From NCBI GenBank assembly GCA_001466705.2, contig LATX02000193.1:434001-498000 (forward strand): a stretch of DNA of 64,000 nucleotides, in the 5' to 3' direction. Shown in pieces: positions 1 through 64,000 of the stretch. Position numbers and translations under genes: made by a program. The notes below the pieces were generated by a model that was given only the letters and a program-made list of their open reading frames with translations, ran no database searches and had not been told where the DNA came from. The stretch is from Moniliophthora roreri. Taxonomy: Eukaryota; Basidiomycota; Agaricomycetes; Agaricales; Marasmiaceae. How positions within the stretch are numbered: the first letter of the stretch is position 1; each line of letters begins with the position of its first letter.

Positions 1-365
1 GACACTCGACCCCAAACTTCCGGGCACTTGTAGCTATAACCTTATTTGACACGATATCGAGTTGGGTATTTAGACCTTCTTCGTATTATAGTCGTGATAG
101 TCAGACGAGTAGCGTTTGACAAGCCTGAGTATGTGCACTGGAGAGGTCAATTCCGAATGGGTCCGACGTCCAGTGTCATATGAGTATTTTGCGAATTCCG
201 ACTTTCACACCGACACTGGAAAATGTCCAGCTCGTAACGATTGTTATGATGTTTAATTCAATGCAGTGATGACGAAAACCGTAATGCTAAAGAGATACAT
301 GTTCTAATAGACCCTTTTATCTAAGGCTGCTCCGCGGGTGTTAGTACATCCAGTAATTTCAACAA

Positions 366-1987
366 CTAGGAATCGAAGATGGCGCCATAGGCAGGAACTC
401 CCCGACTTTCCATACCGAAGACGACCTTTCTCGTCATTTTGGGGTTGGAGATGATGAAAACGGCCTCTGCATTCGACTCCTTCACCAGCTTCCAGGTCTC
501 CATCACCATATCGGGACGACCTTCCTTGCGAGTATCCCAGACCCTGGCGTTCGGGTCGGCCTTCCTCACTGCGTTGAGAACTTTTTCGCCGTAGGTAGTC
601 TCGGGGGCAGGAGTCGACCAGAAGATGCGACGAGGAGTTACGTTGGCATAGAACAAACTGTGAACAAGTCACATGTCAGATCAAATATTGATGCTGAGAT
701 AAATCATAACAAGTACCTGAGAGTAGGGCCAATACCGGAGCCGGTGGCGACCACGACAATCCTTTTGAACAACATTGAAGTGTAGAGCAAACCGTGCAGG
801 GGTGCTCCACGAACCCAGAGCTTCTTCGGGGGATTCGTGATGGTCTCTCTGGTCCAATCACCGGCGTTGGATACCAAAACGGAGAAGCCATCAGGGTTTC
901 CATTTGCATCTTCGTCGGGAATGGTTGCGAATGCGTGCCATTCGAGCAATGGACGACTGGAGACCTTGAGACCATAGAATGGTTTCATCTGACGGTACTT
1001 GAAGTGGAGACGAATGGCGTGGCTGGAAAGAACCTCGGGGTAGACATCGATGCGTCTGAGACGACCCCAAGAGAGAAGCGTGCAGCTGGTGGAGATGCAC
1101 AGGGTCCAAAAGTTGGGTGTATTAATGAGGTAGATGCCCAGAGGTTTGACATCAGGCTCAAGAACACGGTATTGGTTGGCGGCGAAGATAGTGTGAGTCC
1201 AGAATGTACAGACGGCCACCCATCCGGAGTAACGATGGATCGCCTCAAAGTAATCGTGGTAGAGAACACGGAACCGAGGATAGGCTCCTGCAAGAATGAG
1301 GCAGAACATGGTGACCAAGATGTAGGATGTTATAGTGTTGGCCAATCCTGCTGGGGAGCGGTTGGCGAGGTAGTCCTGAGTGACGAGAGCGGTATACAGG
1401 ATGTACCACACAACGGCGGCTGTTCCAGCACCACTGTGAGCACCACCGTAATGGAAAACCTTCGCGAGCCTGCTGCGCAACCAGAGAGGAGCACTGTGTG
1501 GGCAAGCGACTGCGATCTCGTACACCAAGTTGACAAAGTTCTCTTGGCGGAAGAGAAGTGTAACCATCAAGTTTGCGGAAGCAGCACTACCAACATCCTG
1601 CGCCATAGGACGACCTCCTGCACGAACAACGATGGCAATGAAGACCGCGAGATTTGCAAAGAAAATGATGGTGAATGTCTTTCGGTAGTAAGAGAAAAAG
1701 ATAACTAGAAATTGATGTTAGGATTATCAGACGTATTGGAAGGAATACAACTCACGATCGAGCCATCTGGTCAAGCTAGAACGACCATTCTTAGGAGGCA
1801 AGGTTACTTCGATCTCTTTTGGAGGTTCAACTTGCTGCTGGGCCACCGGGGTATCGACCTTCTCGTCTATGATAGAGCCAGCGGAGGAGCTGGCTGAAGA
1901 CTCCACCTCTGCGGCTTGCTTCTCCACGTCCGGAGTAGAAGCACGAGAGGGGATGTGAGAAGGGTGAGCGGGCTCGAGAGAAGACAT
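366..1987 (-). CDS. TmpA-like integral membrane flavoprotein (ferric-reductase-like oxidoreductase)
   Basis: Three exons (1987-1756, 1704-717, 657-366) give 503 residues. Both introns are short (51 and 59 bp) with GT..AG ends, and they join the frames exactly. The N-terminal ~75 residues are polar and low in complexity. A multi-helix membrane part follows, containing an HYGGAHSG motif and a histidine-rich helix pair (AIHRYSGW, CTFWTHTI). The C-terminal half is a reductase-like domain with VVVATGSGIGPTLRYL, a typical nucleotide-binding turn. This layout matches fungal TmpA-type proteins, which are membrane oxidoreductases first linked to conidiation in Aspergillus and also related to the C-terminal part of some NRPS-like enzymes. 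The electron donor and acceptor are unknown. The start is the only Met ahead of the polar leader. A 304-codon frame lies antisense to it and is only a shadow. Family call good; function inferred. Confidence 0.85.
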
Positions 1988-4900
1988 GTTGAGCTAGCTC
2001 TGAGTCGATGGTTTCCAGAGGTTGATTCTAGCATCCTTATATATCTTTCAACCTTGGAGTGAAAGGTGGCCCTCTGGATTATTGATACAAAGGAGGAAGT
2101 CCGACGAGGCGACCGGGACTCTGGTACACCTGTCGCGCGGACATGGGAGTAACGATAACTGGATTGAGTATCATTGGAACATGTGGGAGATCCAATTTTC
2201 GACAATCGCGATGGACTTCCAGGCTCACCTTGTGTATCCCGAAGCTTGTAGCAATTCTTAGTACTAGAATCGGGCAATTAAAGAAGCGCCAAGCAGAACA
2301 GTTAGCAATCCCCTACCCTGGACCTCGAGAACTCGAGTCTGTTCGACTGGATCTAAAACTTTCCACATTGAAGATTTCGGCATCTCTATGAGCAGAACGA
2401 ATGGTAATAGGGGCGCCACACGAGTTGCTTGATCATGATGCGCACCAATGAAACATTCTGAATCCGGCAAAGGTCTAGATCTTTACATCCGACGCGCGCC
2501 CTCCGTCGCAGCATTAGTGGCGCCTCTGTCAATGTCATCAGCGAGGCCGTATCAACGATCTCGAATACCAAAAATAAACGCACGCCTTGACGCACGCTAG
2601 GCTCACTGTTGTTATCATCGACATGTATGCAAGCGGAGCGCAGAAGAAACGCGGTACGTCGAGTAGACATCTGTATTTGTCCAAAAAGAATCAATCTCTC
2701 CACTGGCGGGATCCAAAGAACCGGTGAGTAAAGGCCAACTCACACCGCCATACAGCTTTTCTGTTGAGAACTGCCTATGTGCATGTGCCATTTTGAAAGT
2801 CTTGATGAAGCGGCCTACCGTCCCACTGCGCCGGAGAGTACCGCATACCAACAAGTTGTCCTTCATTGGCCAGAACCTCGTTCCTGAACTAAGTCTCGTC
2901 GGATTCGACCGGACGGTGTGATTCGCGCAGTACAGAAAAACCCTAGTTACTCTTCTCTGTTTTAACATTAACGCGAGATGGTAGGAATCTATGATTGACG
3001 TTGTTTTGGTTTCGGCGTTGAAGTGGTTCTGATGAATCGTTAATCCGTCGAAATAGGGTGTGATAGGGACTGAGAACATACGAAAGCTCCATAATAGAAT
3101 CACGCAAAGCTTCCGGTATCTCAATCACACGGAATGATACGGACTCGAGAACCGAAGCACGAAAATCTTCTGACTCCCTGTTTCGGTAAACGCATCAAAT
3201 TAGTGCAATTTTGACTTCACCAAATGACAGGCGTCTAATTCCACCAGTGCCTGGATTATTGATCGTCAGCCCTGCTCATTGAGAAAATATGTTTTACCCT
3301 TTTTGTAAAGCGAATTCTAAGCTTCCCATGGTATATACATTGATTTGGATGCGCAAAGGCAGGCGCAAGCCGAGTCCAGACAGACCACGACTATGGCATA
3401 CGTGATGACAAAGCTGGTCCCAACCGCGTGTTCAGAGATCCCTCAAGGTCGTTCCGAGGCGGGCAAGGAAGTGAACAACATCGAAGATAACAGGCGCCTT
3501 CCCCTTTCAGATGTCAGAGGAACAACAAAGGATCCGATAAACGGGTTATACCTTGCATTATCGCTCGGCATGTGGTGATAAACTAAGAGCAACGAAGAAT
3601 GAGCTCGGACGTAAGATGTCTTCAGCAGCCCGGTTGTCGAGGGTTCCGCGGATGAGGGTCAAGCTCATCCGGAGCAAAATCAGGCCTTGCCTACAACAGC
3701 GTTAATATGCATCGCGTTTGATGGTCAACTCGGTAAGTCCGGGGGGACCCGGTAATAGAACGCGAAGATCTTCATCAGTTCAACAACCCATATCGTCGAG
3801 AACGTGAAATTGCACCTGATTCACCGTAACACTGACACGAAAGTTTAGCAGTCCTGGTAGTCAGATATATCCCGCCCGCCGCTATGGTGAATGTGGGTAG
3901 ACGTATCTCCCGTCTGCGAAGCTGATTTTGGACTTCGTCAAGGTTGGCCAACGAGCGGCATGACGGAGGAAAAGGCACGTTGTGGAGTCTGATTAAAGTT
4001 TACTTGTCTTACCTGTCAACAACGTCTAGCGCTAGTCACCTATAAAAAGAGGATTGATGAGTCAGAGAGTTCTGCTGTGGATCATTTCAGATAGCTGTAA
4101 AACACAAAACCCTCTCTACACATACTATACTGGCCACCAAAAAAAACAGGGAGGAGGGATCCTGTATCGGATGGAAATGAATTCGTCAAGGCACTATACA
4201 TGATATGCTCGCAGGATGGCGGAGCATGCTGTCCAATGAGAATGATCAACTGATGGTATGCATGATTAGAAAGACATCGCACCCTTGAAAGCGGCAGAGA
4301 GAGATAACTGGCTGCACCGCAAAAACTATCTCATAATCTCTTATCCGACGACGTGTGTGATAGGTTAACAATGCCGCGGAGCGACCCATGAACAGTCGGT
4401 AATCTGTCAGACCATGTGGTAGATCCTTTGTAAATCCTTGACACTTGGTTACAAAGTTCAACTATCAGATATGTCACCAGGATTCCACCTGAAACAGATC
4501 TGTGAAGAAAGTATTCTTCAGCTCCAGTCAATCTCGTGCAAGAGCACATCACGCAAAGCTTGAATTGATGGTCGTGCATGCGTCCAAAAGAGGAGGGAAG
4601 AGGGTCGCTAGCGCCATGGCACGCAACTTTGACGCAAATCGTTTTCCGTTGGAATGGAGTGTGCAGGTACCTAATGAAAGAACCAGGATGGGACCAACAC
4701 CGATACACAAGAATGTCTGGGTGCAGGAGTTGCTACGGAGCCGTGTTCGAAATTTCGACATCAAGTGCCGTCGCAGATTAAATGATATTGTGTCAGGAGT
4801 GAAAGTTGACATCAATTATGCCTGGGGACGTTCCTGGCCGAGAAATGAGAAATCGAAGATAATCTGCTCGAAATTTGAAACCCGCGGTATCCTTTGCATG

Positions 4901-6119
4901 AAAGGAAATCTAGAGGAGTGAAAGTGGCACAACGGAGTTTTTATGGGGAAGCGAGGGGTTTACAAGTCGCAATCCGGGATAAAAATATTCATACTAAAAC
5001 CGACCACACACTAGAACATGAGGACAACATCCGGTCAGCGATAGTCATTTCGGCGAGTAGTATGGAACGCACATAGAGATAGGGCCATGATCAGCATGCT
5101 AGGTCCACTGGCACGAGCAGCCTGATAAGGTGAGGGTATGAGAGAAAGAGTATTTCGGAACTTGCCGGATCCACTGTCTCGGTTCAGGGCGCTTCTTGAG
5201 CGCTTGAATCTTAACAATCGAGACTTACAGCAACTTAGCTCAGCTCAGCTCTTCCTGACTTGTTGGCTGGGTGTTATCGCGACTAGTTATGTTGAGGCTT
5301 ATCTCGAGATTTGTTGGTTCTCATTGATGCCCACCCTTTTCTTATGGCGTGCTCGGGGTGGACGTGTTTCTTGTCCATTCGCCGCGCCGCCAGGAACTTC
5401 AGAATCTTGTATCTGCCTCAAAACTTTTAAAATTCACTGTAGCAGTAGAAAGGCAGCACATGGCATAGTGCCGTAGAGCCGCGGGGGTCGAGAAGATTAA
5501 TCACCTGCTTGAACTCTGGAGATGTCCTGATAGTACTGCCGCAAGGCCGGAGTTGCAGGATACACGAAATTGGGAGGCATTCACTGATTCAGACCCTAAG
5601 CTTTAGGATGTGACCGTGGGAGAGATCCTAAGATTCTAATTGCTGCTTGCAGCTTAATTATCTTTATAGTAGTATACAGTGTTCTTGTGAGACTAGACAA
5701 CCCTGCGTGGAGTGCGGCCATTCTAGTCCAGGTTGCTGAAACTGGATCATCAAGGTAGCTTTGCCTCTGTAAGTTCCGACGGCGTTCTTATTCACAGGCA
5801 GCCACCATGAGAAGAACGGAATGGGGGAATATCTGACACTTGATAATACCGGTCGCCACCACCGACGCGTGGTGTGGTGTGGGATTCTCTTGGCTCGATT
5901 TGTTCGATTCTAATACCGCATGCTCTGTATCTGATTAGATACCGTGCAAATTAACTCAGTCAGATACAAGCCAGCTGTTCATGTGGCAGGAGTCCTTCGA
6001 TTCAGCCTCTGTCTACTTCCATGCGAATTGCAACTTCTTACCTTTTCGGCACTTCTTCGTCGAGGTTCAGACTACCTCGAATATCCACCGTGATGAGCCT
6101 TGCTCTGGATCCAGTATCA
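1988..6119. other. Gene-poor stretch, nothing supported
   Basis: Many short open frames occur on both strands, the longest about 169 codons on the minus strand at 2615-3124. None shows a recognisable domain, a splice pattern that extends it, or a consistent coding bias. The first few hundred bases serve as the upstream region of the TmpA-like gene. I see no RNA gene and no clear repeat. Confidence 0.5.
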
Positions 6120-6790
6120 TACATGAAGCTGTAAGAACCACCCCCATTCATGTCGTGCCGGTAGCACCATTCACTAGGACTGTCTTGACGATACCAGGGT
6201 GAATATATTGGGAGATTTGCGAGTCAAATCGGCGGCGTAAAGGACGTTGGCAACTTTACTCTGACCATAACGCGTCATCGGACCTAATATCGCGATGTCC
6301 TGAGTGGTGCGAAGGTCCTTGAATATATTGCCGCCCATTGGATGTCCTAGGTATCCTTGGGACGAGAGAAAAAGAATGCGAACATCTGAATCCGGCTCCT
6401 GAACGGCTCGGAGGAGTTTTTGCAACAGTTGATTGGTGGCGGACCGTACTAGATCGTACTTTAGTATTTTCGTAGTCATTCCTCGGAAGACCCGGTGGTG
6501 GTGGTGGCACTATGACTGCATTGAATATGAAAACGTCGAGAGTAGATGATAGCGCGATAAACTCCTATTCTGCTTTCTTTACGGACGTACCAAGGTCGCA
6601 TTCGATAGTGGTCAATGATTGGGCTGTTGGGAGTCAGAACCGCAGCGTGGATTCCTGCAATGACAGAATTAGTGCTCTGAGAGTTATGGCCACTGAAGTA
6701 GATGGGTACATGACTGCGCTTGGAGAGAAGAAAGATGGTCTCTTTCCCTATGCCTGCAGCTCGTGTAATCGAGGTTAAACGAGGACCCCA
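6120..6790 (-). pseudogene. Decayed short-chain dehydrogenase/reductase (retinol-dehydrogenase-like)
   Basis: Pieces of one SDR protein follow in the right order but in different frames. First comes a Rossmann start with AAGIGKETI and then IYFSGHNSQS. Next is a PPPPGLPRNDYE piece matching the usual region after NAG. Then SDVRILFLSSQGYLGHP leads into the catalytic motif TRYGQSKVANVLYAA (Y-x3-K). Last is IHPGIVKTVLV in another frame. The glycine-rich motif has lost its first glycines and at least two frameshifts separate the pieces, so a working enzyme is not possible. The family is clear from the YxxxK segment and its surroundings. Confidence 0.75.
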
Positions 6791-7401
6791 TTTAAGCTCT
6801 CGTCTCCCATTACAGGTATGGTGCTTGAGAGGTCGGGGATAATAAACAGGTTGAACTGGTTTGAACCGGACCCCAAGATGATAGCCCGGTGAGACCGATG
6901 CGGGCTCCTCGGGCCTCGTGAAGGTAAGGCTGCGCGGCAACTGCGCGGACGGCTCAGAGTCGGGGGTAAGCAAAGGTAGAGAACGACGTATCAGCTTCAG
7001 CATACCTACGAATATCATATGCATTTTCTTGCATTAGGCCTGCATGGCTTTCGTCGTCTGCATCACGGAGCTTTGGCACATCAGCATGGATATCGCAGAT
7101 CGAAGTGGTGGAGAAAGCCTAGTTACGGTATAAGTCCTAGTATATGAGGTGATTTCTTGAAGCTCCCGAGTCCTGGGGCTCCGTGAAATTTTTGGAAACG
7201 AGTTACAAGAAACTTGGGATAGGACGGGGCAAGCTGTTTACACGTAAATTTGTGACCAACATCTCTCCGAAGCCCGACTAGATCTTGACTAGATCGGCGA
7301 GGAGACAGAAGGGAAATGAGCTGGTCATCAAATATGGCAAGAATGCGCGGAGAATTCATGCTGCTCTTGATTGTTGTGCTTCAGTAGTATCAAGGTAGCC
7401 T
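6791..7401. other. Non-coding stretch, nothing supported
   Basis: The region lies between the SDR relic and an inverted-repeat element. Short frames only, without domains. It may hold the decayed promoter of the SDR relic. Confidence 0.4.
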
Positions 7402-7952
7402 TGTGCGCACCAAGGGGGCAGCGGGCCGTGGATCCCGAACACGATGATGGTTGGTTGGTTCAGTCCTAAGGTCCTTAAAATTTTTTTTGGGTCAAACCTT
7501 TTTCAAGGTTTTGGGCATCCTTAGGGGCTCAAATGTGGTCAAATTATTCACTACTTGCTTTTCTCAGGCTTTTCCTTGGCAGAAATAACAGAATTCTGTT
7601 GCTGCGGGCACCCATCTATTGAATATTCCGATTTCGAACTTCTTTGGTAACCACAACAGCGCCTCTGTGACTGCTGTCAGTTTTGTTCTCAATCCCAAAT
7701 CTACTCATTCAGCCTGCTGCTTGTCACTGCGTATGATTCTGACCTTGGAAATTCATTTACGCAGCTGAAGGATCGTAGAGGGTGACGGAGGGCAGGTAAC
7801 AAGGAACGAAAGGTCAACCAAATTTGGTAAGGTGACGTCACCTACTTTCCATATATGGCAGGTGATGGTCGGTTGGTTCCCCTCGACGGTCCTTAAAAAA
7901 AAATCAACATCGTGTATTAAAAATTTTTTTTGCTACCCCCTTGGTGCGCACA
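7402..7952. mobile_element. MITE-like non-autonomous DNA transposon
   Basis: A 551 bp segment is bounded by 21 bp terminal inverted repeats at 7402-7422 and 7932-7952. They are identical at 20 of 21 positions; the core reads TGTGCGCACCAAGGGGG on the left and its complement on the right. The interior has no coding frame. It carries a direct repeat of the GGTTGGTT...GGTCCTTAAAA type near both ends (about 7449 and 7870). No convincing target-site duplication is visible, so the superfamily cannot be assigned. Confidence 0.6.
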
Positions 7953-10905
7953 GCGTACTAATCCAGAAAACCGTGTGAACTTGCCCAAATAAATCCTTCA
8001 TGTTTTTGCTTCGTAATTCACCTGCACAGTGCATCTTATCATCCCAGCACTCTATCTGCCCTTCTAGCCATAACTGTGGATATGGCGGCAAAACGTATCA
8101 AACGATCATCAAGTATGCCCATAAATATTTCCGATCTCTTTTTGGCGGGTTCAATCTCAAGAAATCGACTACGAAACAACCTCAACAGCAGTCTACAAGG
8201 AGAGGCAAAGCTGCGGTCGCAAATGGTAACCTTCCGCTGGAAAGCTTCACCTTTCATTGCGTTTGTGCTCATAGATATGGTTTCATAGTGCGAAAAAACA
8301 GGATGGACTGGCCATCACGAAGCTGTTGGACAGCTCGAAGAGCACCAGACGTCTAGCCTCGGGAGCGGGTGCGTGCCCTCAGACAACACATACTGATATA
8401 CTCCGCCTTGATTCTAGAGTCCTCCAGACACTGCACACCCTGTCACAAGAGTTGGACTATCCTCGCTAAAGTAAGGTCGACAAAGACACCAACCTTACAA
8501 AGAAAACCTCATCTATCTCATGGACTCAAATTCGCGAAAACTCCGCAGTCGCAGCAGTCCCAAAATCACTATTTCTCTGTCGTAGTTGCCCCCGAACATA
8601 CATATCCTTCGCGTCAACTTACCCCCTCTCGGATCCCGCAATTCATAGCGCCGGCTGCCAGGATCTGTCTCTGAGACCGTTTCCGGTGGTATATCCTACA
8701 CTGTGAGGGGTCGGGACGGCCTCTGCGATAATACCCAAAGGAGGGCTGGTTTAGGTGCCGTTTCCGGCAGTTTCTGTGAAATATTTGCCGCTTCATCTGG
8801 TCATTTAGCTGTATTACCTCTTCTACGTCGAAATCAATGATGTCTAGTGTCGATCCAACCATTTGAATAAATGGAATAGCATGAAATAGCGCAGATATGG
8901 CTAAAGCTAGGTAATTATCAAGCCAGATCCCTTGAAACACTTTTCCGCGTCTTGTGGAACAGACTTGTATTGGTCTCCTCTTTCAGAGCGTTCGCTTGAC
9001 CTTTGCGACTCTAAAGTGAGCGGTTGATCCCATGGAGCTCTTGCAGGACCAGAAAATCAATAATTAGTCCGGGTTCACTGCGGGACAAAGGGGTTAGCAC
9101 ATCCGATACCTTCACGGCCCTGATTGTCATTGCTAGACTTCCCGACTTTCAAGAAGCTCAGAGAAAAAGACCAGAGCCAATCTTCCTCGAGCGGAATCAA
9201 CCACTATGAATCTGGAAAGGGTCAAGGCGATACCAAGGATACCGTACCGTCGAAAAGGACACTATCTTCTCGTAACTCAAAGCTTCGCACCGTCCAACGC
9301 TTTCTCATTTGCCATGAGATGGAAGGCATCCGCTATCTTGCATCAAAGCGTCCCGGCGATCAAGTTGTCTCTGTATCGGGCAGACTTCTCAAAGCGACTC
9401 TTTCGATATCCCTGGATGCGAGATGCGATACTTGCTCTTGGAATGGAAAGGGTGCCTAAAGCTGAACCCTAGAAGAGGTGAAAGAGGGTGAAGGAGCTCA
9501 GAAACGCTCGGACACAAGACAATATTTCGTACCTATTACGCAGAATCACTAGGTCAAGACACAAAACCCCTTCTCTTCCCGTCCACCATGAAAGCCGATC
9601 CACACGCACCCCATGCCGTCTGTCGTGCCCAATTCCACCTCTACAATCATCTCACTCCTTGCAACCTGCAGCATTCTAATGACTTTGGTGTGGTCAATGC
9701 CCAGTTTGAGATTGGCGAATTCATTGGCAAAACGAGTTGTAAAATAAGATTTACAAGTTCGTAGATGGGCCATTTCACTAGAAGGAAGATGGATACCGCT
9801 AACCTTCCAGAGGACAGTAGAGCGAACACGATTGACGGTGAATCGACATGGGCCTTAGATTACAATTATGCTGATCTTCACCCAGATTCTATCGAGACGA
9901 CGTTCCACCTTGACTACGATCCCAAAAGCTAATGAAGCCTCTTTGGATGCAGCTTTCGGAAGAGTTTCCTGTTCATTACGGAAAGGCACCGTTTCAATTG
10001 AACGTAGCGCTTGCTAGAAAGACAAGTTCCGAACAAGATCAAAATAACAAATTTACTGCGCCCTGGATGATGGTAGCTATTCCTACCCGAGCATCTAAAC
10101 CACATATGAAAGGTCAACAGTTGTTTAATTAGGTCCTGGTTCAACCCCCGTTCATTTGGCGGAAAACACCTTATCGCACAAGATATTACTCGATTTTGCA
10201 TTCACCCTCTGCACGCCACTTGCGCCGCTGTCACTGCGGCGTTCCGTGGACGTTTCTTTTTTCAGGCAAAGGACAAGCATTCCTCAAGGGACGCTCGAGG
10301 CATGTAAATCCTTGGCTCGTTTACTCGTTGCAGTGATATTGGCTGCGCTTTTGGTGACTTGATGATACAGACTTGGAGGCTGCCAAGAACTTGCCGAGCT
10401 CGTTCATCAAACGGTGACTGTTCGCATTTCTTGGTGCACTTTTTGGTAGCTGCCTCATTCGCAACACAGGTTCATGCTACTGCACGAGATCCAAGGCCGA
10501 GAGATGAACAGAGAGAAGTCAGGCTAGGTCAAGCACTGGGTGGTGTACAGCGGCACAAACACAGGGTGTCTCCGTCTCATCAAACCTCATCAAGCGAGAC
10601 GGGACCACATCTTTAACTACTACGTTATTATCAAATTTCTTCCCCGCAACGATGTATTGGAGAACATGTGGAGCCGGTCGTTATGTGTATGTGGCTGGTC
10701 CTTGGATTGAATCTCGTCAGAAAAGGTGCTGAAGAGCTTGATACGATATGAATCTTCTGCTCAAACAGGCTCTAGATTTGCCGGAAGATTGCGCAGAATC
10801 CAAGCATAGCAAGTCTTCTGGTATGTATAAAAATCAAATCTTGCATTGCCGGGGTCGTTAAAGTCAGACCTCGAGTTCCGATCTCCTACTTCACACTCGG
10901 CAATA
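7953..10905. other. Gene-poor stretch with unassigned short frames
   Basis: No recognised gene. The frames at 8000-8356 (+), 8614-8940 (-) and 9124-9472 (+) have no domain. At 9588-9764 (+) an ATG-initiated frame of 58 residues contains GVVNAQFEIGEF, and a second frame of similar flavour follows to about 9931. These could be remnants of one small protein, but no intron joins them cleanly. Confidence 0.4.
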
Positions 10906-11067
10906 ATGAGCACCCCAGGAGCACCTTCGAATGTTCCAGCTGTAAGTCGTGGGCAAGACCCATTCTGAGTATGAGATGAGTACCAGGCCCATGCGTCAGA
11001 CTATCAGGGACGTCAGCGGGACCTTTGGCACCACCTGATGGTTTTGCAGTTTGTAGGGCCAGGTTGA
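10906..11067 (+). CDS. Possible small two-exon protein, or the 5' remnant of one
   Basis: An ATG opens exactly 12 codons (MSTPGAPSNVPA) that end at a strong GTAAGT donor. A CAG acceptor 45 bp on (10986) lets the frame continue for 26 more residues to a stop, giving 38 residues. A TATA-like TATAAAAA lies about 80 bp upstream. The start looks like that of short basidiomycete proteins, but the second exon is unremarkable and could be decayed. No function can be given. Confidence 0.25.
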
Positions 11068-11268
11068 GCGCTCATCAGGGGTCCCAAAGGGGATTTGAAT
11101 ATTATGCATCTGGGGCTGACGGGGCTGACGGTTTCTCTCAGGCCTTAACTTCTTCTTACTTTCCCACATATTCAACTTTTTTTTTCTCTACCCACATTCA
11201 ACTGTTGGTAGAAATCCCTTCCTTTCCTTTCCTTCATACCACCACTACCTCTACTATACGAGTTCAAA

Positions 11269-12547
11269 ATGCCTGCGGTTTGGTCTCGGCATCCCAAATA
11301 CGCGCTCTTCGTATTCGTCGTCCTTGCAACGACGTTCTACCTTCTCAATCCACTCGCTGGACCTGCACCACTACGACCACAAGACTTCGTGTATGACCCC
11401 AGTCTTCCTGGGCGTCTCACAATGGCGGACAAGATCTACGACAAGCTGCTGGAGGACAGGAAAGGATTGATTAAGAAGTTTGGACCAAACCCCGATGACG
11501 TGGCTATGTGAGCGCGAACCCTTCTCTACACGCGCTTTGGGTGTGTTCTGATCAGAAATTGCTTGCAGGTTCCCTCCTAACAAGGATCCATGGCCTGCAT
11601 ACACTGTTTGTGAGTTGTCACCACTTGCTCGTCTAACAAGCTGGATCGCATGCTCATATCCAAATTTGTCTAAATAGGGGACTTCTTCCCCGCCGCTTAT
11701 AACTGCCCTCACGAGATACAACGTTTGGGTGCTCTTGGTGACGGTGGTAAATGGGTTTGTGGTATCTCTCGTGTTAGGGACAAGGAAGACTGCGTTGTCT
11801 ACTCGTTCGGTACGTCCATAATACTTATCCGACATGTCACAGCCACCAATATTCTTCGGTCTAGGTATCAACTACGAGTCCTCATTCGAAGCTGAAATCC
11901 TTGCCAACACTCGTCATTGTGAAATTTGGGGTTATGATTTTTCAGTCAACTCTTTCGGACCTGAAATACCGAAGTCTAACCAGCACCGTGCTCACTTCAA
12001 GTCTTACAAGCTTGCCGGTACTGATCGGGAGGCCTATGGCGATGAACCAGCGCAGTACACGCTCGCCACGTTGATGAAGCAAAATGGTAGGTTTGTAGAG
12101 TGCTTCTTTTATTTCCGGATGGTGACTCTTCTTTCATAGGACACAAACATATCGACATCCTTAAAGTCGACATTGAGTCTTGGGAATTCGAAACCCTTAC
12201 CGCTCTCGTTAAGCCATACATGGACGCAGGCGAGCCTCTGCCATTCGGCCAGCTTCAGCTTGAGATCCACGTCTGGCACAAAACCTTCCCTGAATACCTC
12301 AAATGGTGGGAGACCCTTGAGGCTGCTGGGCTCCGTCCTTTCTGGACTGAGGTAAGTTAACATGCCACCTTTCTCCCCATACCTCGAGTGTTTAATTGGA
12401 CTTCTACAGCCCAACCTTGTCTACCAAAACTACAACCGCGGTGGCTCTGCCGACCTTGCCGAGTACTCTTTCCTTAATATTAAAGGTAACAACATCTTTA
12501 TCAAGGATCCCAAACCCACTGGCAACATGAAGCACGAGCACATGTAA
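11269..12547 (+). CDS. Membrane-anchored methyltransferase-domain protein, copy A (Methyltransf_22 type)
   Basis: Six exons (11269-11507, 11569-11609, 11678-11809, 11865-12086, 12140-12351, 12410-12547) give 327 residues with all phases consistent. Residues ~10-32 form one hydrophobic segment after a basic start, which suggests a type II membrane anchor. The SAM-fold domain begins with LGALGDGGKWVCG near residues 110-122. It continues with YSFGINYESSFE and the strand HIDILKVDIESWEF near 213-228, characteristic of the fungal/animal Methyltransf_22 family. The substrate is unknown. The gene is followed by a near-identical copy with the same exon sizes. The upstream region is rich in pyrimidine (CTTTCCTTTCCTT), a common basidiomycete leader. 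A Golgi/ER lumenal role is inference. Confidence 0.88.
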
Positions 12548-12863
12548 ATGATGACGCGGACGGGAACGAGACACCTAAAATACTCACTTTTTGGATACAT
12601 ACGATACCCGTTATTGGTACCATATCACTCGAGTATATATAGATAGTTAGCAGCGGATTTTTATGTAGACTTTATTTGCAGGAATGAAGTTGAGCAGCGC
12701 TGAGTCAACAATACGAAGTGCCGCGACCACTCACCACGAGACCTAAAGGGGATTGGCAAGTGATTATCGATAGGTCTCTCCTTGCTTTCCCACATATTCA
12801 ACTGTCGGTAGAAGCACCTTCCTTCCCTTCATACCACCATTGCCTCTATTTTACGGGTTCAGA
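12548..12863. other. Intergenic region between the tandem methyltransferase genes
   Basis: The first ~120 bases are the 3' region of copy A and match the 3' region of copy B, including ACACCTAAAATACTCAC and a TATATATA tract. The last ~80 bases match the leader of copy A (TTTCCCACATATTCAACTG), so this gap carries both duplicated flanks. Confidence 0.6.
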
Positions 12864-14124
12864 ATGCCTATAATTTGGTCTCGGCATCCCAAATACGCGC
12901 TCTTCGGATTCGTCGTCCTTGTAGCAACGTTCTACCTCCTCAATCCACTTGCTGGACGTGGACTACTACGACCCCAAGACTTTGTGTATGACCCCAGTCT
13001 ATCTGGGCGTCTCGCAATGGCGGACAGGATCTACGACAAGCTGCTAGAAGACAGGAAAGGATTGATTAAGAAGTTTGGACCGAACCCCAATAACGTGGCT
13101 ATGTGAGCGCGAACCCCTCTCTATACGCGCTCGCTTTGGGGTGTGCACTGACTAGAAAATGCTTGCAGGTTTCCTCCTAATGAGGACCCATGGCCTGCAT
13201 ACACTGTTTGTGAGTTGTCACCACTTGCTCGTCTATAAGCTGCATCGCAAATTCGTCTAAATAGGGGACTTCTTCCCCGCCGCTTATAACTGCCCTCACG
13301 AGATACAACGTTTGGGTGCTCTTGGTGACGGTGGTAAATGGGTTTGTGGTATCTCTCGTGTCAGTGACAAAGAAGACTGCGTTGTCTACTCGTTCGGTAC
13401 GTCCATACTACCCATCTGATGTGTCATAGTTACCAATATCCTTTGCTGTCTAGGTATTAACTACGAGTCCTCATTCGAAGCTGAAATCCTTGCCAACACT
13501 CGTTACTGTGAAGTTTGGGGATATGATTTCTCTGTTAACTCGTTCGGACCGGAAATCTCGAAATCTAACCAGCACCGTGCTCACTTCAAGTCTTACAAGC
13601 TTGCCGGCACTGATCGGGAAGCCTATGGCGATGAACCAGCGCAGTACACGCTCGCCACGTTGATGAAGCAAAACGGTAAGTTTGCAGACTGGATCTTCTG
13701 GACGCTGACTCTTTCTTGACAGGACACAAGCACATCGACATTCTTAAAGTCGACGTTGAATCTTGGGAATTCGAAACCCTCACCGCTCTCGTTAAGCCAT
13801 ACTTGGAAGCAGGCGAGCCTCTGCCATTCGGCCAGCTCCAGCTCGAGATCCACGTCTGGCACAAAACCTTCCCTGAATACCTTAAATGGTGGGAGACCCT
13901 TGAGGCTGCTGGACTCCGTCCTTTCTGGACTGAGGTAAGTTAATCTATCACTTTTCTCCCTATACTTCTAGTGCTTAATCGTACTTCCACAGCCCAACCT
14001 CGTCTACCAAAACTACAACCGCGGTGGCTCTACCAACCTTGCCGAGTACTCTTTCCTTAACATTAAAGGTAACAACATCTTTATCAAGGATCCCAAACCC
14101 AACAGAAAGCACGAGCACATGTAA
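12864..14124 (+). CDS. Membrane-anchored methyltransferase-domain protein, copy B (tandem paralogue)
   Basis: Six exons (12864-13102, 13169-13209, 13265-13396, 13454-13675, 13723-13934, 13993-14124) give 325 residues. Exons 1-5 have exactly the same lengths as in copy A; exon 6 is two codons shorter near the C-terminus. The anchor helix, the GDGGKW motif and the DILKVDVESWEF strand are all kept, so this copy is probably functional. An in-frame Met lies 24 bases upstream, but 12864 was chosen because the following residues align with the start of copy A. Changes are mostly synonymous or conservative, suggesting a recent duplication under constraint. Confidence 0.88.
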
Positions 14125-14254
14125 ATGATGACGCAGACGGGAACGAGACACACCTAAAATACTCACTTTTTGAATACATACGATAACTCTTTATTGCTAC
14201 CATATCACTCGAGTATATATATACTTAGCAGCGGATTTATGTGAACTTTTTGCA

Positions 14255-15059
14255 ATTCGATACGTCTGGGATCACTCGAAAAGAAACGCCCCGTTTCCAT
14301 CGTCGACAAGAGGATTACTTTACTACCACCAACCTCACCCACATGCACCTCTCGGTGCTTGCAGAATCCAATTTCGACTCTGTGATAGCCTAGAAGGGTT
14401 CGCCTCTGGACGGGACTTGTTATTACCCGACGGAACGCCCTGGGGAATATCAATGTGGTGGATAGCTTCTTCGGGATTAGGAGAGGATATGGTAGAGAAA
14501 GGGATTATCGACAGGAAGAGATTGAAAAAGTTCACGAAAGTAGGCTCTGGACTACATCCTCGTGCTCCGGTCACTCTCGTTTGGGCGTTGGGACAGCCGT
14601 TTCGGCTTGTTATAAGGCGTACTAGGACTCTTTATGCGTGTATTTGCGTTGCCGGAGAAGAGAAACTGGTTCACCTTCGATTGAATGGTTTACTCAAACT
14701 TCGGGAGTTTTTGGACAGCGTAGTCAGAGACGCGGAAGATGGTGTGTCTATGCTTATTAGCTTTTCCGTATACTTTATCGTTTACACGACCCCTTCCTTC
14801 TTTAGATGAATTGGTTTTGTCAGTCTATCTGGATCATGACCCGCGTCGTCCCTTGGTTGTACGGGTGGCGGAGGAACCTCCTGAACCCTACAATGAATGG
14901 CTAAAAAAACATTCTCCAGTTCCTCATGTTACCGTCTCCAAGAAGGCGAGTCGACAGTTTGGTGATCAGGAGGTTACAAGCAGTCTTCAAGACGCGCTAA
15001 AGATCCTCATATCCCAGAAACCTATTCTCCAACCCTCATGGCACGGTCTTGGAATATAG
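14255..15059 (+). CDS. Unrecognised Agaricomycete protein, 5' end uncertain (possibly truncated)
   Basis: An open frame runs without stop to 14741, then a 64 bp GTGTGT..TTTAG intron leads to exon 14806-15059, ending in a stop. The readable part starts with RGLLYYHQPHPHAP and continues through SLEGFASGRDLLLPDGTPWGI (cited here only as landmarks) to PSWHGLGI. RG-L/F-YYH followed by a GRDL...PWGI-type segment recurs in an expanded mushroom family of unknown function; that is memory, not a search. No in-frame ATG is visible before the duplicated 3' region of the methyltransferase, so the start is either in an undetected upstream exon or was lost. The given start is only where the frame becomes convincing. 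Confidence 0.5.
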
Positions 15060-15433
15060 TATTCTTTTTGTCCCGATGTCTATATGTATTCCCGAAGACA
15101 GTACGTGTTGAGAGGGTCTACATCATCGAGCTCCAGTTATTGAGTGCTCCCTGGCTTCATTCTCGTGGAAAAGGGAACGTCAGCTTTTCAGAGTTGGAAC
15201 ATCGGGCATTGCAAGCACTCTTTTGCGTATCGACGCGAAGCCCATCCCGCTTCGAAGAGGACGGTACCTCCATTACCATTTGCGCAGGAGGCTTTGAACG
15301 ATTGTCTTCAAAACTCTAACGCAACAGGTGGCTTGGATCTAGATATTCGCATACTGGATAAACTGATTGCTATTATAAATACATATGTAACATGAACCCA
15401 AACGAATTTCGAGATATAACAACGTTGCACCTT
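15060..15433. other. Intergenic region between convergent genes
   Basis: A plus-strand frame at 15144-15395 reads rather like coding sequence (it includes GHCKHSFAYRREAHP), but it has no start, no domain and no clean splice to the preceding gene. It could be a leftover 3' exon. Confidence 0.3.
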
Positions 15434-18400
15434 TCACCAGTGACTTGGTTTTACGGGCACTGGTGGCACTTTCTCAGAAGGAGAGTCACCTGCCCTTGAT
15501 CCACCCGACCGCGAACCTCCATAAACCGACAGTTTTCTACCAAATGTGGCGTTTTGAAGATCCTTTCTCGACATTCCGCCAGGCGTTGTTGGTCGAGACC
15601 GAGGAACGCCATTTAGCCTATCCAGCGACTCTTGGCGACTCGAAGCACGACTGTGCGTACGTGAGCCGGTCATTGAGGCAGGGACAGTTGCTCGAGGTAT
15701 AAAATCAACCGGAGAAGAGCCACCTGAACTCGAGTGATCCTCGAACTCGCTCTCCGAGTGTGGCTGAGAACCACCGTTTCCGCCTCGGCCATAAACGGTC
15801 AATGCGTGATCCAAAGAGAGCATTCCATTCATACTCCTGGATAGGCGCTTGATGTCTTTCATTCGACCCTGCATAAACGTCGACATGCGGTTCGTTGCCC
15901 GTGCTGAGATTTGCTCCTCAAAGCTTGTGGCATTATCCTTTCCACCTTTTGCTCGAGCGGTATGCGCGTCAGCAAGGCGAAGAGGTCGTGGTGCAACGAG
16001 AGCAGCAGGCTGTGCTTGTCGCGGAGTTCTAGGGTCATCATCCTCCTCTTCGTACAATGTAGCTTGTCGAGATGGCATTCGCCGGACTCCTCGACGAGAT
16101 GCCGCAGGAGCTTTTGAAACTGTTGAAACCGCCTGAGATAGAACTTGGTCGAAGGATACACTCTGCCGCTTGTTCCTCACTGTCTCGAAGGTATTGGAAG
16201 CTTTCAGTGGCCGTTCGGTGGTTAGATCGACCTCGACACCACGCATACCGACATTGATATCTTTAGTGAGAACGAAGAAGCTACTATCTTTGATTCTGCG
16301 GGCGACGAAACGCCAGCGTGCACGAGCCTTTTATGTGGAGTTCGTTAAATGGCTGTGCAATGTCAGTAGAGAAAGAAAAACTCAACTGGATTAGCCTCAT
16401 GCATGGGATCATAGAGCGACTGCGCAGCAAGGTCTACGTAGAAGCTTTCTACACGTTCAGCAATGCGCTGGAGGAATGACATCAAGACAGTGGAGATCTT
16501 GTGAAGCGCCTAAAATATCCAGTTGTCAGTCAAATGCAAACAGACTACGTGCCTCGATTACTGACCTGCTTTTCCTTTGTTGGATATCTTTTGATGACTT
16601 CACCGACACGAATGAAGGCTTCGTACCCGGAACAAATATCCTCACGGATGTACTCAAGGAATTGAACATCCAAGTCAAGGACATTCCGTGTATACGTTAT
16701 TATTCCGCGCTCGAAAGCGGGTGCCGAGGTAGCGGCGTTACTGACAAACTCGCCAAGTTCTGCAATTTCCTTGCGGGCGTGAATAGCAGCGGGGCTGGAG
16801 GTTGCGTGGGTGATAATGCCGACAACGTCAGGAAGGAGCGATTGGTCGTCACTGTTGGCGATGGAGAAGGAAAGTTGCAGATAGAGCTCCTGAAGCCTAA
16901 GAATGGGAGTTAGCTTCAAATTAAATGAGGATTGTTCTGCACTTACTTCGACCCGAACAAAACCGGGAATCCCGTCTTTGTTAAAAGACGACTCTGTAGT
17001 TGATAGAACTTACGAATGGCATGGGTGGAGAGTAATCCACCCGAGAACCACGTTTTGGCGTCTTTCTTCAACGTATCGACCTCAAAGTATAATGTGGTGA
17101 GACTCTCAACACAGGTTCGCATGTAATCCACCCAGAGGTCATATAGGTCGTTAATCTCTGGCATTTGGAACGAGGGCTTGGGCATGAGGTATCCAATGAA
17201 GTACTTGCCAAGGAGACTGAGCGAGGGGTAGAAATCAGATACTAGATCCATCAAAAGATTTAGAAACCTACCTCATGACCTCTGGATTAGACGTGTGAGC
17301 AACTTCGTCGAACGTGACACTTGCATCCAATCCGGCAGATCCAGCAACAATCATTGTACCACCAGGATGTATCGGCAAGAAGTCGGTCACGTCATATACA
17401 CAGCCGTGAACGCCAATCCACATCTTGCTACCCTCTCTGTGCCCAGTGTGCCTCGCGAGTTCACTCAACGGGATGTACTGTTCATTCTCGCTCATAACTC
17501 TAGGTGTCATGAAGACATCCAGCATGAATCGCCTTTCAGCGAAGGCTTGAGCAAGCATTTCATCAGCACCCTCTTTGGTTACTGCACGATATTTGTAGAG
17601 TGCCTGTCGAATGCCCTTCATGACGGTCTCGTAGAGGGAGAGCGATCCGCACACATAGAGGTATCCACCATGTCCACCGAGTTTTGTTGAAATTACCATG
17701 TCGCAAACCAGTGGCCCTTGATCGACGATGGTTTGATCAATGTACCGAGGTTCCATATGTTTCTCGACCAGATCTTTTTGAACAGGATCGTAAACCAATC
17801 CGCTCGAATCCCTGGAGAATGCAACATGCAATTCAAGCTTGCCTGATGTGACATACTCGCGAAGTTCGTGCTTGTATAGGAATTTCTGCCTCGATTGAAC
17901 TCCGAGGAACAAGATATTCCTGCCGATAACACCTGAACCTATACGTGCTTGCCAAAAGCCACGGAACGGTGCTATCCCAGAGCCACCAGCAAACATGGCG
18001 ACGGGAGCTGCCGGAGAAAGGGGCAGTTGGAAATTCAACGGACGTGAAACACCGACAAGAACCTACAGGAAACACATTTAGCTATTACTACGAGACTGAA
18101 AGGAATCTGTGTCAAACCTTTTCTTCTTCATACCCTCTGCTTGTTAAATGATGCTTCGGTTCATGATCTATCGTAGGGTCGGGATTGAGGAACCCACTAG
18201 ACACACCAGGCCTCGTCACCTTCAAGCCATGAGAGTCTGGCGGCAGCAATAGCGAGCTGACTTGGTGCTCGCTGCGAGCAACAGTCAAGTCGAGTGACTC
18301 GGGCATCAGATCGAATGGGAAAGAGGAGATTGAGTACGTTCGAGGCACCTCAGGTGCAACGAGATTCAGTAACCATGACAGGTCGTCAAGTGAAAAGGCC

Positions 18401-21208
18401 TGGTCCCAGATTTGTTCAGCTACTTCGTTCAGAGCAAGGATGAGAAGGTCGCCTAGGGAACCATTGACTGGCCAGCTATCGGAACTGAGGACACGTAAAG
18501 TTGTTGAGGAGGTGCGAATCATAGTGTGAACCTAGACTTCCTTTATCAGACGCTGCAAGCCACCACAGAGAACATTCTTACATTCATGACCATCTCCTTT
18601 GTAAGGGGAGCAAGTTTGCCTTTGCGGAGAACATCACGCACAGTGAGTCGAGGCTCCATTCGCTCGTCAAGTTTCGAACATTCAGCTTCGTGCTGTGCAT
18701 ATCTCCTCCATTTTGCTGCCGCTGGAGTTGCAGCGTCCAGAGGTACGTTGACGTCGAGAAGATCAACCAACCCTAAAGCACCAACTACTTTCTACAAACA
18801 ATTTCAGTTTGCAGCCTTATCGGGTGCACGATGATGGCCTACCTCAATATCACTCCACGAGTTCATCGGCATAATAGCAAGACGATCACCGGGGATGAAT
18901 GTGAGGCCAATGTTGTGCAAGTCAAAAGTGACTTTTCCTGTAGTCCGCTTCTCATCGTCGTCTATGTTTTGTCTGTTGGTTATTTTCGCCTGGATTAACG
19001 CATCCATGAGCCTTAATTCATTTGAGGAAGATAGAAACGTACCCAAAATCTGCACTCATCATAAGTTCCGCGCATTTCATGTGGTTCAACGTCAAGGACC
19101 GCTTTTGAGCGATAAGGCTCCAAGCGTTCTTTCATTGAGGCTGCGAGAGTGCGGTGAACTTCCTGCCACGGACGACCGATCTCATCTGTAGAGCCAGCAC
19201 CACCACTGGGCCAGAGTCGTAAGCAAAGCGTACAGAAGTAATGATGACGAAACTCACTTGGTTTCAACACGGCCGGTCTTCGCTACAACCTCCAGGAAGC
19301 CGTAGACCTTGTCTGCATGATGTCAGTACAGTGAGCGGCTTATTGAGAAAAAAAAGACCAACATCGGTGAGTTCCCCTGCAGTTAACGAAGTCAGCTAGG
19401 GCACGTCAGGACAAAATGATACAACTGACATGAATCCTTTTTCTCCAGCATAGCTTTCTACGATTGCATCAAGCACACCTATTAGTCGTGGATCACCCGA
19501 AGCCTTGACATAAGGTACGACTGGATAATGATTTTCAATGGCAGCTAAGAACGCTCGAACGTTGAGCGGCATCCATGCACGAAGATGAATAGATTCGATG
19601 CCAAGGAAGGACTTGTAGTTTTGCCGCTAACAGAGTCCACGTTCAGTAAGATGTGTGACTTAGCAAAGGTTAAAACCGGTTACCATCAAGAACGTGTCCA
19701 TGCATTGGAATATCGGTAAAAACAGTCCCGAAAGCGCTGGAAGGCGTTTGGACAACGGAGCAGAAAATTTGGCGTATCCTTGACTGTACGAGTACATCAG
19801 CACATCAGTCCACAGATATGGATGCAGGAACGGGTTTACCCCCATGTTGCTGGCGGTGCAAAATTTTCACCTGCGTGTGGATTGACGGATATTTTGTGGA
19901 AGACATAGGGAAGCTGATCAATCACTTCCTTCAATTTGAGCAACTCGACCAGTAAACCTATAAAGGGTAAGATCATCAAAAAAGAAAATGTTAGACACAA
20001 TATGTCAATAGTATCTAGCAGAAGCACTTACCGTCATTGTCCTTCTCCATCACTCGTTCCTGGCAGCGAGCCATCAGGTCGGGCCCAGGCGTAAAAAGAC
20101 CATGAACCTCCGCCTGAGAAGCGACGTTGTCATGGTATGAGATGATGTATTAACGTGATGGACTTACCATGCACAACAGGAACATTGCTTCACCGCGATC
20201 GTTGAAGATGGGCCAACGGAGGTCCATATTCTCCGCACGAGCGAGATACGGATAGACAGACGTCGGGTCACGGATCTATGTTTTCTTTTAACGCAATAAG
20301 AGAAGACGCGGGCACGGTCACGAACCTTGTAGTTGTGCAAAGACACATCGGACTGAGAGAGGTATGGAAGTGGTCTTCCCAGTCGTACACAAACTTGTCT
20401 GAATGGTATAACAACAGAACGAGGGATACCCTTTGTTTCTGGTTCCTGCCGTAACATGATGAGGATCATTTGATAGACTCAGCTCAAGAAAAAAAATGCT
20501 AACCTCATCTGGTTCTCCTTGAATGTTATAGAATAACTCTTTTCGAGCACCCAAGCTTTTAATTCCTTCATGTCCATCGTTGTTTTCCTCGTAACGCCAG
20601 ATGCTCGCAAGGATTCCCAAACACACAACTGATGCCCAGAGCGCTGCATCTGGAATCGTTTCGGGAGATCCGTCTACCAATGGCAATTCGAGTATAGCCT
20701 CACGAACGCGCCCACGGGCAATCAATCCTGGAAGACGTGCACAAAGATCAGACCACACACGACCGGGAGTGAGCGCCAGTGCAGCCGGCGAAGCGTTCGG
20801 GTCCGCGGGACATAATCCGTGTTTCGTGGAAAGGAAGCCATCTCGCCAGCCTGTAATAGCACCGAGTGTGTCGGCTCGCTCGAGAACCCTACGAGCGGGA
20901 GCGCCTAGAGCCACCGCAAGAACGTCGAGTTCAGGAGGGTTAAGGGAGTCGGCGTTCTGAAGCATGGCTTTTGAGGAAGAAAGGTCTTTGGGTGGTGCTT
21001 TGGGGAGGAGGACTTCGCATATGGTCTTCTTCTCTTTCTCGATGGCAGTTTGGAGAGCGTTGGGTCCTTGTGGTGCACCGTATAAAGACGCGCCGGAGGG
21101 CTGAGGAGATCCTAGCCAGGCGCAACCTCGAGGTCCATACCCTGCGAAAGTGGTACTAGAAACCGGGCAAGAGCCTGTAGTAGAGCCAGTTGCGGGACAA
21201 GCAGACAT
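15434..21208 (-). CDS. Multidomain fusion: IDO-like haem domain, FAD/NAD(P) reductase, cytochrome b5, unknown C-terminus
   Basis: Eighteen exons, from 21208-20504 to 16327-15434, give 1613 residues with every phase consistent. Residues ~100-554 follow the indoleamine 2,3-dioxygenase fold: RVREAILELPLVD, VVIPFRQV...GRPLPYLS, ENMDLRWPIFND, FQCMDTFL, HLRAWMPLNVRAFL. His480, in MGTHRYKVYGFLE, aligns with the proximal haem ligand. The GGSA(G/A)QSS motif of active IDOs is missing. Residues ~555-810 form a P450-reductase-type FAD domain (IPGDRLAIMPMN; R737-TYS). Residues ~812-1000 form a nucleotide domain with AGGSGIAPFRGFW. No FMN (flavodoxin) domain is seen. Residues ~1005-1080 are a cytochrome b5 with HPGG (His1043) and a second ligand, His1067, in AHTSN. 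About 530 residues follow: a helical region, a conserved-looking NPARARWRFVARR segment and a basic, serine-rich tail. There is no signal peptide or membrane helix, so it is probably cytosolic. Domain calls are strong; catalysis is inferred. Confidence 0.88.
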
Positions 21209-22883
21209 TATGGTTGGTTATTTGAGGTGTTTTGTGTAGTGAAAACAATTTAAAAACGAATGTACTGGAAGATGAACATCAATTGCTGATCCGTATGAAG
21301 CGTTTGAGCCTACGCACCAATAACAACTGGTGGCAAGACCAACGCTTGTCCAATCTAAAAGGGCGAGGAATGAAAAGGAAGCAGCGACCTAGCGCAAGGG
21401 TTGGAAAGGCTGGGACAACGAAGTAGAGCCAGTTAAAGAGTAAATGAAAAGAGAATAGAGACGGGAGCGGTAATGCCATCTCTTGTTGGATATATAAGTA
21501 AATATAAAAAACCTCACGCTGAATCGCGTAGATCAAACCTCACCTCGCATTTCTGTTTCTCTTGGCAGAAACACCCACAGTTTCGGATTCTGACATGTTG
21601 CCATTCAACAACAAGATTAACGTTAGACATGCCCGCCGCTGCTTGTCCGCGCCCTTTCAGCACGTTACAAGAACCAGGCTCCCGAGATGTTTATTGTTCA
21701 GAGGTTTAGGTGGACAGGCTTTCTGGCGGACGAAAGTGGACGGATGTTTGGATGACTTGGACGTGATGCATCGGTGATACCTATGAAACCTATGTAGTAT
21801 GATCTATTCAAAGTCACGGCATCCGGTGCGTCGCAATATGACTTCCCGTTTAAATCCAGTTCCGAGCGAGTTCCCGTCACCAACTGAATTTCTGACTGGT
21901 ATCACTGTGGCAACCATCGCAGTTCCTAGAGAACCCCCGAATGACAGGATACTCTTAAACGGAGAGCTGCTTATACAGAAAACATGAGTTGGTGGTAAGG
22001 CTGGTTCATGGGGCAAATTACGAACCACCGAGATTACCCACAAACCTATCAATGGACTGTACCAAGCTTTAGGAAGCGACGCGTGCTGAAGAGCCGAGAA
22101 ATTGGAGGTTTTTTTTAGGGTAATTAGGAAATTGACTCGTAAGCACAAACCTACGAGGCTCCCTCACCCTGTGCCTTGAACTGGGGGGCGGTCCAGGCTG
22201 AGTCCAGGCATCATGATGATTCTACCGCCTTTTGTCGCCGAAAAACGTTCATGTATAATATCATGATTCATCCTGCGAATCTTCCGCTTCTGTGAACATT
22301 GTCACTGAGCATCAAAGATCAACTTGCAATGGTGTTCATGATATTACAGCCTTGATCGTCGAGCGCACACTGTCACCTCTTTAGCTGAATATGGCGTGCT
22401 TTATGAAGGAAAAGGCACCTCGACGACTGCCATTGGAGGACACGATCGTGGGAATTACAAGTCCGCGCGGGTATCACGCGCACGTCGGGGACGGTGGGTA
22501 AGCCGTTGACCTGTTCAGGGTTTTCCTCATCGATGTCGGGATACTGGTAACGCTTCGAAACTTCAACATTCCAGACGTTCAGAATCAGAGGAAGCGAGAA
22601 TGAGCTTCGGATTTGGAACAAATCTTGGATTGACATCATGGGTAATATCTTCCATCGGACTTGTTCCAATAATTGACATTCAAATCTTTTTTTGTAGATT
22701 TCTCCTGTCCTTATTCTCAGCTTCAATCAATGATAAGCAGCACGCCACTCCGTTTCATGTATTGCAGTACAACCAATCCTTCTAGGACAGCTTGCGGGCC
22801 AACGAGTAAAGAACGAAGGAGTCACATGCCTCGGGCTGGTCATGTCTTTGACAGGGTTCTTTATCTCTTTCTTTCTAACCGCC
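21209..22883. other. Divergent intergenic region
   Basis: This separates the fusion gene (-) from the SNF2-like gene (+) and must hold both promoters. A minus-strand frame at 22373-22726 contains YQYPDIDEENPEQVNG and looks faintly protein-like, but it has no recognised domain or spliced partner. Nothing else is supported. Confidence 0.4.
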
Positions 22884-25833
22884 ATGTCGTTTTCGTTTAA
22901 ACCAGGGTGCGCGTATATTCTTGAGTAGTTGTGTTTGAGGCTTATGCATTTGTCTTCAGACCGAGCTCCTTGACGCTAGATGATCTGTCAGGCTTCGACT
23001 TCAGACCTGCAACTAGTCATACCTTGAATGACTGGTCTACTGGCACTATTACGGGCTCGTCGCGGCCCAGAAGAACATTGAAGTCCAAGATTCAGGAGAC
23101 GACGTCTAGTAACCTCAACGAAGATCATGCCATCGATCATTCAGAAGTGTTGACCCAATCCTTGGCGAGGATGAAACTGGATGGTAGCAGTACATCTTTG
23201 AAAGAAACCACTTTTCTAATCCCCACTTATCCATTGTGTAGGCAGATCTGGAAGCCGGCGACCACGCTACTCAGAACCGGCTGCAACCACGAAAGAAAAG
23301 CCGTCATCATCGATACCAAGTCGAACAAAGAGGGCACCACGTGCATCTGAACCGCCTCAAACAATCGAAGTAGCCCATCTAGATTCAGTAGAAGAGGAGC
23401 AGAATCAGGTTCTGCTGGATCCCTTATCGGACACTCGACCCATGTTATCAACGGAGGTAGTACCTGGGCTCGAGAAGCTCTGCAGAGATTCATACATACA
23501 GCAAACTCCCGACGCCAAAAACCTTTCTGGATTGCGCTTGCCTGAAGGCTACACGCTGTCACCACATCAATCTGCTGGGGTTCTGTGGATGTTGGGACGA
23601 GAGAATATAGAGGCAGACAAGCACGGAGGGATAAATGCTGATGAGATGGGGTACGTGTGTTCCTGTATCCAATAGCTTGTATCTTCATTAATTGTATCGT
23701 CAGCTTGGGTAAAACTCTGCAAACTCTCGCTCTTGTCATGCTCGACCCTGACAAACACGTTGGACCTTCACTGTACGTGTCTCAAGATTACAGTCCTAAA
23801 AGATGATTCAGCCCTTTATTAGCGTCGTGGTGCAGAACTGCACGCTGGCTTCGCAATGGAAAGATGAAGTTGACAGATTTTTCCCAGGGACAAAGGTCAA
23901 AGTGTACCATGGCTCCACGCGATTTTGCGACCTGCGAGAAATGAAGCGGTACGACATAGTCATAACGACTTTTGGCTGTGTCAGATCCGAACACACGACA
24001 TTTACCAACGCTCCCGGTGTGCGGAGTACTGGGAAATGCAGAGATGCACTTTACCGTACTTCCTGGAGGCGTGTGGTCTTGGGTATGTCACGAGCATGTC
24101 AAACCAGTTTAATGACTTACAATAACCTAGATGAGGCTCACATCATTCGGAACCCAGCAACTAAAGGCGCGAAAGCTTGCATTGAGTTGCCAGCTACCTT
24201 CAGGTGGTGCCTGACCGCTACACCTTTGTACGCATTTCACAGCAGTGGGAAATGAGTTTTTGACTAGCTTGCCCCAGGCAGAACAAAGTAACGGATCTTT
24301 ATACCCTATTCCGATTTCTGAAGTTCAACCCATACTCTGATTACGCCTGGTTTAAACTAAACATCGAAGTGCCTCTCAAACCACCCAAATCTACGAATCG
24401 CACACAATGGGTTCCTGCTGCGGATGCTCAGTCTGCCCTGCAGCTGTTACATGTGAGGGCTAATCGATTCGACCTATCGCCGCCTTCTAATGTTGCTATT
24501 AGGCCGGTCTAAGTGAGGTACTCATTCGCCGCCGGAAAAATGACTACATCGACGGTGTCAAAGTCTTGGACATCCCTGCCTATGAGCTCCACCTTTACAT
24601 GTGTGAGCTTCCTGAAGAGGAGCGCGTGATTTACGACGCTCTTCAAGACCGTTTTAATGGCTTGCTCAGGAGATTCAACTTGACAACACAATTCATCTTT
24701 GTTCTTCTCCTCCGACTTCGACAGGGTATGTCCTTTTCGTGAATCAATGGGTAAACATGCACGTGCTCATGATCATGGTCGATAGCTTGCCTCCATCAAC
24801 AATTACTCCTCAAAGGCTACCAGAAAGATGCCAAAGAGATGGAACGAGATCCAGATGCGGAATCTGACGACGATAAGCCTGATGAGTATTTCGATAAAAG
24901 GGAGTGTCGTATTTGTGGATCATTGTACGTCTACAGTCTATCTACCTTCCAGACTACCCAACTCGCATCCGTTAACATCCCTCATGTAGGCTTAGCGATA
25001 ATGACAATGACGCGCGGGCACATCGAACAACCTGCGATTATTTACGCACTCTCTTGGACCCGTACAACCACAACGCCTCTCAACGAATCAAGATGATCAT
25101 CAAGATCCTGGAGAGCATCCCGTTGGGAGAGAAGGTCATTGTATTCTCATCGTTCGTGACTATGCTGGACGTTATACGTTCGTACATTTGGGACAAATTC
25201 CGATGTGTGCAATGTGCGTGCGTCTCATTTACTTTGTTATTGCCTATTCTCAACACTAGCACGATCTTAGATGACGGTGGCATGAAGCCGGGTGAACGTG
25301 AAAATTCACTTCGGTCAATTCGGGAAGACCCACATGTACGAGTCCTGCTCATGTCGCTGAAGGCAGGTGGTGTTGGTGCGTTAAGAACCCTCTTGTTTTG
25401 CAGCCCTTAATCGTGCTCACTACACATGCAGGTTTGAACCTTGCGCAATGCAATCACGTCATTCTCGTGGATGTGTGGTGGAATCCAGCAGTTGAGGTAA
25501 GAAAGCCTCAGTTGGTCATGATCATAAATCATAACTGAAGGATTCATCCCCCTGTATCTAGGAACAAGCAATTGGAAGAGCGCACCGTATGGGTCAAACA
25601 CGCCGGGTGCATGTGTACAAATTGATTGCGGAGAATACAATCGAGAGTAGAATGTTGAAGGTATTAAGACGTTTGTTTTCATTACGTATCCACTGACCAA
25701 GTATATTACTCAGTTGCAAGAACAAAAACGGGCTCTTGCCGAGGCAGCTCTGGACGACAATCAGTTGGATCTGGTTCGCAAGCTGTCTCTTGGCAGAGAA
25801 GAGGTTATTAGGTTGATTACGGGAAGGACGTAG
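22884..25833 (+). CDS. SNF2-family DNA-dependent ATPase, Rad5/Rad16-like
   Basis: Fourteen exons (first 22884-22906, last 25714-25833) give 743 residues with consistent phases. The N-terminal ~200 residues are disordered and serine-rich. The SNF2 motor follows: motif I DEMGLGKT (~216-223), motif Ia SLVVVQNCTLASQWKDE, motif II DEAH (329-332), motif III TATPLQNK, then the C-terminal lobe with VIVFSSFVTMLD, SLKAGGVGLNLAQ and EQAIGRAHRMGQTRRVHVYKL. Such proteins translocate on DNA in repair or chromatin remodelling. Family members of the Rad5/Rad16/ULS1 type carry a RING finger between the lobes; here only CRICGS remains, followed by an acidic DNDND stretch and a lone Cys, so ubiquitin-ligase activity is unlikely. 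The start was chosen because a 23 bp first exon (MSFSFKPG) splices cleanly into the long frame. Confidence 0.87.
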
Positions 25834-26061
25834 GATGTAGAACGCTCGGAGTGTATGGTTTCTTGGATACTGGAAATGAGCCCTATCTTTTTGTATATCT
25901 TGTGTAGACCTAGATCTGTAGATAGATTTGGCTGTATGAATTGAGTTTGCAGGTGAAGTGCCTGAAGCGCCGATAGTATTACAGTAACAAGCTTGCCATG
26001 ACTCGGTGAGACGCTCAGCGTTCTTCCCTTCTTCCCTTTTTTCCTAATCCGTCCTTCACAA

Positions 26062-27522
26062 ATGGCCACCGATTTCTGGGCAAGTTCACACTAGTGAGGA
26101 ACGTACAAAGGCAAAATACTCGTCAACTCATTCGCAAAAGTCAGCGGTGGATCGTCGACCGCGCGACTCTGCGCCAGGCTCGAGCAGACGACTTGTTATA
26201 CGTCGATAATCCGGAACAGTTGGACTTTTTGAACATCTACTTTGCCAACGGTGCGTCCTTGATACACCATAGAATGAAAATGTAGCTGAGGCCCCCTATA
26301 GTCATATCGAAACTCGGGAAGAAACTTCAACTTCGCCAGAGAGTAATTGCAACAGCAACGGTTTTCTTTCGAAGATTCTACCTCAAGAGCTCGTATTGTG
26401 AAACGGACCCCTTCCTTGTCATTGCAGCTTGCTGTTATGTCGCTGCAAAGGCAGAAGAATCGCCGGTACATATTAAGAATGTCGTTTCGGAATCTCGAAC
26501 CCTTTTCAGCCGTACGTGTCCACTCTCAGGCTGCATGTACTCGCACTGACATGTCAAACAGATCAATATGGTATAAAAAACTTTCCCTCAGACAATAGCA
26601 AACTCGCTGAAATGGAGTTTTACCTGGTCGACGATTTGGATTGCGATCTGGTGGTTTTTCATCCGTATCGTACTCTACTCGCGCTTTGTCGAAAGGAATC
26701 CGGAGCAGGAGACACACCTCATGAAGCTGAAGCAGGAGAGGTGGGGGTCGGTATATCCGGTGATGAAGGACCACGGTATTGGGGTTCGGACGGTGAGAAG
26801 CTCGAGCTATCTGACGGGGCGTTACAGACTGCTTGGTGTGCTCAATCTCTTCTTATCTCTTTCTTTTCTTTGCTGACGTGCCTACGCATGTATCTAGGTT
26901 CATCATCAACGACACGTATCGATCCGAACTGTGCCTCCTCTACCCTCCTCACCTGATAGCCATCGCCGCGATATACCTCACTTTCATCCTGCACGTACCT
27001 ACTCAAGCGACCATTGCGCATCTTCTTCCTTCTAGATCTGCTTCGGATGCATCTCCGCCTCCACCATTAACAGAAGAACCCAGTCAAATTCAACCTCGTC
27101 GGTCTTCAAGGCAACATTCTGTCGAGGCTAAGAAACAACAAGATCCAATTTCGTTCCTCGCGGGTCTGAATGTCTCCATGCCACACATAGCCACCATCGC
27201 GCAGGAGATCGTCTCACTGTATTGCCTGTGGGATCGATATAAAGAAGACAGTTCGCCTGACGCGGGTTCAAGCACCAAACAACGCCTACGAGGTTCAGGT
27301 TCAGGTTCAAATTCCGGTTCAGTCTCGAGGGCACCAAGTGAAGACGACGGAAGTAGTGTCAGTAGTGGTGGTGGGGAATCGGAAAGTGTGGTTACGCAGG
27401 CGGTTTTGACAAAATTGTTGATGAAAATGAGGGAACAAAGGTTGGCGGATTTGGCTCATCCGGCGAATGGAAAGCCTGTTGCGGTTAATAAGATGTTGGA
27501 AAGGACGCAGGCGGCGGGGTAA
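26062..27522 (+). CDS. SSN8: Cyclin C (Ssn8/Srb11 type), Mediator CDK8-module cyclin
   Basis: Five exons (26062-26093, 26141-26250, 26302-26511, 26562-26835, 26898-27522) give 416 residues. The N-terminus MATDFWASSHYQRWI is the conserved start of cyclin C. The first cyclin box includes LGKKLQLRQRVIATATVFFRRFYL and CCYVAAKAEESPVHIKNV. The second box follows YGIKNFPSDNSKLAEMEFYLVDDLDCDLVVFHPYR-type landmarks and AWFIINDTYRSELCLLYPP. The protein should pair with the CDK8/Ssn3 kinase in the nucleus and tune RNA polymerase II transcription. The C-terminal ~170 residues are a serine/glycine-rich extension that is longer than in yeast. A broken second copy lies about 17.6 kb downstream. Confidence 0.9.
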
Positions 27523-28699
27523 TGCGGAGGTAGTCGGCTTGGATATCTGCTTGAGTATGCATCAACCAAGGCACTGTTATCATGTCAAAGCTATGTACAA
27601 GTTGAGGGTACTGTCCCTTCAGAGACCCGGCGCTTTTGGGCGTCGAAAAGGCGGCCCGTTTTCTGAATTACATGATTTATTCTGTAAGACGACTTTTCTG
27701 AAGGCCTCATAAGGGCCCGAGGTTGTAGCTGTCAGTTGTTGAAGTTTTGTCCAGTATTCCACTGTCCAGGGAAAAATCCTCCCCCGATTTGCATTCGCAC
27801 CTATTTACTCAACAACCTCGCAGAGAAACTTGGTTATCTCAAGTTGCTCATTCAAGTTGCTCATGTATTTCGCATACCTCTTCAACATGGATAGAATAAC
27901 AACACGGGACATTCTCTACAGGCATCCTTCCCTCCAGAAATACCATCGCCCCTAGTGAAAAGTCCGTCTGGCCAGCTCGAGACAGATCGTGCAACGGCGA
28001 GGACACTGTGGAATCGAGGCTGTTAGAGTCTGCTTTTCACAACGTTAAAGCCAACATGAAATCCCTTGACGACTCTTCGTTTCCCAGTCACGCATGTCCT
28101 CTCTCTGCCTCACCAGGGCTAGACACGACGAAATCAATGGAATTACATCTCCGTGTTGGCACCATGTTTCTCCTGAAAACAGCCTTGACGTCGTTCGATC
28201 TCACAAGACACCAACTTGCAACACTCTTCATACAAAAACTTCCCAGCTCGCTCTGCCTGAAGTCGACACCGACAACGTCCGAGTAGCCACGTCGCGAAAC
28301 CGTTTCCAACATCGTTCCTTTCTTCCCAACCACCACCATATCATCACCGTTTGGATAAACTCGCTCTCCTTGTACCTGACAACCCTTGTGACTGCTGCTG
28401 TATCTTCGCTATGGGTGCTTGCTCTACCACAAGAGCGTCCTCAATATGAGACGAAACCAATGACCGCTTCAACATTCCGCTACCGCACGCCATTGCCGGT
28501 CTTGTTCGTGGTCTTGACGATATGGTATCGTCTTTCTTCTTCCGGCTCTGCTGGGCTCTCTGTTTTTCTTCTTCAGTGATGTCATACCCCCTTCCCTGGA
28601 TGACTTACAACTTTTTATTAGGTATCTATAAACGGTCCCCCAACCGGGTAACCTGAATGGTGTCCGAGAACTCAACTAATTCAATATCAACACTGATGA
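27523..28699. other. Unassigned stretch, possible coding remnants
   Basis: Plus-strand frames at 28008-28286 and 28094-28579 are open. Another frame reads LPHAIAGLVRGLDDMV near 28480, which is protein-like. The pieces lie in different frames with stops between them and cannot be joined by obvious introns. They may be the 5' part of the decayed gene that follows. Confidence 0.35.
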
Positions 28700-29099
28700 T
28701 ATGGCCATCCACCTCGGCCATTGTATGAACTACAGGCAGCGTTTCTCGTCCAGCATTACATTCAAACCATCTATACAGCGTGCTCGGCCCTTATTAACCC
28801 TGTTCCTGCCCATTTACGACGCCGTTTTCCCTCCAAATCACCGATACACCTGCGCCTCGTCACTATGTTCGGTTATGGTGCCACTGTATGCACGTTCGTC
28901 CCAACTACACACGAAATACAATCCGTACTATTGTTTCATATCATATCCCCGCTTCGCTGAGGAACTACGAGATAATGCTTTCCGATCGTTACTTACCCAA
29001 ATCATTTCCCGCTCAAAAAACCTCCGATTTCCAGTCGAGGACTGTGAATTTCGCGGCTTTTGTCTTCATCACGGACATGCCCTCACTTTTTACGTCCTG
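28700..29099 (+). pseudogene. Decayed gene of an unrecognised family
   Basis: One frame reads PLYELQAAFLVQHYIQ, then IHLRLVTMFGYGATVCTFVPT and ends at a stop near 28960. A second frame picks up with SYHIPASLRNYEIMLSDRYLP and ends with NFAAFVFITDMPSLFTS. The two halves read as one continuous protein split by a frameshift near 28925. The family feels familiar from mushroom genomes but I cannot name it. Confidence 0.35.
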
Positions 29100-29893
29100 A
29101 CGAACCGGCGGATAGCCTCTAGTTTCTTTTTAGTGTAGCGGTGGTCAATCACCTTTTTCTCTTGCTTCTCCTCCTCTGGCCGACTACGAGCAAGGCGACG
29201 GAAAGTTCATGACGTTGATCCCTGTTTTCTACTTGGAATCTAGGGTCCGTATTCCGTGCGTTTTTTTTCTTTTTCTTTTTTTACACGAACACTAACTATG
29301 ACGTGCGAAATGTGGCGTTGATATGTTCGACAACACGGGAAATCGATTCTTATCACTGTTCCCCAAGATGGTGGAAATCAAGATTTAGGTACAAAAGTGA
29401 CCATCCGACCTGCTTACCCAGACCGTTTCAGCACCATCTGTTGATATTTATGGCAGGACGAGAATATCTAAACTTTGCATCCTGCCGGTTTCACTGTGGT
29501 TCTAGAAAAGGACGACCTTTCGACGGTAAACCATGGCCAAGCGGGCTAGCAGTCGCTAGCTTGAGCTTGCATCTCTTCGAGCAGGTCGCTGAAGTTGTTT
29601 AGCGGAATCCAAACCTTCACGCCCTCAAGACCTCAAATATTATTGTGTTGTACGCGCAATACCCAACAATACATTTCATCTTAACATAAATACATGGATA
29701 TTGATTTCCCGAGTGAAGAATTAATATTTCATCCTCTCCGTCAAGGCTCAAGCTGACTCAACGTCAGCTCAGGCCTCAGTAACTGCAGAGCAGTGAACCA
29801 TCGGGCATCATGGTGCAGCAAACACTTTCTTCTGACTGGGAGCGCTATTCGAACATTGATCAGGCCATGAGAAGAAAGAGAAAGAGAAAGCAT
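29100..29893. other. Non-coding stretch
   Basis: Short frames only. From about 29640 the sequence (TTTCCCGAGTGAAGAATTAATA) matches the region near 37030, marking the left edge of the segmental duplication. Confidence 0.45.
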
Positions 29894-30118
29894 TCATGCC
29901 TTGGAGGGTGGTAGTGAGCTACTGCCACTGCAGCTACGCTCTATTACGATTCGGCGACCATTGTATGCCGGCACGGACTCGGATGCCAACTTGCAAAGTA
30001 TCAAGTAGATGCAGAAGGCAAATGTGTATAATGTGCTTACCATAGGCGCTGCAGATGCATGAAGCAAGCTCGAGATACCAGTAACAGCGAGGAAAACTAC
30101 CCCAAGTGAAAGCTGCAT
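29894..30118 (-). CDS. Small secreted protein, copy 1
   Basis: Two exons (30118-30041 and 29989-29894) give 57 residues. The first exon is a classic signal peptide: MQLS, a hydrophobic core (VVFLAVTG) and a small-residue end (ASAAP). A 51 bp GTAAGC..AAG intron separates it from a mature part of about 31 residues rich in Ser and basic residues with a single Cys. It lacks about 22 residues present before the intron in copy 2. No known family; role in secretion is inferred from the signal peptide alone. Confidence 0.55.
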   Translation of the reverse strand: MQLSLGVVFLAVTGISSLLHASAAPMVSTLYTFAFCIYLILCKLASESVPAYNGRRIVIERSCSGSSSLPPSKA

Positions 30119-32226
30119 CGAGTTTACCGGTTGTCGGTGGGGGATAACTCTGACGAGGTTACGCTTTTTATACGGAATCCAGTCACCCCATCGTAAATTT
30201 AGAAGGACCCCACGGCCGGCGCGAGATGTTGCTTCATAAAGCTGGTGACCATCGTGCACTCCCTGAATGTGTACAACCGTTGAGCGTCCGATTAGTTCAG
30301 CAATCCGGTTGTTCTAAAATTTCTTGTTATCTCCCAGATACTTAGGGGTACTTATCCACGATGCATCAATGATGATGGTGAAAAGTCAACTGTGAGAAAA
30401 CGTGGTGTCGTGACTAGGACGCGATTCAGATGCATATCACTGGTCCCGCAACCTACGTGCCGATTTGAAGGTATACTTAGACTTTCGTTCCGGTGCTGAT
30501 AAATCATTCATTGAATGGTCATTGGACGCGTCGAATCGCGAGAACAACGCGGAACACTCAACTTTGATTGTTATCAAATGAACTCAGAATCATCCAGATC
30601 CGCAACCTTCGGTTATCTCATTCTTACTGCAGCTGGTGGTGGTGATCCGCAAATGGGAAGGGTACATCTTGAGACTCTGATAGCCACCATACACCGCAAG
30701 GACAGGGTCTTGGCGACACCTTTAGCTCCAGCTGGCCCTCAGAGAAGTCTCTACGTATGGATGAAGACACGGACGTGCTGAGATGCGACCATCGCGATTT
30801 ATGATCGGCTGTGTCAATCCAAACCAATTCCAAACATCGTCAAATTGGTTTGAATAGCTTAGTCTAAGGCACCAGAAGGCTAGCGGTCGAAGTGGTGGGA
30901 ACGATGGTCATTACAATCGGCCTTCTTTGGCGTTTCCAATTTTTGTCTTGAACACATGTAAGTGGGGTGTTGGTTCTTCGTTTTCAGTAAAATTACGATT
31001 TGAATTGTTGAGGGCACTACATCTGTACAGGTGGGAATTATGACTTCCTACGAAGCGTTTGAGGGTCCTGATGGAATATATTGAGAATATGAAAGCATAT
31101 TAAAAGCTACACAGCGCACCTAAGGAGGCCAATAGCGCACATTGCAAACCAACATCATCGATCCGGAGTAAGAGTGTCGTGGCTACTAGTAGGTTTAGAG
31201 CAACGTACGCGTCAAGGGTGGCCTCCGTGAGTTGCCGTCGGTTTTCGGAATTTACCGGTATACTGCCCAGTACTCGGCCACCAAATATGACATCACTTTT
31301 CTGCCTCTCCGAAACTTTTACCTTCTCCCATTTGCAGAGGTTTTCTTTCACCTTTCAAGATTATTCTGAACGCGTTTTATCAGCATTTGCACTGATATGG
31401 CCGGAATGGAGTGCATGAAAAATCATGATGCATTGCCTGGAATCAATATCCGGTGGGCCATCATTTTCCGTTACTCCGAGTACACCGCTGACAGGGTATC
31501 GTACGATGGAATGATCCGATAATGGGCTTCCACTGAGACGCCGGTGGGGTCCTTCATCCTGTCGTGTCACCATTATATATAGTCCTCAAAGCCTTTCAGA
31601 AAGTCTTTTCTGTGATTTAGCACTGAATATGACATGAGACTGTCCTCACAAACGTCGTTTTTCATGAGTAGTTGTTGGATCTATATAGAACGGGACGACG
31701 GGCTAATCGTTATCTTTTTTATCTACGCGAAGCTTCAATCTCCGCTTCCGAACTCCACGCGGGCCGAAGGCCCACGGGCGAAGCTAGTCCTTTTTCTAAT
31801 GTATTGATAGGGCAAGATTTTGTCAGCGGTGTACAGGCTCTCGGGGCAAATTTCGGCGTACAGCTTCGTATCAGCACCGTACGTGCTATACCTACGCAAA
31901 TACAAGTATTCAATTTCGCTGATATTCGATAACTCTTGTGTTTCAGATGTCAGTAAAAATAGTAGCTCTCAATTTGTGCTAGGCCTGGGAGGAGTTCCTC
32001 ATTTATCTTCTGAGGTATCCAATTTCATTCTATGTACTGATGCTTCGTTTTGCTGATGATTGAGACAGATATAGATGTGCTGAAAGAGCGCTCCTTGAAT
32101 CAAAGATACGACCTTTCGCATCATGTTGTGTGGAGTCAGCTGTTTGCCGTGGTAGCAATCTCAACTTGGAACCACTAATTTGCATAAAACATGTCCGTCA
32201 GGGCTGCCCAGACTAACCCAGAAGTC
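30119..32226. other. Intergenic part of duplication unit 1
   Basis: No supported gene. It separates the divergently placed secreted-protein and seven-helix genes. The segment just before the next gene (TTTTGCTGATGATTG near 32050) matches the upstream region of the second seven-helix gene. A TATA-like CATAAAAC lies at 32183-32190, 37 bases before the start codon. Confidence 0.45.
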
Positions 32227-33773
32227 ATGTCTAGCAGCGTCACATATACTTCCATCTTTTCTGTTCAGAATGTCATCATCGGACCAGCAACTACTCTCGC
32301 CGTGAGTGTCATCTTCCTACTCTTACATTCTTGAGCTCATCACTGTCAAAGCTGACGGTTTTCATCGCTGGTGAGGCAGAGATACTTGTACGTTGTTCAG
32401 AATTACTCAAAACCAGACTCACAAAGGTTTTTATACGCTGCTGTACGGCCTTTCCACGTACCTTCTGATCAAACGTCGGAGTCTTGTCCTCAAAAAGAAA
32501 GTCCACCTAGTATGGACAACAGCTGTATTTTTCATCTCAACCCTCGGAGCATTGACCGCAGCGTCGAACTATATTGTGGATGCTACCTACTACTACGAAG
32601 CGGTGAAGACACAGGATCTCGGCCCCCTAGTGGCATATTCAACTGGTGGCAGATCTCAGACGGCCATGGCGTGAGTTGACATATTTTGGAACGACTAGAT
32701 TGATTAATCTTGTGGCTCAGTGCCTTGACCTATGTGTGCTACATTATATCAAAGTACGTGTCTCCCCCTACTACGATGGTCCTATCTCTAAAAAAAGAGA
32801 AAAAGCTGTATCGCAGATGGCATCCTTGTGTGTATCACTATGGTCCTGACAGTACCGTAGGCTATCGTGCTCATCATACGGCAGATTCATCGGTGCTACA
32901 TCCTTTACGGATCTAGGAAGGCTCTCTTTGGCGTTCTGATCTTCCTATCTTTCTCTACAAATGGTATGATATCTTTTGCGAGTTGTGCTACTCAAGGGCG
33001 TTGAATCGCTACAGCCATAGGCGTCGTAGCAGCTGCAATAAAATTGAAGGGACAGACTTCGGGTCTGATTGACCAATCAAATTGGGCGTTCTTCTTGCAG
33101 GGTACAAACCTTCAGGTTGCATACTACTGCGTGAACGCCGGGGTCAATGGCTGCCTAACTCTGATTCTGGGTGTGTACTATTTACTCGTTTACTTTCATC
33201 CTACTCAATGCCTGAGTACGCAACCTTCCAGCTGGGAGAATCTGGTGGATGGGTCAACAAACTCGCGAATATTTAGGGCCGACGGCTGATCGACGTTATC
33301 GTGCCGTAGCTGCAGTCATGTATGACCTACTTTTCTTCGAGTTCTTTTCGCGCGAATGGGTCGATTGATTACCTTTTTTATTCTTATAGCCTCGAGTCTG
33401 GAATAACGTATCCTATGGTACTCATTGTCCAGGCCGTGATGATCGAGAAAACAAGCAAGATAGGCGTTCCCATGGATTTCACTCCAATGGCCATGTTGAC
33501 AGCCGTACGTCAACTCTGTGTCGTGTTCCTTTTCTTTTCAAGTTTGTGTTTCTGACCAAAGTGTTTTAGGGCATCGCGCCTACACTAATCAATGTGCGTA
33601 TAAGCATTGGAAGGAGTGTAGAGACCTCGGTCTATCAAAATAGTATGGTCAGACATGACAGCAATGGCATTGCTTTGGGGAGTCTCAAGGTGAAACGTGC
33701 GGAATCCCAGACTATGAGTGAGAGGTCGCAGGATGTAGAGCAGCGAGGCCATGGATATCCGCAGACCAAGTAG
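32227..33773 (+). CDS. Agaricomycete seven-helix integral membrane protein, copy 1
   Basis: Nine exons (32227-32301, 32417-32670, 32721-32753, 32806-32827, 32885-32963, 33015-33170, 33232-33319, 33390-33504, 33570-33773) give 341 residues. Seven hydrophobic segments are visible. Landmarks are GFYTLLYGLSTY, HLVWTTAVFFISTLGAL, NCIADGILIHRCYILYGS, GRIWWMG, ILESGITYPM and GIAPTLINVRISIG, with an acidic/basic cytosolic tail. This is the large mushroom family of GPCR-like membrane proteins often annotated only as integral membrane proteins; ligand and signalling role are unknown. The 22 bp fourth exon is needed to keep the conserved CIADGIL-IHRCY join. Paralogue at 39339. Confidence 0.82.
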
Positions 33774-36114
33774 ACGAATGTACTTGTTCTTTTATCTAAT
33801 TTTTTTCGGGTTTTTCTGCTGGTCATCTCCGGTTTCCACTCGTGAATGTTGAATCTGTTGAGTATTTAATTCATATGTAGGCTTGGAATTGGAGCGAGAC
33901 TATGATTTTAACCTCCCGGTGTTCTTTTAAATACTTCTGTATCGATTGTCGACGCCTTCGCCATGTCTGAAATGCGCATCTCCATCATCAAGGCAAGTAT
34001 ATTATTATTACCAGAGCGCGCTATTTTACGCGAGTGTCATACGTATCACAACTATCCTCAACTGGCCCATCTAGAATGTATCTCCATGCTGAACGCTTCA
34101 CGCATTGGAACTGCGAAAGCTCGTGTTAACTCACTGAAAATACGTTCAATTCGCCGCCATACTCGATATGTTCTATCCTTGCCCGGCCCTGGAAGTTGAC
34201 GAGGTAACTGGCCTATTGAACCGACGCCCATGAACACGATTGAAGGAGTTCATTCCCTTGATAGACTTGCGATAAGCAGTCGAAACCCCTTTTCAGTGCC
34301 AGTCGCGGGAGCGAGACGGTAATGGTAAGTATTTTGTGGGGATCACGATGAGCTACAGCATTTATATGCCAGTCGAAGGTCTAGGTTGAATGAGTCGAAT
34401 TAAACGGATACCTTTCCTGGACAATAGGGCGACAACGTCAATCAAGAGACGATTGCTGCAATGGCGTACATATCTGAGTGAAAATTGACGGCGAGCGTCA
34501 AAATAAAAGGCGCACCGTATAAACCACTTAAGCCAGTTCAACTGTTCTGCCCTCATATTCCGCTGCTTTCGTACCGATGAACCAGGTCTGCGAAATGTGC
34601 TCAGAATGCACATGAGTTCTTCCTCCATCGAGGGTTCGACGGCGTGAGCTGGAAGTGAGCATGCTCTTTCAACAGCTCGGATCCATCGACTTTGTCAAGT
34701 GCGTCGTTGTACTCGGGATACGTGCTTCCAATGTACACGTGAAGAGGCTCGAGGAAGAGGTAAGAGGTGGCATGCCAGCTGCGTGTTCGCTATCAGAGTT
34801 TGAAGAGCCGTGGCGGATCACCGTAAACCGCTATGGAGGATCAAGGCACTAATCTGTAACGGCAGACATCAGAAAGATGATAGGATGAAGGTAGCTGCCA
34901 ACGCACCTCTTCGCTAAGTTAATGGTACCAGACTAAGATTGGGAACCAAAAGGCAAAGCTCGATGTCTGGACCTGAACGTAGGGCACGTTGGACGAAGCT
35001 CGTCATTTACCGAGCTCCTTCCGAAGCGGGCGACAGCATACTGATTTCCAATGCCCTGTTCATACTGTAACGTTGAAGTGTAGACGTTCTCGATTGACCC
35101 GCTGTTTGGGTGATGGTTGACATGCTAAGGTGCTTGGTATTCAGATCCGGTATGTACGCTTTGACGACAGCTACGGAGGAAAGTGAGACGAGCTCCCATT
35201 CATCGTTTCCTGTTCAATACCCGAACCTAGTTATACGCTGAACAACGACGCGCGTCCCTTTCTATGGCACGAAACTATCAGTGAGAGGTGATGAAAGAAC
35301 TAACAAAACATGCCTTACCGGCAAAGTATCCCAATCCTCAGCTCATCGGTACGTGATCCCTGAAGTGAGTCCTGTGTTGGTTGTGGGCAGAGAGGTGGGG
35401 TGGTATGAATCGGGGTGGTTCGGTAACTGGTCGATTTTCCCTGACTGGACGCGTCATGCGAGGGGAGGACGACTTAGTCAGTCAGAATCAGTTAGACATA
35501 CAGCTGAAAAAGGCTTTTGTACTGGGATGCCCTGTTCTTCCGACACCAAGTGCACTTGTGATGTGCTTGCCACCCGATCGTGGAAAGTTTGCAACTCGGC
35601 GAGCTTAGGTAGCGTGTAGCGAGAGAGTGAAATTCGACTTTGTAGAGGCTATATTTCGTTCGGTTAGTTATAACTGAGAACTCCGAGATCGGCGGACGCA
35701 CAGGCTTTAAAAAACACTACTCCGACTTGCACTCGAGAACACAGCTCTTCTCTCTTCAAAATAGTGAAAGGCGTCGAAATGCTGGATATCTTGCGTTCAG
35801 TCAGCCACGAGTGCTCAAAAGACATCAAGTGAACGCACCTCGGACTCAAAGTGGTAGAAGAAAACCGGCGGCTTTGGTTGTTGTTCCGGGACTAGTATTG
35901 TTGATGCAGTATTGGAGAAGGGGGTTGTTGTTGGATAAACAGAGAAGGATGCTTGCATTCTGTCTCAATATAGTTCCTCTAAAGGAAGCCAAAGGTGGAA
36001 GGTGTTCTTGGGAGATTGCAAGTAAAAAAATGCCATATATGGCACAAAACGGATTGCTACAGACGCCGTCTCTCGCCCACCGTTACATTCAAATCATTCA
36101 TTTATGCGAAATAC
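33774..36114. other. Non-coding part of duplication unit 1
   Basis: No supported gene. Short frames near 33963-34199 and 34655-34852 match frames near 41667 and 42240 in unit 2, but they diverge with stops, so this is duplicated non-coding or long-dead sequence. A 243-codon frame starting at 35727 runs straight into an inverted-repeat transposon at 36115 and has no domain. Confidence 0.5.
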
Positions 36115-36884
36115 GTTTTCTCCCCGAGATAGCCCCCCGAGATAAATTTTTGGATCAACCTGAGATACGAAAACAGTTCAACCCGAGTTATTTTTTGCCA
36201 ATGATAACCCGTGGTGTACCCATCTTCGCAAGTCCAGATCAACCCGACATAAATTGTGTAAGAATTCTAGAGACGGGGGCTAGCAATACGAAAGCGGTTG
36301 ATCAGGTGAGCGACGATCGTTGGGATTTGCATTACTCGGGGATTGGGGTATATCAGGGACCTTCAGGGTATACTTATCGTCTGCGGGAATGTGAATTCGG
36401 TCTTCGACGCGTTTACTGGCTTCCGAATAAGGTATGTTCTTCGTCTCTTCATCTCTGAACATCCTTCAAACCCCGTGTTTCTTGCACAAGTCCAGGCGTC
36501 ACCTGGTCCGAGTCCGTGTGTTCACTGATTCCTAGAGTCATCATCAGCGCATAGCATCTGCCCCTTCTAAGCCGTTCTTCCAGGCCCTCACTATTGTTCC
36601 TACATCATCCTCTATTCTTCAACTTTGTATCGAGCATCTTACTCCCATTCTATGTAACAAAACTCATTGAATTTCGAGACCTCTCTCTCAGCAATATCAA
36701 GGGTTGATACCATGGATTTCTGCAAGCTATCTCGGGTTGAATTTGTGGACTGAGCAAAGGTTGGCACATCCGGATTTTCACTTTAATTCGGGTTAGTCCT
36801 CTAGAATAAGTCAGGGGCACGGTAATACAGTATCTCGGGTTACATTACTTGGGTTGAAATTTTTTGTTATCTCGGGGAGAAAAC
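36115..36884. mobile_element. Non-autonomous DNA transposon with 17 bp terminal inverted repeats
   Basis: A 770 bp element is bounded by perfect inverted repeats, GTTTTCTCCCCGAGATA at the left and its exact complement at the right. A 3 bp direct repeat, TAC, flanks it (36112-36114 and 36885-36887) and is probably the target-site duplication. The interior carries several AACCCGAG / CTCGGGTT subterminal motifs pointing inward from each end, typical of transposase-binding arrays. No transposase frame is present. It sits almost exactly between the two segmental-duplication units. Confidence 0.75.
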
Positions 36885-37131
36885 TACTCATGCTTCATTT
36901 ATATAGCACACACATTCTCGCACCCCATCGCACCTTGCCAACAATCGTGCTGGTTCTTGCGACGCTCTACGTGGACGCCTACACCCCCGTTCACATAAAT
37001 ATTGCAAGACACACTCATACATAGATGTCAATTTCCCGAGTGCAGGGTTAATAACGTCAATTCACGATACACATTTTACCATACCATTGCCGATGCTACA
37101 GTTAATGTGTATGCCATGCAGTGAACGCTAC

Positions 37132-37448
37132 TCAAATATTGATCAGCGTCAGAAGAAAGGTGAAGGGAAGTATGCGTGCCCTGGGTGGTTTCAGTGACCT
37201 ATGACCAATCTCTACCATAATATGGCGGTTGTTCTGTGACAGAGGCACGGATGCTAGCTTAAAGAATATTAAGTGGTTGTGGAAGACAGTGTGTGTAATA
37301 TGCTTACCAGACCCAGGCAGGCATTTGCCAGATCTCTGTCGGTAATTTGACCGCAAAGCCCAGTATGTACGACTGGTGCTGCAGATGTACGGAGCAAGCT
37401 CGAGGTGCCAGTGACGGCAAGAAAAACCAGTCCAAATGAAAGCTGCAT
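37132..37448 (-). CDS. Small secreted protein, copy 2
   Basis: Two exons (37448-37308 and 37257-37132) give 88 residues. The signal peptide MQLS...VFLAVTG...SSLL and the TSAAP end match copy 1 closely. Between signal and intron it has an extra segment with one Cys pair (GLCGQITDRDLANACLG) absent from copy 1. The 50 bp intron is homologous, and the second exon begins with the same LAS. The C-terminal end is more hydrophobic than in copy 1. No known family. Differences outside the signal peptide are large for paralogues. Confidence 0.55.
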
Positions 37449-38805
37449 TATCACCTGCAGTGAGGGGAAGGAGGTTGGGATACTGATGGGGGATAGCTCA
37501 ACCAGACTACGCCTTTCAAATACAAACTAGCTGCATCATTTCAAATTTGGAAGGGAGCCTCCAGCGCGAGACATTTTCTCAGAGGGTGAAGGAGGGTGGG
37601 TGAGATGATTGCGAACAACCGGTTCTAGGAGCTCGAAGGATTGCATTCTTGTGATCTTCAGATGTGGAGTGTCAATGATGTGTCTGCGATGAAATTCGGA
37701 AAGTGCGTTACCGACGCGCATAATTGTCGTGTTTTGTCGAGAACCATATTCTCCGATGGTATCCACTCTGCCTCAAGACCCAACTGGCAGAAAATTACTG
37801 CCCTTTCCAGTGGTAGTCGATGGATTTGGGTACCGGGGTCGATTTTTGACATCGCGCCGTTCAGAATGTATTTTTCACCGTTAGATCTGATGCATTTCGA
37901 TGTATACTTGTGTAGAACATGTACAATGTTCACATCAAGTTCATCTGGTCCTCAACTTGATCGACCAGTACCATCCCAGCTCCACTGTCCATCCATGTCC
38001 TCTACCTGATCCATCTCCCGAGTTGGCCGTCGTCCCACAACCCTATGCCCGACCGCCGTACAGCGCAAGTACCTTCATCTGCAGTGCCATATATCTGTTA
38101 CAAACGATATCTGGAAAATTCATTTGATGTAGTCGTGCTGTAATGGGACTTCATGTGGAAGATAGGCATAGAAAAAAGCGCACTGAGATGCAAGTTCGAG
38201 TGAGGAGTATATGGGGTCGAGATTGGTGATAATAGTTGGGAAAGGAACGGTCTGGGAAGAGAACGGTCCGGCGTTATGGGAAATGTCGCCATAAGTACAT
38301 AAACAAGAACAAAGTTCGCGCTTTCTGACGATCACAGCGATGCCGACTCAAGGACGTACTTAAGAGAGCTGGTAAAAAGGATAATCTGGCAGGACTACGC
38401 TGTGGTACGTTGGCTGTTTGATTGATCTCTAGATAATAAAGAGCCGTGTTCATTACGGGTGAAGGGTTGAAGACATAGGACACCTGTTCTTCGACGAATA
38501 TCGGATGCCATCAGACTGAGAGAGCTATAGGAAGGCCACCAAAACCATTGGAGTACGTTGGATGAGGTCGGGTCACATCAACGCATTCTTTACTGGACCG
38601 CGACCTTACTTGTCGAATTGAAAAGGGGTCTCGACTTCGATCACTTCGTATATTCTTCGAGTCATGCAAGTAGTCGAGCACTGCATCCTTCAATCATACC
38701 ACCCTTACTGTCCTACTAATCAAACGGGCGCTTGTATTTGGTCCTGATAGCGGTGGTGCCCCATAACCAGTGATGATTATATTCTAAGCTGGGCGTTAAA
38801 AGGAT
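37449..38805. other. Intergenic part of duplication unit 2
   Basis: Short frames only; no domain or spliced gene found. Confidence 0.45.
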
Positions 38806-39199
38806 GTGGACTGTGAGTCAATGTATGATATTTTTATGCCCTATAACATGACGCTTCTTTTGCCTCTCAAGTGCGTGCTCGGCGGACATTGATACTCCAA
38901 AGATCGTACCAACCTCTTCGGTTCAGGACTAGGAAGTGTTTCAGGTCGGTATGCTTAGTAGGTATCCACGAGCATCCCTCGCTTTGCTGATGACTTGTTG
39001 ACGGGAACGTGGACTGTGAATCGAGATACGATGTCTTTTTACTCTGTAACGCGACACTTCATATCTCTCAAGTGCGTACTCGGCGGACATCGGTACTCCA
39101 AAGATCTGTTTCTCAATCTAAGGCTAGAAGGTGTTTCAGATCGGTATTCTTAGCATGTATCCACCCTTACTCGTGTAACCCTTCGCTTTGCTGATGACT
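38806..39199. repeat. Direct tandem repeat (~203 bp period) upstream of a seven-helix gene
   Basis: Two copies start with GTGGACTGTGA at 38806 and 39009. Both contain GGACAT.G.TACTCCAAAGATC and end with TCGCTTTGCTGATGACT. The block lies immediately upstream of the second seven-helix gene, so it duplicates presumed promoter sequence. A third, partial copy is at about 44230. Confidence 0.7.
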
Positions 39200-39300
39200 C
39201 GGACGATCATAGATGTAGCGAAGAGAGCTCGAATCAACCACACAACATTTTACATCACGATCGCTATTCTGCCTGGGTACAACTTGGAAATACTGACTGG

Positions 39301-39308
39301 TATAAAAC
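39301..39308 (+). promoter_or_regulatory. TATA-like box of the second seven-helix gene
   Basis: TATAAAAC sits 38 bases before the start codon; copy 1 has CATAAAAC at the matching place, 37 bases before its start codon. A short leader is therefore likely. Confidence 0.4.
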
Positions 39309-39338
39309 GCGTCTCTCGCCCAGACCAACTCAGAAACC

Positions 39339-40849
39339 ATGTCTAGCAGTGTCACATACTCTTCCATCTTTTCCATTCAGAACGCTATCATCGGACCAGC
39401 GATTACTTTCGGCGTGAGTTTCATGATCTTCCTCTTGCATCCTGAGCTCATCGTTTCACAAGTTGACGCTATTCGTTGCTGGTGAGGAGAAGACAGTTAC
39501 TATATGATGCTCAGGGTCACTCAATGCCAGTTTTTACAAGGTTTCTACGCGCTACTGTATGGCCTGTCCACATACTTCTTGATCAAACGCCGAGGCCTCG
39601 AACTCAGCAAAAGAATCCACTTGACGTGGACAACAGCTGTATTCTTCATCTCAAATCTCGGGGCATTGACCAAAGCGTCGAATTACATTGTTGATGCTAC
39701 CTACTACTATGAAGCCATGAAGACCCAGGACCTCGGCCCCTTTGTGGCATATTCGTCGAGTGGCAAATCTCAAACAGCCATGCTGTGAGTAGCATCGTTA
39801 TGGAAATATATTGGAGTGGCGAGGTTGATCTATTTTGTGACTTAGTGCCTTGACCTATGTGTGCTATATTATAGCAAAGTGGGTGTCTCCCCACTCTTGC
39901 AGTTCGAGTTCGTGTCTAAAAGCAAAAACAGCTGCTTTGCCGATGCCATCCTTGTGCGTAATATCACTGTGGTCCCAGCTGCTGTCCATCATGCTCATCG
40001 CGGGAATGAAAGATTCATCGATGCTATATTCTTTATGGATCTAGGAAGGCATTTCTTGGCGTTTTGGTCTTTCTATCTTTGTCTACCAATGGTACGGCAT
40101 TCTTCCCGAGCTGCATTGGTCCAAAGGTTTGAATACTCAAATTGTTACCCTAACAGCCATAGGTGTCATAGCAACCGCAATGAGATTGAAAGGACGGACT
40201 TCCAATCTACTTGACCAATCGAACTGGGCGTTGTTTGTGAATGGTACTAACCTTCAGGTTGGCTACTTCTGTGTGAACGCAGGAGTCAATGGCTGCTTAA
40301 CTCTGATTCTGGGTGGGTATTATTTATTTTCTTTGTACTCAATGTTTGAGTATCTCTTCAGCTGGGAGAATCTGGTGGATGGGTCGACAGGCCCGCGAAT
40401 CTCTGGGGCTGGCGATTGACCAGCGCTACCGTGCTGTAGCTGCAATCATGTACAGTCTCCCGCTTTTTCAATTTTGTTTCGCACAGGTTGACTAATTTCT
40501 TTTTGGTTTTCATAGCCTCGAATCTGGGATGATGTACCCTATTATCCTCATTATCCAAGCCATTATCACCGAGAAAACCGACACGATAGGCGTTCCTGTA
40601 GATTTCACGCCAATTGCTATCTTAATGGCCGTATGTCGAGGTATCAGATTCAAGTTTCTAATTCTGACCAAGGTGCTTTAGGGCATTGCACCTACACTGA
40701 TCAACGTGCGCATAAGCATTGGGAGAAGCGTCGAGGCTACAGTATATCGGGATAGCACGGTTAGACGTAACAGCGAACTTGGTGATTCAGGCAGCCTCAA
40801 GTTGAAACACGGTGACATAGAGTCATCTCAAACCATCGAGGAGAAGTAG
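39339..40849 (+). CDS. Agaricomycete seven-helix integral membrane protein, copy 2
   Basis: Nine exons (39339-39413, 39531-39784, 39846-39878, 39932-39953, 40013-40091, 40157-40312, 40362-40449, 40516-40630, 40682-40849) give 329 residues. Exons 1-8 have exactly the same lengths as in copy 1; only the last, encoding the cytosolic tail, is 12 codons shorter. The same landmarks are kept (FLQGFYALLYG, NCFADAILIHRCY, GRIWWMG, LESGMMYP, GIAPTLINVRISIG). No stop or frameshift is seen, so both paralogues appear to work. The tails have diverged most, which would fit different coupling partners, but that is inference. Confidence 0.82.
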
Positions 40850-43659
40850 ACAGAATGGCGAGGCCATGAAATATCCGTAGGCCGACTAGGCAAATATTTA
40901 TGTCGGTGCATCAATCAATGCTCGTTCTTGTCTGTATTTTACCAGTGAAATATTGAATCTTTGCTTGCTATTGAGTCTGTCTAAATCTAGAGACATGTCC
41001 GTCATGTTGGTAATTTTGCTCTGAGCAGTTCTTCATATTAGGGTTCATCAAGTTATGCGCCTGCGATCACCCTGCAAGAAATCAGGGCCTCTGAAGCCTG
41101 ACGCTTCTCCGGTGTCCAAGAACCTGGCAAAGGCAGTGATCCTTCAAGTTCTCCCACGACCACGAGTACGACCAACGACCGCGGCCGTTTCCACTGTCAA
41201 CTCTCCCCTTATGCAGCTCGGCAACTGAATGAGATATCAGAGTCATGCTGGAAGACGATACCGCTTAGCGTGGACTCGCCTCTTCCTCTCGAGCGTCAGT
41301 TTGGCAGAACTCGATCATCGCGCGCTCAGCATATCCACAGCAATGACGACACCTCTCAACACAGGTGTCGGAACGTGGATTTTGAAGAACAATCTCGAGT
41401 AGTGCGATTCCGTGACCCTGTCGCGTCGATCTTTCGCCTCATCATGGACTGTGAAAGTCAACTCTATGCTGACTTCTTCATCCGCTCGGACACGGCTACG
41501 CACTCTGGCTACCGAAACCCAACTGTGACCTCCCTACGGAAAATAGCCAGTCATTAACACCTGTCAGGAAAGCAAATATATCGTCATTGCTACCAGGGCA
41601 TTTTGTTTTACATGAGTGGTATACACATTCCCAGTCCCACTCTGAGAACTAAAATGTGTCTCCTTCATGCTAAACGTTGCATGTATTGGAACTGCGAAGG
41701 CCCGTGTTAGCTTACGGAAAGGTCGTTTAATTCGCCATCAAGCTTCCCTCGTCATAAATCCGGTACGTTCCTGCCTGGCTCTGGAAATAGATAACGCCAG
41801 CGGTAGCTGGCCCATTGAATTGATGCCCCTGATAGAGAAGTCGAAACTCCAGGAGTCCAGTGCCCGTCACGGGTGTGGTAAGAAGGTAAAATACTTTGCG
41901 GGGTCGCAATGAGCTGGAATATTTATGATCAGTCGAAGCCTTAGCTTCGGTGAATTGGTGGCCCGATGCCTTTCGCAGGTAATATGGCGATGGCGTCAAG
42001 CATCAGGCGATTTGCACTGTAGCGACATATCTGAACGGATATTGACAGCAAACGTCAAAGTGAAAGGCGCACCATGTGATCCGAGCTTCAATCTCAACTG
42101 GTACACTTTTCCCTCGTACAAGCACCTCTGCTTTCACTCCGATGCACCGGGGCGAAATAGGCTCGGAATGCGCGCGAGCTCTTCCTCCTTTTGTCGAGAG
42201 TCCGACAGTAGGAATTGAAAGTGAACATTTGACGTCGTGCCTTTTCAGCTCGGATCCATCGACTTTGTCAAGCCGCATTGTACTTGACACGAGCTTGCAA
42301 CGTGCATGTGAGGAGAGGCTCGAGGAAGAGGTAACGGGTAGCGTGCCAGCTGGATGTTCGCTATCACGGGGTTTGAAGCCGGATATCGAGTAATGGTGAA
42401 TCGTTATAAACAGCTGTGACGGGGGATTGAGATACTAAACCGTAACGATGGGCATCAGAGAGACGAGAAGACACAAAGTAACAACCTACCTTCTCGCCAA
42501 ATAAACGGCACGAGGCTAAAATTGAGAACCGAAAGTAGTGTGCGAAGCTCTTGAGCCTGGATCTAAACGCGAAGGATGGGGGGCATATATTTGACGAAGC
42601 CCGATATCTATCGAACTCTTTCCGAAATCGGCGGCGCTATGCCAAATTTCGACAGTGTCCCATTCATAGTGTATCGTCGAAGTGTCAAGGACCGCTGTTT
42701 GGGTGATAGTTGGCATGCTCAGTGATAGGTTAAATCTCGGTATTTAGATCCAGTACGAGTGCTTTGACGTCACCTACGTTGAGCGAAGTAAGAGATGAAC
42801 TTTAGCTATGATACCAAAACAAGACACACCTGACGGAAAACGTGCTCTCATTCACCATCTGTTCAATATCCGAGCCTGGTTGTACGCTAAGTAACGACGT
42901 ATGTCCTTTTAATGGACAGGAAAAAAGTCAATACGAGGTGATGAAAAAACTAGCAAAGGCGCTTACCGAATCCCAATCCACAAGTCATCACTACACGGCC
43001 CTGAGAGACAGTCTTGTGTTACGATGGAACAGCAGTGGTTCGGTAACTGGTCGTGACTAGACGCTTCATGCGAGGACAGTGAGGAACGAGCCTAACTGGC
43101 CAATCACGATCAGTAGGACGTATTGCTGGGGGAGATAGTGAACATACTCTACATTGGGGGGGCGCCCTCTTCTTCCGAGATCTGGTACACTCATACCAAA
43201 TGTCTCCCAATAGCGTAAATTCTGCATCTTGGATGAGCTTGAGTAGCAATGAAATGGGAGGAGAGTAAAGTTGGTCTTCGAAGACGCTAGATTTCATTCG
43301 GCCGGTCACCCAGTGCTAAGAAGGTTTAGATCTCTTCTCGTGGTGGGCTAATAGCTATATTGTGTTTGATTAGTTCGAGGGCTCAGAAAGGTCATCAAAC
43401 GAGCGCACCTTGAACCCAGCCTACTAATCTAGGATTGGTGGATATATCCAATTGATCATGGTGGAACGTTAGCTTGAGGCAAGGAGGAGGCCATTGTTGG
43501 ATAAATAAAAAAAAAAGGACCTGAGTAGGACGCTTGCATTTTGTCTAAAGAAAGCCATCTGAGAATTGAGAGGCAGGAGGCATTGGGAGTTCAGTGGGAG
43601 CTTGGTGAGCGCCATGGCCAAAAATGTAAAGTTGGAGATCCAAGTGTCTCAGAGTCAAG
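40850..43659. other. Non-coding part of duplication unit 2
   Basis: No supported gene. A stretch at about 41040-41560 has no counterpart in unit 1 and contains a short ATG frame starting MRLRSPCKKSGPLKPD (about 41053) of unknown meaning. The rest aligns in order with the unit 1 non-coding region. Confidence 0.45.
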
Positions 43660-44120
43660 CGCCGATAACATTCAGCGCTCTTCCCTTTTTCACAATGGTC
43701 ACCAATATCTTGGGCAAGTTAACACTAGTGAGGAACGTACACGGCCAGAATACGAAAGTTGGCTTCGTCAACCGCGCGACTCTGCGCCAGGCTCGAGCAG
43801 ATGACTTCCGGAACATTTGGACTTTCTTGAACATCCACTTCGCCAACGGTGCGTCCTACATATACTACAGAATGAAGATGTAGTTGACACCTCTCATAGT
43901 CATACCAAAACTCGGGAAAAAGATTCGACTTCGTCAGAGAGTAATCGCGGCGGGGGTGGTTTTCTTTCGAAGACTCTACCTCAAGAGCTCGTATCGTGAG
44001 ACGGACCCTTTCCTTGTCATTGTAGCTTGCTGTTATGTTATGTCGCTGCAAAGGCAGAAGAATCGCCGGTATATATCAAGAATGTCATTTCGGAATCTCG
44101 AACCCTTTTCATCCGTACGA
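43660..44120 (+). pseudogene. Truncated second copy of cyclin C
   Basis: The segment matches the first three exons and first two introns of the intact cyclin C gene at 26062, including ~60 bp upstream. Kept pieces are NRATLRQARADD, FLNIHFANG, LGKKIRLRQRVIAAGVVFFRRLYLKSSYRETDPFL-type landmarks and the third-exon end. The start context is altered (ACAATGGTCACC), several codons after ARADD are lost, and a 4 bp duplication (TGTTATGTTATG) shifts the frame before the KAEESP region. Nothing matches after the third exon. Introns are retained, so it is a DNA-level duplicate, not a retrocopy. Confidence 0.82.
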
Positions 44121-44229
44121 AGTTGTGATACTATATCGATCGTCTGCACTTGTTATTATCAGGCAGGTACTTGTTCGTTCATCGCTTTGGAAGTGGTGAT
44201 ACTCCAAGTGATGATTCATTGAACGGAAT

Positions 44230-44345
44230 GCAGCACCATACATCTCTCGAGTGCGTTCTAGGCGAACATTGATACTCCAAAGATCCGTTGTAATCTCTCT
44301 CAATCCTAGGTTTCAAGGTATCCGCCTCCGTTCTAGGATCCCTTG
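44230..44345. repeat. Third, partial copy of the seven-helix upstream repeat
   Basis: CATCTCTCGAGTGCGTTCTA.GCG.ACATTGATACTCCAAAGATCC (landmarks in pieces) matches the repeats at 38870 and 39070 and is followed by GGTTTCAAGGTAT, matching GGTGTTTCAGATC. It lies just after the cyclin C fragment. The seven-helix coding sequence itself does not follow. Confidence 0.55.
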
Positions 44346-44609
44346 TTTTTTTTTTCGGGCTCGAATGGATATAAATGAAGCGATTCGTGAACTCTGCATC
44401 ATGATAGCTGTTCTGACGGGGTGCCAAGCGCTAATTCATTCGTGGCTTTCGGATATCCCTACGATGTGGACTGCATGTTTGGCGTCGGGGTGATCCAGGG
44501 ATGGGTAGTACCTATACCACATCAAGAAGCAAGATTCTCGATGGTGTGAGTCACGTTTTTCGAGATGTAGGAGCTCAAGATCATGTTCTTTTTCCTCTAG
44601 GCTCTTTTA

Positions 44610-44900
44610 ATAACATAGCAAAACCCTCGTTCAAGCAGCCGCTCGCGATCGCATGCTTTTTCTACAGTGGAGAACAGTTAGCATGTGGACCCGGACCTGC
44701 GTCTGATAGGACGTACGTGCAAGTCAGTCTCTTGGCTGAGGAATTCGAATTTGCGTTGACTAAACGTTCACGCAGCCAGTGCTTTCGCCGTGGACTGAAA
44801 TGCACATATCCTACCAAGTCGCAACGCCCCAAGCTTGATAGCGTTACAAGTGAGATGCGTACTTACTGGTATGAAGCCCTTTTTTTTCGGGGTCGGTATT
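44610..44900 (+). pseudogene. Relic of a Zn2Cys6 transcription factor DNA-binding domain
   Basis: The frame KPSFKQPLAIACFFYSGEQ runs into ACGPGPASDRT, then a GTACGT..GCAG intron, then QCFRRGLKCTYPTKSQRPK. This is the layout of a mushroom Zn2Cys6 cluster (usually ACxFCRxRKIACGP...C..C.RRGLKCxYP). At least two zinc ligands are gone: the second Cys is Tyr, and one of the pair before RRGLKC is missing. Nothing resembling the rest of the factor follows. It cannot bind two zinc ions, so it is called a relic. Confidence 0.55.
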
Positions 44901-44904
44901 CTTC

Positions 44905-46433
44905 TATACCGGTACTATGGTCACAATGTTTGTACGACATCTAATGTCCGAGTCACGGACATTTGTAAAAACAAGTTCTGTATGTCTACAAGAAAGCTTA
45001 TACCAACCAGTGATGGATAACAAAGAAGGAAGCATTGCTAGCATAAAACGAAATGCCGGACGCAAAAGAGTATGGGAATGATTGAAGCAAGCCCAACTCC
45101 GACATTATCTTAGACACAATGAGAAGAGTAGTAGTCGTTTGAGTTGTGTTGACGGGAAGCCCGAATCCGAGGGCATGAACAAGAGCCTGGTATTGTCATT
45201 GGCTTTTGGGAGAGAGCACCGATATCTCAGTATCTGGAATTGAGGTGGAGAAAGCCAATATCCCAGCGTGTGATGGATAAAAGTAGAGGCTGCAATTCAT
45301 CCATGACGCATCATATACAAGTAGCGGGGCTGTAGTGATAGCTGGTGACGACTGCGACAGACACAGGTGTTCTCCTTCCGCTCCGTCGAAGCACTCTTCG
45401 TGAATCTGCCCACTTTTGCTCCTTAGGCATCACCCATTGACCAGTCCAAATATCTGGACACTCGTTGCTAACCTTGATCATGGTCTGTCTGGTGTATTCG
45501 CTGATTTCTCGGCTTTTCTTATACTCGTCCTTCCCAACTCAAGCCGTTGTTTCTCACGTTGCCCTTCCATCTCTAGCTTGCGATGGCCAAGTTTAGATCC
45601 CAACACGTGGATATGCCTGTTGTTGTCGTTGTTTGAACATTTTGATGGAGTTGGGAGTCATAGATATCGACAAGAATTAGCTAGGGTCCATATTCATTAA
45701 GAAACTTGACTGTACCAGCAAGTTGCGGATAGAGTCTGTAAAGTCGCCTGTTATACCTTGTGTCGGAACACTCCTGTTTTGCGCAGTAGACACCAGACAA
45801 CTAGCAGTCGTTTGAGAATGGGAGGAATAAACAAAGAGAGCACTGATATCCTAGTATCTGGTATTGAGGCCGAAAAAGCGGAGCCGATATCCGTCGGAGG
45901 TGCAAGTGCGTTGGAGATTGGATGGATAAAGTAGAGGCTGCGATTCATGCATGACGCACCCAAAGTTTGCAGAAGGCTTGTTTTGGTGGGGCTAAAACGA
46001 CTGCGCCCCCGAGCGAAAAGACAATGATAGATCTAGAGTGGCTGGGAATAACTCGAGCTGCCGCCTCGCATTTCTGACACGTGCTTTTCTCAACTCGCTT
46101 GTGCTTCCCACACCACCAACCACCAACCACCATAAACGTCTACTACGTTGTCAGGTACTACAACATTCTCGCTATCAATAATCCCATATTCAGAGTGTCG
46201 AACGTTCAAGAATGCGATTTACCGTGTCGGTGCGATGGAGACATGACGTTTATGTGACGTAGGGCAAACACGCTGGAACCTACTAATGACGCTGGACACT
46301 ACAGATGCAACTCGAATAAAATATCCAGTCGAACGATTCCAGTTCATCTTTTTTCACCATCTACACGGGCAGAGGCCTATTCGGTGAGTACACACGTTTA
46401 TCGGCGAACAATTGCTGAAAACTCTTCGTAGCC
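44905..46433. other. Non-coding stretch with an internal direct repeat
   Basis: Two ~110-130 bp segments at about 45205-45315 and 45826-45960 resemble each other (GAGAGCAC.GATATC...GTATCTGG.ATTGAGG and GGATAAA.GTAGAGGCTGC.ATTCAT, in pieces). One reads as a possible protein C-terminus (STDILVSGIEAEKAEPIS), the other is interrupted by stops. No start or domain is found. The last ~300 bases are the promoter region of the next gene. Confidence 0.4.
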
Positions 46434-49400
46434 ATGTCTTCATTCAAGACAGCATTAAGCAAAGTCAAATCCCGTCTTTCGCCTTCCTCATCTCCATCTC
46501 ATTCCAAGAACCCTTCCCAATCTTCCCTTCCAAATGACATTCAAACCTCGTCCCGTCTCTCTCGCGAACTCGAACGCATCGAACAGAAACGCGATACGGA
46601 AAAGCGTCTTGTAGCAGAGGAAAACCGTCGTAAAGAGGAATTCGAGGAAGCATATGCTGCTGATCCTCCCGAAATCCGTGCACGGTATGGGAATCTGCCT
46701 CTCGTAGAAGCCGAGGAGAAGGAGGAGGAGAATAAGGTTACCTTTTCTTTGGACGAGTTACTAGGTGGCGAAAGCGAGTGGGAAGGAAAACAAGTTACTT
46801 TCCGAGCGCGGATTCACACTCATCGCGTTGTCGGACCCAAACTCGCCTTCCTAGTCCTCCGTCAACAACTCACCACCATCCAAGCCGTTGTCCAAGTCCA
46901 AGACAGCGTCGTTTCAGATACCTTTGTCCGATGGGCTGAACGCCTCAAACACGAGACATTCATCATCGCTTCCGGCACGCTCTCCAAACCCGCCACACCC
47001 ATTCAAAGTACAACAATCCACTCCATCGAACTCCATGTAACGGCATTACATCTCATCGCTGAGCCGATTGAGAGCGTACCGTTTACTGTCTACGCCGACG
47101 ATTTGTCCAAGAAGCCAGACGACACCAAACCCATTCACATATCTGATCGAACTCGTATGGACTCTGCAAACCGAATCATCGATCTCCGTACACCTGTTAG
47201 CCAAAGCATATTCCGCGTATCACACACCATCTCTTCCGCCTTTCGTACACACCTCGATTCACTCGGCTTCATCGAAATCCACACGCCCAAGCTCCAAGCC
47301 GGTGCAACCGAGTCGGGGTCCTCGGTGTTTGCTGTCAAGTATTTCGGCCGAAAGGCGTTCCTCGCACAGTCACCACAATTGGGTAAACAAATGGCCATGA
47401 GTGCGGATTTCGGCAAGGTGTACGAAGTCGGACCAGTGTTTAGGGCGGAGAACTCTAATACGCACAGACACTTGACCGAATTTACGGGGTTGGATTTGGA
47501 GATGACGTTGGAGCAACACTACCACGAGGCGTTGAGGGTTATTGACGGTACCTTGAAGCACATTTTCAAAACGGTATACGAGAGGTGTCGCCGTGAAATT
47601 GACATAATCAAGTCAGCGTACCCAAGCGAGGATCTTGTTTGGTTGGACGAAACACCTGTTTTAGCGTTTAGCGAAGGAATCGCGCTACTTAGGGATTCGG
47701 GATGGACAGACCCCGAATCGGGTGAGGCTCCGTCCGAGTTGGATGATTTGGGTACGAGGGACGAGATTAGATTGGGGCAGTTGGTTAAGGAAAAGTATGG
47801 GACAGATTATTTTATCCTTGACAAGTTTCCTGCTGGACCAAGACCGTTTTACGCAATGCCGGATCCCAAAGACGACAGGTACGCGTTGTTTTTTGATTTT
47901 GCAGTGTGGCTGGTGCTAATGGGTGCGTGTAGGCTCACGAATACATTCGACATCTTTGTCCGTGGACAAGAAATCTTGACTGGCGGACAAAGAATCCACG
48001 ACGCTCAGTTCCTGGAAGATCGGATGGCCCAACTGGGTGTTCAGGTTTCTGGGGCGTTGAGGGAGTATTGTAAAGGATTCAGATACGGATGCGTAAGTCC
48101 CTTTCTTCTTCCCTTTTTCCTTTTCCACTCGTTAACATTGGACGTGATGTAGCCACCACACGCAGGAGGCGGTATCGGTCTTGAACGTGTCGTTATGCTT
48201 CTCCTTGCTCTCCCCGATATTCGACACGCCTCCCTCTTCCCTCGAGATCCCAAGTCTCTGACACCGGATTACTCACCGCCTACACTAAGACATCCGGAAT
48301 GCGATACATTACATCCACCTTGGGAACATACCGACTCTGATCAGATTCCAACTACAAATGAGGCGATCAACGAGCAGATGCCGTTGGAGAAACTTATCGC
48401 AAACTATGGCGATGCATCTAACACTTCATGGACAGACGAACGGTACAAGATTTGGCGTCATCGGGCAACTGGCGCAGCGATTGGATACGTACCCAGCCAT
48501 GGATTCGCCGTTGTCGTTGGTGATCCGTTGTGTGATTCTCACCAATACGGGGAGGTTATACACGCATTTTTACCTTGGATTAGGAAGGAAGTTGGCAAGC
48601 CAATTTGGATTTTGGTTTCGGGGGCGGTGGAGGTACGTCGTCGTCTCTTCTGCTTACTCTTTTCTTATGCTTACATCTAACATTGACTAGGGCGTGCTTG
48701 GAGGTGACTTTGGCTGGCGTTGTATCTCGTGCGTTGCAGAAGACCGTGCCGACCCTGTGGATAACTGTGCAAAAGAGGACAGTGCGATCGCGAAGAAGAT
48801 TAGACATGCGAAGAGGGAAGGGGTTCGAGTGGTCGAGTTTACCAGTGGAGAACAAGGTTCGTTGCTGCTCGTGTTTTTTTGTTTCTAGGCTAACGAGAAG
48901 CGCAAACACACACAGTGCCATCGGAACTTCAAGCCAAGATCGATCGTCGACTTGAAGATTGGTTGAAGGACCGCAAGACCAAGGGCAAGCAGGTTCATTT
49001 GACGGACGTCAAGCCATGGAGGGATATGGAACATCGGATGTATTTTGTTGCTGTTGGACCTGCGGGCGCGGGTTCAGGGAGTGGTTCGGGGACACGGACG
49101 CCTACAAAGGTGACTCTTCAACTTGGCAAGAAAAATACCAAGGACAGGAAGAAGGAAGAAGAGACGTCACTCTTGAGTGGAGTCAAGTCAAATCTTGACG
49201 GTCACACTCCTACACCTTCGGATGTGCTCAGCGTAACATCTACCGGGAGTGCATTGTCGAGTAAATGGGATGGGCAGGAGGTTCATGCAATGGTCGTGTT
49301 GACGCAGTTGGCTCCACAGAAGGGGTATCAAGTCAAGTGGGCATTGGATTTCCCTGGAGCACCAAGGTGAGTTGCAACTGTTTTTGTTTCCTTTCATTCA

Positions 49401-49801
49401 ACTGATGGGTGTATGTGCATAGCGGAACGATTGAACATGCAGTCCTCACAGCACTTGACACTGCTGCGTCCACGGGTGCGAGATCAGTTACATTTGGCGC
49501 AGGTGCAAGAGCGACGTTGGAAGCTGTACATGGGTTTAGCAATTCCAATATTGTACTCAGGTCAATGGAACATTTATATCAGGTATGTATCTTTTTCATT
49601 CCTTCTTCATTAACTGCAATGCTAACATGCATGGACACATAGACTCTTGCAACTGAACTCAAACTAATGGGTAAATCTGAATTCCGAAGCAAGATGGGTG
49701 CAGTAGAGGATCCTGTATACATCTGCTTTGGGAAGAGGACAATGGGGCCTAGGGGTCTGAGGGCATTGATGGGCTTCTTGACAGGGAGTGGTTCAGAGTG
49801 A
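46434..49801 (+). CDS. erdS: Aspartyl-tRNA synthetase-DUF2156 fusion, ergosteryl-3-beta-O-L-aspartate synthase
   Basis: Seven exons (46434-47878, 47933-48092, 48153-48632, 48691-48856, 48916-49366, 49423-49582, 49643-49801) give 1006 residues. Residues ~30-575 are a class IIb AspRS: an OB-fold anticodon domain, motif 1 near FIEIHTPKL, motif 2 with [19 protein letters not shown] (~330-350) and motif 3 [11 protein letters not shown] (~540-550). Residues ~610-1006 are a DUF2156/GNAT-type aminoacyl-tRNA transferase ([28 protein letters not shown], as landmarks, to [12 protein letters not shown]). This architecture is ErdS of fungi: it charges tRNA-Asp and transfers Asp to ergosterol, making ergosteryl-aspartate. 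An acidic, GS-rich insert ([10 protein letters not shown], then [12 protein letters not shown]) splits the transferase part. The cell must have a separate standard cytosolic AspRS elsewhere. Confidence 0.9.
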
Positions 49802-51840
49802 GGAGATGGACTGGATTTCATTTCATTGTATTATCTGGTTTAATACATGTTTCCTCTTCAAACCTGCCTTGGAATGGATTTTGCTGTAGATAGTAGATAA
49901 GTATGTACCTTGGAATGGACATATACACATAATGTTGTAGTACTGTAGGTCTTTTGAATATTGAATCTCTTAACATTGTGAGCAGTGGTGTTGTCTCCAT
50001 CCTGCTGTAGTTATGAGCTCAGACTTGATCAGCCAAGTGCTGCAAAAAGCCACTTTGACAAGGTACATCACAAGCACTTGAATGAACATTAATAGCCAGG
50101 TCTCCAGGACTTGGGATGAGCCCTAAGACACTACTGTGACTACTAGTTTTGACTCTTCAGACTTCTTTATTACATATCTTGTCCTCTACTATATAATAAC
50201 CCAACAATGACAGCTATATTTTTACTATGGATACTTCTTACATTCTATTGCTTGCACCTGCTCAATAAGAGGAGCAGTTTGAGAGGCATATTCTGATGGA
50301 AATGACTGTATTGAAGTATCAGTACACAAGTAATGCTGAAGGTATAGTGTAGCATTTAACATACCTGGAGCTATTTCAATATTCTATTTTGATTCTTCTG
50401 CTGTTTGAGACGAGAGAGAAATGGTGGAAGTGGCTCTAGAAGCTCTGGGCAGGGACCAAGGATGTTGGACCACACCCAGAAGCAATAATGGAACAGCCAT
50501 CCTTCAACATTGTGCATTGAAATCCCCACTAGCTTTCTGATTGCCACCAAGACTTGAACATGATATACATGGCCACCAAAGCTTGAGTGAGAACATGGGA
50601 AAGCCAAGTGTAAAGAAGCCTCCTTTATTCCAGAACAACCACAACTAGTTCCAATGGAAACTAACTGAATGTGTTTCTGGTGAAAAAAATCTGACATTTT
50701 AGTCAGAGTTTCCTGAGAGATTGGGAGCTCAATGGTGTCCTGTGGGGCAAGGGCAGCTGAGCCCAATTTAAAAGCAGCAGCTTCCAGAACTCGTGAAGCT
50801 ACTGCATTAGGAATGTCTGAATGTACACTAAAATTCAAACACCAAGTATTGGATATGTAGTGCTTGATGTCAGTAGGTATGTTGGGCATCATCTACAAGA
50901 CTGTTTTAAGCTGGGAGCCATGTATTATTCTACAGGGCACATACCTTTAAGTACTCCCATAGTTGTCTACTGGCATCAAAGAATTTCCATACATTACCTT
51001 GGTCCTCCCCATTTTGAAAATAGTTTGCAATATATCTTCTCAGTTTTCTTGTGAAATTGACCTTTTGAAGAGTCTCCAAAACACTGGCATTGAGGTTGCT
51101 TTGTGAGCAATGATACCCCCAACAAAGCCATGCATAACTAAGAACACTGCTTCTGTGACAACTCAAGTCAGTATGCTACAGTTTTTCTTCTGATTGAACA
51201 CATACTGTGCATCAGATAAACTGTTTTCATCAATTTGAGAGTAGTGATCAATGACATGAAGGAGATGGGTGGCAAGGAAACTATTCTGAGCAGGCTTATC
51301 TCCTAGAAAGAAGTACCCAGACTGTCCAGGATCACATAGAAAATCACTAAAGGATGCATGGAGAATGTGGATCCACTCATCAGGTTGACCAATCTCAAGA
51401 ATAGAGTGCATTCCCTGCAAGGTTGAGATGACCTCTCCATCATGTAGCATCAGCAGTGCTTCAATTTCTTCTGGAGCTGGCCTCAAGTCACTTATATTTA
51501 GCAGCAGGACAACAGCCCAAATGACATTTTGAAGCTTTGAGCGCTGAGGGCAGGATGAAAGAATCTGATGGTAAAGTATGTCCAGATCATAGAAGGGTGA
51601 GGTTGACTCTGGATCTGGATCCAACTGGGGTCTAGGGTGGAGGATAATCTCCAACTGTGTGCAGGGATTGCAATATGCATTGTCAATGAACTTGACAACT
51701 GTGGCAGCATAGATAAACTGCCCAGATGCCTTCTGTACTAGTTTATCAACAACACCAGGTGCAGGCCATGGAACTGGAAATGGGATATGATGAAAAGCAG
51801 GCTTTGCATGGATCTGTTGGAACTCCTTGATAAGAAAGGT
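49690..51840. other. CpG-depleted block
   Basis: By eye I find about three CG dinucleotides between 50041 and 51840, while neighbouring kilobases contain several per 60-base line. TG and CA are abundant. This is the footprint expected from long-term cytosine methylation at CpG followed by deamination. It covers the last two exons and much of the first exon of the NLR gene; CpG rises again from about 51850 and is normal from 52430. The reading frame is nevertheless open. Confidence 0.75.
49802..50370. other. Convergent intergenic region, CpG-free
   Basis: This lies between the 3' ends of the ErdS-like gene and the NLR gene. It contains no recognised gene and essentially no CG dinucleotide. 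Confidence 0.5.
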
Positions 51841-52668
51841 ACTGATATCACGGCCAGGGCTGAATGTGTCATCCAGAGTGACACGATGTAGATATGGGCG
51901 GAAATTATCAATATTGAATGCTTCTCGAATGGGGGGTTCTGGCCTGCTGCAAATGAGAACACGTAATAGTATGTTCTCTGGCAATATAGTTGCAAGGATA
52001 AAAAGGATGTGCTGTTGCTCCTGATGACCATTGCATTCATCCAGGCCATCAATGATGATAAGCCATGGGCAATCATGGAGTTTTCCCAGATCTACAGCCC
52101 TCCAAGGCTCCACAATAAGCTTCTGAAATTGCTTCTCTAGTGTAGCCTGCAGAATGGTTGGATTGCTCCTGAGTGCCTGTTCAATCAAGGGTCGGAGTTC
52201 TGGGATAGAGGTTGTGAGTGCATGGGTGATGGTCAAAACTAATGACCTAGCATTGTTACGTTTTGGATCTCCCCGTGAAAAGAAGAAAGTGGACACCAGA
52301 GATCCCTCCTTCTGGCATAGTTCGGCAATGGTTTGGGCAATTGCTGACTTGCCTGCACCAGCAGGACCATATAGCCAAAATATACGATCCGACCAGGCAG
52401 GGCTATAAACCCATCTATGGATCATCTTCAAAACTTCTTGACGGGTGCCTGGATGGCATTTTGGGGGTGGATAGCGCATTTCTGAATTATGAGTGGCGCC
52501 AACGTCTTTGATAGCGTCCCAAAGATCACGCAGAGCTGTAAAAATGTCAACACTGAAACAATTGTGTAGACAAGGCCACGTACGATCAACGTTGATATAG
52601 TTGATGTCTCGACCGGCATTGTTGAGTTGTCCACCGTATATCCGAAAGCCATGGGAGTTCTTGATCAT
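50371..52668 (-). CDS. NACHT-domain NLR-like protein (STAND NTPase)
   Basis: Three exons (52668-51206, 51152-50945, 50892-50371) give 730 residues. The N-terminus is short and has the GFRIYGGQLNNAGRDINYI segment, like the GG-x-F/L-N-x2-x-G leaders common on mushroom NACHT proteins. The NTPase follows: Walker A GPAGAGKS (101-108), FFFSRGD, Walker B WLIIIDGLDEC (202-212) and CSRPEP. A helical C-terminal part with HASFSDFLCDP and SSVLSYAWLCWGYHC follows, then ~170 residues of no known repeat (no WD40, ankyrin or TPR seen). NLRs of this kind are thought to act in fungal non-self recognition. The 54 bp and 52 bp introns restore the family reading, though the first exon's frame could also run 13 codons further to a stop. 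Confidence 0.82.
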
Positions 52669-54241
52669 TGATTCAGCTGTTTGACCGATGCTCAGATGTA
52701 GAGGTTGAGGGAGATGATGAGGGTCGAGAGTAAAGGTGTGCTAGCAGGCTGTTGAGCGCGTTGTATGGGCATGTCAGTTCCACGAGTAGAGCCTCATGGC
52801 GTTAATCCGAACAAATCTGTCCTATTGCCGCTTTTACCAGTATAGTATGGCAGATATAGGAGTATCCCTTGTACTCAAAGATATTTCAATACTATTGAAC
52901 GACTCAAATATCATAGAATGTAGCGGGCTAAAGCACTGTTAGCAAAGGACCTTCAGTACGTGAAATTAGCTTGTCACTCGCCTTGTTGTCCCGAATTCTC
53001 CATCAAGTTCCATAGGGACCATAAGCGCCTTTCTATGAATCCAGCTTCCTTTAACAGCTTTCAAAAAGCTTCTTTTCAACACAGTGTCGAACCGCATGGC
53101 GGAAAGGCAGGATCTTTGGAACGTCGAATGTTAACATGAGTGAGGAAGAACTTGGAAGGTAGCGGATGCGCAGGCAGTTAAGGTCGTGAACATTTAGCGA
53201 CACAGAGATAGAGCCTTCGGCACGACCCACAGGTGTCGTTCCGGGAGAGAGAACCGAGTCTCGCCTTTGTAAAGAAAAGATTCTGTTCGTGCCAGTCGTT
53301 TACCGATGAGTATAAACCTGGGGTCACTATAGCGTACTGCCCACATCCCAATCTCCGGATCGAGAGTTGATTTGTAGCACTGCAGAGGAAAAATAACGTG
53401 CGATGTGTACGAGTTGTTGAGACTGCCCGAACGGAACACCTCCCTCCCACCTCTGTCGCGTTTTATACTAGCAGGAAAGCCTCTTCGAGTCATTACATAC
53501 CGCCACTCATACTCAGAGATAGGAATTCTCCGTCGGTCGCGATATTTGGAGTTCGTACTCCGCCTGAGGATGCCTAACTCGAATAACTAGTAGCCGGGCA
53601 TTTTTTGCCTGAGGCCGAGGTTCTAGAGAACTCTTGGCACCTGTTGGGTATCGAAAAGAGCATTCTGAACGAGATATCAAGTGAACTCGAGCAAAATATT
53701 GACAATGGCAAGGCTACATTATGGTGGAAGGCAAAACGCGACGCGGCGAACACAGGCGCTACTGGTAGGATTTTTCAATTTGGAAACTAGATTGTGTGTA
53801 CAGCAAAAGGACGAATACAGTTTGGACAAAAACTATGGCAAGTATCATTCCAAGTGTAAAGCTCAATAGAAAGTAAATGGTTTCTGTGTGTCGTGGTATA
53901 TGAGTCATGGATCATATGAAAGACATTGATGCTCAACCACTCAACCATACACTCGTCTCGCCGTGAACGGTGAGCTTCAGCCTTCTTTGAGGCTTGGCTC
54001 TTCCTATGTGTCTTCGGAACGTGTCGTTAGTAAATCCAAGTATACATAAAACACGAAGAGATGCACCTTTTGGCTTGAGGTCCGACATTCAAAACTATCT
54101 GGTGACCTTTCCAATATTCTGTGCACGTCTTCGCAGTCCCTGTATAGGTACAAAGTGGGGTAGCCATGCACTTGAAGGAAGCAGTCGACTAGAAAGCTTT
54201 AACGAGGATTCGCGGGACGAAGGATGGTGTTGAGTGCATGA
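52669..54241. other. Unassigned stretch between NLR gene and retroelement
   Basis: No gene recognised. The frames at 53178-53493 (-) and 53405-53590 (+) overlap each other and have no domains. CpG content is normal here, in contrast to the NLR block. Confidence 0.45.
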
Positions 54242-54705
54242 TGTTGAAGCACAGTACCTGTACTATACTAAACTAGGTACATTAGGAACACTAGTTATTG
54301 TATTACTTGCATATGTGATCAACTACGGAACTTACAAAGTACGTTCCTGAGCTTCTCCGGAGCTTGCACTACAGTCATAGGAGTGCTCCCTCGTCCAGTA
54401 GGAGTATTGTAGCCTCATGCACAATACAGTAGAACACATGTAGAATTCATGTATAGTTCCTTCCGCTGTCAGAGGATTGTATTGTGTCTCTCCAAGACAC
54501 ATTATTCTTGGATACTTCGTCTCACAAGTATTCAGTAGCTTACATCCATAGCTTACTAGGTTTCTCCGTTTATCTACGGAACTTATCCTTTAGAGTAGTA
54601 TAAANCACATCGCACCTCTACAACCCTCAAGGTTATAACAAGTTCTCGTACAAATGTGAGTTGAGCACACTCCACTGCGCTTTACGTCTCCGTTCTGTCT
54701 CAACA
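54242..54705 (+). repeat. 5' long terminal repeat
   Basis: It opens with TGTTGA and closes with TCAACA, a perfect 6 bp terminal inversion, directly before the primer site. Length is 464 bp including one n. A possible alternative start lies 14 bp upstream, where another TGTTGA occurs. Confidence 0.65.
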
Positions 54706-54717
54706 GGTTATGGGCCC
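54706..54717 (+). other. Primer-binding site for a half-molecule of initiator tRNA-Met
   Basis: GGTTATGGGCCC follows the LTR directly and is complementary to the anticodon stem-loop of eukaryotic initiator tRNA-Met (GGGCCCAUAACC). Drosophila copia primes the same way with the 5' half of that tRNA. A second copy is at 55335-55346. Confidence 0.75.
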
Positions 54718-55222
54718 CGCATCGACAACTGTGTTAATGGACACTCATTCTCATTGGTCAATGTTGAATGGGACCATTACTCTTGTCAAGCGCTTGTAAC
54801 CCGAGATCTTGAAAGAGGTACCTGTGTAGTCGACACCTTAACTGGCATTAGACCACAATCACAGGTTCTAGATGGTCTTTGATTTACTTGGAGGGATGGT
54901 CAAGTTTTTCTTGCTTTATTAGTAGACTTTAAGCCCAGTAAAGCGGCTTCTAACGTATATACAAAATTCATTCCCCTGTATTCGGAATTACCCGGATTAC
55001 AGGCAGAACCAACTGTTGGCCTTATTTCCTTAACTGGAACATGGGTTAGCTCATTCAGCAATAAACCGGTAGTCATCCCGGTGAGCTGGAGGGTCACACA
55101 ACTGGGTTCTGGCACCTAGATAGAACGGCCTTGTGCTAAAGCCTTCATCTATGGAAGGGGTCGTTTATATAATTACGTATCATTTTCGTAAATAGTCCCC
55201 CTGATTGCCTATAAGTCCCTTN

Positions 55223-55858
55223 TTGACTACTCTGCACATCGCAACTCTACAAACCTCAAGGTTCTAACAAGTTCTCGTACAAATGTGAGTTGAGCACACT
55301 CCACTGCGCTTTACGTCTCCGTTCTGTCTCAACAGGTTATGGGCCCCGCATCGACAACTGTGTTAATGGACACTCATTCTCATTGGTCAATGTTGAATGG
55401 GACCATTACTCTTGTCAAGCGCTCGTAACCCGAGATCTTGCAAGAGGTACCTGTGTAGTCGACGCCTTAACTGGCATTAGACCACAATCACAGGTTCTAG
55501 ATGGTCTTTGATTTGCTTGGAGGGATGGTCAAGTTTTTCTTTCTTAATTAGTAGACTTTAAGCCCAGTAAAGAGGCTTCTAACGTATATACAAAAAATTC
55601 ATTCCCCTGTATTCGGAATTACCCGGATTACAGGCAGAACCAACTGTTGGCCTTATTTCCTTAATGGAACATGGGTTAGCTCATTCAGCAATAAACCGGT
55701 AGTCATCCCGGTGAGCTGGAGGGTCTCACAACTGGGTTCTGGCACCTAGATAGAACGGCCTTGTGCTAAAGCCTTCATCTATGGAAGGGGTCGTTTATAT
55801 AATTACGTATCACTTTCGTAAATAGTCCCCCTGATTGCCTATAAGTCCCTTAAACGTC
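55223..55858 (+). repeat. Second copy of LTR end, primer site and leader
   Basis: The sequence repeats the 54606-55221 segment with few changes, starting right after an n. It contains the last ~112 bp of the LTR, the primer site and the untranslated leader. The two 73-codon frames in these repeats (54661 and 55290) span the primer site and are not considered genes. Leader sequence without genes continues to 56114. Confidence 0.8.
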
Positions 55859-56114
55859 TTCTTAAGGATTTGATGGATCTGGCGGATCAGGATCCTTAAA
55901 ATCAAACCTTATTTAGACTTTCATTTGCAATCAGATTTTGTAAATACCGTTTACAGCTACGTCAGTCCGGGTGATGAGACCGGATGACATGAAGGAAACA
56001 CCGTTGACCAAACGTATGAGGATTCATTAGCATTCTTGTCGATAAAGGCTCCATAAACCTAAAAGTCAAACCAGCACTTACGCCCTCCTTTCCTATAGCC
56101 TTTTATCGATAACA

Positions 56115-59100
56115 ATGTCTAACTCCAATCAATCTCGTATCCCCCAAGTCTCTCTTGTTGACCCAACAACTGTCCGAATTCGCAACTCGGATGATGGGGT
56201 CGGCATTCCGGTTTACAGTTACCATCCTTTGGAATTACTTGAACCAGTTCAAGTTTTTGATACTTCTGTTGGCAATACATCGGGATTATCAGTGGTTCCA
56301 CTCTTTAATGGTGACGACTTCAGAGAATGGAAGCGCAAAGTTTTGGCATATCAGTTAAACCGATTTCGCCGAATACGGGAATGGTTATGTTACGGACTGA
56401 CTACTGGCACCGGAGATACTGCTGTCGCTCCTGACATGGAAGTTGTCAAAGAATGGAAAACCTCTAATGCCCAAGCTCTTGGCCTCTTTCAGCTTAAATT
56501 GAGCCCTACTTTGCAGTGGATTATCAAAGATACTGCTAAAGAAACATGGGACGCTTTGAAAGCTGAATATGACGTACCAAGCCTTCTGGAAATATTTACC
56601 TTCTTCCAAGGCCTCGTCATGGCACGTACTGCCGAAGGTCAAAATCCCGATCATAGTGCCAATCTCATCAGACAATGTGTTGCGAAATTGTCTGAGAACG
56701 ATTTCCCTGTTCCCTCCAATTTCCAGGCAATGTTCCTCCTTAACTCACTTCCCAAGTCATATGAAACAGTTAAGACCCAGATGTTCGTCTCCAACAAAGG
56801 GAAGGATCTTACCTTCGACAATATCCTCCCCTTCATAAAACAAGAATATAATAGACGACACATGGATGGGGTTGCCGCATACGCCACTCGGATCTCTGGT
56901 GTCTAATGATACACCGGTCAGAGCCCAAATTGGAATAGACAGAAGAAATTCCGTCCTCACAACCCTAATCCAAATTCTGGTAAAAATCAAAACCAGAACT
57001 CTGGGAATCAAGGCAATAAAGGGAAACAGCCTGCGCAGCCCCAAAATAATCAACAAAAATCTGATGGGAAGAAGAATAACAAGAAGAAGTCGAACAAAAA
57101 AGGAAAAGAGAAAAAGCCTAATGCAGCAATCTCAGTCATGATGGCTGAGATCACAGATTTGCCTCAAAAGGAAGAACCTCAACCTCCTAAAGAGGAAAAA
57201 CCTTCTGATGATGGCAAAGTTCCAACTAAATGCATCAACCATTTCTGCACTAGTCCAGATAAAACTATTTATGGCATCTTTATGACTGGATGAAATCGCA
57301 AAACATGGTATGTTTGCAAACAATGCTACAATATGCATTCCCATTCCTTTGCCAAGCAGAAAATCCTCCAAAAAGCAGTATTAGTACACCTTCCTATCGA
57401 TGAAAGGGCATACGCTTTTCTCCAAGGAGATTTTCAGCTTAGCAGAACTTTCACTGTCCTTGAGGTGGATAAAATTCCTCCTAAGACCCCTCCTACTACT
57501 CAGGAGGAGATCAATATTGGAGATATTTTTCCATCAGAATCATTCAAGCATATTTTCGGTAATCTTCCATCCGGAAAACATCTTATGACGCACAAGTACC
57601 CTAACCAGGTATGAGATGTTATTCCAACTGAAACTTCAGAGTCTACTGTTCCTCGTAATCCTATAAATAGATTCGAGAACAAACAACCTCACAAATCGGA
57701 CCATGGTCATGCCATGAGGAGATGGTCGCGATTCATGGAAGCCAAAATCCAGGCTTGGATTCCGAAATCACAATATGACCTGACAATGATTCCCATGCCC
57801 AAGAATATCAAATTTCACATCGAGCTTCTAAATAATAATCTATCTATTGATTCAACACTTTTTGCATCACATTGATTTGCAAAAATTATACTTGATTTAA
57901 TGGAAACAAAAAAGGATTATATATGAAATAGAGCTCAACAACTCGGACATAATTACAAGAAGCAACCTGCAATAGTTGACTTCTTAGATGCATTGGACGT
58001 ATATGCAAAGTATCCACAATTGACTTCCTTTGCCCCTCATTCCACTCCAATCTCTTTTTGCTCAGAAGCCTGTCATAAATGTACCTGGCGAGATGAACAC
58101 CATACAGAATTTTGTGGCATGGGACTCTGGCAAATGGCCGATCATGATGATACTGGTGACAAATATTGGATCTTCTTCACACGGATCAGAAACACCTTGT
58201 TCCGACTCCATGATCCGATAGAACCACTGGTGGAGGTTCTAAACTGTGTCGTGACGAATGAGCAAAACCTCTATTCTAGGAATTATTCCAAAATGGAATT
58301 CCATCGTCACCCTTCAGCAGTTTGTAAAGAAGATTGCCAATGTTGCACCAGTGGACTACCAAGGCATATCACATACCTTAGTAAGGGGGAGTACAAATTC
58401 AATCAGATTGCTCCTGGAAAATATGTTCATGAAGACCCAGCTAACCCTGGGATCAAAGCAGGTAAACAATTCAAATTTGGTGATCACCCTGTTGACTATA
58501 TCGACTGGAATACACCAAATCCATCCAGAGCACCAACCCCCAAACTCAACCAAGACTTCAAAACAGTCTTCTGTGTTACATGCAATTATCCACATTATCT
58601 TGATAATTGGCCAGTCACTGCAACTTGCATGCCTATCATGTTCAACTCTGTTCAAGAAGGTTTTCTGCCGAAACGAACCCCACGTGGCTTTAACAAAAAA
58701 TCTATCAATAAGCCATTTATGGAAGCCCTTTCTTCGGCAGAAGATCCAATTCTCCTTAAAGACCCTTGGAAAAAGGAGAAAGATTATGCTGAAACATGGT
58801 TAAATAAGGAAAGAAACAACAAAGCTTGGGATTCACTTAATCCCCAAAATCCTTGGAATGCAAGACTTCCTCCGAAACCCCAAGAACGTCCAATTGTCAA
58901 GAAGTCTGAAAAGGAACTTCAGGAACAGCGAAAGAAGATTGCCCAAATGTTCCAAGACAAGGGATTAGCTGCCGAGCACAGATGTGACTCACCGGCCTGC
59001 CAAGCTAAACACCCCGATGTCATTGACAAATGGATGGGGAAGAGACCATATCGATCAGCAACCATAGCTGATGATATTCAGATCAAATTAAAGGAAGAAT

Positions 59101-59557
59101 CAGCGGCAATTCAAAAAGAATTAGAAAAGAACTGACAAACTACTAAAGACTTCTTTGGTAATATTTCCAAATGTTTCCCCGCAATTCAGTCTAATCTTTT
59201 GCCACAAGTAAAAATTGGCGACAAAATGTTCCAATTTGGCAAAGAACCGACTCCACCTCCTTACAAGTTCAACATTGGGGAAAACACCTTTAAGAAAATT
59301 ACCAAACAGGAAGCCCACAACATGGTTTTAGAACACTTTGGGGACAGAAAACTTTTCCAACCCAAGCCTGTTTGACCTCAAACTCCTTACTATTCTAAAG
59401 GAGATACTCTTGAGGTTCCTAACATAGATATAGAGGCACCATCACCGCCTCCCAAACCAGTAATGCCGGATCTGGGAATCAACATTTCTTCCATAACGGT
59501 CAATAATCCTCAACCGGAAGTTCCCGAATTTATTCAAGGTTCTTCAAACATCCAAGC
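56115..59557 (+). pseudogene. Copia gag, copy 1, with multiple stop codons
   Basis: The intact start (263 codons to 56906) is a UBN2/copia-type gag: FNGDDFREWKRK, a helical core (LFQLKLSPTLQWIIKDT) and KTQMFVSNKGKDLTFDNILPF. Beyond it the same reading continues, interrupted at 56904, 57291, 57612 and other places, and it breaks up between 57830 and 57990. A further 380-codon open part (57993-59135) is rich in Cys/His clusters (CKEDCQCC, CVTCNYPH, CDSPACQAKH). Several stops are CGA-to-TGA changes relative to copy 2. Confidence 0.8.
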
Positions 59558-59558
59558 N

Positions 59559-61229
59559 GTCATATGAAACAGTTAAGACCCAGATGTTCGTCTCCAACAA
59601 AGGGAAGGATCTTACCTTCGACAATATCCTCCCCTTCATCAAACAAGAATATAATAGGCGACACATGGATGGGGTTGCTGCTTACGCCACTCGGATCTCT
59701 GGTGTCCAACGATACACCGGACAAAGCCCGAACTGGAATGGACAGAAGAAGTTCCGTCCTCGCAATCCTAATCCAAATTCTGGTAAACCAAATAATCAAA
59801 ACCAGAACTCTGGGAATAAAGGGAACAAAGGCAAACAGCCTGTGCAACCCCAACAAAATCAACAGAAATCTGATGGGAAGAAGAACAACAAGAAGAAGTC
59901 GAACAAGAAAGGAAAAGGGAAAAAGCCTAATGGAGCAATCTCAGTCATGATGGCTGAGATCACAGACTTGCCTCAAAAGGAAGAACTGCAACCTCCCAGA
60001 GAGGAAAAACCTTCCGATGATGGCAAAGTTCCGACTAAATGTGTCAACCATTTTTGCACTAGTCCAGATAAGACCGTTTATGGTATCTTTACTACTGGAC
60101 GAAATCGCAAAACATGGTATGTCTGCAAGCAATGCTACAATATGCATCCCTATTCCTTCGCTAGGCAGAAAATTCTCCAGAAAGCAGCATTAGTACGCCT
60201 TCCCATCGACGAGACGGCATATGCTTTCCTACGTGGAGATTTTCAACTTAGCAAAACTTTCACCGTCCTAAAGGTGGATAAAATTCCTCCTAAGACTTCT
60301 CCAAATACAAAGGAGGAGATCAATATTGGAGATATTTTTCCATCAGAATCATTCGAGCATATTTTCGGTGATCTTCCATCAGGAAAACATCTAATGAGGC
60401 ACAAGTACCCTAACCAGGTACGAGATGTTATTCCAACCGAAACTTCGGAGTCAACTGTTCCTCGAAATCCTATTAATACATTCGAGAACAAACAACCTCA
60501 CAAATCGGACCATGGTCGTGCCATGAGGAGATGGTCGCGACACATGGAAGCCAAAATCCAGGCCCGGATTCCGAAAGCTCAATATGATCCAACAATGATC
60601 CCCATGCCTGAGAATGTTAAATTTCACATCGAGCTTCTAAANTGCCACAAGTCAAAATTGGTGACAAAATGTTCCAATTTGGCAAAGAACCGACTCCACC
60701 TCCTTACGAGTTCAATGTTGGGGAAAACACTTTTAGGAAAATCACCAAGCAGGAAGCCCGCAATATGGTACTTGAACATTATGGGGATAGGAAACTCTTC
60801 CAACCCAAACCTGTTCGACCTCAAACTCCTTATCGTCCGAGAGGAGAAACACTTGAGGTTCCTGATATTGACATAGAGGCACCATCACCGCCTCCCAAAC
60901 CAGTAATGCCGGATCTGGGAATCAACATTTCTTCCATAACGGTCAATAATCCTCAACCGGAAGTTTCCGAATTTATTCAAGGTTCTTCAAACATCCAAGC
61001 TTGTGTTGATATCAACATTGCGGATGTTGTTCCTCTTGATGACAAAGATTCTCAAGGGAAAAATGGAGGGAAGAACCTGAATATGGGAGACTTTGATAAA
61101 GAAGATTGGGACGAAAATTATAATGATTATGTTCATAACGAAGCGGACTACTATGATTGGTATGATCAAATTGATCTTAAGAGCAGCATCACTAATGAAT
61201 TACTAGAAACAAACATTGATTCCGAGTGA
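59559..61229 (+). pseudogene. Copia gag, copy 2, interrupted by an assembly gap
   Basis: It starts abruptly after an n inside the gag core (SKSYETVKTQ region of copy 1). The frame is open from 59584 across a lysine-rich linker and a Cys cluster (CVNHFCTSPDK...YVCKQCYNMH) to 60641, where another n replaces about 1.4 kb seen in copy 1. It resumes to a stop at 61229 after an acidic C-terminus. No in-frame stop lies outside the gaps, so this copy is younger or better preserved than copy 1. Confidence 0.78.
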
Positions 61230-61235
61230 ACAACA

Positions 61236-61454
61236 ATGCTCAATGAACAATTTCTTTCTAACTCTGTAAATAGTAACATTGTACAATGTATGATGACTAA
61301 AATTAGTGATAAAAACGTTGTATCTGTAGAACCACAAACAAATGAATGGGCTCTCGATACTGCTGCAACCAATCACATAACTAATCATTCGTCATACCAA
61401 TTCACTTGGAGAAACCCATACGGTCAAACTTTATCTGGTGTTCTATTGGCCTAA
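61236..61454 (+). pseudogene. Copia aspartic protease fragment
   Basis: EWALDTAATNHITNHS resembles the copia protease active site (usually D-S/T-G-A-T). Here the Gly is Ala, and the frame stops at 61452, with the continuation in another frame from 61438. The protease is therefore probably dead. Confidence 0.65.
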
Positions 61455-63444
61455 AGCAAATCATAGACTTCTAGCTGGGAATAAATATATCGTAAATGGT
61501 TACGATATTAAATATTCGTTCCCAGAAACCTCTATAATTACAAAAGCTAATGGTAAACTCTTTATGTCACTATTTGCGAAACCAGAAAGAGATGGGTATA
61601 CGTACCTACATGCTTCCTCTGTCAAGCAGAACGAAGCAGTTACCATTCTTGCTTTCAAGATTAAATCAACTGATCCTGTAATTGCTCATAACAGATTTGG
61701 TCATATACCCTATCGTGTATTGACAAACTGCATGAAGCATTGCANGAATAAACGCTTAGAGTGGAAAACTCCAACCGAAATCTATAGTAAGAAAGTACCT
61801 GATGTTTCTTATTTCCGGACACCAGGATGTTCAGCGTATGTTTTTATTCATAAAGAACAATGCAAGAACAAACTTTCAAAGAAAATGGAACGTATGACAT
61901 TTCTAGATTACGCTCCTAATACTAAAGGATATCGGTTTATGCGACAGGATAAGACGATATTTACGGCTGCTCAAGCAGACTTCGATGAAGAAGATTTTCC
62001 GTACTCGTCTAATTCAGTTGATCGAACCTTACAATCAACCAATGGAATCTTATCTATTCCTTTTACTGGTATTAATCGACCACGATCGGATAATGATGAT
62101 GACGGTCATCAAAATCACGATCAAGGGGGAGGAAATGATGATGATGACGATCATCCTGATTTCCCTCAACCTAATAATCCCAACGGAGGTAATGATCCTG
62201 TGGATCATCATTATAACCAGAATGATGGTGTGGATCAATCACGACCTAAAAATACTGCACCGCCGCAAAACCCAATAGACCCTGAAATAAATAATATAAA
62301 CAGGAGAATGCAACGAAGGGTACAGATGTTTGACCCAAGTCAACATCAACAAAGTCATCCTAAAAGACAGACTCGTGTACCACAGCGGTATGGAGACGCA
62401 ATGGGTCGTATGCCTATCCGAGATAGACTACGTCTACGTACATATAACAACTTACCTGATTCTAATGATCAAGGTGATAGTCCTGATCAAGAATTCATAC
62501 AAGGTAGTAGTCGTGACCATGAGCAGGATATTCCACCTGCTGAACATCAAATACAACAGTCAAATGAGGATGAAATGGAACAAGATCATAATGATATAGA
62601 AATTGATCGAACTCCACCTCAGACTGATGATGAAATGGTCAATTATGTACAAATTCTTTCTCAGGAAGGGGGAGTTCGTTACCTTGATTACATTATGGCA
62701 TCAGCATTGTCGATTGACAACGTACGTCAATGGCAATACAAAGACATTCTAACTCTGTCAAAAGACGAACAGAAGAAATGGATGGCTGCATGTCATGACG
62801 AACTCAAATCACTACAAGAACGTAACGTTTACAAACTTGTAGATTTACCTCAAGGTCGAAAAGCGATAAAATCCAGATGGGTTTTTGACGTCAAAACAGA
62901 TGGCCGTTATAAGGCACGACTTGTAGCAAAAGGTTTCTCACAAGTCGAAGGAATAGATTATGACGAATTGTTCTCTCCTGTAGTACACTTTGAAACTGTT
63001 CGCGTATTACTTGCACTAGCCGCTCTTGAGGATTGGGATATCCAAGCGCTAGATGTCAAAACAGCCTTTCTCTATGGCGAACTTGACAAGGAGATTTACA
63101 TGGAACAACCACAAGGATTCGTCAAAGGTTCAAATAAAGTTTGGTTATTACGCCGTGCATTATATGGTTTAAAACAAGCCTCTTTATCATGGTGGTACCA
63201 ATGCACTAAATCCATGGCTAAGCTAGGATTTAAGCGCTGTATATCAGATGCTGGTGTATATTACTTTATATGTGGAAATGATATAATCATTGCCATTGTA
63301 TATGTAGATGATGCGATTTTCATGGGTTCAAATTCTAGCCTTCTTCATTCAAAGAAGAAAGAATTCATGAAAATATGGGAATGTAGAGATTTAGGCGAAC
63401 CAAGAGAATTCCTACAAATGCGGATTACTCGAGATCGAAAGTGA
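61438..63444 (+). pseudogene. Copia pol: GAG-pre-integrase, partial integrase, reverse transcriptase
   Basis: The frame is open apart from one n at 61745. It begins within the protease-integrase spacer (MSLFAKPERDGYTYLHAS, HNRFGHIPYRVL), jumps at the n over the integrase catalytic core, and resumes at the integrase C-terminal part (KTPTEIYSKKVPDVSYFRTPG, landmark). An Asp/Asn/His-rich linker at ~62085-62260 leads to the RT: KARLVAKGFSQVEGIDY, QALDVKTAFLYGELDKEIYM and the YVDD catalytic motif at 63301-63312. It ends at a TGA where CGA would keep the frame. Confidence 0.82.
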
Positions 63445-64000
63445 CGTACTCTATCACTTGATCAAAGTGACTATCTCGAGAAAATCATTAAACGCTTTGG
63501 TATGGAAAACGCCAATCCTACCCGCACTCCATTACCTGCCGGTTACAAACCTACGGCTAATAAAGGAGAAGCGAACTCTACAATTAGATCCCAATTCCAA
63601 TCAGTGATCGGATTACTTTTATATCTATGCTTAGGTACCCGACCAGATATTACCTTCCCGGTAATCAAACTTTCGCAATATGGGACAAATCCTACTCAGG
63701 AGCATCTCAACAAAGCGAAGTACATCATTCGATACCTAATCGGAACCCGCAAATATTCTCTTACTTACAAAGATAAGCAAGGAGAACAAGGTTTCATAGC
63801 ATATGCCGATTCTGACTGGGCTACAGATTAAGATACTAGAGTCTCACAAACAGGTTATCTCATTAACTTCGCTTGTGCTCCAGTCTTCTGGGTTTCACAA
63901 AAACAGAAATCCGTAGCATTATCCAGTACTGAAGCCAAATACATGGCTCTATCTGACTGTGCTAGACAGATCAAATGGATAATAAACCTATTCTCTGAAA
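63445..64000 (+). pseudogene. Copia RT end and RNase H, cut by the window edge
   Basis: After the TGA the same frame continues: LDQSDYLEKIIKRFGMENA, then YLCLGTRPDITFPV, FIAYADSDWATD, a TAA at 63829, and VSQTGYLINF, QKSVALSSTEAKYMALSD. The RNase H core residues (D in ADSDW, E in STEAKY) are visible. The element continues beyond the window. Confidence 0.8.

Follow-up and report, generated by a model that had tools for sequence, protein, structure and literature searches.

Self-sufficient flavocytochromes, in which a catalytic domain and its NAD(P)H reductase share one chain, include P450-BM3, P450foxy, nitric-oxide synthase (NOS), flavohaemoglobin and nitrate reductase. BM3, P450 reductase and NOS all carry an FMN/flavodoxin domain, and in such diflavin enzymes FMN makes a hydride donor deliver its electrons one at a time. 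To our knowledge, no self-sufficient flavocytochrome has an IDO-type haem, and none combines an FMN-less sulfite-reductase-type module with cytochrome b5.

The IDO fold belongs to the heme-dependent aromatic oxygenase superfamily, whose members TDO, IDO, PrnB, MarE and SfmD are named in two papers; no fused reductase is described for any member in the available portions of these papers (PMC11904535; PMC11791213). In these and a related study, ascorbate was used for mono-oxygenation by MarE (PMC11904535) and by IDO (PMC12921851), and purified PrnB showed no activity with any redox system that was used (PMC11791213). IDO1 is supported in vitro by NADPH-P450 reductase and cytochrome b5, according to a 2026 preprint, which terms the in vivo role of its reductants unclear and favours hypochlorite as the activator (PMC13142367).

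The gene described here lies in a 64,000-nucleotide stretch of Moniliophthora roreri DNA (the window; contig LATX02000193.1, positions 434,001 to 498,000). Its predicted product resembles the superfamily in having an IDO/TDO-type fold and a predicted His-ligated haem, but its reductase is fused, whereas the MarE and IDO mono-oxygenations were run on ascorbate; compared with IDO1/IDO2 (PF01231), the family adds a reductase, a cytochrome b5 and a C-terminal domain. The parts are comparable to those of IDO1 with NADPH-P450 reductase and cytochrome b5 in trans, which are separate proteins there and one FMN-less chain here. FAD and NADP modules are shared with sulfite reductase flavoprotein, P450 reductase and NOS reductase, yet the FMN domain of those enzymes is absent and b5 follows the NADP domain instead; unlike nitrate reductase, the chain has no molybdopterin domain (Pfam, E up to 1). 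The predicted protein thus joins a haem catalytic domain to a reductase as the self-sufficient flavocytochromes do, and the original prediction's comparison with P450-BM3 holds for this logic, though not for kinship or parts, the FMN domain being absent. Each part is known; their union in a single chain, where b5 accompanies a sulfite-reductase-type module that has no FMN, is undescribed in the literature searched, which was in part searched narrowly.

Gene model and domains

Exons were joined by hand at GT-AG sites (Table 1), and the 17 introns of the resulting window gene model, all GT-AG, measure 50-74 nt each. All 17 junctions fall within stretches that align without additional gaps to proteins of Marasmius crinis-equi, M. 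oreades and Serendipita vermifera. The product is a single predicted chain in one open frame, its coding sequence 4842 nt long, with the coordinates, strand and length (about 1613 residues) originally predicted. A 34-nt last intron, which brings an early end at 1338 aa, was rejected, since a 59-nt intron restores the frame of the homologues. The homologues number 264, of which 120 are listed, and residue counts below come from a 116-row alignment. A public M. roreri protein, P0001 (1609 aa), equals the gene product from residue 23 onward but starts differently; the originally predicted start is preferred because that of P0001 lacks the Cys-Pro pair seen in 76 of 116 rows. The H480 codon lies on a micro-exon, so this putative ligand could easily be lost by automatic gene models.

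Table 1. Features of the gene and its surroundings, in window coordinates
Feature	Position	Strand	Residues	Remarks
Whole gene	15434..21208	-	1613 aa	ATG 21208, stop end 15434; 18 exons, 17 introns
Two Cys-Pro dipeptides	21164..21199	-	4-5, 14-15	near N-terminus
IDO-fold haem domain	19132..20923	-	about 96-525	
H425 codon	19585-19587	-	425	
Micro-exon	19363..19376	-		14 nt; H480 codon 19369-19367
FAD_binding_1	18277..19051	-	552-758	Pfam 37.7 bits (cut-off 32.3)
NAD_binding_1	17634..17996	-	834-954	Pfam 38.3 bits (cut-off 22)
Cytochrome b5	17183..17465	-	1011-1086	Pfam Cyt-b5 50.6 bits (cut-off 23.7); H1043 codon 17369-17367, H1067 codon 17297-17295
C-terminal helical domain	16241..17170	-	about 1091-1345	after b5
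K-R-L-S	15839..15850	-	1476-1479	poorly conserved tail
Class II tRNA synthetase (D, K, N) + OB-fold	46419-48149	+		open frame
NACHT/NPHP3_N NTPase domain, NLR-like	51166-52740	-		open frame
Copia-type retroelement pieces	56046-63441	+		gag-like, SH3-like, reverse transcriptase

A Pfam search of the spliced protein returned the four families expected, IDO, FAD_binding_1, NAD_binding_1 and Cyt-b5, each over its curated cut-off, and no other family at E up to 1; flavodoxin/FMN, molybdopterin, NOS-oxygenase and globin domains are thus absent at that threshold, and an FMN/flavodoxin domain is likewise missing from the domains of the 120 listed homologues. The IDO match (PF01231, 44.5 bits, cut-off 26) spans residues 150-362. 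The predicted structure of a homologue matches IDO2 over homologue residues 46-480, corresponding to about 96-530 here, so that the original placement of the IDO domain at residues 100-554 is about right by fold. H480 aligns with the proximal haem His of IDO1 (H346) in unguided profile alignments and is kept in 115 of 116 rows; Pfam and the homologue model support the IDO fold, and the sequence-profile alignment its kept proximal His, both as originally proposed; by that alignment H480 likely holds the IDO-type haem. The exception, P0029, has Arg at this position, and its model is also without the FAD and b5 domains. On the distal side, the F163 counterpart is F in 113 of 116 rows, whereas that of S167 is M, C or V and never S (0/116). 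The F226-R231 segment of IDO1 is unaligned, with R231 in a gap in both phmmer and hhalign alignments; we take R231 to be the Arg for the tryptophan carboxylate. Overall, the haem core is conserved on a par with the NADP domain. A second His, H425, is invariant (116/116).

Within the reductase, the RTYS motif of FAD_binding_1 is present in 114 of 116 rows (the remaining two are gaps), and S894 and R895 of NAD_binding_1 are each kept in 115. F995, just past that domain, occurs in all 116 rows and is the counterpart of the Tyr that ends the E. coli sulfite reductase flavoprotein. The kept S-R motif suggests a preference for NADPH. Among solved structures, the best match by sequence is E. coli sulfite reductase flavoprotein (1ddg, E 1.1e-21), followed by P450 reductases, methionine synthase reductase and NOS, whose reductase (1f20) matches residues 724-995 at E 5.3e-13; matches to NCBIfam sulfite reductase models lie far under their cut-offs. 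Of the P450-reductase-type module originally described, the FAD and NADP parts therefore stand and the kinship does not, as sulfite reductase flavoprotein is nearer and FMN is absent. The cytochrome b5, whose closest solved structure is a type B cytochrome b5 (3ner, E 1.6e-13), has the domain, the HPGG motif and, as predicted, both expected haem ligands, H1043 in 113 and H1067 in 115 of 116 rows, the others being gaps.

Termini and fungal relatives

Cys-Pro is a haem-regulatory motif, and by analogy the N-terminal pair possibly acts as one. Of the 116 rows, 76 have two Cys-Pro dipeptides among their N-terminal 60 residues, nine have a single one and 31 lack it, some of the last being truncated models. 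The C-terminal helical domain matches no named Pfam family at E up to 1 and shows an identity of 0.46 to the other rows. Its own search gave 19 matches, of which 12 align to the fusion family and the other seven carry b5; all 19 look like fragments of the same family. A model of the fragment reached a pLDDT of 81.6 and has no significant match in the PDB. Despite the poor conservation of the tail, 103 of 116 rows have R[RK]LS, RRL[ST] or KRLS among their final 260 residues, and K-R-L-S is a possible basophilic-kinase site.

All four domains are present in 110 of the 120 listed homologues, and the models of the other ten are without one or more. The named sources belong to Basidiomycota and Ascomycota and include the chytrid Gaertneriomyces semiglobifer; apart from three names that were checked, these phyla are presumed. 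A quick tree, weakly rooted, places a separate clade, all ascomycete among named rows, apart from the basidiomycetes, which the chytrid adjoins; the ascomycete clade has another haem-domain motif (for example GERTEI vs DRGEAM), and both clade types are present in three strains. With at least two clades and members in three phyla, the fusion is not M. roreri's own invention, contrary to what was first supposed; it may be ancient, with later losses, or may have spread by horizontal transfer. The family's sequences are already public under misleading names, the database labels conflicting between sulfite reductase, nitrate reductase, NOS-related and IDO. One divergent IDO-FAD-NADP chain, P0224 (804 aa), sits on a long branch at 37% identity and comes perhaps from an early-diverging fungus.

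Proposed function and its alternatives

We propose, with a probability of roughly 0.55, that the chain is a self-sufficient haem oxygenase. FAD would be reduced by NADPH and hand electrons singly to the haem of cytochrome b5, which would stand in for the FMN domain as one-electron carrier. The b5 would in turn reduce the IDO-type haem, whose likely ligand is His480, and O2 would be activated there for reaction with a substrate, probably other than tryptophan. Components for every step are in the chain; the electron order is modelled on known flavocytochromes, and we infer haem and FAD occupancy of the predicted chain. Tryptophan is not a likely substrate, because R231 falls in a gap and four near-full-length IDO matches without a fused reductase occur elsewhere in the M. 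roreri genome, so that a second tryptophan dioxygenase would be less needed. Three of the four contain read-through stops, possibly introns, and the IDO set of this fungus is apparently expanded. All eight matches of the haem-domain query to the 59.4-Mb genome lie at the present gene.

According to one study, dioxygenation by IDO takes one priming electron, and mono-oxygenation takes re-reduction at each turnover (PMC12921851). A fused reductase fits mono-oxygenation better, because reduction is needed every turnover as against a single priming electron in redox-neutral dioxygenation, and by this logic the reaction would be a mono-oxygenation. This assignment is weakened by the inactivity of PrnB with redox systems (PMC11791213) and by the hypochlorite activation favoured for IDO1 (PMC13142367). 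The more specific proposal, a further natural line of self-sufficient haem oxygenases, next to P450-BM3/foxy and NOS, with an IDO fold, His-ligated haem, FMN-less sulfite-reductase-type reductase and b5 gate that carries out NADPH-driven mono-oxygenation of a fungal metabolite, stands at even odds.

If the haem-oxygenase reading is true, self-sufficient haem catalysis would extend to the His-ligated IDO fold, which would be useful for biocatalysis, and b5 in FMN's place would represent a different way of splitting a hydride into single electrons. A fungal gene of at least three phyla, now labelled as sulfite or nitrate reductase or as NOS-related, would also gain a coherent function. The question of the IDO reductant, called unclear in PMC13142367, becomes testable on one protein.

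IDO1 has a ferric resting state, and a fused reductase could therefore just prime or rescue a dioxygenase. In this distinctly less likely account, the chain is a true dioxygenase of an indole or another aromatic compound, and its reductase and b5 serve only to prime the haem and to recover it once it has been oxidized; the IDO fold and proximal His agree with it, as does the in-trans precedent of P450 reductase and b5 reported for IDO1 in PMC13142367. The four other IDO matches and the gap at R231 speak against it, and a permanent 1:1 reductase would be costly for one priming electron.

A role in NO handling, either as an NO dioxygenase like flavohaemoglobin or as an NO-forming enzyme, is improbable. 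Homologue P0006 is annotated as 'related to nitric-oxide synthase', and the match to NOS reductase 1f20 agrees with that label, but the reductase part, itself nearer to sulfite reductase flavoprotein, can explain it alone, and NOS oxygenase and globin domains are absent (Pfam, E up to 1). The order haem, FAD, NADP, common to flavohaemoglobin and NOS, is also found here. Slightly less probable still is a non-oxygenase sensor, whose haem domain would sense haem, O2 or redox state and steer the C-terminal helical domain, with Cys-Pro and kinase-like inputs. The conservation of that orphan domain, the Cys-Pro pairs and the RRLS-like motif would suit such a protein, for which, however, a catalytic-type reductase would be superfluous, and the haem core is conserved to the same degree as the NADP domain. 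That haem and reductase portions are transcribed separately is barely credible, for although the chain comes from gene prediction, one frame runs over 17 GT-AG introns with homologue-aligned junctions, and the fusion is seen in 110 of the 120 listed homologues.

Genomic surroundings

Elsewhere in the genome, beyond the four near-full-length ones, further IDO matches are numerous, mostly partial and some with stops. The window itself also holds open frames for a tRNA synthetase and an NLR-like protein, together with Copia-type pieces (Table 1); the retroelement interval lies in a stretch of lower GC.
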